The notes below the pieces were generated by a model that did no database searches, was not told the origin of the DNA, and saw only the letters and a program-made list of their open reading frames with translations. A DNA stretch of 64,000 nt from Cyathus striatus (lineage: Eukaryota > Basidiomycota > Agaricomycetes > Agaricales > Nidulariaceae): assembly GCA_025738555.1 (NCBI GenBank), contig JAOVFP010000014.1, positions 1,054,001 to 1,118,000 of the forward strand. The letters are read 5' to 3'. How positions within the stretch are numbered: the first letter of the stretch is position 1; each line of letters begins with the position of its first letter. Shown here piece after piece: positions 1 through 64,000 of this stretch. The position numbers and the translations under genes are program-made.

Positions 1-1850
1 ACCCCTTTCCAACAGCACACCACCCCACCTTAAAATGCACCCACATTCCCAAATCGAAAGAAACTGAGAGCTGACAGCTACGAGTATACCTCGTCACTCG
101 TTACACGATAGAAGTCAGGACATGGGCGGTCGCCCCTGAGAACGTCCCGCGCTTGTTTGGTGCAAGCGATGGGAGTGGGTGCCGGTGTGCGGAACTCTGG
201 AAGATGAGCGAGGTCAAGGTCAAACAACGTAAGTTTACTTGGTCTTTTCTGCTTTATTCAATCTCCTCTGTTCTACTACACGCGCCCTTCTTCCTTCTAC
301 TGGTTTTGTTCTCCGTCCTCACATTTCGTTCACTTACTAACGTCCTATCCAGCTTATCCACCAAGAACTCACCCGTCAATCTTGTGAATACGCTCGTCAC
401 GCAAAATATGCTTGTAGACATGATGTACGGAAAGCAACCATCATGAGGGGAACTTCGAACTCGCCTCGGAACGCTTGTACGAGGGAGGAGGGGAAGAGGG
501 TACGTCCGTTTATCTTGATCTCATTTCCCTTCGTCCGCGCAGGTGATGTTTTTGGACTGGGGATAGACTAGCGTGCATGCTCTATCATCTACGATTGATC
601 TGCGAGATGGGAACAATGGTTGACACTGGTAGTGGCCATGATGCCGGCAGTGCTGGGCTGGGTGATGCTATGTGATTGTTCTGTTGCTCTTTGTCTGGTT
701 TCTGTTCGTTCATGGAGGTGCTTTTTGGACTGGGGATGGTGATGGGCTACACGGTGAAGTGGAGATTAAATGCTCTAGAGCATCTATGAATGAGATGGAA
801 ACAGTTGTTGTCGCTGAGCCTCGTTGTGGCCATGGAGTTGGCAGTGCTGGATTGGGCGGTGTTCATGCCCTTGGCGATCGTGATTCACGATCGTGTTGTA
901 CGACCTCTTCCCGTTCCTTCCTTCCACTTCCTAGCTGTTTCTCGCTCCTTCACTCTTTCCCGCTTCCCTTCGCTTTCTTCCCCTCATATTATCTTCATCG
1001 CTCTTCCTCTCTCCTCTTATCTATTCGATTATTCATGAAGCTAAATTGCTATGTCAGGTTTAATAATCTCGAAAGCTCTATGACTCGTACACGCCTTTGC
1101 AGCGCAGGTACGCTCAAAGTTTGCTTACATTATTCGCATGGACGTGGTGGGTGAAATGGGTTGTTGGGCTTGGGATCGAATGCAGGGGGAGTCACGAAAG
1201 TGGGAAGCTTGAGGCATCAGGGTATGCTTTGTCTCCCTATGTTCTCGAAATCTTTTCTCCTCTGTGTTCATGTTACGTACCTCCTTTTCTACTTCTCCCC
1301 TCTCGTTATCGTTCGTTCGTTTGTTTGTTTGTGCGTCCTGTCCTTGTACATATACGCGGTATCCCTCCTTACTTCGTTCGTTGCATTTTGTAAACCTGTA
1401 GCTCAAGACCTTCCTAGGCTCCATCCATGGTTTGTCCTTCTATTGGACGTCGAACATCTATTCTTATCGTCCCTACAGCCTCAGTGCGCAAAACGATCTG
1501 CACAACGTGCCTATGCATTCGAAACGGTTCCCTCGCGTGACAGTATTCAATTCTGGACTGGGATGCGTTGGCTGCGCATATGGCAAGACCTGTATAGACT
1601 CGTTCTCGACCCGCGTATCGCTTCCCTTGTCCCTATATTTCGTCCTCTTAGAGGTCATTGAAGATATTGTATCAGCAAATGTTGCAGTCGCAAACCTCTT
1701 TGGTCCTCTGTCCAGCGAGCTTTCATAGGTCGGGTACGAAGATGGAGTGTTATTATGCCTGTGTACGTGGGTCGGGGAGTACAGAGAGGGATGGGCGAAA
1801 TGCCAGTGGGAGGGGTGTATGGGGGCTGTTGGGAAGATGATGAGTGGCGT
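1..1850 (+). repeat. Dispersed repeat R, copy 1
   Basis: This stretch matches, in the opposite orientation, two other segments of the window (about 22,787-24,440 and 26,900-28,470). Shared landmarks in the same order are an exon-like block ending in a GTAAGTTTAC donor near 230, a block near 350-500, a block near 790-900 around CCATGGAGTTGGCAGTGCTGG, a block at 1,130-1,320, and a final block at 1,740-1,840. Between the conserved blocks lie pyrimidine-rich tracts that resemble introns. No known protein domain is recognisable. It could be a spliced non-coding transcript, a decayed gene family or an unclassified transposable element. The left end may extend beyond the window. Confidence 0.6.
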
Positions 1851-1859
1851 GAAGGTTCG

Positions 1860-2420
1860 TGTTCTGGGGTATGGGATATAGGCTAAAATGACAACCCACC
1901 TTGTTTATTCCGTTTTACCAATGTTTTACGGGTTTTCATTGTTGTACTAGGTAGCGTAGTGAGTGTATTCAGATAGATATGCCCTCCTCCGCTAACGTCT
2001 CAAAGCGGCCGGATGGGCGCAGTTGAAAAGCAGGGTGCACGAGGAGACTCGTATGGTTACTAAGGTGGAACCGTTTTTATTCATAAATGTTTGATAGCAC
2101 GTAAGGTAAATGTGTCGGTGTGTTGGTGGTCCTCAACTCCAAAGGCATTCAACACCTCACTCAGGATGTACCTCCCTCACTTCGCCTACCTAGTGGCTAC
2201 ATGATGATGGATCGATCTATCCATCATTGGAATTTTCCCAACCATGCATTGCGATATTGTTCCTGGTATATGTACAGGAAGTGTTCCGTATTGGTCCTAT
2301 AATCATGGCGCACACATATGTATAGATTATATCATACATGCATAGCTTCATGCCACGCTAATAGGTTTAATGCTATCAATGCTATCCATTCATGTGTGAT
2401 GCTGATTCGTCGTATCAACT
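1860..2420. other. Intergenic, upstream of NLR 1
   Basis: No gene or repeat recognised; this is the 5' flank of the NACHT-WD40 gene. Confidence 0.4.
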
Positions 2421-2423
2421 ACT

Positions 2424-2429
2424 TATAAA
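2424..2429 (+). promoter_or_regulatory. TATA box of NLR 1
   Basis: TATAAA lies 110 bp before the ATG at 2534, followed by a C/T-rich leader, the usual arrangement for a fungal core promoter. Confidence 0.5.
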
Positions 2430-2533
2430 GTTGACCTATTGGGATTGACCCGTTCCTTCCCCCCTCCCTTCACTGCTGTGAACCTCAACACTCAGAACAA
2501 GCACCAATACCACAACACAAGCAATATTCAGCT

Positions 2534-5500
2534 ATGACTACAGAATTTGCTCCAAGTGTCGATATTCTCAATAATGCAAGCGGTCACGTAAATATGCAAA
2601 ATGTAAATGTTACTGTTGTAGGACGAGATATGAACAATGTGAATATTATTGGAGGTGGAGGGAATAACATTCAAGCAAAGCTTAGTCTTCTTAAGCCAGT
2701 GTCTCATGAAGGACATTATGTTCCAAATTGCATGGAAGGAACAAGAAAGGAATTATTTGAAAAGATTTATAGCTGGCTAAATGACCTTGGTATGTCTAAT
2801 TAATAACTTATGCAAAATATATTTAAACTGGCTTCATATTAGATGAATCAACACCCAATATATTTTGGATTACTGGATATCCAGGGACTGGGAAGTCAGC
2901 AGTTGCTTCTACTTTGGTTTCCAAGCTTTCTCAGTCCGAAAGACTCATTGGCTATCACTTCTTTAAAAGAGATGATGGATTCCTTAGTGATCCCTGCACT
3001 GTGTGGCGCACCACAGCTGCTACTATAGCCTCCACACATATGGCTATTGCTGAAGTAATGGCAATAAATCTGGATAATATTTTTAGAATTCAAGATATTA
3101 AATGGCACTTTGAAAATCTTATTTGTATGAGCTTCCAGCAACATCTGAATAAACTTCAAAATCCAGTTATGGTTATTGATGCACTGGATGAATGCAAACA
3201 ATCTGCTGACATGCATATTTTCATTAACACTTTATATTCTTGGTCAAAATTTCCAAAGAATTGTAAACTCATAATCACAAGTAGACCTGGCTACAAGCCA
3301 GTAAAGCTTGACAATGCTGAGTTATGCATTGACTATGAATTGGAAATTGGATTTCATGCAGAATCAGAAACTAACAGTGATATTATGTGTTACCTCAGAC
3401 ACAAATTTGAAGAAAAATATGACTGGATGAAGTGGAAACCAAGTGAACAAGACTTGTGTAAGATAGCACATAAGGCAGCAGGATTGTTTATTTATGCGTC
3501 TACTGTTGCAGAATTTGTTAATTCAAATGAACACAGCATGTTACCTCCCCAAAAAAAGCTTAAAAGGGTGCTAGAAAACCAAAAAGACAGTACAGTAACA
3601 GGTATTGATAACTTATACATGCAAATTTTGAGAAGTTCTTTTGGAAACTGGAGTGAAGCGGAGAAAATAATGGTGCATAATGTTATTGCCATTATAACCT
3701 TGGCAAAAATTCCTTTAGATATAAATGATATACAGTACTTCATTGATGAAAGTGGAGATGATGATCTTAATGATGATATTCAAATAATCCTTAAATGCTT
3801 ATCACCTGTCTTATCTACTCATCAGGGAAAAGTGACTACCAGACATTTATCATTTGTGGAATTCTTAATGGAGAGATGTCAAATAAAGCAGTATAAAATC
3901 AACAAAAACATTTCCACAATTAAATTAGCAACCAGAATATATCAAATTCTAAATAGCAAGTTGAAGTTCAATATATGCAACCTGGAATCATCATACAACA
4001 GAAATGAAGATTTAGATGATCTACCTGAAAGACTTCAGCAATGTGTACCAAATTATTTACAGTATTGCTGCATGTACTGGCTTCTATATGAAATGGATAT
4101 TTCAACAACTAAAAACAGAACAGAAGTGGAACAGCACTTCATTACTTTTTTGCATGACAAATTTTTGTTCTGGTTGGAAGTTATGAGCTTATTAAGTGAA
4201 ATTCCTAGGTCTTTGGGTCAACTAAAAGCATTATTAAACAGCTCTCAAATTGTAAGTAGCTCCAATATTATATTTTAACACAGACTAAAGATAATGTGCA
4301 GAAAGAAATGAAAGTAGAAGAGTTTATTAATGATGCTGTTGAGTTTCTAATGCATTTCTACATTCCAATCACTACAAGTGCACCACATATATATATCTCT
4401 GCACTACCATTTGCACCTGAAACATCAGTTATTCGCAATCAATATCAAGATCAATTTAAAAACACTATTTACAGATTGGGAAGCAAAGATCAGGACTGGA
4501 AATACAAAGGAATAAAAGTTTATCACCATACTTCATATGTAAACCATGCTGTATTTTCCCATTGTGGAAATCAAATTCTTGTAGGATTGGGAAGCAATAT
4601 GATTGGTATATGTGATATAATAACTGGTAAAATTAATGCTGGTTCACTCAAGTATCATAGACATATCACATCTTTAGCATTTTCTCCAGATGGAAAGCAA
4701 GTGGTATCTGGCTCAGATGATGAAATGGTTAGAATATGGAGTGTGGAGAGTGGTACACTTGTGGCTGGTCCATTTGAAGGTCATACAGCTTCAGTCACAT
4801 TTGTAGTGTTTTCACCAGATGGAAAGCAAGTGGCATCTGGGTCATTTGATGACACTGTGAGAATATGGGATGTGGAGGGTGGTGCAATTGCTACTAGTCC
4901 ATTTGAGGGTCATAGAGATGGAGTCACATCTGTAGCATTTTCTTTTGATGGAAAGCAAGTGGTATCTAGTTCTTATGACCAAAGTGTGATAGTATAGAAT
5001 GTGGAGAGTGGCACAATTGCTGCTGGTCCATTTGAAGGACATACAGAGATTGTCACATGTGCCAAATTTTCTCCAGATGGAAAGTATGTTGTGTCTGGAT
5101 CAGAAGATGAAACTGTGCAAATATGGGATGTAGAGACTGGCACAATTGCAGCTGGTCCATTTGAAGGTCATACAGATTTTGTCACATCTGTAGCATTTTC
5201 TCCTGATGGAAAGCATGTTGTATCTGGTTCAAATGACATGACTACAAGAATATGGGATGTGAAGAGTGGTACAGTTTCTACAGATTCATCTACAGGTCAT
5301 ACAGATAGAGTTGAATCTGTGGTATTTTCCCCAGATGGAAAAAAAGTAGTATCAGGTTCATTTGATAAAACAGTGAGAATATGGGATGCAGAGAATGGTA
5401 CAATTGCAGCTGGTCCATTTGAAGATCATACAGCTGAGATTACATCAGTAGCATTTTCTCCAGATGGAAAGCAAGTGGTATCTGGCTCACATGATGAAAC

Positions 5501-6637
5501 TGTGGGAATCTGGGATGTGGAGACTGGTGAAATTGCAGCTGGTCCATTTGAAGGTCATACAGCTGCAGTCTCATCTGTAAAATTTTCTCCAGATGGAAAA
5601 TATGTAGTATCTGGCTCATTTGACAACACTGTGAGAATATGGAATGTAGAAAGTGGCACAATTGCTTCAGGTCCATTTAAAGGCCATACAAATATGATCA
5701 CTTCTGTTGCTTATTCTCCTGATGGAAAGAAAGTGGTGTCTGGGTCATTTGACAAAACAGTGAGAATATGGAATGTGGAAACTGGAACAATGGCTGCTGG
5801 TCCATTTGAAGGTTATACAAGTACTGTCAGATCTGTGGCATATTCTCCAAATGGAATGCAAGTAGTATCTGGCTCAGCTGATAAAACTGTGAGAATATGG
5901 GATGCAAAGAGTGGTACTGGTTTATCTGCAGGTCATACATATAGGGTTACATCAGTTGCATTTTCTCCAGATGGAAAGACAGTGGTATTTGGCTCACATG
6001 ATAATACTTTGAGAATATAGGATGTGAAGAGTGGCGCAGTTGCAGCTGGTCCATTTAATGGTCATACAGATTGTGTCACATCTGTAGCATTTTCTCCAGA
6101 TGGAAAGCAAGTGGTATCTGGTTCATGTGACAAAACTGTGAGAATATGGGATGTCAAGAGTGGCACAGTTGCCACTGATTCATTTGAATGTGAAATTAAT
6201 TTTACTTCATGTGTGGCATCTTTTATGGATAGAAAGCAAGTAGCATCTGACATCAAAAACTCACAATTAAGGTAGGTAATATATATATCTAAGCTTAAAT
6301 TCATTTTTATAACAGATTTTAGAACCTCACAGTTGACATCTGGTATCTCATTTTATTTTCACATCAACACACATATCTTGTTCTAATTATTTTTGATTCA
6401 GCACATTTAAAGAAGTTGCTCTTGCTAGGTGGATCATCTATATATTCATTCTGTCATCAAGATGGATGGGTTAAGGATAAGTATGGACATTTACTTTTCT
6501 GGGTCCCTGACTATTTAAGATCCACATTATGTGACTTTGATACTATTGTCATCATAGGTAAAACTACTGAATGCAGATTAAGTCTCTCAAGATTTTGCTA
6601 TGGGTCTGACTGGGTAAGCTGTGTTCATACTAAATAG
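2534..6637 (+). pseudogene. NACHT-WD40 NLR (STAND NTPase), copy 1, with two in-frame amber stops
   Basis: Fungal NLR-type signalling NTPase of the kind involved in non-self recognition. Exon 1 (2534-2789) encodes an Asn/Val/Gly-rich N-terminus. An intron at 2790-2842 joins it to the NACHT exon, with Walker A GYPGTGKSA (Lys about 103) and Walker B VIDALDE (Asp about 198). A second intron is best placed at 4252-4301 (50 nt). The WD40 part has a degenerate first unit, about 12 clear 43-residue units and a degenerate last one, which would fit two seven-blade propellers. TAG stops interrupt it at 4995-4997 and 6018-6020, each where the other units have Trp (TGG). After one or two introns (donor near 6272) a terminal exon at about 6403-6637 carries the DGWVKDKYGHLLFWVP-type tail typical of these proteins, so the gene is otherwise full length. 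Without readthrough it would end inside the third WD unit. Confidence 0.85.
4650..6185 (+). repeat. 129-bp WD40 tandem array of NLR 1
   Basis: About 12 tandem units of 129 bp (43 codons), each carrying the core [12 protein letters not shown], a TVRIWD block and a GTIAAGPFEGHT linker. Units are alike at DNA level, including silent positions, while residues just after GHT and at the GS(x)D(x)T positions vary. This is the high-internal-conservation pattern known for fungal HET-type WD40 proteins whose repeats shuffle and evolve in concert. Confidence 0.9.
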
Positions 6638-7334
6638 TGCAACAAATAGTTTAGTAGAAGTTGGTTTGTGTGTACACAACAAGTAAACAAATTTTTAGAA
6701 GCAGAGTTGATAAGAGTGATAATATGACAACATCCAGTAAAGACATTTGGATATCACAATGTGCAAGCTAGCAATGAGAAATACAGATTTAACATTTTGT
6801 AAGGTACAAACAGTGTTATCAAGTTCCAGTTGTAATAGATGCTATCTTATGAGGAAATTTATGAGGAAATGGCTATGTAGTCTATCCATATTGCTTGTGC
6901 ATCAATGCTATGCTCATCCTTGAAGAAGTCTCAATAATGTCTACAAATCCTCAGCTCTATTTTGATTATGTTGGTAAAATCTAGTCCCTCAGCACTGTCA
7001 CTGTCTTCCAACAACACATTACTGCACAACACATGGTATGAGTGATACCTGTCAGGCTGTCTTTATCTCATCGACATTGGTTAAGCTTCATTGATATTCT
7101 AGTCTCTGCTTTGAGATGAGACTGGACTTCAAAAGTGAGAATTGTCATTCTCAAGCCTTGGTGAGTTAGTGGGACGGGGACACTGGGAACTTTTGGTTTG
7201 TATACTAAGGATATGGGTGAGCTCTTCTAGATGATTTTATGTTTCAGTACTCATTAGCATGGGCAAGGGCTTGACCTTGGAAGATTTTACTGTAGGCAGT
7301 TACATTATACAGCTTATTCATCAGGTGTTGTATG

Positions 7335-7640
7335 GAAAGCTGGAGCACCACGCTCAAACCCATCAAAATAAATCAAATTCCATGCATTGGCAAGTCACCT
7401 GCTTCAGTTGTTCATTTTTTGGTTACAATGTTCAGTTAAGTGTCCTCAGGCATTGGGAGGCTTCATTGGGGTTGCAATGCATGTGCTTGAGCATACCCAT
7501 TAGTGTTTTGAGACCAAAATTCCAGCTTTTCCATAGGTATCAATTTATAAGACATATAAATTAAAGTACAGTATGAGGGTCCAGAGATAAGCAACTGAGA
7601 TAAATGACCTTGCCAGTGAGACTTTGTGTCATGAAAACCT
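7335..7640 (+). repeat. Long inverted repeat, left arm
   Basis: About 300 bp that reappears inverted at 10,365-10,710. Shared stretches include TGGAAAGC(T/C)(G/A)GAGCAC, the block around CAAACCCATCAAAATAAATC and the block around CATAGGTA(T/C)C(A/C)ATTTATAA. The arms are diverged and contain no gene. Confidence 0.65.
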
Positions 7641-10365
7641 AGCTTGCCACCCAATGCATGACAGTGCATGTTAATGCCTTAAGGCATTTCCCACCCCCCA
7701 TTACCTGTAGTAATGTACCTGTGCACATGAACTTGAAGGAAGTACAAAATTGGTTAAAACTAATATTAGACAAATTCATTATTTTGCTAACTGCTTCATT
7801 CTACATGGCTTATATCATGGGGTGCTTCAAATAAATGCTATCAGTGTTGCACTATAGCTCTCTGCATTGAATATCTGATCTTTGTATCACTCTTAAGGTG
7901 TCCACCTCATATTTATGGCTTCAGCAATGCTCAAAGGCATCTCATTCGAGTTTATGGCCTTGTATATCTCTATGGATCAATATCTGCTTTGTATATATGC
8001 TCTTTGTATCACTGTTAAGGTGTCCTTCTTAAATTTACGACTTCAATGTTGTGCTAAGGCTGTCTGTTTCAAATACTATTGTGCTTTATGCATTACTCAT
8101 AAGTTGTCTACTTCTAATTTATACCCCCAGCATTGCCCTAAGACTATCTGTGTCAAGATCATGCAATGGACAAATTTCCTATGCTGTCATTAAAATGCCT
8201 CAATTGGTTATTGTGTTCTCAACATAGTGCTTAGTCAGTTTGTATCAGCCTTCTGCTATTTGTATTGCTATAAGCAGTCTCATGATTTCAGGGTTCTATA
8301 TTCTGTTCTTTCATGATTTGCTTAATTCTGATAGGGTGGCTACAAATTTAAGAGGGATTATTAGAATTATAATAGTATTCAGATGGTACCAGGAGTACCT
8401 TGATGATCTTAGGGTTTGAGAGCTGGGGTAAGTCCTGCATCGCCAGCTAAAGTATGTAAATACATACATATTAAGGGAATAAAAAAATGCGATAACATAA
8501 ATATAATATGAAGGATCAGCAGAGGATATGACATACCTGACTAGGGGAAACCTGGCTCTGAATACTTCTAATAATTCCATTAAATAAGGCCTGCATGTAT
8601 CTCTTGTCAAGAATATTGAATGATTAGCAACACTGTGGCTCTGGGACAAAAAGAACATCTGAAGGTTTAGAATATATTGCTAAAAATGCACCTCACAAAG
8701 GCAACAATATTGATCTGTAGAGACGGTGCCAAGATCAACAGATGCCAGACTAATGGGCAAGCACTCAATACAGACATTGAAGATAGACATCATGCAAGGT
8801 CCATCAAAGGTGGATCAGTCATAGAATGATGGTACAGGAATTAATGGACAGGCACACATCAGTAAAACTGAGTGTCAGGCAGAGATCATTGGGAGCATCA
8901 ACATGTGCTTTCACGCACCTTGTGCAGCGTAGAGCATCAGTGTGTGGAGCGTGTCCATAACACCTAAGCTATATTTAGAATACCCACACATGTGCTAGTG
9001 TCATGGCCCACTACAGACTGATGGATAAGAACAGGCACAGGCTATGTATAAGTAGATAAGATAATTACAGTACAAATTTGATTGTCTTGCATAGTTATAA
9101 TCTATATAAGTCTAGTTGTAGGGAATGTTAGAAGGAAGTACTGCTTGACTAGTGATATGTCTGTTCCCCACAGACACGGTAGCACAGGCAGACAGTATAT
9201 TTGAGTTCCCTAAGCATGCATAACACTTATAGCACTCTAAAGTTAATTTGTATCATTGTTAGCTACTTCATAAAGATATAAATCATTTTGAACCATTAAA
9301 CACCCTTCAAGCACATATAAGACTATTAACTGGAAAACAAGTATTATAATTAGAACAGTAGCTATCATTACATCACATAGTAACTCAATTATAGTAAATT
9401 ACTTGTAGAACAGTCAGTAGCACCATCAATTCTTACATGTATATGCTTGTTCTTCCATTCTGCTTGTGCTTTCAGTGTTTATGATCTGTTAATATGTACT
9501 CGTGGTGGACATTTAACTGTCAACTCATGTTCAGACTTGCACTGTCAACTCCTTTGCCAGTGTGTTGTCAAGTTCAAAGGGGGTGAAAATTGTCACAGTG
9601 GCAATAGCAGGTCAATTCAAAAATACAAAGGGAGTTTATCTTTATTCCTTTGTTGACATCGAGCCACATTGATTTTAGCCATGAAAAACAGCAAATCACT
9701 ATGTTCAAACCATGGTTTGCAGTAATTTAAGTACAGTTTCTTTGTTAATTGAAAATTGAGTTGGAGATGGTGCACACATTTTGTTATGACAGTTTGTAAA
9801 AAACTTACAGGTAACTGACAATGATATCCATGTATTCCTTTCTAAAAGTCTTATTTTAATTTTCCAGTTCACCCACTTGCAAGCAACATGTAAGTTCTGC
9901 AAATGGCAGAACTTCAAGTTGAAGATCTGAGAAGATATTTGGTTGAGTGAAGTTTGTACAATGAGTTGGAGCAAATAGATTGTTTTAGACAGCAACAGGG
10001 AATGAAGAGATATACTAATAAATTAAATTTTTCACAAAGCCAAAACATGAGGTTGTTTGGAATAGAATGTAAAGATTGAATGAGAAGATAAGGTGAAAGA
10101 TAAGATATGTTGAGATGTCAACAAGAGAGTAACAAGATCCTGAGGTGCCAGTGTTGAGAACTAATTGATGCACTGTCTATCACTCTCTTGGTTACTCAAG
10201 TTTATGTTATAAATGTTTCTGTGGTGTTCTTGACATTGTTTCAATGATAATTTTTGTGGCAAACAGAGCAGAGACTGAGAGTGTTGGAGAGCATGTTGAG
10301 GTGATAGAGACAATAACATACATTATTTCACACTCAATGATGTGAACAAATCATGTAATTGTATG
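7640..10365. other. AT-rich, gene-free DNA between inverted arms
   Basis: Low-CpG, AT-rich sequence with no recognisable gene, RNA or intact element. Scattered stops in all frames argue against coding. Confidence 0.5.
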
Positions 10366-10710
10366 TGATTGCACTGCACAAAATTTTGGCAGGGCAGATA
10401 TCTTGCTCTACAAACCTCACATAATCCTTTAGTAATTTATCTAAGTTATAAATGGGTACCTATGAAAAGACAGAATTTTGGCCTCAAAACACTCATGGGT
10501 ATGCTCAAGCACACACATCACAACCCCAACAAAGCCTCCCGATGCCCGAGCACACTTAACCAAACATTGTAACCAAAAAATGAACAACTGAAAATCAAAT
10601 CTAGATCATAAATCAGCATATGACTTGCCAATGTACAGAATTTGATTTATTTTGATGGGTTTGAGTGTAGTGCTCTGGCTTTCCATACTGGGTGACTTTC
10701 CATAGGAATC
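10365..10710 (-). repeat. Long inverted repeat, right arm
   Basis: Inverted match to 7,335-7,640. Its outer end is split by the MITE-like element that starts at 10,690; similarity to the left arm appears to resume after that element (ACTATCATTTGATGA), so the arm is older than the insertion. Confidence 0.6.
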
Positions 10711-11429
10711 TATTCATGTTTATTTTGAATAGATTCAAATAGATTGCTGTTTGCCGAGATGCCAATCATCACTTCACATCGCATAGTTGGAGGTGGGGCC
10801 ATACAGACCTTCATAGATTTTGAAGTCTATGGAGAACTCAAGACCCCTTGCCAGATTTTTAAGTCTTGAATAAACCTCACTAAGGCTCACTTAGTCTGCT
10901 TAATTTCCCTTGATCTTCCTTTTATAGGTGAACTGACATCCAGCTTATGACACAGGTGCCATGGACCATTTCAGACTTGCAAGTTCTGTGGATTCCATGA
11001 ATTTCTAGAGAATACAACATATCATATGCACTCCTAAGTCCTTCCTTTGTCTCCAAAAAATTTAATCACTAGTTCTTTTAATATATAATCAGTCCTCCTA
11101 ATAGATATTTCGCATAATTTTGTTATTTTACATATGGTGAATGTATTCCAGTGGTCTTCAATTCCTCCCAGAATCTAGAGGATGTAACAAAAAGTAGCAA
11201 CATCGAAGTCCACTATTTTTAATTATAGTCTAGTCACTTTGACTCTTAAAAGGCCTGCCATGGTGTAATTTTGCAAGGGGAGAGCAGAAGTTTCAGGGTA
11301 TTTCTGTTGATAATAGATTGTAATAGAATTGGCTATGGGAAAATGATATGAAATAGACATAGATTTTCAAACTCCGATCTATTAAATATTCAAGTCTATT
11401 CAGAATAGAATTCCTATGGAAAGTCACCC
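10690..11429. mobile_element. 740-bp MITE-like element with long TIRs
   Basis: Starts GGGTGACTTTCCATAGGAAT and ends with the reverse complement of the same sequence; similarity extends about 55-60 bp inward with small differences. A possible 3 bp target duplication ACT flanks it (10,687-10,689 and 11,430-11,432). It has no coding capacity, so it is probably non-autonomous. The superfamily is not assignable from the sequence. Confidence 0.75.
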
Positions 11430-11432
11430 ACT

Positions 11433-13025
11433 ATCATTTGATGAGTGTTGCAAATATTTTAAGATACGACATCATCAAAACATTGAGACATTGCACACAC
11501 ACCATGCATATACTGTTCAAAAGGTATACTTCTCAGCTTCCAGAATGTCTAATTTGTTTTGTGGAAATGTGATGTCTTAGAAGTGCAAACCACTCTCTGC
11601 TGAAGGGTCCTAACTCATGGAGTTCTGCCAATTTCATCACGCTTGGTCACACTTAACCTTGTCCATTTGCAAAGTGGTTTTGCACTTTGCTTCAACTTTG
11701 CTTACACTTTGCAAAGTGATTGACAACATTGTTGTGATGCCACCTGTGCATTTAGGTGTAAAATTGTGCATTTCTACCATTTACAGTATTAAATCTGTAC
11801 ACATTGAAGAACCCCAGATAATAAATAAAGATCCATGGACTGCTACAAATTAGCAAGCATTGCCCTTATTACCATTTAAATTCGGGTTAATATTCAATTG
11901 TCTACAACATAAAACAGAGTACAAGTGCTTTCATGTCCAACCTACCATTAGCCTGGTGTGTAGGAAAAGATATTGAATATTGAAAGGACCGCTTTTCTGC
12001 CAGTCACATGACTTGTATATGATTTTCATTTCATTTTGATACCGCTAAGTTGTTTGTTTGGCATCAGGATTAAAGTCTAACAAATAGTCAATGAAATAAA
12101 TATGAATTAATGAATATTTCAGAGTGGAATAGAACGGTCAATTCTTCATCAATCTGGATGATTCTGGTCTCGTTCTAGAGCTGGAGTCGAGTCCATTCTA
12201 TTCTAGTACTATAAGACATGATCTCACCGAAGTCCGGACCAGGATAGGGGTAAAACATCGGACACAAGTAGATGTTTTATTATTATCTGCCCAGAGTGAC
12301 ACAGAGTAAGACACTATACCACCTGAAAATAAGAGGACTGAGTAGTCTAGAGTGTCCTAATACTTCGGGTTTACTCAGCTCCAAATGACAGATGATTAAA
12401 AGATACAGGTAAAAGACAGGGAAGTGTTTCATGTACATATATGTAGTATACAATGTCTAAGGAACTCTTAGTAATACTGCTCTGTTTCCTGTATTTAAGT
12501 AGGTACTATAGAGGGTAAAAGGGCAAGCAGAATAGCGCCTTTCTTGCCCAGGTACAATAGGTATTGGGTAGTGGTTTAGGTCTTTTTGTTTCAAAGATAT
12601 AGAATTGTTTTAGTTCGCATTTTGGGTATATTTGGAAAGATTTGAAGTTCTGAGACTCCAGTGAGGGCCTAGGACTTAGTGTTTTCAATAAAGCGGTTTC
12701 ATAAAGAGTAAAGACTTGCTCTTTTTCGCTTTTCTAAGAAGTTGTGCTGGTAAAAGATTGTTGGTCACTTCTACAGGGTTTGAAGTAGTACAAAGGGTGT
12801 ATTACTTAAATTCTACAATAAAATTCTATTGTTTTTTGGTTCATTTGGCTTCTAAACAATTGAAGAATACATAAGACAATAAGAGGCTACACCCACCTCA
12901 AACCCCTCTCGCATTTTAAGAGACTTGTGAATTTTGTAGTGAAGTAAGTTGCAAACTTAGAGCCAATTTCACTACTAGAACACAAGTACCCCTTTTCAGC
13001 GGAGGGAGCTACTCATAGTATTATG
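11433..13025. other. Gene-free, repeat-derived DNA
   Basis: No supported gene. AT-rich and CpG-poor with short purine-rich stretches; probably decayed transposon sequence. Confidence 0.4.
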
Positions 13026-13029
13026 TAAG

Positions 13030-13340
13030 CTTGAGGTCAGAAGTGGAGAACTCAAAAAGTGCGGAAGGGAACCTTGGCTTCAGCTTATGTGCTGCGCCCC
13101 TTGTGATTCTCAGTGGTTCGTATTTCAAAGTCAAGGTAGGAACAAGCTTGAGGTAGGAGCAAGGTCAAGTGCGAAATGCAGAAAGGTCAGAATAGAGACC
13201 AGAACTAAGGATGAAACCTTAGAGACAAGAAGACAGAGTATAGTGGTATATTCATAATCATAGTTGATACAAAAACTGAAGTTACTTTACAGAAATGAAG
13301 TCTTAAATACTAAGTAACTAGTGGAGTAGTTTACTTTGAG
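13030..13340 (+). repeat. Dispersed repeat S, copy 1
   Basis: Similar in sequence and orientation to 22,195-22,550. Common landmarks are GTGGAGAACTC or GCGGGAGTG-like starts, a GGCTTCAG(C/T)(T/G)TATGTGCTGC block, a CTCAG..GGTTYGTATTT block and a later GTTGATACAAA(A/T)ACT block. No coding content; this may be part of an LTR or another decayed element. Confidence 0.5.
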
Positions 13341-14530
13341 TGAAGTATAAGGGTATAACTAGGGATAGGTAAACATGGAGTCAGCCACCATAGAGGAGTA
13401 GTGGCTGAAGAATGGAAGGAAAGGCTGTATGCAATATAGTGAAACAGATAGGAGTAATAATAGAGGAGTAATACAAAATAATGACATAGCAGATGAGTAC
13501 AAGTAAGTAATTGATAAATCATGATGATGTTTCCGATGATTGGTCAGAAATGTGGCCAATGCAGAAGTGCGGGATAGTGTGGAAGTGCAGAATAGCAGAT
13601 TCCAGACACAGATGTAACAGATCACTGTGAAGTGTGTCACAGTGATGTAAAATTTCACTTCATTGGGACTTTACTGCACTCTGTGGCAGCACTACTTATA
13701 CCACCCTACACCCAATGCTAATCATATTTAGGTCAATGTGTTCTACCTGTCCAATGTCAGGTCAGCTGAATTTTCAAGGTCTTTACACTTGCCCCCCCAT
13801 TCCATCTGGGCTCTGGCTGGACTTTGGCTTAACATATTTTAGCTGTAAGTCCAGCCATTTTTGTCAAATCTGGTCCTGCTCTAGTCCATCTCAAGTTCAC
13901 CAGGAGTCCACCCAGAATCCATTGAATAGTAGGGGTCTGGCTAGTTCAACAGGAATTCCTGTTAGATATTCTGGGTTGCACAGCCTCTAGATCAGACCTT
14001 GGTAAGACTTTGGTACCCTTAGTAGGACTTTGGTAGGACTTTGGTAGAGCACCTTAGTATATAAACACTCTGTATCTTGGTAGTTGACAATAAGTTTCCT
14101 CCTCATTTTGTGTCTGTGTCTGTGTTTGTATCTGAGTCTTACTCTCTCATCATCCTCTTTGCTCTCAATCACCCCTTTTCCATTTGTTGCTTCTGACAAT
14201 TCCAGCAGACTAAATCCATATGGAATCCAACTGGACCCAACTGGACTCCTGCTGGAACATTGGAATAGTCAGTTGACATTTACTTTATATTAATTAATAC
14301 TACAATAAGTACTAATACTGAATTAAAATAAATATATGTGCTGTCCACAGCATGATTCAAACATGGGCCTATTCAATGATTACATAACAACATACTCACA
14401 CATTTTTGCACATAACTGATACACTATAAAGGCATTATTATTGTAATGTTTATTACACTATATGTAGGCTGCTCACATGTACATACAGTGCATGTTCAGC
14501 AACTCCCATTTTGGACATGTCACAATCACC
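13340..14530. other. Gene-free DNA
   Basis: Short ORFs only, none with a recognisable domain or splice pattern. Contains several TGGACT/CCAACTGG-type short repeats (13,850-14,260), which recur near 16,500-16,600. Confidence 0.4.
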
Positions 14531-14539
14531 TAATGGTCA

Positions 14540-14900
14540 CAATGACATTCACCCCTTCCCTCCCACCCTTCTCCTTGTCTCCCCTCCTTGTCTCTCCTCC
14601 TCCTCTCCCCTCCTTCTCAATGACAATGAGACAACAACAACAATGAGGGAATGACCACAATGCAGGCAACTAAAGGATGAAAACAACAAGGGGGGAGGAT
14701 GACAACTTGGGGGGAAGCAGAGAGAGGAGGCAACACAAGGGGGGGATTGCAAGGGGGGCATGTTGAGAAGTGGCAGCATATTGAGATGGGGACACTACAT
14801 TAGTGAGGGGGTGGGTGCATCAAGAGGGGTGCAGTACATTAGCAAGGAGAATAGCACATCAAGAGGGGGGTGCCATGTTGAGGAGATGAGAAGGAGAACA
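14540..14900. repeat. G-rich degenerate minisatellite 1
   Basis: Irregular tandem runs of G4-G7 separated by ATTGAGA, ATGAGA or CAACA-like spacers. Similar material occurs at 15,990-16,340. The C-rich strand gives spurious Ser/Pro/Leu-rich ORFs. Confidence 0.6.
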
Positions 14901-15985
14901 CTGTCAATGAGGGACACAATATTAGTATTATGATTAAGTTCTGGTTGTGTCATATCCATGACAATCCCTGAACCATTGGAGTCAGCTCTGGGTTTACTCT
15001 GCTTTATGTATGTTTCCTCTGGACTATGTATACTTATTATATATCAAACTCTTCCTTACTAGTGTTTACTTGTTCCTTCCCTTTAATATTTCTATCTTGT
15101 TCTCCAGCTGTGGCCATTTTATCCATGACTATAATCTAGAGGTGTACTACTAGTCTACTATGGTCTACATTCTATGGAGTTTACTTACCCCTAGGATGCC
15201 ACATACCCATGGGCATTACTCCATATACATTCAGACAAAGTAGTTTACTATATAAACTACTCCTGTAATGTAGATAGACTTCAGTTTCGAATTGACTACA
15301 TTTACACCTTTCTCCCACTTGGGCCTTGAGCCAACTCTGCTATTTTGCCGCCTGCTCCACTTTGTTCTAAATATGGAACTGGAAGTCCAAGGGGCGCAAC
15401 ACACAAGTTGATGCCAATGTTCCACTGCTCCTGTACTTGTTCACTATCTCCACACACCCTACTAACATGTACAAGTTACTCCACTACTTAGACTATCTCC
15501 TCCAAGGTTCTTGTCCCTAGTGGAATAGAATGAAACATGACAGGTTGAGACATTAATCATACAAGTCTGATAGTCACATGATTAACAAGTTCAAAGAACA
15601 AGTTAATCAGTTATTGAAGTAAAGTCTGAGCCTCTATTCACAAGCTCTCAAGTTGATTAAACTTGAGTGCAAGCAAAGTGAATGATTAAAGAGAAATAAG
15701 TTTGATTTAAGCTGAAGCTTGAGCTCTACAGCCCAAGTTCCTACTGTTTAAATACAAACTAGTTCATACTAATAATAAGTAATTGTGAGTCATAATGCTG
15801 AGCATTGACTCTGCATTACTGCAGTGCAGTAAGAAAAAGAAAGTAAACTAAGTATAAATGAAATGACTTGAAGTGAGTCATAATGAGTCAGGATTGTGTA
15901 AGTAAAGTGACATATGTTTGGTATCAAAAGTAATGCCAAACAAGTCAATGAAAAGAAAAGAAAATGTATGTAAACAAGAGAAGAA
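14900..15985. other. Gene-free DNA
   Basis: AT-rich, CpG-poor sequence with no supported gene or RNA. Confidence 0.4.
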
Positions 15986-15989
15986 ATCA

Positions 15990-16340
15990 TATCAGCTAGG
16001 GAGGGCACAACAAGAGGTGCACAGTGAGAGGGAGGGCAGCATGTCAAGAGAGGGGGGAGTACTACAATGACAAGAGGGGATGAGCAATGAAGGGGGATGC
16101 AATGAGATGGGGTGTTGAGCAATGAGGAGGTAGGTGCAATAATGACAAAAGGGGGAGAGAACAGTGGGGGTGCAATGAGAGAGGGGGCATAATGAAGAGA
16201 GGCATGCCACATTGATGAGAGGAGGAGAAAAATGAGAGGTGCACAATAAGGAGGGCGGTTCCCTGTCAACAATGGGCACTCCCCCACCTGTCATCATCAT
16301 TAAGAGTGCCAGGCAGAAGTGTGGGAAACACAGGGAGGAG
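15990..16340. repeat. G-rich degenerate minisatellite 2
   Basis: Purine-rich repeats built from AATGAGAGG(G)n-like units of about 20-30 bp, related to 14,540-14,900. Confidence 0.6.
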
Positions 16341-16614
16341 GGGGGCAGTAAATTTTTTAAAATAAATAGAAATATGTAATTTAATTATTTTGTATGAATT
16401 TTTATAATTTATTAATTCTTTTTCACCTAAGTCTCCTTTGAATAGTTACTCTAATGAATCTAGTGGACTTACACTGGTAGATAAAATGTCTGTCATGAGT
16501 CTACAAGGAGTCCAGGTGGACAATTGCATATTCAGTAAGAGTCCATCTAGAATATCCAAAATATACTGGGTCCACCTGGAGTCTGGATGGACTGGAGGGG
16601 GAGTGTAAAGTACT

Positions 16615-19600
16615 GGGACCAGCAGTAATTGTGCCACTCTCCACATCCCATATTCTCACAGTTTTGTCAAATGAGTCAGATACCACTTGCATTTCATCTG
16701 GAGAATATGCTACAGATGTGATCCAATTAGTATGACCTTCAAATAGACCAGCAGTAATTGTGCCACTCTCCACATCCCAGATTCTCACAGTGTTGTCATA
16801 TGAGCCAGATACCACTTGCTTTTGATCTGGAGAATATGCTACAGATGTGACCAAATCTGTATGACCTTTGATACGCTAGTAAAATAAAATGACGTACTTT
16901 AAATTTTCGATTTTCTCGTTCCGAATTTACGGAACTTCCACCTGAGTGCATGAGTAGGACACAGCGGGGAGGGGCTGAGTTCCCACGCTGCCTCCCATAA
17001 CTCATCAAGGGATTAAAAACAAATAAAACTATATAAAAAACACAAAAACTCCGCATCAGTATGGTTTAAAACAAATTAAACAAATACATACCTCTTTAAT
17101 TCATAAAACCAATGTCATTTTGCAGTTGCTAGTATAACAGAAATCCCACTCTTCATTAAGACAAGCCCCCAGAGTCATAGACCAACCAAGAATGCGCGCA
17201 GAGTTGAAGACAGCCAAACCCTTAGAACCAGCCCAGAACACGAGAATATGAGCAAAGCTATGCAGACAATGCATTAGCTAAGCACGGAATGATGCCGATA
17301 GACCACGCGCAACCCATGCGCAGATCACGAAGAAGAGAAAGATAGCGGGGCGAGTACGCGACGCAGCGATGGCGTTTTGTTGCGATACTGACACGCCACG
17401 CGCATTTGATGATATAAGCAACGCCCGAAATGGTAATAGATCGACGCGCCACCCATACGGGCACCCGTCACGACATGGACACGTGTGCGCACGCGCATGC
17501 AATTGGCTGCAGTAACAACTGGGCTAGAACAACGGAGAAACCTAGGAATAAATTAGTAATTAGTATAGACCAAAGTAGTGACTAGCTATGTCTGTAAATG
17601 TATATAGATGAGCAAGGGGGAATGAAACGACAGGAACTGCCAGGCATTCTTCCCCCCACAGATAGGGTGGTATACAGACGAGAATCAGAATTAGTTACGA
17701 GACGTTTTGACACTGAATTACGTACCGAGTTTGCTGAATTGAAACCTGAATACCTTGAATTTTGAATACCTTGACGTGTTCTAAGAATAAAACCAAGTTA
17801 AACTGATCTATAAATAACTTGTTCTATATTTGAAATTGAAATCATTGCGCCCCTCGAACTTACTGAATCTACACCTCGGGATTTAAGTTTATTATTATAT
17901 TTGGGATTTTACATTCTAAGTATTTAAGTACTACTTAAAACTCGTCACGTGACTCAACACCTTCAAATGGGCCAGCAGTAATTGTGCCACTCTCCACATC
18001 CCAGATTCTCACAGTTCTGTCAGATGAGCCAGATACCACTTGTTTTCCATCAGGAAAATATGCTACAGATGTGACCTGAGCATTATAAAATTTGAATGGA
18101 CCAGCAATAATTTTACTAGTTATTATATCCCATATACCAATTATATCATTTTAGAATTTCATTACCACAATATGAAAATGCTACACTGGTAACTGCAGAT
18201 GTGTGGTGGTAAACCCTTACTCCTTTGTACATTCAGTCACACTCTCTGCCCCCCAATCTGAAAATTGTGTTTTTAAATTGATCTTGATATTGATTACAAA
18301 TAACTGATTTTTCAGATGAAAATGGTAGTGCAGATATATATGTGGTGCACTGGTTGTAATTGGAACATAGAATTGCATTAGAAACTCAACAGCATTATTA
18401 ATAAACTCTTTTACTTTCTTTTCATTCTGTACATTGTGTTTAGTTGTATCTAGTAAATTCCAAAATATGATTTTGAGTATACTTACAGTCTGACAAATGT
18501 ATAGCATTGCTTTGAGTTGACCCAAGGTCCTTGGAATTAGATTCAATAAACTCATAACTTCCAGCCAGTACAAAAATTTATTGTGCAAAAAAGTTATCAA
18601 TTCTTGTTCCACTTCAATTCTATTTTCATGTGTTGGGATATGCATTTTATGTAAAGGCCAGTATATGCAACAATACTATAAATAATTTGGTGCACATTGC
18701 TGAAGTCTTTCAAGTAGGTCATTTACATTCTCTTTTTTGTTGTATGATGATTCCAAGTTGCATATGTTGAACTTCAATTTACTATTTAGAATTTGATATA
18801 TTCTGGTTGCTAATTTTATTGTGGAAATGTTTTTGTTAATTTTATACTGCTTTATTTGACATCTTTCCATTATGAATTCCACAAATGATAAATGTCTGGT
18901 AGTTACTTTTCCCTGTTGAGTAGACAATACAGGCAATAAGCATTTCAGAATTATTTTACTGTATATCATTTATATCTAATGGAATTTTTGCCAGGATTAT
19001 CATGGCAATAACATTATGCACCATTATTTTCTCTGTTTCACTCTAGTTTCCAAAATAATTTCTTAAAATTTGCATGTACAAGTTGTCAATACCAGCTACT
19101 GTACTGTCTTCTTGATTTTCTAGCACCCTTTTAAGTTTCCTTTGGGGAAATAACATATTGTATTCATTTGAATTAACAAATTCTACAATAGTAGAGGCAT
19201 AAATGAACAATCCAGTAGCTTTATGTGCTATTGTATACAAGTCTTGCTCACCTGGTTTCCACTCCATCTAGTCATATTTTTCTTCAAACTTGTGTTTGAG
19301 ATAATGCATTATATCACTGTTAGTTTTTGATTCTGCATGAAAACCAATTTCCAATTCATAGTCAATGCATAACTCAGCATCTGCAAGCTTTTTTGGCTTG
19401 TAGCCAGGTCTACTTATAATTATGAGTTTACAATTTTTTGGAAATTTTGACCAAGAAAGTAAAGTATTGATGAAAATATGCATGTTGGCAGATTGTTTGC
19501 ATTCATCCAGTGCATAAATAATCATAACTGGATTTTTATGTTTATTCAGATGTTGCTGGAAACTCATACAAATAAAATTTTCAAAGTGCCATTTAATATC

Positions 19601-19985
19601 ATGAATTCTAAAATTGTTATCAAGATTTATTGCCATCTCTTCAGCAATAGCTGGATGCTTGAAGGCCATAGCAGCAGCTGTGGTGTGCCACACAGTGCAG
19701 GGATCACTAAGAAATATATCATCTCTTTTGAAAAAGTGATAACCAATAAGTCTTTGTAATAGCTTAGAAACCAAATTAGAAGCAATTGCTGACTTTCCAG
19801 TCCCTGGATATCCAGTAATCCACAATATATTTGGTATTGATTCATCTAATATGAAGCCAGTTTAAATATATTTTTGTAAATTGTTAATTAGGCAGACATA
19901 CCAAAGTCATTGAGCCAGTTAAAAATCTTTGCAAATAATTCCCTTCTTGTTCCTTCCATGCAATTTGGAACAAATGTTGTCAATG
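16615..19985 (-). pseudogene. NACHT-WD40 NLR copy 2, truncated and interrupted
   Basis: Inverted paralogue of the NLR at 2.5-6.6 kb. Reading leftwards it begins inside the equivalent of exon 1 (VPNCMEGTRRELF, near 19,980), keeps the same first intron, then the NACHT exon with intact Walker A (GYPGTGKSA), but Walker B Asp is replaced by Tyr (IIYALDE). TAG stops occur at 19,268-19,270 and 19,043-19,045 (both Trp in copy 1) and at 18,676-18,678 (Gln in copy 1). A deletion of about 50 nt lies near 18,975. After the intron near 18,490 the WD40 part is frameshifted, carries one unit (about 17,960-18,090), is cut by a 1.09 kb insertion, resumes for two units at 16,640-16,868, and is lost at about 16,615. 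It has no promoter or N-terminal exon and is clearly non-functional. Confidence 0.9.
16869..17958. mobile_element. 1.09-kb insertion in NLR 2 with 5-bp target duplication
   Basis: WD40 coding sequence stops at ATGACCTT (16,868) and resumes at ACCTTCAAATGG (17,959); ACCTT is present on both sides (16,864-16,868 and 17,959-17,963), so the insert is 16,869-17,958. It begins TGATACGCTAGT and ends GTCACGTGACTCAAC. It is rich in CpG, unlike the DNA around it, and has no convincing ORF. A 5 bp duplication and this size would suit a solo LTR, but no TG...CA ends are obvious, so the class is open. Confidence 0.75.
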
Positions 19986-22170
19986 GAATCATTTTCAGTT
20001 ACTATGGGTTGTAATGAATCATAAAATGCCTCAATATCTTCAGGACAAATGACTGCATCCTGAGCATGATACTCCATCACTGGAAGTTCTGACCTGGCAT
20101 CCATACCTCCAGTGAAATGCAAATCTGCACCTTTCTTCAAAAATTTGAGCATTTGCAGAGCCTCTATGAGTTCTGGCATAATGTGATTGCCATGTGGAGT
20201 TTTAGTTTCTTTTGCAGATGAAAAAACCCACTCACACTGCACAGTGGATCCCTGAATAGGTAGCACATCTAAAGTGAGAAGAAAGACTGTTGGAAATTGT
20301 AATTGGTTTTTCTAAAAAGAAATTGAATGTAAGTTTTAAATATGTGAGTTGTGAAATATGCACTTACTTGCCAAAAATTTACCATGTCTGTACTAGGCTG
20401 TATATCAAGAAAGTATGCATCCACTTCTGCTTGTAATGATCAACAGTAGATGTGCCTTGCAAACCCATATCATTTCCCAGAAGCAATTCAGCCTATTTAT
20501 TATCACCAAATTCATCCTCCACTAGTGGATTTTCAGGTACAACTGGTGTATGCACATCAGTATTACAAGCATAGATTGGTTCCAGCTATATAACAACAGT
20601 GAGCATGAAGTATACATAATTTATTGCACTTACATGCTTTATAAAGAGTTTTCATGCATTTTCAACCTCAGTAGGTGCATTAATCTCAAACCAGCACAGC
20701 TTCTTTGATGTATAAAGTACTGCAAATGATAGAGCCAAATATAGAACAAGAAGTGAATGTTACTTAACTTACATATTGCCAGAGTGTATGCTGGAACTTC
20801 AAATGTGTACCTCTGATACTCCTCTAATTTAATAATGCCCCTCTCAATAACTTAGACATTTCTTGTTGATACTTTTTCCAAAGTGATATCATGTAACAAA
20901 ATGTCAGAAGTGAATATGACAATGTTGAAGTCTTTTCTGCTGATAAGAACTGCTGGAAGCCATGTGGAACCTAAAATTGATGTGGGAATGCATTTTTTAA
21001 GCAGCTACATGATCAATGATACATACTTCAAGGATTTTTAAATAGTCTTGTAATGTTAACCATGCTTCAGAGAATAATTTGTAGTCCCATAGTCCAGAGA
21101 CCTGCCTGACATAACCATCAATTCCCTAAAAATCAAATTAGCACATAATGTATAAGCTTAATCAGACTAGATAGATCTTACTCATGGAAGAAATAATGCT
21201 CATTGAATGATCAAATAAGTTGATGACCAGCATGTCTCAACATCTCATAACAGCTCCAGCTGCTTGATATTATATTTCTTCAATTCATTAGAAAATCCTT
21301 GCCAACATTGTGGAGAAGACTGAATCTTGTACAAAAATCAAAACTTAATTAGCTTCATCATGAATATGAAACATACAAGGTAAATAACTGTTCACAAAAT
21401 GGCAGTTGGATCACAATGGTATTTCATTGCAACTGGATCATAGTCATCTGCAGTTTCCTTTGCCAATTCTAGATCTGTAATTACACTGAGAACAGCTTGG
21501 CAAGCAAGGTTAACTATGTGAGGAAAACAACTTCAAAATCAATTATGAATTCCAATATAGAACATATAAATATTAGGAAAAAAATACTGAATATGCCATT
21601 CAACATTACAGAATGCAATACTACTCCCATTGAGATGAGCTTTAAGTTCCTTCACAAGTGTATTGTTATTCAACACATCCAACCTATAAATAACTTAGCA
21701 TTAATCACAGAGTCCTTGAATCACAAATATCATACCTTCTGAATATCAAAATGCTCAAGTGTTTTCATGAATGCTATTCCTAAATGCTCTCCAGTATGGT
21801 GACCAGGAACTCTAGAAAATTGTATTAGATCAGCTCAAAGTTACAGTATTTACATAGCTGGACTTCTCTACAAATATATTCAATGTGATCATCAAACATA
21901 TTTGTTATATGTCTTTGAATACTAGCTCAGTGTGGAATATCCTTATCCTGGAGGTCCTTTCATAACATTAGAAGTATGCTACAAAGACAGTAAATAAGAC
22001 ATATACACAAGAAGAAATAAGTAATGAACCAAATTACCTAGTCATCTATGACAACCCAATCCATAATTGCATTGATAAATGCCTCAGGTGTGTAAGGTGT
22101 GTATTTGTTATGTACTGATTCCTTCCTACTAGGAAATGGATGTGAAGATGCTGGAAAGGCATGGAAGAAC
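19985..22170 (-). pseudogene. hAT-family transposase, decayed
   Basis: Reading leftwards from about 22,165 the fragments follow the order of a fungal hAT transposase: RKESVHNKYTPYTPEAF..DWVVIDD, a DKDIPH..IQRHITNMFDDHIEYI block (about 21,840-21,960), a GHHTGEHLGIAFMKTLEHF block near 21,800, VNLACQAVLS near 21,490, DVETCWSSTYLIIQ near 21,220, and the C-terminal dimerisation region with STVQCEWVFSSAKETKTP and ELIEALQMLKF (19,990-20,266). Several introns and in-frame stops separate the pieces, so the enzyme cannot be made. Its 3' end runs directly into the truncated NLR at about 19,985. I could not identify terminal repeats or a target duplication. Confidence 0.8.
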
Positions 22171-22194
22171 TATAACAAAAACCTGAAGTGAGTA

Positions 22195-22550
22195 CAGGTG
22201 CAGAAATGTAGAGCGGGAGTGTGGGAATGAACTGTGGCTTCAGTGTATGTGCTGCACTGCCTGGATATCCTCAGGGAATGGTTTGTATTTTGAGACAGAC
22301 AATAATCAATGAAAGGAAATGTTCCAGAGTATAAGAAGAGGCTTCACCACTACACTAGACAGTGGGGGAGAAACTCAAAGGAAAACCCAGAGCAGGTTTT
22401 GAAACTTAAGAGTAGGAAGAGGTGTACAGAGTTGATACAAATACTAAAGACTACTAGTACATCTGGAAGACTATATATATGTACTAGGAAACAGTACACA
22501 CAGCTTGAAATAGAATTCAGTGGTCAATGGTTAGTGATCTAAAAAACTAA
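22195..22550 (+). repeat. Dispersed repeat S, copy 2
   Basis: Second copy of the sequence at 13,030-13,340, same orientation. Lies just upstream (on the minus-strand sense) of the hAT transposase, so it may belong to that element or to an older insertion. Confidence 0.45.
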
Positions 22551-22786
22551 CTGTAATAATTGAACCTGTATTAAAATACATATATTGAGAGCTTCGATAA
22601 TTTACATCAGTGAGGCATGGAGCATGGAGGGAGCATGGAGAAGGGTGAGCAATTCGCTCGGAGGTATGAGGCATTATCCAAATTAGAAAGTCTGCCAGCT
22701 GATACCCTTAGCCGGACAGTGAGCTGCTTAAGCCGTGAGCCGTGAGACCGGCTACGGCTAGCTAAAAATCAGCTCGGCTTGGGCGG

Positions 22787-24440
22787 CTATGGCTCCTCAA
22801 GCCCAGCTGCAACAACACTACGATAAGGAAGGAGGATAAGAGGGGAGAAGGAGAAAAGGAGGTACATAATGTGGACGCCGAGGAGAAAAGATTGAATCAA
22901 AAACATAGGTACACGGAATATATCTTCAAGCCTCCCACTCCCTTGACTCTCCCTGCCTTCGATACCAAGCCTAACGACCCACTCCGCCCACAACGTCCAG
23001 GCGAAAGATGCAAGTGACTATGAGCGTACCTGCGCTGCGAAGACGTATGCGAGCCATAGAGCATTTGAAGTAATCAAGCTAGAGTTAACACTTCAGCTTC
23101 ATGGGTATTCAATTTACATGAGAGAAGAATAACAGATGAGCAATGAAGAGAATACGAGGGGAAGAAAGCCAGCAGAAGAGAGGAAGGGAAGGAGCGAAAA
23201 ACGGCGGAGAGGATGAAGAAGGCATGGGAGGAACGGGAAGTTCATTCGGCAAACGCGAATGCCATGGGAACGACGACAAGCACTGCCAAACCCAGTACTG
23301 CCAGCTCCATGGCTACGACCAGGCTTAGCGACCACAATTGCCACTGTCCCCATTTCGTAGACGCTCTCCAGTCCAAAAACACCACCTGGACCAAAAACTG
23401 GAAACGAGAAGAAGAGCTGACATACCCTTTCTCATCCTCCCTTCCTAGAACCGTTCTGACCTGGGTTCGAAGTTCCCTTCCAGCTGGTTGCTCAACGCGC
23501 ATCGTGTCGACGGGCACATTTTGCGCAGCTAGCTTATGGGTAAGGTTAACAGCTGGGTTCATGGTGGATGAGCTGGAGGCTGGAGAGGTGGCTAGTTAGC
23601 GAACGAAAGGGGAGTAGGGAAGGAGAACGGAATCACGAGCAGAACAACGGGTCATGAAGAACGAGAATAGAGGAGGATTGCGCAGTGAGTATGTACGTGA
23701 GATTGATGGGTCTATGAACTGGAGTAAGTGAACGAAAGCGGAGGAGGACGGAGAACAGAGGCACAAGCAGAAGAAAGGCGAACGACACAAGACGTGGTAA
23801 ACTTACTGCTTGACCTTGACTTCGCTCATCTTCCCTACAACTGCACTCATTCCCTTCGCAGTTGCGCCAAACAAGCGCTCGACGTTCCTGGGGCGACCAC
23901 CTATCTCCTATCGCGCGACAAGACATACCCGGAGCTGTCAGCTTCCAGATTCTCTCGATGTGGTTGTGTGGGTGCGTTTTGAGATGAGGTGGTGTGCTGT
24001 TGGGAAGGGATTAGTGATGTGAAGACAAAGGAAGACAGGTAGTAGGTGATAAGAAAGAAACGAAAAGATGGAAGGCGGAGAAGTGAGAGATACAGGTGGG
24101 AGACGACGAGCCAACAGGTAGATTGAATGGGGAAGGAATCGAGGCAGGGGCAGTGAGAGAAAAGTTGAAGGGAAGACGTTGAAGAAGGGGGGGTGAAATG
24201 AATGGGACGACGAAGAAGGAAAGCGAAGAAACGATAGCATACCTTGCGTATGCACTCGCACATGCGTATTCGCCAGCCACCTCAACGTCTTCGAAGATGC
24301 ATATCCCAGAGACAACATCCCCCCACATCCCTCCTCACACCTGGTCTCCCACCCGCAAACCGCACGGCGTTGCCATTGCACTATCGCCTATAATAATAAG
24401 GATGAGAGACTGCCGTAAAAAGATTAGTAGCACATACTAG
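22787..24440 (-). repeat. Dispersed repeat R, copy 2
   Basis: Inverted copy of 1-1.85 kb. On the minus strand it shows the same order: exon-like block ending in GTAAGTTTACC near 23,800, the block at 23,450-23,560, the CCATGGAGCTGGCAGTACTGG block near 23,310, and the block at 22,800-23,020. The last block of copy 1 is missing. It forms the left part of the tandem duplication unit A. Confidence 0.6.
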
Positions 24441-24767
24441 ATAATCGTCCAGTGGCTTGTGATAAGGAGGCGTGATACCATGGTGTAAACTACTGACTGA
24501 GACCCGGACGAGAAATGACTTCGTTGGAGGTTTCGCAAGACGCTGTGAGCGTAAATGTAGTATGTATTATTTTAAGATAGTAAGAAAATGGTTTTATAAG
24601 AGGTCAGAACGCCATAAAGACTGTACGGTGTCGAGGCCCAGTGGTACTCAAGCGCATTGCTCAAGAGAGCAAGCAGTCCGTACTCCAAAGACACCGTTCA
24701 AAGCCTTAGCAAAACACACACAAACACTCATCTTACCAGAAGCCACGTGCACCGCACGTCTATCAAT

Positions 24768-24841
24768 GGGTCGATGGCATAGTTGGCTATCGCATCTGTC
24801 TAACACACAGAAGGTCCTCAGTTCGAGCCTGGGTCAACTTA
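24768..24841 (+). tRNA. tRNA-Val(AAC)-like sequence, probably degenerate
   Basis: 74 nt with D arm, anticodon stem TCTGT/ACAGA, loop CTAACAC (anticodon AAC) and a good T arm (CTCAG TTCGAGC CTGGG). The acceptor stem is weak: positions 1 and 2 pair only as G.T and position 5 is a C/A mismatch. No intron. The sister copy at 28,845 has a better acceptor stem, so this one may be a pseudo-tRNA. Confidence 0.6.
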
Positions 24842-24849
24842 TTCAGACA

Positions 24850-25235
24850 TTCCTGAACACTTTTTTGAATGCTTGGTTCACGTAGTCTGTCTGCCTTGTT
24901 CAGCCCTAGCCTCCGAGTCGGTGACGATTTCCCTCCACACTATTTAATTTTTATATACTTACTGCAATAGAAGTCATACAAAGTAACAATCCTGGGAAGT
25001 AAACCAAAAAATGAACATCTTTTTTGGTTCATTCCTCTCAAGCTAAGTGGAGCCCCACAGTAAAGCAATAATTACTGTATTATCACTAGAAAGTAGTTCT
25101 AGTAGGATTATGCGTACACACAACTGTAATGCTACACCCAACTTCTAAATCTTAGATTAGACTGAAATCTACTTGAAGTATCGAAATTGGTCAATGGTGC
25201 TACATAAAGCTACAAGACAGCAAGAAACTTACAAA
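24850..25235. other. Duplicated spacer of unit A
   Basis: No gene; similar to the sequence following the second tRNA (28,920-29,320), including GGTGA(C/T)GATTTCCCTCCACACTAT and the CTAAGTGGAGCCCCACAG-like block. Confidence 0.5.
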
Positions 25236-25239
25236 AGGA

Positions 25240-26830
25240 GTAGGCGAAGTGGTAGTTATCACCTACTGCCACTTCTGTATGTGTGTTTCCGCTGTCAGTA
25301 TTTTGTAATTTTTCATATTAAATCCATCCACATGAACCTTAAAATGACAGTATGTTACAAGACGAATAGGCGCATCCGTAATCAGCATCGTTGATGCCAT
25401 CTTCGTATATGACTGTCCTAGACATATGTGAACTTTTTTGTGTTCGATTTCATTAGTGTACATCACATTAAATTTGAAATGACAGCTAAAAGCAAGTGAC
25501 TCCAAGCCAATTATAAGATGAGTAGGTGAAGAGGTAACATAGTCAGTACTCATCGTCTTCCCCTCTTCAAAATCTACAGTATAAGCTATTTTTGACACCC
25601 GAGCTCTTCATTGCTAATCGCTAATTATTGCAAGGTATTATAAAAAGCAGGTAATTAAGCACAATACAGGACAAGTGTGGAAACAGTACTAATACTGTGT
25701 TCAACTTCCACCACTGCCTAATCTATAGGCGAGGATGGTCTATATTTTGTGCTCGAACCCTCTATAGATACACAGTTACACTCAAGATACGGCTTTTAAA
25801 TTTCGAAATTTTGAGCTAGAATAAACCCAAGCAAGAAACTTACAGGATGTCTAGACACATTGGTAACCAACACCGTTTAGAACATTCTCTTGGGGAAGAA
25901 GAATCTTTTTCCAACTCTCCAGAACATTTACCTTTGATTTTGCGATAAGTGTAAGAATAACTATTAAGCAAGAAAGTAACTGGGAAGACTGGGATAAGTA
26001 GAACCATTTCTACTCATAACTATACTAATGGCGGCCTACAGTGGATTTTTAGTGAACTCTTCAAATGGTTATGCTGGATGCCACTTTTCTTTCCAATTTA
26101 AATCGGGCCGATTTAAATTCGAAATAAATTCGAAATTTGTGTTACACAAATTTACTTACAATAAAACAAGAACCTTATAGAACAAGTAGGTGATGAGGTC
26201 ATTAATATCACCACCTACAGCTCCTTTAGTTTGAATAGTAATACCAATATTTCAATCTTCCTATTTTATTATTTTTCATATTCTTTACAAGGCGAGTAGG
26301 CACATTGGTAATCAATGCACTCGAAGCTTCTTAGCATGATTAAAATATTCGCGAGCCCCTTTGTTTAACCTCACCAGTGTACCTCATTTACCACATGAAA
26401 TTTGAAATGACTGGTAAAACACTACTATGTGACTTCAATCACAAGATGAGTAGGTAAAGAGGTAACAGATTCAGTGAGTTAGTAATCGCTCTTCATCTTC
26501 TCCTCTTCGTACAATCTGACCGGAGTAATTTTTGAATCAGAGCTCTTCATTTATAGAATACTTCAAGGCCGAGTTGTCAGAGAAATAACGGGTGTGCGGA
26601 CGTGTAAATATTATACAGGACGAGCGGGAAAAATGATACCAACGCTGCGTATCTAGCATCCCCTACCCTGTCGGTCGCCGAGTCTATATCTTGTGTTCGA
26701 GCCTTTTATAGATACAACCTTTAAATTTTAAGCCAGAACGAGCCAAAGTGGCAAGAAACTTACAGGATAACTAGGTATATCGGTAATCAACACCGTCTAG
26801 AATGTTCTTTCGTCTTCATCAATTTTTCGA
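25240..26830 (-). repeat. Short-motif array, unit A (8 motifs)
   Basis: On the minus strand a motif of about 35 nt recurs eight times, near 26,795, 26,450, 26,310, 26,190, 25,870, 25,545, 25,385 and 25,245. Translated in the same frame relative to the motif it reads like VLITDVPTRLV, DYVTSSPTHLI or VITTTSPTPFV, and in many copies is followed by GTAAGTTTCTTG, a good 5' splice site. The order of four motif subtypes repeats twice, so the array itself arose by a duplication of about 0.9 kb. It may be a gene made of repeated micro-exons, or a repeat with a protein-like phase. No family recognised. Confidence 0.5.
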
Positions 26831-26899
26831 CTGAGTGTAAAACTAAGTATTAAGCAAGAATATAACGCAGGTAAGGGTTTTCTTTTGAACCAAAAGAAG

Positions 26900-28470
26900 T
26901 GATTGTTGATAGAGAAAGCAATCCATCCTCTCAACAGCTCCCGTACCTCTCTCGCATTGGCATTCCACCCATCCCTTACCATATTTCCCGGACCATGCAT
27001 GCATGCATGATACAGTCCGATTTCATATCCAACATACAGAGGTCCGATTCAAGGAAGTAAAAGGGTAGGGAACGGGTATACGAGTTCATGCAGATAAGAC
27101 GACTATCAGAAATCCAACACAATGTAGTCAGACACTTCAGATGAATAAGTACATTACACAGCCCATCATGTGCACCACTTTCTAATGCTAACCCCAACGA
27201 TCTATATCTTCCATCATGGCATCCATGTGAATAATAAGTGTGTCTGGGCTACGAAGGCATGCAGGCCATAGAGCACTCGAGATTATTAAAAATTGACGTA
27301 ACACTTTAGCTTCCTGAACAATGAAAGCGGAGGAGAGTAGAATAGATGAGGGACGAAGATAGTTTCAGGGTAAGAAAGTGGAGGGAAGCGAGGAAGGAGG
27401 GAAAGAGGGAGAAACAGCGGTGAAGAAGGGGAAGAAAAGGGAAGGGAGTGGGAAGGGAAGGGAGTGGGAAGGGAAGGGAGTGGGAAGGGGAGGAAAGAGG
27501 AAGTTGTATGTACAGCATCATCGTGAGCGATGCAGACACGACCACCACCTACAAACCACTACCGAAGCTATGGTCACGACCAACGCCAGCCACTGTCTGC
27601 CCTTGTCTCGTAGATGGGTAGAGCGTACACCACGTCCAATCGTTGCACATTGACACACTATCTGCCAGCATCACTATGTCGCCTATGCCCATGCCCATCC
27701 CCTTCCGCAGTCCAAAAGACACAACCCGCACAACTACATAAGATGAATGAAGAATCACTCACCCTAACTCGTCCCCCTCCTCCCGCTTCCAATACAGAGC
27801 CAATTGCTTCCCTCTAACTAGATGCTTCCCGCGCATAGTGTATGTGTTCCTGCACGTCTCGTATCGCACACCGGAGGATTGTCCGGCGCGCGGTGTTTCC
27901 CACGTGCCCCCGTTCATGAATTGCGAGAGGAAGTGGAGGTGGTATGCTCTCGGGAAGGGATGAGCGAGGTGATGACGAAGGGAGGAACGGAAGGGAGGGA
28001 GCAGAGAGGTGCTGGACGAGAACGGAGATACAAAGAGTGACGTAAGTACAAAGTGACAAAGGACAGAAGATAAAGATGGGTACGTGGAGATGGGACATAA
28101 GTAGAGGAGGGAAAGGAAGGAGAGGGAAGAAAACGATGGAGAGGACGGAGGTAACAGAATAAGATGAGGGAGATGGTGGAAACAGAACGCGAAGGAACAG
28201 GGAGTAAGGGGAAAGAATGAGAACGAGAAAGGACATACCCTAGTAACCCTACGTCCATCCCTGAACTTGCACACGCACCCTCGTATGCACCAGCTACTCC
28301 TACACCTTCGAAGACCAATATACCAAGGCAGCGTATATCAACGCCCTTCTCGCACCCAGTTTTATCTCCGAAACGTACTCCCGTTCACCACTGCACAGTG
28401 GAGCCAGCGAGAGCTATGGCGCGATATATGCGAACCTTGTATGTTAGAACTGTGCTATCGCCTGTAAGAT
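26900..28470 (-). repeat. Dispersed repeat R, copy 3
   Basis: Inverted copy of 1-1.85 kb that includes the last block (26,900-26,990 on the minus strand resembles 1,745-1,840 of copy 1). It forms the left part of duplication unit B. Short ORFs within it are low-complexity and not supported as genes. Confidence 0.55.
27438..27492. repeat. 16-bp minisatellite
   Basis: Three tandem copies of GAAGGGAGTGGGAAGG inside repeat R copy 3. Confidence 0.8.
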
Positions 28471-28844
28471 AGGAATAAGGGACAGTTGTAAGCAGAACAC
28501 GAGACATACTGTAATGCAGAAGCTGACTCGTTGATTATTGTAGCGGTGTTGGAAGGAAGGAGTGAGCGGCAGTTCTTCGTGACCCTAGCCAATACAAATC
28601 GAGAATTGAACTTGGCTGGAGAGTTAACGTTGGGAGAGACTTTTACAGACATTAATAGAACTTTAACAAAGTTGCTCTGAAGATAAACAATGTAACTTCA
28701 AGATAGCAGCAACACTTTAAAAGAACGCCATGGAGGCTGCAAGAAAGAGAAGGGACTCGAGCAAGACTCGAGAGCGGTTGCCTTAGCAAAATACAACCAA
28801 ACACGCCTCTTACCAAAAGACACGTGCGCCGAACGCTGGTTAAT

Positions 28845-28918
28845 GGGCCGATGGCGTGGTTGGTTATCGCATCTGTCTAACACACAGAAGGTCCTCAGTT
28901 CGAGCCCGGGTCAGCCCA
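28845..28918 (+). tRNA. tRNA-Val(AAC)
   Basis: 74 nt cloverleaf: acceptor GGGCCGA/TCAGCCC with one C/A mismatch, D arm GCGT...TCGC, anticodon stem TCTGT/ACAGA with loop CTAACAC (anticodon AAC, valine), T arm CTCAG TTCGAGC CCGGG, discriminator A. The B box AGTTCGAGCC is intact. No intron is present. About 4.08 kb after its weaker twin at 24,768, at the same place in the duplicated unit. Confidence 0.75.
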
Positions 28919-29324
28919 TTTGAGCAGTCGAAAAATTCTTTTACCACTTGATTCTCGTATGTACAAGTACTGTAAGTTGGTGATGATTTCCCTCCACACT
29001 ATTAAGTATATGATTTTTGCATGCTCACAATAAAGGTCATACAAAATAGCAAAACCAAAAGACAGATGGGCTCAGTGGTATCATTGATTCCTTCATCATA
29101 TTCATGCACATGATCTGCCTTCTGAAAATATGATGCTGGACATAGTAAAGACAAAATGAAAATGAAAATCTTTATTGATTCATTCCTCTCGAGCCTAGTG
29201 GAGCCCCACAGTGAAGCAATGATTCTAGTAGGATTATGTGTACACACAACAATATTACACTCCACTTTTAAATCTTAGATTAGAGGTCAATGGTGTTACA
29301 CAGAGCTACGAGACAGCAACAACC

Positions 29325-31950
29325 TTACAAAAGGAGTAGGCGAAGCGGTAATTATCACCTACTGCCACTCATTTATATGCACCTCCGCACTTAGTATTTT
29401 GTGAAACTTCTTTATGTTCGATCTCATCAATGTACATCACATTAAATTTGAAATGACTGCTAAAAGTAAATGACTTCGACTCAATTACAAGATGAGTAGG
29501 TGAAGGGGTAACATAGTCAGGACTCTTTGTCTTCCCCTCTTCAAGGTCTACATTAAAAGTTATTTTTGACGTCATTGCTAATCACTAATTATTGCAAGGT
29601 ATTATAAAAAGCAGGTAATTAAGCACAATACAGGACAAGTGTAGAAACAGTACTAATACTGTGTTCAAGCGGATGGTCTATATTTTGCGCTTGAGACCTT
29701 CAAGTTATATGTACACAGTAACACCCAAGATACATTTTTGAAATTTTGAGTTAGAATCACCCCAAGTAAGAAATTTACAGCTTGAGCATGTCTGGTACAT
29801 TGGTAACCAACACTCTTGCTAAGTCAGGTGGAAAAATATTTACCATTGATTTTTCGAATAGCAGGGAAGACTGAGGTGTGTAGGGTAATGTCTATGCATA
29901 ACTGTGCTAACATACAGCTGCTTTTTAGTCAACTCTTCGAATACGGTGCAATACTCTGGCTACTACTAGGTATGTACACTCCCCTTTCCAATCTAAATCT
30001 AACTTTTCGAAATTCGTGTTACACCCAAAGTTAAAAGAAAACAAAAACCTCAAAGAACAAGTAGGCGAAGATGTAATTGATATCACAACCTATAGCTTCT
30101 TTAGTTTGAACAGTAATACCAATATTTTCAATCTAGATCTGCCTCTTTTGTGATTTATATTCATATGAACTTTATAGTGGCAGTACCTTACAAGACGAGT
30201 AGGCACATCTGTAATCAATACACTCGAAGCCTCTTCCCATAATTAAAGTAGTTGCTAGCCTTTTTTGTTTGATCTCATCAGTGTACATAGTACACTACAT
30301 GAACTTTGAAATGACTGTTAAAAACCCTACAAGTGACTTCAATTGTAAGACGAGTAGGTGAATAGGTAACACAAACTTAACTCAGTCATTGTTCAGCTCA
30401 TGACAAGAAGCACTGCCTAAATTACAGCAGCATGCCTCACATGCCATTTCATTTTTACTGAGCATGACCGAACAGTTGGTCAAAATAGTACAGTAATATG
30501 GCCAATGTCACAAAAGTTGAGTTTGCCATGTGATGAATTATGGTACATTGTAATGCCTTAAGGCAGCCGCTGCCACATAAGGCAAATTGTTGAACACGAA
30601 TCCTTAAACAGTCTTTAAAGGCATCGCGGAGAGCCTTAGAACGTGATGTGAGGGCCCACTGTGAAGTCTTACAATACATTCATTCTCTACAATTGCTTAT
30701 AATATGGTGTAAGGATACTCGAAAAAAATGATCATCTGTTTTTATTCCATTCGGAAGCCTAAATTGCGATGATTCTAATAAATAGATTGGTATTGGACTA
30801 AAAACTACATACATACAAAACTACATACTATAAATGCTACTCATTGTTACTTAAGTCTTCAGTACTTCAGTACCAATGTCACTTACCAAGCCATTTTGCT
30901 TACCTTCACGCTCTCTACAACTTCACTTACCTTGTGTGTAAACGAGAAAGTCAGTGCTCTTTTATACATCTCAGGCAGATGTTTTAGTCATCACACCCGG
31001 ATCTTGCACTGTCTCGGCAGGGGGGTTTCCAAGTTCCGGAACCAACTCTGAAGCTCTCTCCAGGCCAATCCAGACCTACCCACATCTCCGTATACTTACA
31101 TTAGTCACACTGTCATAATCCCGAGCCCCGTCACAATGTATGCGAGCCGAGGGATATTCATTTTACTACATTTTTTACTACCTCTGCGATACATCACGAT
31201 TTTACTATAGCCAGTGAGTTAAGTACAAGAGTAAGTACCTCCACAATATATCTAATGGATGCCACACAGCCGCACTCAGTACTCTTTTTCGGATGGCCTA
31301 CAAGTAATACTATGAACTAAATAATACTACGGCCACCTTGGAATCCATGTGTAATCTTACGAAAACCTTAACTTTTGCTTCACGAAACCCCGTGGCCTAA
31401 AAACGTATTGCAATGAAGCCCGTGCCTTATGATGGAATATGACAGGCTTAGAATAATTTATATCATGCCTTTTAAGAACGTTATAATGTATGGTGTTGAG
31501 ATTTAAGGCTTAAGGCCTTACAATGCGATTCGGACTTTCGTGACATAATGCCTTGTGTGGAAAACTAAGTTTTCATGACATGAAATTCCAAAGTCTATAG
31601 AATCTCATTTCAAATGTTTTTTAAGTTGTCCCTTTTTTATGCCAATATGTCACGATGATTCAGAGATATTTTTCACATCAAATCGCGAGAATATCCTAAG
31701 GCCTCATTAGAGAAAACGACAGGCATGGAAATATTATACAGGACGAGCGGGCAAAATGGTACCAACACAGCACGTCCCGCCTCCTCTACCCTGTTAATCA
31801 TGTCACCGACTATATATTTTGTGTTTGAACCCGTGGGGATATACCCCTTACACTTTGAAATTTTGGGTTAGAATAAGCTCAAGCAAGAAACTTACAAGAT
31901 GCCTAGGTATATCAGTAACTAACATCGTCTAGAACGTTCTTTCATTGCTC
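29325..31950 (-). repeat. Short-motif array, unit B (7 motifs), split by an insertion
   Basis: Second copy of the array of unit A, with motifs near 31,925, 30,365, 30,210, 30,075, 29,805, 29,510 and 29,330. The counterpart of the motif at 25,385 is lost. Between the first two motifs the spacing is about 1.56 kb instead of 0.34 kb because of an insertion at about 30,380-31,700. Confidence 0.5.
30380..31700. mobile_element. Unclassified 1.3-kb insertion in unit B
   Basis: Sequence present in unit B but absent from unit A at the matching place. Unit A continues from GGTAAC straight to a segment leading into ATATTATACAGGACGAGCGGG within about 150 bp, whereas in unit B these points are about 1.35 kb apart. 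It contains several TAAGGC and CCTTAAGGC motifs but no coding region; exact ends and target duplication are not clear. Confidence 0.45.
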
Positions 31951-32049
31951 TTGGCCTTAGGTTGATTTTTAGTTTTCGAATGAGTGAAGGCTAAATATTA
32001 ACCAAGAATGTCATGTAATGTAATAGACATGGCTAGGCGGCGAGACAGG

Positions 32050-32640
32050 ATACTAGGCTCACTACATCTTGTATAACTACAACATTTTCTTTGGAGCACT
32101 GTAAATTCCTTATATAAGTGAAAGGCTAGCAGTTGCCAGTAACCTTTAGCTTCCTTTCATCTGGTTGTCTGTACCAAGTATGTACTATCTACTTATATGC
32201 CATTTTTTGAGCTCGATCCACTAGGAAGCTAGTACATATTTCAACTCCAATAATACTCCGAAATCCTTGATTTTCAAGCACCATGACAAAACCTCAGCGA
32301 GTCACACTCTATTATCATATTCATCATGATTTGTTGATAAATATACCCGAAGATGTCGTTCGGTATTGAGTGAGTGCCCTTTACACCAGCATAAAGTACA
32401 TGTAGACATAACTTATATACATAGGTAGATGCGCAGTGTCTCATAACACCATTAGTTCTGTAATACGAATATTTGATTCCATTCTGTATAATGTAGCAGT
32501 CCGACAGTAAGTACATGGTAAATAACCCGTCTTGGTAATTTTACCATCATATTCTGAATCCCTTCAAGGGTCCCGCTCCCGAAGAACTCCTGAATGGACA
32601 ACATTGGTTCAATACGAAACATAAAGTTCATAACAAACCG
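32050..32640. other. Intergenic
   Basis: No gene, RNA or repeat recognised. Confidence 0.4.
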
Positions 32641-33330
32641 CGCACCATGATTAAAAAAGAGTCTCCTCCAAAGGCACGCCCATCATAGAACACAGGCATG
32701 CCGCACGATCCACTAAGCTCCAGCGAGATCTGTAGCTCTTGCTCAGCGAGATTGGACTTGCCATTATTCACAAAGACCGGAGTCATCCACTTCAGAGCCA
32801 GTTCCTTTGAAAGTCACTGTCGTCCCCCAACTCCTCGCGCTCATACAGGTCAACAAGACCAAACATCCCCTTACCCAACTCCCTCTTCTGGCTGTACCAA
32901 GCAGAAGAGGACTCCGCCGAACCGAGTGAGCACCACTTCCCCTCACAGCCGCTGACTCCAACCTCAACCATCTTCCGTAGCCTAAACACAGGACAGTTGT
33001 GGCCTTCAACCTCGGCAAAGTGGGCCAGATAATACCGACGGATGGGAAGGCCTGTAGCTTCCACTTGCGCAGCTGTCATTTTTGACCTGTACGACAATGA
33101 ATCAGGGTGTTCCGCAGCTTCAACGAGTCTCAGGAATGGTTGGGAGTTGGCTGGCGGGTGGGAGGTAGTTCCGTCAAGCTGCGCAGCAGTGGAAGCTACC
33201 AGCATCAGTTCAGTACACTGCGCCTGGCAGCTAACAAAATACATTAGAAAGACAATAGCAACATGACCAAAGCAAACTCACTCAGCAGGAGAGGACAGGC
33301 TACCTGCATTAGGGACTGTAGCCTCAGCTG
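32640..33330 (-). CDS. C-terminal exons of an uncharacterised protein (may belong to the membrane-protein gene upstream)
   Basis: On the minus strand a conserved-looking coding stretch contains PIRRYYLAHFAEVEGHNCPV, then LRKMVEVGVSGCEGKWCS and SSAWYSQKRELGKGMFGLVD, and continues in another frame as KWMTPVFVNNGKSNLAEQE and GGDSFLIMVRG, ending near 32,650. The frame change near 32,810 needs either a small intron or a frameshift. I do not recognise the family. It lies downstream of, and in the same direction as, the membrane-protein exon at 34,324-35,038 and may be its cytoplasmic C-terminus after several small exons. Confidence 0.45.
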
Positions 33331-33863
33331 AATCCTCCGTGGCAGGATACTGTAGCAACGGTAGTGATACCTCTGAGGCAGGGCTGCTCGTTGATCCATT
33401 AGCATAAACGAAGGCGACGCCCGAGTCCCCTATGAAAGAGTTAGTATCATCGTCAAGCTCATAACGTAGAACACCAACCCAAGTTCAAGTCGTGCGTGGG
33501 TACCTTCGACCCTGCGCCCTGATATATAGCCGTAACTTCGAGGTCCATGGTGTCCCCAACGCGATCTATGAAGTACTAGTGTTAGCCCTGCAAGATGAGT
33601 ACATGAAAAGCTGAACATACCATCCACTCCGAATCCAGCACCATCTCTCGCTCCGACATGCCCAGTGTGAGCTATCGCAGACAAACCATTCGATGTTTGA
33701 CTGCATCCTACAGCAGCAAGAATCTGAGAAAACCCAGCATATAAGGAAGTCAAAAACAAGGTACGTACCATCGGAAAAACGAGAATAGATAGCGTGTATT
33801 CCTACCGATTGCTGAATAGCAATAGTTAGAATAAGCGCAGGCTGGATCTGAGTCTTCGTCTCA

Positions 33864-34260
33864 GTCTGCTGCTGAAGAGCAAGCAGGGTGGGCGACGAAG
33901 TAGGAACATCCTTGACGCCGTCTGTAGGTGTGCTGTCAACGCGTGAGACAATGCCGATGGAATGCACACATACCATGACAATTCGAACCCGTATCCTTCG
34001 CACTAGTGGTACCAAAGGTATCTCCACCCTTGCGTGCTGGGGAATTATCCTTCACGCTCGCACAAAACAGAATAGCATCGGTTTGAGACCGGATTTGAGA
34101 TGTCTCCGTCGTAGTCTGCTGCTGAGGAGCAAGCAGAGTGAGTGACAAAGTAGTTGCGTCTGCGACGCCATCTGTAGATGCATTGTCGACGCAAAAGGCA
34201 AGACCAATGAAATGGATACATACCATGACATTCCGAATGTGTCTCCCTCTCGCTAGTGGT
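33864..34260 (-). repeat. Tandemly duplicated small-exon cassette
   Basis: Two 147 bp copies, 33,864-34,010 and 34,114-34,260, period 250 bp. Each carries, on the minus strand, an exon-like segment ending CATG before GTATGTG or GTATGTA (donor), then a short segment ending CTACAG and a segment ending TGCTCTTCAG or TGCTCCTCAG before CAGCAGACT. This suggests that one or two small exons and their introns were duplicated in the membrane-protein gene. Confidence 0.6.
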
Positions 34261-34323
34261 ATCTACACCTATGAACTGTGGTGAGAAACGCCAAAACAGA
34301 TATGAAATCGGACGCCCACTTAC

Positions 34324-35038
34324 CATTACGCTCGGCAACGTCATCATCTTCACGTGCGCCTGCTGGGGAAGCATCCTTCCTGCTCGCACAAAACACACCT
34401 ACCAGAAAGGGAACAACGACGGAGAGTGCCCAAATTAACAGAACAGATCCGCCATCCGGAATCGCACGACGTAGGGTAGGACGAGGAGTGGGAAACACCG
34501 CAGCTATGGAAGATATGGAGGTTCGGGTCGGAGTGGTGTGTGTTCGAGTGGGGGTCGCAGTCCCGGCATTGAGCGTGGACGACAAATCCAATCGACCGAT
34601 ATATGAAGAAAGCCAGTGAAGGCCTTGAATGACACTGCTTGCTAAGTTGAGGTGAACACTTGTAGCAGCTGGAGTTGGGAGAACGCCGACGGCAGCGGTA
34701 GGTGCTGGGAAAGGGGGTACAGGTGCACTGGGTATATGCGCAACGGAGGGCAAAGCAAATAGGTTGTGTGGTTCTTCATCAGGGTTCGAAATACAAGCAT
34801 ATTCATGGAGAGTAGCGAGTAGAGAAGGAGAAGAGCTTGAATCGGCAGAAAGAGAGAAATAATTTGCACAAAGGACTCGACATAATACAGACGTATCGGA
34901 ATTGACGTAACAAGCATGATCTTTCGAAGCAGTATTAGGTTCATGCGAAGCAGGGCGAAAATCTGAAATAAGAGATTGTTCAGGAAAGCGAAGGGGAAGT
35001 GCAAGTAGTAAAATCATAAACAGAGCAAGGGGAGCCAT
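34324..35038 (-). CDS. Probable single-pass membrane protein, first large exon
   Basis: Starts at the ATG at 35,038, which gives a clear signal sequence (MAPLALFMILLLALPLRF). About 238 codons follow: an extracellular part with four Cys near residues 40-60 (ACYVNSD...LCRVLCANYF) and a further Cys about 20 residues on, a long Pro/Thr/Ser-rich stalk, a hydrophobic membrane span at about 197-217 (SVLLIWALSVVVPFLVGVF), and a short basic then acidic tail. The exon ends at a good GTAAGTG donor (34,323). The gene continues to the left through small, partly duplicated exons (33.5-34.3 kb), possibly to about 32,640. Longer minus-strand reading through 35,038-35,720 is serine-rich and not convincing as protein. 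Confidence 0.55.
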
Positions 35039-35786
35039 TTTGATCGTTTGGGAGAAAGGGGTACACAACCTCGATCCCAAGTAAAGGAACCTGAGGCTGT
35101 GTACGTTCGAGCGAAGCGCTTCGACTTGAAGCTTCGCGCGAAGGAGATAGAAAGTTCCCAACAGTCAGCCACCAAACTTTGGTGATTTCGGATAGAGCAA
35201 AAATGGCCGATAAGATTGACCGAAACCGGAGGGTAGGATTTCTCGAGAGAGAGAGGGATGGAAAGGAGGTACTGTTTCTTCGATAGGCCTTGAGGATCGA
35301 AGTTAACGGATGAAGAGAAAACCCCTCACTGGTCGGCCTCAGTGATGCAAAACGTACAAACGCGCGGTAGACCAAGGAGGAAGGAAGGAGAGAGGGCGAG
35401 AGGGATTGATGAAGAAAGTAACCTGAGTTTCTCCTGAACTTGATGCCTGAGGCCTTGAACACGCGAGGAAGGAGGGAGGTAGAGGCTGAAGACGCGTCAG
35501 CCGCACAGCCGCGACAACGAGAAGAGCGCTTGGTGCGACAGACCAAGGAGAGGGCGAAATTAAGAGAGGGAGTACACGAGAAGACGCAAGTAGTGGTATC
35601 CTTTGGAGAGCGAAGGAAGGTTCTGAAGTTTGGTGCTTCAGTAGGGGAGGAGGCAAAGATGGAAGAGTATGTCTGCCCCAGAAATCGACTCTTAATGGTT
35701 GAATCTAGACCATTGTCCACGTGATCGTAATTTGCGCACGGACCATTTTGTCACGTGCGGCCAACGCCGTCAACACCGACTCGGAG

Positions 35787-35795
35787 TCGGAGCAC
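35787..35795. repeat. Target-site duplication, left (9 bp)
   Basis: TCGGAGCAC, identical to 43,415-43,423, directly outside the left terminal inverted repeat. Confidence 0.9.
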
Positions 35796-36009
35796 TAGAC
35801 CGGTAGCCGGTCGGTATCGTGGTAAACCACGTGATATGAACGATTGAATCGTGTCGATATACCGACCGGTCCAACTCGTAAGATTTTGGCAGGCAGTCCC
35901 TTACGTCCCTCAAACCTTCCTTTTTGGGATTCTTGGATGCTCTCGTGCATCGTGTCAAGCTCCCTCACTCTGTCCCCTTGTCTGTTCCATCCTCCTCCCC
36001 TCCTCCCTC
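35796..36009 (+). repeat. Left terminal inverted repeat (214 bp)
   Basis: Begins TAGACCGGTAGCCGGT. It aligns without gaps to the reverse complement of 43,201-43,414; the few differences are mostly C/T or G/A, with some clustered near 35,942-35,960. It contains its own internal palindromes: GTGGTAAACCAC, and CCGGTCGGTATCG facing CGATATACCGACCGG about 35 bp further in. Confidence 0.95.
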
Positions 36010-37958
36010 CCCTCCTCCCTCTCCTCCTCCCATCTTATGTACTTTATAATTACTATGCCTTTCTACAATTTAACATTCTCATGAGTCTACACAACATTTC
36101 ACTGTCCGAAATTCGCGAGCTATCAAGTTTAGAAGATGCAAACCATCTAGTTGAACAGCTTATTCCGAGCGAGTGGAGACTTCCCAATGACTTTTGGAGT
36201 GACTATCACAAGAAATATGTTTTACTTGGACTCAAGGCTTGTCTTGCTATGTTTGTCATTATGGAAGGAAGGATTATACCTTGGAAGTTTCAGTTGGAGG
36301 CAACACTTGCTCTATTGGCTGGGAAAGACTCTTTGGTGGATGTGGGAACAGGGTATGGCAAAACCATCTGCTTAATCCTTCCATCTTTGCTGTTTCCAGA
36401 CAAAATGGCATTGGTTATTACTCCCCTCAAGTGACTTCAAGCCCTGCAGCTATTGGAATTTGAGAAATATCAAGTAAAAGCAGTCTCCATTAATGAAGAC
36501 ACTCCAAAAAATGATGCACTTTGGAAAGCAAGTATTGGGCTTGTGATGCATTGTGTGTACTCAAGAGCTTTCACATCATTTCATAGGACATTGAGAAGGG
36601 TCACCACACCCTGCTACTTGTGCAACCTGAACAACTCTCCATGCACAAAGGTCATTGGACTCAGCTCTCCCAGCTTATGAGGAAACCACAGTTTATCTCA
36701 CAAATTAAGCATCTTCATGTTGATGAAGCACACTCTATCTATACAGTTGGCCTTCCACACTTTGAATTACCAGCATTTTGCCCATCATGGGGTGAACTTG
36801 GAGAGCTTTGTGTTTGGCTCCCTAGCTCTACTCCAGCCCAGGCTCTCTCCAGAACTCAGCCAGATCACATTAAGAATTCTATCATGAAAACCCTCCATTT
36901 TAAGCCTTCAAAGCTCTCTTCCATTACACTCTCAAGCAATCACCCAAATATCTCATATGCGATACATGAAATTGTTAATTCTCTTTCTGATTACTGAAAT
37001 CTTAACTTCCTCATACCTGATCCATACCCTGCTGACTTTATACTTCGCAAAGCAATCATTTTTCATGACAACATTCTATCAACACAAGATGCTAGTGATT
37101 ATATGAACAGACTCCTTCCCTTGGACCTTCAACATAAAGGCATTGTGTGACATTATCACAGTGGCATGTCTACAGAATACTTGAAGGTTGTCTTTGAAGA
37201 CTTTGCTAGCCCAAGTGGAATCTGCCAAGTCTTACATGCAACAGAAGGAGCTTCTACTGTATGGTAACATAATCATTCATTATTTTTACTGAACAACTTT
37301 ACAGGGTGTAGATGTATGCAATATTTCAGTAGTTGTGCAGTATGGCACTCCACATGATATCCTAACTTGCTTGCAGAGAGGTGGTTGTTGTGGGTGTGAT
37401 GGCACTACAGAATCAATATTTCTTTTATTATACAAGCCTTGGGCAAAGGAAGTTGACATTTCTGCTGCAGAATCGGTCAACTATCTCAATGAAACTGACA
37501 GAACAGATCCAGATAGGCCAATCATTGCAAGACTAACAGAAAAATCAACAAAGAAGGAGTGAACTGGAATTGCAATTCTGAACATTATACAAAGTTCACA
37601 TCAATGTTGCATTAGGTTACTGTATAATAAAGCAAATGGAGATGAATCTTCAGATGGTTATTGAACTCTTTTTGTTTCACATACATTACTGACAGCACTT
37701 TAATAGCACTATCATTTACAGGAAGATATTGCTGCAACAGTCCAGTGCACAGCTCAGAAGATCAAAATTTTTCATATGATCATTTCTTTCCCAATAAATT
37801 GCTCTATACCAATCCTGACAGCAAACAAGTGTACTATGGTGATTGTGATGATCCAAATAGGTGAGAAGTACAACCTCATATGGACAGTGATAACAAGAGA
37901 AAGCTTGTTCTGAGCTCATTCCATCCAGTTCCTCAGCGTGAATCTTTAACTTCATGCA

Positions 37959-39475
37959 TCAGGAAAAATCCTGTCCACTAAAAAAGCCAATTTCAGGGAA
38001 CTTAAGTGAAAAAGAGCAGAAATAAGGTCAAAAAAGGGAAATAAGTACTATTAGTGATAATAGTAAGGTCCCAACCTTATTCCGCCCTTTTTTAGTTCAG
38101 ATAAGGACCAATAAGCTCATTTAAAGGGTAATATGCCCACATAAACAAAACCCAGATGCTTATAAGCACACATTGCTTTTCACTCCAATTTCATTCAGTG
38201 CAGTATATAATAGGCTTTAGTTAATTATATATTGTTATTGTATTACAATGAAAGTGGTTACATTAATATATACATTAAATACAACAACCCCCTCAAGATA
38301 TACCACATACACCCCACAACTCCAGCTACATATACCCCCCATCCCACCAGCACTCACTCAATTATAACATGTACACCCCCACAACATCCAGCTACACATA
38401 TCCCCCATATCCACCCCCTTTCCATCACCCAGCAGCACCACACACTCAATGATAGCAACTATAACATGATGAGCACACATATAACAAGATAACTCAAATA
38501 CATACCAGGGAACAAAGACCATGAATAAGAGTTTAAGTGGAGGATGAGCCCAGAAGTTGGAAGGCATGTGAGACCAGTTGTACAACAAGTTGAGATGCTG
38601 AGATGCAGAAGCTTTTGCAGTGAGAGACTGGTGTAAGTTATCAAAGCAGACTCAAGGACAGAGATTGAAGTTGGATCTTAAAGTAGAAAGCCAGCATTTT
38701 ACTAGATGAGTGGACACAAGTAACGAGCAGGGGAAGGAGGGGGGGAAGGAGGGAGGGGAAGGAAGGAACTTAGGAAAGGTGGGGGAATTGAAACAAGCAT
38801 GACAACCATCAACATGTCAAATTCAACATGCATGTGCTCTATAATTAAGGCCAAACAAAGTGAAGTGATCACATGCTAACTTTCTTGCTTGCCATGACCA
38901 CTTCACAGTGTCACTTTATTGCTTGCTATTTGAACTTAGATGTTTAAACCTTTGTATAGTTCTTACACTTAATTTGTATGTAACTTATTTTCCCTCCAAT
39001 TAACAATGATGTAGGATAAAGTGTGTGTTCCCCACCATGATATTGGTTCTTAGCTACAATTTATACTAAAAAGTATTGTACATGTGCTGCCATTGAATGT
39101 AATATATATAGCACATCTCTGAAATGGATTTGCTATGAGAACAGCTGGCATCTTACACAAAAATTGCATAATGTCTTAATTTCATGATGGTTAATTCCTG
39201 TAAAATTTGTCATTCTCACAGTAGGTAATATAAGTACAAGTAAGTTTGCTTTGCCATTGTACCAAACTTATAAACACTTATCATGCTCACAATAGGAAAT
39301 ATAAGTACAAGTAAGTATGCTTTACTGTTGTACCAAACTTATGAACACTTATTGTGCCTCACAATAGGCAATATAAGTAAAATTAAGTTGAATTACCCGA
39401 AATTAGTAACATTTAGACATGGGTATACCTTAAATTTACTAATATCACTAATTTAGCTAATGGGGTTTTTCCTGA
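37959..39475. mobile_element. Nested 1.5-kb element inside the helicase gene
   Basis: Helicase reading is lost after ...LTSCI at 37,958 and resumes at 39,476. The intervening DNA starts TCAGGAAAAATCC and ends with GGGGTTTTTCCTGA, an inverted repeat of at least 10 bp. It contains no gene; it holds AT-rich sequence, CA/CCCCA-rich low complexity (38,280-38,450), a GGGGAAGGA-rich patch (38,725-38,765) and a 72 bp tandem repeat. No clear target duplication is left. It looks like a non-autonomous DNA transposon. Confidence 0.7.
39214..39387 (+). repeat. 72-bp tandem repeat, about 2.4 units
   Basis: Units start at 39,214, 39,286 and 39,358 with CTCACA(G/A)TAGG and contain AATATAAGTACAAGTAAG and TGTACCAAACTTAT. 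Located near the right end of the nested element. Confidence 0.85.
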
Positions 39476-40158
39476 TGTGGCTTATTGAATGGCAACAACA
39501 AACATGGTATTGTGATTCACTCCATAATGTTCAATCACCTTCTTTCATACTCAGTAACCAAGAAATTAAGACACTCACATGAATTCACCCTGATGACATA
39601 ACTTCTTCACAGTCTATTGGCATGTTGTTGGAAAAGTCTGAGGAATGGGTACATCAGTGGGTGAGTGGTATATATCAGTGCATCTGCAACTTTGATGAAG
39701 AAGTGAAAAGAATGAATGACAAGGTCACTCAGGAGAAGAAACAATGACAGAAGCAAGCAAAAATTGATGAGAAGCAGCAGCAATATGAAGTGAACAAGAA
39801 GTACTTCACACAAGAATCCCAGACACGAGATAAGGAAATATCAGGTCAGTTTGAGAATATCAGTGCAGACAAAGCTCAAGAGGAGTATCACAAGATGTGC
39901 ACAAATCCTGTTGTGAAGACACCAGTACAATCTATACCAGCAGTACATCAAGCTGCATTTCAGCAAGAAACTGAAGCACATATGCAAGAGGTAAAGGATC
40001 GTCTTGGAAAACTAAACCAAGAACAGCTTAGGGAGCTTTATCAGCATGTACACAATTAATTTTAAGTTATACATATACCATTACTATAGTACTGGCATGT
40101 AATTGTAGAAGTTTAAGAATATATTCCTAGCACTCTCCTGAAAGGCTCAAAATATCTA

Positions 40159-43100
40159 TCATCTCAGAGGCATTTCCCAAGGTATCTTTATCAACTGTGA
40201 AGTCTGTGTATTGTCCAGCTGTGAACTTTTGAATTTTGAATTAAAGGTATTTAGTGTCGAAGACTTGAGCTTTCTTGATCCCTCCTCCAGAAGATCAGGT
40301 ACCAGAGTAACTGTCACATTGTCCTAGCGCTTTTTTTAAAATACCTGAAATGATTCCTCCTTTGCCTTAGCTGCAATGCACCAAACCAAACTATTGGTGT
40401 TGACTTGTGAATGATATCGATTATGGTGAGAGAGCTCAGTGACTTCAGCAATCTTCTTTTTAATCTTACTGAGCTCATTGATTGATGCTGATATGTTCCC
40501 CAACATATCCCATGTAGTCTCAAGACCTTTTGCACCAATTAGCTCCTTCATATGATAATCAGACATTGAAGAAATGCACTTGAACTAAACATACCTTTAC
40601 ATTTCCAACTGTGTGTTCCATGTTGAGATCCAATGCCATCCAATGTCCATTCAGTCCTGAGAGATTTATGAGATGTGAATCTCACATGATATCACTGTAT
40701 AATATTTCATAAAAATAGACAAGGGTACTAGTATGATGAGAACTCATGCAAATATGGGAGTCCAAAAATATTTCAGGTTAATCACAAGATGCAAAATTTC
40801 AGTACAGTAATTATTTCCTCCAGCAGCTCGGAATGTCATTGCCAGCTGTGGAAGAATGTCTTCAATTCGTCCAAAGTCTCCATCTTGTGCTGCAGTAATG
40901 ACTTCAAGAAGTAAGAGCAAGTCTCATGTTAGAAGCCGAATATTTTGATTTGTTTTATCATCTGCAGGTTTTGGATGGGTTGAGCGATTTGGCAGAGGTA
41001 TATTGAAGCTCTTTTTGCTAGAGCGTGCTTTTGCTGACCCTGATTTCTTTGGTACTGTATCATCAGCACTAGCTTTGTCATCTTTGTCAGTTGGATTTGG
41101 AATAGGTGTAGCAAAATCATTTAGAAAATCAGCCACTTTTTGAAGAAGATCCTCTGGTGATGGATTTTTACTCGCAAATGAAGTTAATGTAGCCCCTTCA
41201 TTACACAAGCACAGTATTTGAAGTCCATTGAGGACAAGACCTTCTAGTATCTGCATTAAGCTTGCAATGAGCATATGATAGTCTGGTTTTTCACCAGAGA
41301 GTCTGGACTTTTCTAATAGAGCAAAAAAGTATTGTAGTGATCCCTTTTGCCCTGTGGTGCCACGATGCACATGAAGTAAGGCCCATGCGAGATTCAGACA
41401 CAAGTGGAAAAGGCCAATGCCTATCTGAAATACAAGCCGCCAGTGATAGGCATCAATATCAGCAGCGTGAAGAATCTGGCCTGAGCAGATGCGTGAATTG
41501 GTAAGTTGATCATTAATTGTGACTATTACAAACTTTGAAAGTGCCTCAGAAAGCTTTTCAAGTAATATCAAATAGATTTCATCATGGTATGCAAGATTCC
41601 TTTGAGTTGATGCCTCTTCTGTTGTTGATATATGGAGGGGACAAAATTCAGTCACTCAGCAGTCCATCAAGGGCACATGGCACAGTTTAAACTGTAGAGA
41701 AGGGTGTGTCAAGCACCAGTTAAATGGCTTGCAGTGCTTTGCGAGAATTTTGATGATGTGAATTTGTAGTTGATGAAAGAACAACTGATACTGCTCAGTT
41801 GTAGGTACCAGGTCCAATTCGTATCTGAGACCATGAATACTGGCATCATGCATTCGAGCTAGTATGGGTGCAAGCAGCATATCCTCTTGGGATGCATAGC
41901 TAAGTTTGTAGAGCATTCCTAATGTTCCAGATGTCACTTTGTTGGGGGTGTGTAATCCCCGTTGCTCAATGAAGCCAGAGGTACTGATGTTCACATTATC
42001 ATAACAGAAGATATGAGGTCCATTGGCAATAGACTTTGCAATATTCATTGTACTGTTTCCTAGCATTTTAATGCTGTCTAATACTGACTGATAACATGGA
42101 GAAAGTCCGCAATAATGGACTGCGTCAATAGTCTGACGAGATGCACCTGTCGCCCAGAGAAAGATGCCAAATTCGCCTGCAAATGTAAAGCACTTGTTGG
42201 AATGTTGGTATAGCAATTGTTGAAGCACAATATTGCAAAGCTGCTCACCACTTGGATGTAAAAAAACACGCCATTTTCAATAGCAAGGGAGACTCACATG
42301 TTCTGGGGACTTAGAAGTATTAAATTTCTCCTGGTGTTCACTCTGCACAGCTGAACAAAGAATATTAAGCGTGAATGGTGCTTCAGATTTGAAATCTGTT
42401 GTATTCCGGCTGTTAATGTACTCCGGGTCAATATCAGCAAGTCCCTTCCTGTGAGTGAGACGGTGAAGTTCATCCATTTCATCTGCAATAATTTCCATAA
42501 TCACTTTATTACCAGATCCATCCTGAAGCCAAGTCTGAAGTTTTTGTAGCCCTTTGTTTGAGTCTGCAATGGTGTCCAAGACATCGAAGAGTTTTTTTCC
42601 ACTTTCTTCATAGATACATGTTCTATACGAGCTATATTTGTCGTTAGCTTCATCGAGAATACACTGGAGTAGGTCCAGAGGTCCCAGGGAGTCTTCTTTT
42701 AAAATTGCTAATGTGGCATTTACTTTTTCAGTGGTACTCTTTCGTGGCGCCCTTGTTCTTGGTGAATTAGATGACATTACTTCAGAAGGATTGCTATACA
42801 CATCTTCTAGTATAAAGTACAGAGATATAAGGTGAACAAACAAATTCTCATCGTTCCCACTAGCCAGTGAAGATGGCCCCCCTGCCTTATCCTTTCTGCT
42901 CATTCCACTTCCACTTCCACATTCACATCCTCCTCCATGTCCTCCATTCCTTTTCTTTCGTTCCATAGTGTGGTTCGAGTTCCTTCCATTACCAGTGAGG
43001 TTGATGTGGAACCTTGGTATAAACTGAGACTGTCCAGGAGGATTGCTGGAGGGCTGAATGTTGCAAGGTGGTGTAATGTCGTTGAGCACTACTTGCTGCT

Positions 43101-43170
43101 CATATGAGTAACGAGGCCTTTTGGATGGCCTGGTATCTTGTGATGAAGACACATCTTGGTCGGAGGGCAT
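40159..43170 (-). pseudogene. DUF6589-family protein, candidate transposase, with in-frame TGA stops
   Basis: Start chosen at ATG 43,170 (MPSDQDVSSSQ); an upstream ATG at 43,263 lies in the terminal repeat. Exon 1 is 42,298-43,170 and a 57 nt intron (42,241-42,297) leads to the core. The core holds FGIFLWATGASRQTID, then a CYDNVNISTSGFIEQRG block near 42,000 and a NDQLTNSRICSGQIL block near 41,510, followed by FHLCLNLAWALLHVHRGT and GSLQYFFALLEKSRL. The C-terminal part has DGDFGRIEDILP, GLNGHWMALDLNMEH and, after further introns, LGNISASINELS and DLLEEGSRKLKSSTLNTFNS, ending near 40,159. TGA stops at 41,656, 40,924 and 40,682 each fit CGA (Arg) decay. The family is widespread in Agaricomycetes; its biochemical role is not established to my knowledge. 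The conserved Asp residues in YDN and NDQ could be RNase H-like catalytic residues (speculative). Confidence 0.8.
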
Positions 43171-43200
43171 AGGAGTCCAGGCGCTGCAGCCGAGGGAGGA

Positions 43201-43414
43201 GAGGGAGGAGGGGAGGAGGATGGAACAGACGAGGGGACGGAGTGAGGGAGCTCGACGCGACACGTGAGAGCATCCAAGAATCCCAAAAAGGAAGGTTTGA
43301 GGGACGTAAGGGACTGCCTGCCAAAATCTTACGAGTTGGACCGGTCAGTATATCGACATGATTCAATCGTTCATATCACGTGGTTTACCACGATACCAAC
43401 CGGCTACCGGTCTA
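43201..43414 (-). repeat. Right terminal inverted repeat (214 bp)
   Basis: Reverse complement of 35,796-36,009 without gaps. It overlaps the upstream region of the DUF6589 gene, so it probably supplies its promoter. Confidence 0.95.
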
Positions 43415-43423
43415 TCGGAGCAC
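43415..43423. repeat. Target-site duplication, right (9 bp)
   Basis: TCGGAGCAC, identical to 35,787-35,795. Confidence 0.9.
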
Positions 43424-43429
43424 AACTTT

Positions 43430-45350
43430 GAACCAACCCCAAAGGTCTGAGCTCAATGTGATTACTAGTCCGTTTGTTGGCGTACGGCAGAGGATTGTAG
43501 GTCGATTCGTAGCTTTTCTGGGATACATTGTCGTGCATCCTCTCGAGAATCGAAAAGCACCCTCGCTCGCCCAATGCTCGCCTGTCCCCATCAGCTGTCC
43601 TCTTTGAATATCTATACATTCTTCCAGGCTAACGTACAATGTTCTAATGTACAATTACAAGACTCTAGTAGCAGCACTTCACTTAAGGTCGAAGTTAGTA
43701 AGTCACGATATGACTGCAAGAGAGTAACAAGCCGCAATACGTAGTAAATTCTATTCTTCGTGATTGACCTGCTCTAATCCTCGGCATAAGCAACCACGGT
43801 CTTCCAAAATGAGGCGGTTGCGATGGAGCAGGAGGCCTCGTCGTTCTTGGGGCTGTACAAGGTTGTAAGCCAGCAAGAAAGTGAGTAAGTCACTTTTTCA
43901 TCGCTGTCCACCTATCAGCAGTGTTCAGTGGGACAGCACATGCAGCAGGAAATGTCTGCCTGTCTTCCATCAGCATGAGACAGAAGATAGAATATGGAGT
44001 CATACCTCGTCACTCGAGCTTTCAGTCATCCTCCTCCATTGCCAATACCAACATCTCAACCCTTCCTTCCTAACAGCAGGTAGTGTCTCCCAAGGCATGC
44101 TGATGGCGCGCCAGAAGCGCAGAAATCATCTGAGTGCGATGCCTGTGTGAAGCTGGAGGCTCAATCCCTTCGTACTGGTAGATGATAGCTAGTTGAACAG
44201 CATCTTTATCTTCTTCCTCCTCGCAATCACAGAGTATACGCCAGATTCTTCACACCACCAGTCAGACTGATGACTGCCACAACTCTTCCTGGCTGAGAGA
44301 AAACGCTGGCCTAACTTGAGGTTGAGCTTGCGTCCTCCTCTTGTCCAACTCCTGACTATTGAGTCTATGAGCCATGCCAGCTTGATGCCAGCAATTGTTA
44401 ATGGCAATGTGTTGAAAGGCCCTCGGTACCGACCCGGAAGGTTTCACGGTATCATAACTAGGTGTTTATTTAGAAATCAGAGATGGATGCACTGATTGGT
44501 GGCAGTCGTTGTGCACAACGGCGAGAGTCGAAACGAAAATTGATTACGTAAATATTTGACATGTGACAGCTCAGCTGACGAACTTCAAAGTTCAACAGAC
44601 TTCAACATTGAAATATTGAACGTCGAAGTTGTGTCGAATTTGACTAGGATTTAGTCTCACTAGGTTGAATGTGGCCCCAGATCATGAACAAGCGAGACAG
44701 AGTCGTTATAAAGTCCTAGAGCAATTTCGCGATCAGGAGTAATTTATGTCAAGATTTTACAACTTTTCGAGCTGGGATGGACGAACGTATTGTCGTTGCA
44801 TGGATTCGTAGGGGTTGGGCAGCAAGACTGACAAGTATCCGAGATGATATAAGAAGAAATGAGGGTAGAAAGGAAACGAAGTTGATCAATTAAAGCCTTA
44901 ATTAGTACAAAGAACCTCAGCTTCCTCGTGGAGAGTAATTAGCCTTCGTAATGTCTCTTCTCGCCATGATGCTGGAGTCGTGTTGAACTTGTTACTATCC
45001 TTCAATCGCCTCGATGCTAGCAGTACAACTTCGAAAAGAACTGCGTTCGTTAGAATCATGAGTAATACGATACCAAACTGACAACAGAAGAGCTCTGTAA
45101 TTTAAAGTAGTGGAAGATGAAATACCAGCGAAATACACTTAAACGAAAGGAAATATTCATGTATTCGAGCTTATATGGACCCATAGACGTTGCTCGGCCC
45201 ACCGGGTATCTCTGTAAACAACAGTAATAGTGCACAGGAAACACAAGAATTTTAGAGAATGTTAAGCTTAATGGTAATGATGCAGACGAATGAAGATATA
45301 CAAAAAATGCCTAAAGATGCAGGTGAAAGTTATAGAACATAAGTAATTCA
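43430..45350. other. Intergenic
   Basis: Normal CpG content but only short, unconvincing ORFs. No gene, RNA or repeat recognised. Confidence 0.4.
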
Positions 45351-45426
45351 ATACAGAGATATAAGATTAAACACGAGCCTCGGGAACACCAACGAAAGGT
45401 TCCACTGGAGCCTAAAACCCAACAGC

Positions 45427-46450
45427 CTATCCCTGTGTGCAAGCAGGGAAGCAGGAAAAATCAACATCGGCATTAACAAGCCGTTCGAGCAGTTCAAGAT
45501 TGATAGAACCATCCAACCCCGGAATATCGTTGAAACTGCTCCGATGATGCCCCCGCGCCGGATGTATTTGGGGAGCCGCATCCCAAAGAGAGCTTGGATT
45601 ATAAAACGGAGATACCTCACGCTTCACGATGGATGGGGATGCAGAGAGGTCCTCGGGGACGGTGCATTGAGTACTGGGGAAGTACATAGATGGCTGAGGG
45701 CAAAGATTGGCTGCGGGGGAAATGTAGATGTGGATGTATTTGAAATTTCCTGGGGGGAAAGATCGAAACAGTTTGGCTGGGTAGTGGGATATAGCGGGGG
45801 GGCTGTTGTGCTACTTGGGCTGTGGGGCGAACTGCCGCTCGCCTCGGAAGCACCGAGTTTCGACATGAATAATGCATATTCAGAAGAGAGATCAGGATGT
45901 GTCAGGAAAGGATTGAATGGCTCTGTGGGGAACGAGGTGGTTGACTGAGGGGCCTGATATGGCACGCAAGTAAGTCGCTTTATCTTAGGAGTTGCCCTAC
46001 GCTTCCGTTGAATAGGCTTATACTGGTCAGAATGTTTCCTCTTCATGTGCCGAGCGCGACTGCTCTGATCAGAGAAGCATATCTCGCAAAATCTACAGCC
46101 AAATGGCTTAGCGCCAGTGCTAAAACAATAAATATGAGAGCCAATTCGAGAAATTCAATGACAGAATACGTACTGTGTGTTCATATGCATTGCTAAACCA
46201 TGACGCTCATGGGCACTAAACAGGCAGTCCGGAACTTCACAACGGAAGCGTCTTACTATGTCCGAGTGTACTTTAACATGTCTCGTGAGGTCACATTTTC
46301 TGCCAAACTCCATTCCACACTGTTTGCATTCCTATATTGGAACACGTTAGCGACCGAGAAAACAATAGAAACAACAATTGAACTACTAACATAACATTTG
46401 TCAGCGAATGTCACTGTTGCAGTGACTTTGGTCGTTGGTACACGGGGCAT
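45427..46450 (-). CDS. C2H2 zinc-finger protein, probable transcription factor
   Basis: Exon 1 is 46,391-46,450 (ATG at 46,450), exon 2 46,174-46,331, exon 3 from 46,119 leftwards; both introns have good ends. Three fingers are visible: C-KQC-(x12)-HVKVH, C-(x4)-C ending HMNTH with the classic TGAKPF linker, and CRFCEICF...RHMKRKH. They are followed by a basic patch (QRKRRATPKIKR, probable nuclear signal) and a Ser/Pro/Thr-rich region. In the straightforward frame the protein stops at 45,624 (237 aa), but a second frame continues from about 45,687 with YFPSTQCTVPED to a stop at 45,427. That segment resembles 50,400-50,612, so a frameshift or an unrecognised intron near 45,690 is likely. Target genes unknown. 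Confidence 0.7.
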
Positions 46451-46459
46451 GCTGGGCTA

Positions 46460-47640
46460 ATAAGACGAGTACGGTTTATGTTGAACAGGGTAACGGGCTC
46501 GAAGAATGGGAGCGGCTGGGATAGTATTTTGGATGCAGTAAGGGGTAGTTGGATTGGTATATTCCCCCTGTGCTCCCCGACCATTTATGCATATTGAAAA
46601 AATGGCGGATTGGTTTTCGTTCGCTGTCATTTCTACCCAGTATGGTAAGGGAGAGATGGAATAGCCAAGTAGAGCTTTCTAAATGGCGGGAGCTATGACC
46701 AGAGCCTATTGCGAAGTGAAAAAGGAAAATATGCGGATTTATTTTCGACAATAGCTCGTATAGGCAGGTGTTCACGTCATTTAATTGTAAATTAGTCGAA
46801 TGGAGGCTAGAATTGGTTGCAAAATGGGGACAAAGCATTCCAGTGCTGCAAAGGCCAAAGCACTTAGCAATTGCTTAGTAACGCGATAGGGCCTATCCTG
46901 AAATTCTTATCATCGTCGATAATCAAAGCATTAAGTTAACGCACAATAGGTCGAGACAAAGCGCTGTACAACTGATATCGTTGTGCATTGTCGTGGACAG
47001 TCTTGAATTGGTCTTGAATTGTGGACTCCGATTGCGTGCAGGTTGCGTGGAGGCCCCCAGAAGGCCGAAATCAAGCCGAAGAGGTTGTTGGTAAACATTG
47101 CATAACATTTTCATACGATGAAATTTTGCCGCCCGGCGCCAATCGACTCCAACCGACAGGTGCTCGGATCCAACTCGGACCTTTCCACTTTCCACTGCTG
47201 TGTCCGACTGCGTCAACCAATGATCCTCTCTAACCAATCTCTGATCTGACAATGCTATTTGAAATATTTTTCTCTTTATACATACAGTGTAAGTGCACTT
47301 TATACAGTTACTCCCATTGGCTTCCATGAATCTACACGATTACAATCCAAGTAACTAACAATGAAGTGTCCATGAAGCGCCCCAGACATACACTGTAGAG
47401 CAGGCTATTTGCCTATACCGTAGAATCGGCCTCGTGTCTGTTTTTATTACTCCGCTCGTTTACAGTGTTTTGTACCTATTTAAGTACAGTACATTACACT
47501 CTTGAAATACAAGTTACTTTCCCCCTCATTCTTACTTCACTTGTAACTTCACTAGGACCTGTGGATAGACGGATGCGCTATCCGCTCGCAAATTCTTTGT
47601 ATAAGAATTTCCTTCAACCCGGAAACATCTTCCACAATAT
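46460..47640. other. Intergenic
   Basis: Nothing supported; short ORFs on both strands lack domains or splice structure. Confidence 0.4.
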
Positions 47641-47665
47641 GTAAGTGTTTAAGTCTATAACCGAT

Positions 47666-49107
47666 TTACACGTTACCGGAACCCTTAGGGCGAATAGGCT
47701 CCAACAAAGGTTGCTTATCAAAATTCGCACTCGCGGAAAAGAAGACGTTGTATTCCTCTCCAGCTCCCTGTGTTAGCGCCACGCATTAGTCTACGACCGG
47801 TAAGTGAAATGTAAAGAGAACTAACAATCATCCTGCCAGGGAATCCAAGGTCTAAAGGAACGATACTCTCTAAATACTTGATCTGTTCTTTGCTAAGTGC
47901 AATTTCAAGGGCTTCGATGTTTGCCTTTAAGTGCTCGACCTTTCTTCCGCCAATGATAGGAAATACGAAAGGTGTCTTCTGCATTACGTACGCGATAGCA
48001 ACTTTAACATAAAGATGTGAGTACTTGTGGCATGGGACAAAATTGACGGGGCTTACCTGCAGTGATACTCTTTGCTCCAACCTCCTCCGCTACTTTTTCA
48101 AGTGCCGTGCAAACCGACTTTTCTTGCTCACTACGTTCCCATCCCGCACTGAATGCCGTTCTGCCACCTTCGCCAGTCTGTCGGCGGCTCTCTTCTTCGG
48201 CGTCTGTGCGAATTTTTCCACCGGCAAGAACGTTCCATGGTGCCAACGCTAACCCTTCGGCCCTCGCCATTGGGATAATTTCGCGCTCGAATGAGCGATC
48301 AAGAATATTCCAAGCCCCCTGGTAGATCACAAACGGGGTCAAAGCGTGATCTCTGGCATACTGGTTAGCCCGTGAGACGACCCAAGCTGGAGTATCCGAT
48401 ACACCCTAAACTCGACTGTTAGACCAATATCCCACCCTTAGCGATATAGAACTTACCAAGTATAGAACCTTGCGCTGTTGAACGAGAGTGTGTAACGAAC
48501 GCATAACTTCTTCAACACTCGTGGTGAAATCCCACCAATGAACATATAGCAGGTCGATGTAGCTTGTTCGTAGTTTCTTTAGCGATGCTTCTACGGATAT
48601 ATGAAGCGATTTGTTGTTGTTTCCAGAGTAGAGAACTCTCTGCGTTACGGAAGGATCGCGAATCTTGTAGTTCGTTGTAAACTATTTACGGGGGTCAGAA
48701 ATCATTCTCTGCATAGCTAAGATGACACAAACCTTCGTGGCAATGAAAAGCTGATCACGAATCCATCGAGATTCAGCCCACTCTCCAATAAACTCTTCAG
48801 AGCTTTCGTCTTGGCTAGATTGATATATTCAGTGTAAAATCAACGGCCCGGGAAGTAGAAATTAAACCACGTACTAGTTGTTTGCGGTGTCGATAAAGTT
48901 GCCACCAAGGTCATAGTAAGCGTCCAGCAACTTGAAGCTATTCTCTTTGTCCATAGCACCCATTCCAATATCGCCCCATTTGTCTCCGATGCTCATCGCA
49001 CCTAGTTGGATCGGGGAAAGGTGTACACCAGCATTGGGCGAAAGAAGTCTGTAGCGACCTAGAGCAGAAGCTGGGGCAGGTGGTGGCGCGAACGGTGATG
49101 GTGCCAT
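47666..49107 (-). CDS. Aldo-keto reductase, aryl-alcohol dehydrogenase type
   Basis: Predicted NADP(H)-dependent reductase interconverting aromatic aldehydes and alcohols, probably cytosolic. Exons: 48,875-49,107, 48,733-48,814, 48,457-48,681, 48,057-48,405, 47,826-48,001, 47,666-47,767; together 388 codons plus stop with all phases agreeing, a normal length for the family. The (beta/alpha)8 catalytic tetrad is present: Asp73 ([10 protein letters not shown]), Tyr78 (split by intron 1), Lys105 (FIATK) and His153 (LLYVHWWD). The N-terminal [21 protein letters not shown] and C-terminal [12 protein letters not shown] match fungal AAD/norsolorinic-acid-reductase-like proteins. No signal peptide. 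The exact substrate cannot be read from sequence. Confidence 0.93.
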
Positions 49108-49109
49108 AT

Positions 49110-50395
49110 TTGTGATTTTTTTAAAGATAAGGTGGGCTTTGTAGTTATGCGAGTGAGGGAGCTGGGCTTTCTTGTATTTTGGTAGCTAGGCCTTATATAT
49201 GCAGATTAGGGGTCTCTGACTAACGTCTTACATTCGTCGACGGAAGCTGAGCCGAAAAAGAAGGAAAATCAGATGAAGAAAGCAACTAGGTCAGAGATGA
49301 CTCAGTTCAAGTGTGCCTTCAATTGGTTTTTCGAATATTACTAAGTTATACACCATCGAAGCTCCAGCTCAAGAATCTCGAGTAGGGGATGGTATCGGAT
49401 CTTTTGCTACTAGTTGGTTTTGAGTGAACTGCTAAGAATCATGATTATAACTGGATAACAAGTCAAGTACCAACATCGTATGAAACCAATGTCTGTTAGG
49501 CCTAAATTAGGTGATCAAGGGCCAGGGCCCAACATTGCCATTGTCTGAGTCGCTTTCATGCCAATTAGTTCTGCCCTCTTCTATTTTTGGAAGATATGCG
49601 TAAACTGAAAATCCTTGGCATATGGGGGCTAAAAGGCAGAATGGATGATAAATCACAAAGACCATGAGGATTGCATCCGCTTGGTAATCACTGACAACGG
49701 CAGAGGCTAGAGCAGCTACGCGTCTCAAGGACCCGACGGCATGAAGACTTGGCAATTTATCATCACTCACAGCGGCTCCTCAGGCCTCAGCATCGACTGC
49801 TCCGCGTCAGTTTGATCTTTTTCTAACACAAACCAAACCTTTTTACATCGTTTGTCTGCGCAGAGACTGACGACGAAGTTGGAAGAGGTGAGAAAGTTGG
49901 TTGCCGACGGCCGACGGCCGAAGGGGCTTTTAACGGGTTTAGTAAACATATCGTACACAGAGGTAAATAGCTGTAACTTAAGTAGTGACTGTCACCGACT
50001 GAAATAAGTGTTACGTCACCGTGACATCGATGTTGGAATTTGGAGGTAAAGTTCCAAGCCTTCAAGCTACCAACGGTACACTATGTCATATCCGCCCAGT
50101 ACATCTCTTTCCACCATCAGTAAACTTACAAAAAAATTGAGTCAAGTGCGATATATCACATTGTTAAGTCTCGCTTTGGCACCCATTCTGGTGGCTACAA
50201 AGCTATGCTAACAGTTAGGCGCCACAGCCTCGAATTGATCAACAATTCAATGCCAATGGTTTTCGAAAGAAACATGAAAGGAACGAATCCCGCCCTTAGT
50301 CCTATCCTCTTGTTAACATTTACTCGTTCTTTACTCCACTGAACATCGCAATATGTCCAATAATAAATTTATTACTGCTCGGTATGTGTCCATCT
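49110..50395. other. Intergenic
   Basis: Contains short minus-strand ORFs (for example 49,767-49,958) without recognisable domains; a small gene cannot be excluded but I cannot support one. Confidence 0.35.
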
Positions 50396-50399
50396 CCTA

Positions 50400-50612
50400 T
50401 TATGCCTTTATTCTCAGTTTAGCTGGGGTAGATGGGCCTTGGCCAAGACAGCTTGAATAACTTGATAGCGACTCTGGCCGCAAGACTCTCTTTAAGCATG
50501 CTGTTATGTCTGATATAGGATATTGCTGTCCTTCAGCTTCCAAAGATCTGCGATTAACGTAACGGTCGGTAGCTTCTTCAAGGACAGTACACTGAATGGG
50601 GAAGTATTTCAT
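50400..50612 (-). pseudogene. Fragment resembling the C-terminal part of the C2H2 gene
   Basis: Reads MKYFPIQCTVLEEATDRYVN and on to a stop at 50,400. YFP-IQCTVLEE lines up with YFPSTQCTVPED at 45,650-45,690 in the zinc-finger gene. No finger region is nearby, so this would be a detached fragment of a paralogue. The similarity is short. Confidence 0.35.
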
Positions 50613-50649
50613 TTAGCCACTGACTCCTCCCCGCTTGTTTGATTTTCAG

Positions 50650-51540
50650 ATTTAAACTACAGTCGAGTGAACTCCTCGAAATTTCATCTTATTTGTGGAT
50701 GGTTAATTTTAATCTGTACGATTAGGAATAGGTGCACTGCCACATCTCCACCTTGTCAGCTTCAAGTGGCGAAGCCTGCCGCCTGCCTGGTTTAATGATC
50801 AATGAAGATCAACACAGCCTTATATCTATCAAAGGCTCGTACGTAGCAGTTGGTAGCCTCGTGCTCAAAAAGACACCAATTAACCACCTCCAAAGTTAGC
50901 ACAACACTCTCACGTCCCGCTTCCCGCTTACTAGTAGCTGATTCATGCCACCCCGCGCCCCCGGCGCACAGTCGTATATGCCATGTACAGGTCCAAGGGC
51001 CGACGCTACCAGTTGTGATATATTGACATGTTACGTTCATTAAATACTGCTTAAATCTGAATCAAGGAACCATGCCGTGAGTCAGTTACCATTTCTTATG
51101 TGAGTGACTCGAGATGCGTCTGGGTGATTTAACTCCAAGTACGAGGCGCGACTCGGGAGCGCAAAGGTATACCAAGCTGTGCGTATATGGTTGCATTCCA
51201 GCTTGGATACGCCTTGTAATTCCATGTCTTTACCGGCTTCTAAACATTTATGGACTAAGTATAACACAAAGCGCTCCGTGTTTGAGCTGTATGTGCGGCA
51301 ATGAGTACCGGAAAAGAAAGGAATACGGCGCATACTTGATGATTAACACCTTTCTATACAGGTCACTCGACGCGCCGCACTAAAATTGTGTTAGGTATAC
51401 CTCGGCTGCGCTTTGGCCGATGGCTACCGTATATGTCGATAAGGAAATGCCAGTTGGAGTACTGAATGTGATGAACAGCAGGTCTGACGTAGGCAGCGGC
51501 GTGTGCATTGACGGCCAAGAACTGCTTGCTAGTCTCTTTT
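50650..51540. other. Intergenic
   Basis: No supported gene or repeat. Confidence 0.4.
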
Positions 51541-51542
51541 CT

Positions 51543-51549
51543 ATAAAAT
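51543..51549 (+). promoter_or_regulatory. TATA box of small secreted protein gene
   Basis: TATAAAA, about 90 bp before the ATG at 51,638. Confidence 0.5.
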
Positions 51550-51637
51550 GCGGTATGCGATTCTGTGTTAACCTCACTTACTTCTACTACTCGCACCCGA
51601 AACTCAGATAACTCACTCAGCCCACACTTTCTTAACA

Positions 51638-51892
51638 ATGAAGTTCACTTCCGCAGTCTCATCTATTCTCCTCTTGGCGGTCTCGCTTCAGGTTGCTATC
51701 GCTGCACCGGTAAAGGTTAAACATGAACCTGTAAGCTCATATTTCCAACACCCCTTCCTGAGTTATCTCACACGATTCTAGGTTACTACAATCATTCTAC
51801 CCAAGCCTATCTTGCCTGTACCTGTTGCACCTGTGCATGGAAAGATCCCACTGGATCCTGACTCACCCCTAGTGTTCAGGTGGGGGTGGTAG
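51638..51892 (+). CDS. Small secreted Pro/Val-rich protein
   Basis: Two exons (51,638-51,730 and 51,782-51,892) with a 51 nt intron give 67 residues. The N-terminus MKFTSAVSSILLLAVSLQVA, followed by IAAP, is a clean signal peptide. The mature part is short, rich in Pro, Val and Lys, and ends VFRWGW. No cysteines and no CAAX box, so not a basidiomycete pheromone precursor. Family not recognised; a secreted peptide or small effector-like protein is possible. Confidence 0.6.
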
Positions 51893-51899
51893 ATATATG

Positions 51900-53870
51900 G
51901 TATGTCGCATGAATCTTCAGTAAGTGTATGTGCTCATATATCATAGCTCGTCAGTATTCCAAGTCAGGAATTTATATACCCCATGCCGATTGTAACGGAG
52001 AAGTTGAAGGCTGAAATACGGACCTCAGAATTTAAATATTTTTATCATTATCTTTGTAACTTGTATGATTAGGTGAAAGCGGCAGTGGTGTCACTTTCGC
52101 TTTGCTTTCTTTCGTTATTTTGTGGATATAACTTGTATGAATAATGCGTATATCGTTTGGAAGTGTCCACTGTTTACATATGATATTGATATCAATAAAT
52201 CATTACGAACACTGATTGTTAGGTTGTTGCTCACGGAGAATGCTATCAGTATCAGGTTTGAAGTAGACTATCAACAATCAAAAGTTCATATCAATACCGT
52301 GGCATCATTATGTTGATAAGCTTGGCCAAATGGCACCTGTTACTACTTATTGCGCTGCCGAAATTTTTCATTATTAATACTTGAAGCACCGACTCGTCCG
52401 AAACTCCTATGGAATACATCTCAGATGTCTTCAAACAAGTTATATATGATTAAGTTCTGCCACTTCAAGGAAACGGCGTACTCTTTTTCCGTTAGAGCAC
52501 TCACCACTACTCGGCATGACAAGTATACATTTAGTGATTACCGGGTTTTAGGTGTTTGGATGGGATATTTCTTGCATAGCAGGCAACGTATTATTATTGC
52601 CTAACGGACTTTCGTTGGCCCCTTCTATCATTGGCAAAACCACATTTATTAGTGGGCTAAACTTGTATCCGCAATATGCACTCTTACCTAGGCCAAACCG
52701 ATTCGCATCATCAGATGATATGTCCCATCAACAACCCACGGTGGCCTCTCATGCTTATCTTCATCAGTTGAAGAAAAGAGACGTGGTTCATTATCTTCGC
52801 ATGCGATGGCCTGATCGGGGCAGCTATTTCCTGCATAGGACAAGATTTGTTTTCCGGTACTCTTTGGGTAATCGGTGAAAAAAGTCGCTTAAAGGACATG
52901 AAGGATAAGGGAAAGGGTACCTTTAAGTAGCTACATTTATGTTTTGGATATCCATCATTTTGGTATACCCCATAACTACGAAAGGTCATGAACCTCCGCG
53001 ACACAGTTCGAAGATGGACGCGTACATGCATTCAAAGATAGAGTAGAAAGAATTATATTGCATCGCTTCGTCTGGTTTGTGTAGCAATACGAACCCGTTC
53101 ATGTCTACTGTTGGGCATGAGTAGTTGCATTCTACGGCGACAACAAAGGTTGTCAATATTGAGAGGCACGCGATAATGCTTGGGTAACTTGAACGAAGCA
53201 ACATTATCATGGACCAAAAGAAATCGTTCTTGAAAGGGTAAATACGGAATAGAAGATTGATATTGAATGATTGCATCAAGTTTAAGCCTTATGATCAGCT
53301 GGGCGCTACGTAGATTCTAGAGCTTCATTGGCGCTTAATGGGCGCCTTTAGCTTACTCCTTCTATAAGCAGTCAAAAGAACAGGATAAAGCACCATTGCT
53401 GTTACTGATGCTGGTGATAAGCCTAAAAAACGCCTATAGGGAAAATTGACAACGAGATTTCGCCTTAATTCCAGTTCCAGTCGATGTTGACTAGCATCAA
53501 TAAATATTGAAATAAATTTAACTTCAGTGCACCTTTTGACGGATTGATAGGGCCTTAAGGCCCTTCTCGCGGGTGAAACTACGCTGCCTACAGTGGTGCA
53601 CTCAGACCGTAAAATTCTGACATCGCAGGAGGCAAGCAACAATCCGCAAACAATTCCCATAGCTGGATCCGGATCTGAGGAAAGTGACATGAGTTACTAG
53701 TTAAGCACGTCAGATGCGTGCCGTAGCAACGAAGCTGCATCCGAGAGATAAAGTTCAGATGACAACGCTTAATCCACTCCCTATTATCCATTTCAAGGAT
53801 AAGGAATCCCCAATGTGTCGCAGAGACGCCATAAGTATGCGTTTATTTGCACGTTTTTTCAACAGCCTTT
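51900..53870. other. Intergenic
   Basis: Several short ORFs, none with a domain, signal peptide or credible splicing. Confidence 0.4.
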
Positions 53871-53878
53871 CATTCTTG

Positions 53879-53886
53879 TATAAAAG
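53879..53886 (+). promoter_or_regulatory. TATA box of Zys3-like gene
   Basis: TATAAAAG, 99 bp before the ATG at 53,978, followed by a C/T-rich leader. Confidence 0.6.
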
Positions 53887-53977
53887 GTCGTCGAGACGCT
53901 GCATCCCTGTCTCCCCAACTCTATACCCCCTTTCTTAAACCGCTGCACACCGCCTCCCTAACTGTTCCTCATCAAAC

Positions 53978-54275
53978 ATGCGTCTCCCCACTATTGTTGC
54001 TCCACTCGCGTTTGCACCTCTAGTCCTCGGTGGGCCTATCGCCTATGGTATTTGCCAAACAGGTCAGCGCTGTCGACGTTGCCCTCACACCACGCACCTA
54101 ACTAATTCTCTCAGGCTGTAACACTGTCGCCGTTGCTTGCTACGCCGCTGCAGGCTTCACCTTTGGTACGGTTGCAGCACCTGCAGCACCTGCCGCCATC
54201 GTTGGATGCAACACTGCTCTTGGAAGCTGCTCTGCAATGTGTGCAGGCATTGCTTTGATTGCTCCGACCCCATGA
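53978..54275 (+). CDS. Small cysteine-rich secreted protein, Zys3-like
   Basis: Exons 53,978-54,062 and 54,115-54,275 (52 nt intron) give 81 residues. Signal peptide MRLPTIVAPLAFAPLVLG, then a mature domain with the pattern ICQTGCNTVAVACYAAAGFT and later GCNTALGSCSAMCAG. The CxxxC...C ... C...C...C spacing and small hydrophobic residues between are typical of a small secreted family in mushrooms annotated as zygote-specific protein 3-like. Function unknown; in related fungi such genes are often numerous and developmentally expressed. Confidence 0.75.
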
Positions 54276-54526
54276 GTTAACGTGACACGCGTAAGTCTAT
54301 GTTCGGTTTGTGTTCCTTTATGTTAGTGAGCAGATATCTCCGACAGTTTTCTTGTTCGATTCTATAATTGCACGATCGTATGACATTATGCCCCAATGTT
54401 CGCAGAGTGGTTTGTTAAGTTGTAACTGGAAAGATGTATTCGTTTTGAGTTTGTACAAGTGACCAAGTAACGTCTGACTCGTGCATGATAATGTAATGTG
54501 ATTGTAAACTTTAAAACTTGAAAAAG

Positions 54527-56188
54527 CTAGTAAGATGTATCAGTCCAAGACTTCCAATCGTTTCCTAGCACCTGATTCTTTGTCATAGCGGCGGAAATGG
54601 GTGTAAGGTAAACACGTTGAGTGGTGTCCGATCCAACTCCAGTATTCTGGTACTCCGAGAACTTGCTGTGAGAAAGGTTTAATACATCGGTATAAAGTTC
54701 AATATAACTCCACGCACGCGTTAGGGCCTAACGTCGCAAGGGTAGTATATCCTGCAGGATTGATAATATCCGGCAAATCTGTATATTGAAAGACCTAAGT
54801 AGTGGCATTCATGAGGCATGATACATGAGTACTTTGCATCGTGTCAACAACTGATGACTACACTTACCACTCGAGCGTATTCACGCCAGGGTCTCCAGGA
54901 CCCTGGATTATTGCGGTAAAGGTCGTTCCAAAAAACGGACAGAAATTTTGAAAATTTGACCCTTATGTCGTTCCAGCAACGGACAAATCAGCGGTTTTAA
55001 AGCCAAAAGGACGTTCCAGAAACCGGACAAATGGGACCTTTGTGCCCTGTATGACTTTGGAAAATGTGCAATAAAGAGTGAAATAACATTGATAACAGTC
55101 GTTTCAAGGTTATAGCTCACCATTATGACTTAATTATGACGGTTTGGGGGCAGCGCAGCAGCTTTTGTATGACAGACCAAAATTACGTAAGCATTTTTGA
55201 GCGCTTAATGTATAAGCGCCCGCTTTAGAGCCCTTGAGGTCGTTCCGAAAACGGACAAAAATAAGCAAAACTTGGACGGACAGAAATCCCGAAAATGAGG
55301 TATTTTTTGGAACGACCTTTACCGTAATAATCCAGGGTCCTGGGTCTCCCAAGATAAGTCTTCCCAGTCAAACTGCTCGAAGATGCGGACACAGCCTTTG
55401 AGTGGTCAATCACATAATAGGTCATCTCCGTGTCCGAATTTCTTGACATGGCAGTAATAGCACCCGGGCCAACGGCAGCGATAGTGCACTCCCCAAACCA
55501 TACACTTGCATCCCCGTATATCCAATCCACCGCCCCAGCGATATAACAGTTCGAGTAGTACTGATACCCACCTCCGTCTGCCAATAAAGTATCTTGGTAC
55601 CCGGTGAACGAACAACCGTAGAAGCCTTGGTATGTGGACTTGGCTGATAGTGCGGTGGCTTGTTTTCCTTGGCCATAGGAGTTGGCGATGTTTATGTTGT
55701 ACAAGGTAAAATTGGCGCTGTGGGCACGGAAAGTTGCACTTGGATCATTTCCGCCGTTGTCCTGGGCGTTTAGATTGTTGGTGATGGTGACTTGATTGTT
55801 CTTATATGATCCTGTACTGGATAGAGACTGTAGGAGATGCCGTTAGCGAATAGATGGAGTTAGACTACATACTCGGTAGTATAACCATAAATTGTAAGCG
55901 GGCCTCCATATGTTACGTAGACTTGTTCCTTATATGTTCCAGGATATATGAAAATCGACTTGGTCGTTGTGGATGATCCAAGGGCTGCAACAGCTGCACT
56001 GACAGTGCTATGCATAACCCACAATTCAGCAACCATATTACACCGATATTGAAAAGCAGATACCTATATTCACCAGCTTGAGTCCCATTTTGCCTGACGA
56101 TGAGTGCCCCACTGGGTGGACTTGTCCTTGAGACACTGAGAACGGATAGAAGAAAGAAAAAGAAGAACAAGATGAGCGCTATCATCAT
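54527..56188 (-). pseudogene. Pectin methylesterase (CE8), disrupted by a MITE
   Basis: Secreted enzyme that removes methyl esters from pectin. Exons: 56,064-56,188, 55,873-56,007, 55,816 to 54,868 (containing the insertion), 54,718-54,794, 54,527-54,665. Ignoring the insertion and one target-duplication copy, the total is exactly 324 codons with all phases agreeing. Signal peptide MMIALILFFFFFLLSVLSVS; a pyrimidine tract and AG there leave open that an upstream exon supplies the true start. Active-site residues are present: Gln139, Gln161 and Asp162 (GYQDTL), Asp184 (GAVDWIYG) and Arg244 (LGRP). A 445 bp element sits between Pro245 and Trp246 of the conserved LGRPW motif, and the frame then ends at 55,225. 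Downstream exons look intact (QYTDLPDIINPAGY; DWKSWTDTSY end), so the disruption is recent. Next to the GH28 gene. Confidence 0.9.
54897..55341. mobile_element. 445-bp hAT-type MITE in the pectin methylesterase gene
   Basis: Starts AGGACCCTGGATTATT and ends with the matching inverted sequence; the terminal repeat extends about 38 bp (through GGTCGTTCC). Flanked by the perfect 8 bp duplication GGGTCTCC (54,889-54,896 and 55,342-55,349), typical of hAT elements. Inside, the motif GTCGTTCC(A/G)..CGGACA recurs several times on both strands. No coding region, so it depends on a transposase elsewhere. Confidence 0.92.
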
Positions 56189-56493
56189 AGTTGTTGTCTT
56201 GTACTTACGTACTGCCGTTCGGTCCTCTTAAGGGTCCACGACATGGAATCCGCTGACTGACATGGGCGGGCCGCGGCTTGCGGATTGCCATTGGCCTCCG
56301 AGTAACACACCGAGCTGGTGTTCCCATAGCACCCCGGGCCCGATAATAAATATCCGACATAACGTCGGGGATAATTGTAGAACTGACAGTGACAGAAGAA
56401 GCTCAGTCTGCAAACGACATAAGAAATCACGTTCATTGCGTTCACGAGAATTACATGTCACACTGCTGCCCGACGCTATCCTCCGATATATTA

Positions 56494-58007
56494 CTATCCG
56501 GAAGCTGAACCAGAACATGTGATGCCTGGACTACTGTCGACATTCGAGCACAGGAAATTCGCCTTCCCTTTGGGAGTTACCGCTGTAAAGTTGGTGAAGT
56601 AGATGTTGCATGTACCAGCCCCCGGGCAGTTCAAGTTTCCCAGAACCTATATTATGACCAATATCAGCCAGATTCACGATGTAATGAAATATCATACAGG
56701 ATCGTATTTCGTCGACGTCGTGCCCTTAAAATTCTTGAAGTAAACCCCGTCAATAACACTTGAGCTGGGAGCGCTATTGCAATCTTCAGCTGTATCGGAG
56801 TCGTAGCAGCTTTGTATCTGAACTGCGTAATCACAGTTCTGAACTGTTATGGTATCGTATGTGACATTGCGAACTGTTGCAACTCCGTGGCTAGATCCTC
56901 CTTGGTAGAGCTTGATGCCGACTGCCTTTGCAGAATTGATCATGGTAGCGCCTTTCACGTAGATGTTCGTGACCTATCTATTATAAGAATCATGATATAG
57001 CTTCCGTGTTAAACTCACAGTATCGGTGCTACCAGCAGATTTACCCAGACTACCGACTGAAAGACCATGAGAACCGCTACAAGTGATACCAGTTACCGTG
57101 GTATAGTCAGCGCCAGCCTTGAAAGCAACACAATCGTCTTGATTGGTAACTTTGACATTCTGAATCGTTACATATTTAGAGGCTCCAACGTCGAATCCGT
57201 CTGTGTTCTTAGGCACCGCACCCTGAAAACACATTGTGACGTTAGTGGAGTGTTTTCGATACACGTCAGTAGGAGCACGTACATCTTTCGCTGTTGCATC
57301 AAGAGTGAGAGAGTCATAACTGGAGAACATATGTTAATGTGTGCGTAGAAAAATGAAAGAAAAAAATAACATACAGGATGTTAGTCGATCCACCCTTGAC
57401 GTCGTGGAAGACATTTGGTGCGTTCTTGAACCTCAATTTGGTAATTGCGATGTTTTTCGAGTTGTTGATGGATACCATGGTAGGTCGAACATAGCTGCTG
57501 TTGGAAGCAAAGACTGTAATAACAGTGTGAATACGAAGTGTTGGACTAGTTGGTTTAACGTACTTTTCCAGTACGGAACGCCATTCCCGTCAAAGACACC
57601 AGTTCCAGTGGCAGTAGTAATCGTAGCTCCGTTGATGCCATTCACGTAGATAATTTGCTTTTTCCCGTTCCAAAAATCGGTGTCGTCTGAGAGTTTGAGA
57701 GTTCCTTCTATCTGAATCGTGCATCCAACGCAGCCAGTAATATCCAATTGAGATCGAATAGCGAATGTTGTGTTGTCTGGAAAGACAATCGTGCCACCAT
57801 TTCCACAGGATTTGATAGCTGCAAGAGCTGACGGAACCTGTAGAATCGTTAATAGCAGTCGTAAAGAGTAGAACTGTTGCGTACATCGTCAACGCCACTG
57901 TCTCCCGCTGATGTTACCGTACAAACAGCTCGTTTTGAGATGGGAGATGGGGAACCACTAGTAAGCGCCCCGGCAAGCAAAACGATAGATAATATCTTTG
58001 AAAACAT
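56494..58007 (-). CDS. GH28 exopolygalacturonase-like
   Basis: Secreted hydrolase of polygalacturonic acid. Seven exons: 57,885-58,007, 57,564-57,837, 57,375-57,513, 57,283-57,319, 57,019-57,222, 56,698-56,973, 56,494-56,646; 401 codons plus stop, all phases consistent. Signal peptide MFSKILSIVLLAGALTSG, followed by a Lys-Arg site. GH28 motifs: NTDG (Asp199), QDDC (Asp220, Asp221), GSHG (His243) and GIK (Lys280), where many polygalacturonases have RIK. The beta-helix sequence with KAVGIKLYQGG and NCDYAVQIQSCY resembles fungal exo-acting members. Upstream of, and in the same direction as, the pectin methylesterase, about 300 bp apart, which makes sense because de-esterified pectin is its substrate. 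Confidence 0.92.
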
Positions 58008-58009
58008 AT

Positions 58010-59270
58010 CTTCAACGTGCAGTCAGTTCAGTGAATTACGGTGGTATAAATGATCTTCAACTGCGACGTCAGGTTGGAAGTATCATATGAAACATTTCAG
58101 TATGTTCATTTCTAGCGAAATGAAAGCGACATAATCCCGACAACTCCACTGTTAGCTCGTCATGTTCGTCTTAGGACTCTACCAGTCATCTTTTGACGTT
58201 GGAGGGGTCGATTCCGGGCCGCGGTAGGTTCTGAACCATATGCATGTCACTGCAAGGACAAGCTCGTGATCAAGAATCCGTTAAAACGGGAACTCTATAT
58301 TGTATGCACCTGGTGTGATTATTTTGAAACAATCGGTCAGATTTAAGGGAGAATAAGAGCACATGGAAGTAGTACTCAGTTTAGAACGGCAACAGCATCT
58401 TCTACTAATGATACCAGCTATATTCGTGAGTCTATGCGGTAAATTTCATCTCATAACTTCAAATATATATATAACGACGCACTATATTGCCTTGGGCTTC
58501 TAACTCAATACCACCGAGAACAACTTCAGTTTTGGATGTTGACCGTACGAAAGTGAAAGTAGCAGCCGATTCTCGAGCACTGACTGAAAGACAAACAAAC
58601 AGCAGACAAATAAGTAGAAACAAAGTGAAAACAGGCACGAGCACGTGTTACAATAATTTTAGTCGCTTCAACTTTGCAGCTCTTTGCAGTTGTTTCAACT
58701 CAACCTCAACTTCACTTTCTTGTAACTTTCATGTCCTCACACTGCACACTGCTGGTAAGATTGGTTGAAGTACTTGTTTTTTGAGCCCACATTTAATTAT
58801 TTGTACAGATATTTGCAACGTTCTGTTAACACGAAAGACCTATTCTCAGAATAGACGCGACAGGCGACGATCCCGGATACAAAAATAGCGTCGACGATAC
58901 TACGACGGCCACGACGGAGACTTCAAATACAAGGTCACGGAAAATAGCATCACGACGCAAAACTATAAAACTGTTCCGGGGTTTCGTTCCGATGCCCATA
59001 GCCGACACTCACGATTCATTCCTCAAATAGCTACCATCGGTCCGCTTGATGGCGGCGAAAGATGCCCTCTCATCTCTGTGAGTCCGAACTTCACATGATG
59101 TTCCTAGAAAAACGAGTAGTACTCCTGTTCACGCGCACGATGGGCTATATTCTGTAGTGTATCCCGACTCCGACAAGATAGGTCTGCCCCAACTCGTTGC
59201 TGGCGGAGGGTTTTGGGTCTATTCTGCGGTATAGGTACTCCGACTTGCTTTAGCGGAGAGAGGGTTACGA
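58010..59270. other. Intergenic between divergent genes
   Basis: Shared upstream region of the GH28 gene (minus) and the secreted-protein gene (plus). No gene supported. Confidence 0.4.
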
Positions 59271-59274
59271 ATGG

Positions 59275-59280
59275 TATAAA
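59275..59280 (+). promoter_or_regulatory. TATA box of secreted-protein gene
   Basis: TATAAA, 84 bp before the ATG at 59,359. Confidence 0.6.
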
Positions 59281-59358
59281 GAGGAGTTGGAGACTTTATC
59301 TCTGAACATCACAAACTCATACACTTTATTCGCATTCGATCTCAGTAACAAGAAAGAC

Positions 59359-60148
59359 ATGTCTTCCTTCAAGCTCCTCGCTGCTTTTTCTCTCTCTGCG
59401 CTCTGCGCTGCTTCTGCTGCTACCCTTCCCGTAAGTCCAATACGCGAACAAAGGATATGTTTGTAACTCACTCTGGTATAAAGGCTCGTCAGGTGACATC
59501 TTGCTTCCCTCCCACCCCAGGGAACTACAACATTATGAGTCAATCTATGGCCGGTGAACTCGTGGGCGTCGGTCAGACAGGTTTCCTTATCATGAAGAAT
59601 ACCGCTCAAGGAAATCTCGGAGTCGTGAGTTGTTTACCCTCAACATTTCGTCTTAAAATACGAATAACACCGATAATAGTGGTCTTTAACTACCGCAGAC
59701 AACGCTGGATTCAACATCCAGAATGTCGAGTTGGGGAGGAATGTGACTACAGTCCATCTCCGGGAGTCGGTGAGTTCACATGAATATTCTATTAAATATT
59801 AATCCAACTCGCTGGTAGAACCTCGACGTCACCCTGGTAGCTGACGCAGGGACTCCAGCTGATAGCTACGCCATCGAGTGTGCTGGTGGAGGAGCATATG
59901 TGGTAAGCTAAATTATGTCTTTTAAGCTGCTTCAGTCCCTGAAAATGCCTTCAGATTAAGGCAGCTGTACAGGACGAGGTGTGGACTACGGTCCCAGCAA
60001 CAGGCGAACCTTACGAAAGCGAGGGATATGCCCAGGTATGCAAACAGCGTAATTGCGGTCGTTTCATTTGCTGATACATACAATATAGGTTATGGTTCTT
60101 CCCGCTAATGGTGCTAGCACTCAGCGATTCTTCTTGCAGAAAGTTTGA
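59359..60148 (+). CDS. Secreted 175-aa protein, possibly beta-trefoil
   Basis: Six exons (59,359-59,430, 59,484-59,624, 59,680-59,769, 59,819-59,902, 59,955-60,035, 60,089-60,148), all phase-0 introns, 175 residues. Signal peptide MSSFKLLAAFSLSALCAASA. The mature part consists of short beta-strand-like segments (YNIMSQSMAGELVGVGQTGF, FNIQNVELGRNVTTVHLRES, QVMVLPANG..QRFFLQKV), which would suit a small all-beta fold such as the beta-trefoil lectins and protease inhibitors of mushrooms. That is inference only; no diagnostic motif is present. Confidence 0.65.
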
Positions 60149-60159
60149 GTCTGAGGCAG

Positions 60160-60720
60160 GGTAGTGTACTACTTATTACTACTAAGTAATCTTTGTTTGT
60201 ACCTTTTTCTGCGTCCCAGTGACTGCAGTGTATGCCATATGGACTCCTAAATTTTGCTCAGAATTTCATTCATTATTATGCATTGGTAGTACGACTTGAT
60301 GAATTGACCTCAAATTCCGTACAAAAACAAGGAGTATGAAGGTTAATTTCAAGCTGGGGTGAGTACTTACTAAAAGGAGAAGAGAAGCTGAAGCGAGAGC
60401 CGAGGTTTGGCTGTAGCCGGAGGACCAAATAAAGTTTGGTTGTTCCGGTTTTCTCTTCCGTTCCCCAACTTCCGGCTGTCCTCTTTTCGAACCAAGTTCG
60501 ACTGGGGTCTTCGCGTCGGCGCACTTTCTTCGCTTAGGCGGCTTTGTAAACTTTGGTAGTGCGATGCTACAACCTGCGAGTTCAACAAGCCGCAAATTAC
60601 TGACGCAACCTCGATCGATTACTTATGTTCGAGACATTTGGAGCCTCAGTGGATAGTAACGTTGGAGCCTAGCTGATAACCACCGTCTAGTGACAATCCG
60701 CTATCTAACCAAAACTTCGT
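60160..60720. other. Intergenic
   Basis: Upstream region of the ABC transporter; no gene supported. Confidence 0.4.
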
Positions 60721-60721
60721 T

Positions 60722-63700
60722 ATGGACTCACTCAACAGTAAAAACGGTAGCTCAGAGCGCATGGAATCACAAACCATACGTGACGAAAGTGCGCCAGTCG
60801 AACTTCATGAAACGATCAGTTCGGCGCACAGGTGCTCAGTGGCGAGCGAAGAGACCGCTGTTGAGCATGAAAAGGTCCATTTGGGGGGCGGAGAGCAGGA
60901 CCTGGGAGGCGAAGAACAATTTCAAAGACAGCAAAGCCTTAAGCACGTCCCTCTGGCGTACTTCGATCCTCCTGGCGTCAATAGGCTTTCGCGGAAGATA
61001 AGTAAGGGCCCATCAACATCGGTCGCTAGTCGTCCTTCGACGGTGGTTGAAGAGCAAGAGCAGCAGATGGATTTAGAAAAGGCGTTGAAGGAGTGGTTGA
61101 GAAAGTAAGCCACCGTCGTCGTTTTACTCTCGTTTTTGTATCCTGATGTTTTCGTAGGCAAGACGAAGCGCAAATTAAGGCCCGCGAGCTGGGGGTGATG
61201 TTTGAAGACCTTCGTGTGGTCGGTCTAGGAGCCACACAGAGTCTTCAAGTTACAGTTGGCTCCTTACTCAACCCTATGACCTATATCAGAATGCTGCATT
61301 CTATCCTACGTCCCGCAACCCGGGACATCATAAGCGGATTCAACGGCGCCGTCAAGCCAGGCGAAATGCTACGTACGTAACGCCTCTCCTACCAGTTATC
61401 ATTAACTCACACAACCTGCAGTGGTCCTCGGCCGCCCAGGCGCAGGATGCAGCACATTCCTCCGCACACTAGCCAACCACCGCGCCGACTTCCACGCCAT
61501 CCACGGGGACGTCTACTACGACTCGCTAACCCCACGCCAAGTCTCCCGCCAGTTCCGCGGGGACGTACAGTATTGCCCTGAAGATGACATTCACTTCCCT
61601 ACGTTGACTGTTGAGCAGACTATTAGGTTTGCCGTGCAGACTCGGGCACCGCACGCGAGAATTGAGGGACAGTCGAGGAAGGAGTATGTGAGGATTGTTA
61701 CGGATGCTTATTTGACGATTTTTGGGTTGAAGCATGCGAGGCATACGCCTGTTGGGGATGCGACTATTAGGGGTATTAGTGGTGGGGAGAAGAAGAGGGT
61801 TTCGATTTGCGAGACGTTAGCTACTAGGAGCTTGATTACGTGTTGGGATAAGTGAGCCAGAGTTTTCTCTTCATGGCTCCGTTTCTAATAAATTGCGACA
61901 GCTCAACCAGGGGACTGGATGCCAGCACAGCGCTAGAGTTCGTTCGTGCCCTGCGCATCGCCACCGACCTAGCTCGAGTCTCAACCATCGTATCTATCTA
62001 CCAAGCTGGCGAGTCCATCTACGAAGTCTTCGACAAAGTATGCCTCATCTACGAAGGGCGTATGGTATACTTTGGTGCCGCAAATGAAGCAAGGAAGTAC
62101 TTCATCGACATGGGATATGTCCCAGCGAACAGGCAGACCACGGCGGACTTTTTGGTTCTGGTTACGGATCCTGGTGGGAGGATCGTAAGCGAAGGAATCG
62201 GGCAGGTACCCCGGACCCCGGAGGAGTTTGAGAGGTATTATTTAGAGTCGGAGGTGTTTAGGAAGAATAAGGAGGATATGGAGCAGTATAAAGATACTAG
62301 GGTCGCAAATACGGAAGTAGTGACTGCGTATAAGGAGAGTTCGAAGGCGGAGCATGCGAGGCATACGTTGCATACGGTGTGTCTACTTCTTGGAAACGTG
62401 TTGCAGGTGCTGATGATTCTCTGTAGAGCTCGTATGTGGTTAGCATTTGGATGCAGTTGCGGATCGTTATGGTGCGGAGGATGCAGATCATGAAGGGAGA
62501 TTGGACCTCGCAGGCTTTTCACGCCGCGTATACCGGTTTCCCCTTTCTCGTCTCTACACTTGGCTGACTGCAGCACGTTATAGGATGTTTATATTCCAAG
62601 CCATTATCGTATCAACGACGTTCATCAAGATCCCCGACTCAACCTCGGCCTACTTCTCCAGAGGAGGCGTACTCTTCTTGTATGTGCACATACTCTATGT
62701 TCTCTCTTTCTCAAGCTCAAAGCGAATGCATCCAATGATAGCTCTGTTCTCGTTCCGTCATTGTTCAACATGTCCGAGATACCTTCGCTGTTCACGCAAC
62801 GCCCTATTGTTCAGCGGCAGCAGAAGGCAGCCATGTACCACCCGATGATCGATGCCCTAGCAATGACTCTAGTTGACCTTCCTATAACGTTTCTATATAT
62901 CGTTCCTTTCACCGTTATCATATACTTTGTTGTAAAGCTACAGCAGACGGCTGGCCAGTTTTTGTATGTCTTCCTCTTACCTTTCTATTCCTGGTGTTGA
63001 CCGTGCTTTGCAGTATCTTCTTCGTCTTCATTTACGTGGTAGCCATATCCATGAAAGCCTTCTTCCGCGCTCTGGCTGCTGCTTTCCCCTCAGTTGCGCC
63101 TGCCCAAGCGTTCGCTGGCGTGCTGCTCCTCGCACTGTTGCTGTACACGGGCTACCAGATTCCCAAACCTTCGATGATAGGAGCGTTGAAGTGGATAACA
63201 TATATCAATGTCTGTCGGGTGCATTTTCACCTGTTCGGCTTAATGACCGTATCACGTCGTAGCCAATCCGTTATACCTTCGAAGGCGTTATGACCAATGA
63301 GTTCAGTACCCTCCATGGCGTATGCTCTGACATGGCCCCTTCAGGTCCTGGATATGAGAACGTACCCCTAGCGAACAAGGCCTGCACCGTTGTGGGATCG
63401 GACCCCGGTGAGCTAAGGGTCAATGGGAACAGTTACCTGGCGGTCTCTTTCTCTTATTACCGCAAGTACCTGTGGCGGGTAGGTAGTTCGTTGTATCGAT
63501 GATCCCTGTGCTCATGTGAACAAACAGGATTTTGGCATTCTAATAGCCTTCGGCGCTTTCTTTCTATTTTGCCTCCTCACATTCACCCAGTTTAACAAGA
63601 GCGGTGGTAGTACGGGCTCGGTTTTACGATACCGTCGTGGTCTTAAATCCACTCTTCAATCCCGGGCACACCGCGGAACTGATGAAGAGAAGGGCCGCGA

Positions 63701-64000
63701 GGCAAACGGTACCAATGCTAACCTGGAGAAGACACTCAGCAGGCCAACGCTTTCTCGTAGGTCGCCGACCCAGGGTAGGATGCACGTTTTCTCTTGGGTA
63801 GATATTACCTATTCTGTTCCGTATCAACGCGGCTCTCGTCAACTGTTGGATCATGTATCGGGATATGTCATCCCAGGAAAGCTCACTGTACTGATGGGAG
63901 AGTCGGGAGCGGGAAAGGTGCGCAGTCTTACCTCACCGTATATTTTCAGTTCTCACACGTCCTATCCAGACCACACTGCTGAACACTCTAGCTGATCGCA
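60722..64000 (+). CDS. PDR-type ABC transporter, 5' part (runs off the window)
   Basis: Full-size pleiotropic-drug-resistance exporter in (NBD-TMD)2 order. Exons read: 60,722-61,104, 61,158-61,372, 61,422-61,851, 61,902-62,378, 62,444-62,527, 62,584-62,679, 62,742-62,963, 63,014-63,209, 63,263-63,478, 63,528-63,917 and 63,970 onward. NBD1 has the PDR-type Walker A GRPGAGCST (Cys in place of Lys), signature ISGGEKKRVS and CWDNSTRGLD with an intron inside Asn. TMD1 follows with the family motifs FNMSEIPSLFTQRPIV, YHPMIDALA and a large loop containing four Cys. NBD2 starts with MHVFSWVDITY and Walker A GESGAGKTT, split by the last intron; the second half lies outside. Plasma-membrane efflux of toxic compounds is the usual role; substrate unknown. 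Confidence 0.93.

Follow-up and report, generated by a model that had tools for sequence, protein, structure and literature searches.

What kind of element encloses a DUF6589 gene and a RecQ-like helicase gene, facing each other, between long inverted repeats? The window, by which we mean the whole 64,000-nucleotide stretch of Cyathus striatus DNA analyzed here, contains such a locus. A transposon copy of 7,619 bp spans positions 35796-43414, exactly the boundaries drawn by the first-pass annotation. Its terminal inverted repeats, at 35796..36015 (left, + strand, starting TAGACCGG) and 43195..43414 (right, - strand), are 220 bp long; the exact 214-bp repeats reported earlier were an error, as aligning left with right gave 208 of 220 identical positions, 12 mismatches, and no gaps. 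All 12 mismatches are transitions, the majority in a CpG/TpG or CpG/CpA context, as would be expected from decay of methylated cytosines. The 9-bp target site duplication TCGGAGCAC is, as previously claimed, perfect, comparison of the flanks placing it at 35787..35795 and 43415..43423. A chance repeat is ruled out by the repeat length (220 bp, 95%), the perfect 9-bp flanking repeat, and recurrence in the genome, where a search with the left end returned at least 40 matches, a lower bound with loci listed for 30 of them.

Two genes converge from beside the repeats, as had been proposed. The helicase gene, at 36033..40011 on the + strand, carries a DEAD domain (Pfam, E 2.4e-6) and matches the helicase of the relative L062, while the DUF6589 gene occupies 40133..42795 on the - strand, an extent supported by homology, its frame running on upstream toward the right repeat. 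PF20231 (DUF6589) was found by Pfam in two of the four scanned - strand pieces of the element; one hit, at E 2e-26, passes the curated cut-off, and the other, at E 1.6e-4, falls short of it. The DUF6589 and helicase genes of the first-pass annotation are thus both real by Pfam. Both genes are broken. Compared with the L062 pieces, in matches that overlap slightly where adjacent, stops number 3, 2, and 0 in the DUF6589 gene (60-74% identity) and 1, 4, 4, 2, and 1 in the helicase gene; with stops in both genes, the window copy is very probably a dead, decayed element. The helicase gene is also split by a nested insertion at about 37957..39477, some 1,521 bp long, with short inverted ends CATCAGGAAAAA, three 71-bp direct repeats, and, at its junction, a TG repeat of 2 bp; it is missing from the relative L061, continuous across the site. 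The first-pass annotation overlooked this insertion.

Perfect 9-bp duplications flank 13 of the 15 two-ended copies examined, across three end types, a count from which C14:2460801, which has lost its right end, and end pairs without retrieved DNA are left out. Four long copies of the TAGACCGG type have them, namely the window copy, C13 (L062, 6,070 bp), C16, and C8, each with DUF6589 and helicase matches that are convergent inside it by coordinates. Seven short copies of 0.8-1.3 kb (C11, C23, C1, C10, C6, C5, and C14) also have perfect 9-bp duplications; they are gene-less, with ends related to those of the long copies. In a short copy in C2 the duplication is ambiguous, agreeing at 8 of 9 bases. 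The other two end types are represented by L063 (6,078 bp, ends CAGGCTCC, 9-bp duplication TATATTTCC) and by C1:219058-224746 (ends TAGTCTCGG, 9-bp duplication AGACTAGAC), so both genes occur in elements with three unrelated end types, and the duplicated 9 bp vary in sequence among copies. A near-identical twin of the C1 element, G000:C12:2969325-2975054 (97% in DUF6589, 98% in the helicase), lacks a 9-bp duplication, just GTT being common to both flanks, which a rearrangement could explain.

Two relatives have empty sites, and none was found in this genome for the window copy, whose flanks matched themselves alone. L063 sits in a tandem array, other units of which continue across the target with no gap (92.5% over 200 bases in one unit). 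For L062, a stretch of L021 that carries the target once aligns across the junction with the two L062 flanks put together, the left one over only some 15 bases. The joined flanks of L059, set against L030 and L027, left a 7-base gap at the junction and were not counted. Judging from the flanks of L059, L062, and L049, some copies seem to lie within terminal repeats that belong to related elements, perhaps through nested insertion near the ends.

The pairing of the two genes recurs across the genome (107 Mb in 24 contigs). The PF20231 search, with 102 of 201 candidates scored, gave at least 105 matches that merged into 93 places, and the 251 helicase matches, 68, 90, and 93 from three queries, merged into 143 places. 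When the nearest helicase alone was taken, a match no more than 10 kb away was present for 82 of the 93 DUF6589 places, convergent at 81 of them, on the same strand at one, and divergent at none; the median gap of the convergent pairs was 1.9 kb. Random placement, using approximate sizes for most contigs, produced a mean of 0.65 and a maximum of 5 convergent pairs in 1000 trials, compared with the 81 observed. No helicase match lay within 10 kb of the other 11 DUF6589 places, and 61 of the 143 helicase places, which may be host genes, decayed elements, or fragments, were not picked as nearest for any DUF6589 place.

The pairs also respect subfamily boundaries. With DUF6589 rows taken at 50% identity or more and helicase rows at no less than 43%, 43%, and 50% for the three queries, A was paired with A at 12 places, C with C at 20, other DUF6589 with B at 29, and other with other at 21, leaving 11 without a helicase (3 C, 8 other), in a table that left out a number of short fragments and defined "other" DUF6589 by exclusion. 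None of the A or C DUF6589 among the 93 places was paired with a helicase of another group. DUF6589 and the RecQ-like helicase are inherited as one unit, and the convergence at 81 of 93 places, together with the lack of A and C crossing, points to a joint role kept for a long time. Each long element with both ends examined holds the pair between matching repeats, and all except one have 9-bp duplications, so the convergent co-occurrence within such repeats anticipated by the first-pass annotation is borne out in this genome.

Structure prediction gives the DUF6589 protein a putative function. Two models (pLDDT 85.4 and 84.7) align best with the folds of Hermes, P element, RAG1, Transib, ISCth4, or Tn5, the closest being Hermes and P element, whose rows share 6-8% identity with DUF6589. 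Ranks 1-17 and 1-30 for the two models are DDE recombinases throughout, a ranking among the fold families in the comparison lists, those outside them not being counted as excluded. Foldseek alone gave no significant match to a DUF6589 model, and a sequence search of the PDB returned Glypican-3 alone (E 0.64-0.9), judged to be chance. Across 13 divergent DUF6589 proteins, two Asp are invariant and a Glu is present in 12, these being residues 253, 417, and 649 in P0002, and the YDN and [N/G]D aspartates fall within or directly after strands. DUF6589 is thus predicted to have the RNase H-like fold and triad of a DDE transposase, in agreement with the fold previously suggested for it. Taken with the convergent pairing, the repeats with 9-bp duplications, and the empty sites, the predicted fold supports the proposal that DUF6589 is probably the transposase of the element.

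In the literature searched, outside which most subscription papers fall, the name DUF6589 was not found and PF20231 appeared in one unrelated physics paper only; within that literature, its assignment as the transposase of such elements is apparently new. In three protein searches, the hosts named among the matches listed (120 of 237, 120 of 129, and 120 of 291) were Agaricomycetes, many listed rows carrying no name. One DUF6589 protein of Ganoderma boninense, P0345, was probably misannotated, its public name being "Type 1 capsular polysaccharide biosynthesis protein J (CapJ)".

The helicase is best seen in L064, where a 669-aa open frame is convergent with an open 667-aa DUF6589 frame. Its best matches among solved structures are RECQ5 (E 3.3e-12), RecQ, and BLM, and DEAD and Helicase_C domains were found by Pfam in L062, L063, and L064. 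Judged by this open relative, the window-type helicase is RecQ-like.

Several known systems share some of these features. Helitrons have neither terminal inverted repeats nor a target duplication and are ruled out by the 220-bp repeats and the 9-bp duplication. hAT (Hermes) and P elements make 8-bp duplications and have no helicase gene, whereas the window element has a 9-bp duplication and a helicase. The duplications of Kolobok elements are TTAA, in place of which TCGGAGCAC and other 9-bp sequences were found here, so KolobokH was rejected. AcademH is reportedly an Academ lineage with a helicase, attributed to Kojima in 2020. KolobokH resembles the window element as a fungal DNA transposon encoding a RecQ helicase (PMC9587614), but its RecQ is encoded downstream, after the transposase domain, whereas that of the window element is convergent, on the other strand. 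For Academ, PMC10045372 gives 9- or 10-bp duplications for AcademH and 3 or 4 for AcademX, a difference that its authors tie to the encoded helicase and nuclease. AcademH occurs at low copy in Basidiomycota, Ascomycota, and Mucoromycota (PMC10799480). Of the fungal Academ copies, 1,938 in all, 1,568 have recognizable protein domains (DEAD and recQ_fam among them) and are often annotated as host genes (PMC6416283).

The window element carries a DEAD domain, joined by Helicase_C in L062, L063, and L064, and its duplication is 9 bp long, as in the 13 perfect copies of 15 (one other having 8 of 9 bases and one none); the predicted DUF6589 fold and its conserved acidic residues fit a DDD/E transposase, the Foldseek search alone being not significant. 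As a DNA transposon of Basidiomycota with a helicase gene and 9-bp duplications, it matches what PMC10799480 and PMC10045372 describe, and is best filed as AcademH-type on the grounds of helicase and duplication length. The first-pass annotation had taken it for an unknown kind of element; this part of its reading is not supported, as DNA transposons that carry a helicase and make 9-10-bp duplications are already published as AcademH, the class itself being described (PMC10045372, PMC10799480, and PMC6416283). We consider it quite probable that the locus is a dead AcademH-type DNA transposon in which DUF6589 is the DDE transposase and the RecQ-like helicase an accessory enzyme of its own. DUF6589 would bind the long terminal inverted repeats, cut the element ends, and join them to staggered target cuts 9 bp apart, which would leave the 9-bp duplications. 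The helicase, encoded on the other strand and passed on together with the transposase, would belong to the element and most likely unwind or process its ends, or else assist repair or replication-coupled movement.

Two other readings deserve weighing. DUF6589 might found a eukaryotic DDE superfamily of its own, of the hAT, P, and RAG fold class, independent of Academ and permanently paired with a RecQ acquired separately before Agaricomycetes diversified. Hermes and P element as closest folds, the named hosts being Agaricomycetes only among the matches listed, and the uptake of RecQ by another superfamily in KolobokH (PMC9587614) would agree with this, but a helicase with 9-10-bp duplications in fungi is what is published for AcademH (PMC10799480 and PMC10045372), and recQ domains are stated for fungal Academ copies (PMC6416283), which makes a separate superfamily unlikely. 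Alternatively, the helicase could be a passenger without a part in transposition, DUF6589 alone moving the element. The gene-less copies with related ends and 9-bp duplications imply that the helicase gene is not required in cis, and 11 of the 93 DUF6589 places have no helicase match; yet supply in trans accounts for the short copies, and decay or detection limits for the 11, whereas a passenger would sit poorly with 81 convergent pairs and subfamilies A and C that never cross, so we regard this as very improbable. Mutator-like elements, too, typically have long terminal repeats and make 9-bp duplications, but capture of both genes by one of these is scarcely credible, no Mutator transposase domain being found by Pfam in the scanned pieces of the window, L062, L063, and L064, and both genes occurring with three unrelated end types.

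A Pfam family of "function unknown" thereby becomes a probable transposase, for which candidates for the catalytic residues can be named. Most DUF6589 places in this genome, with their convergent RecQ-like neighbors, belong to one mobile system and are not host genes, and mushroom gene annotation and RecQ counts would need correcting. With open-frame pairs such as L064, the need of such an element for a helicase can be tested directly.

In viral contigs, 16 stretches fitted a pattern and none was confirmed, and a bacterial-type promoter scan was uninformative for a fungus. Elsewhere in the window, inverted arms of about 2 kb with 83% identity lie at 2713-4781 and 17959-19977, and weaker inverted matches are found outside them, at about 3-1303 and 22839-24009, a pattern as in a large inverted duplication. 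Open frames at 2827-4278 and 4998-6020 look like a fungal NLR-type gene, having an NPHP3_N/NACHT-like domain and numerous, highly repetitive WD40 repeats. Two tRNA-Val (aac) genes, at 24767-24842 and 28844-28919, stand about 4 kb apart in partly repeated surroundings.
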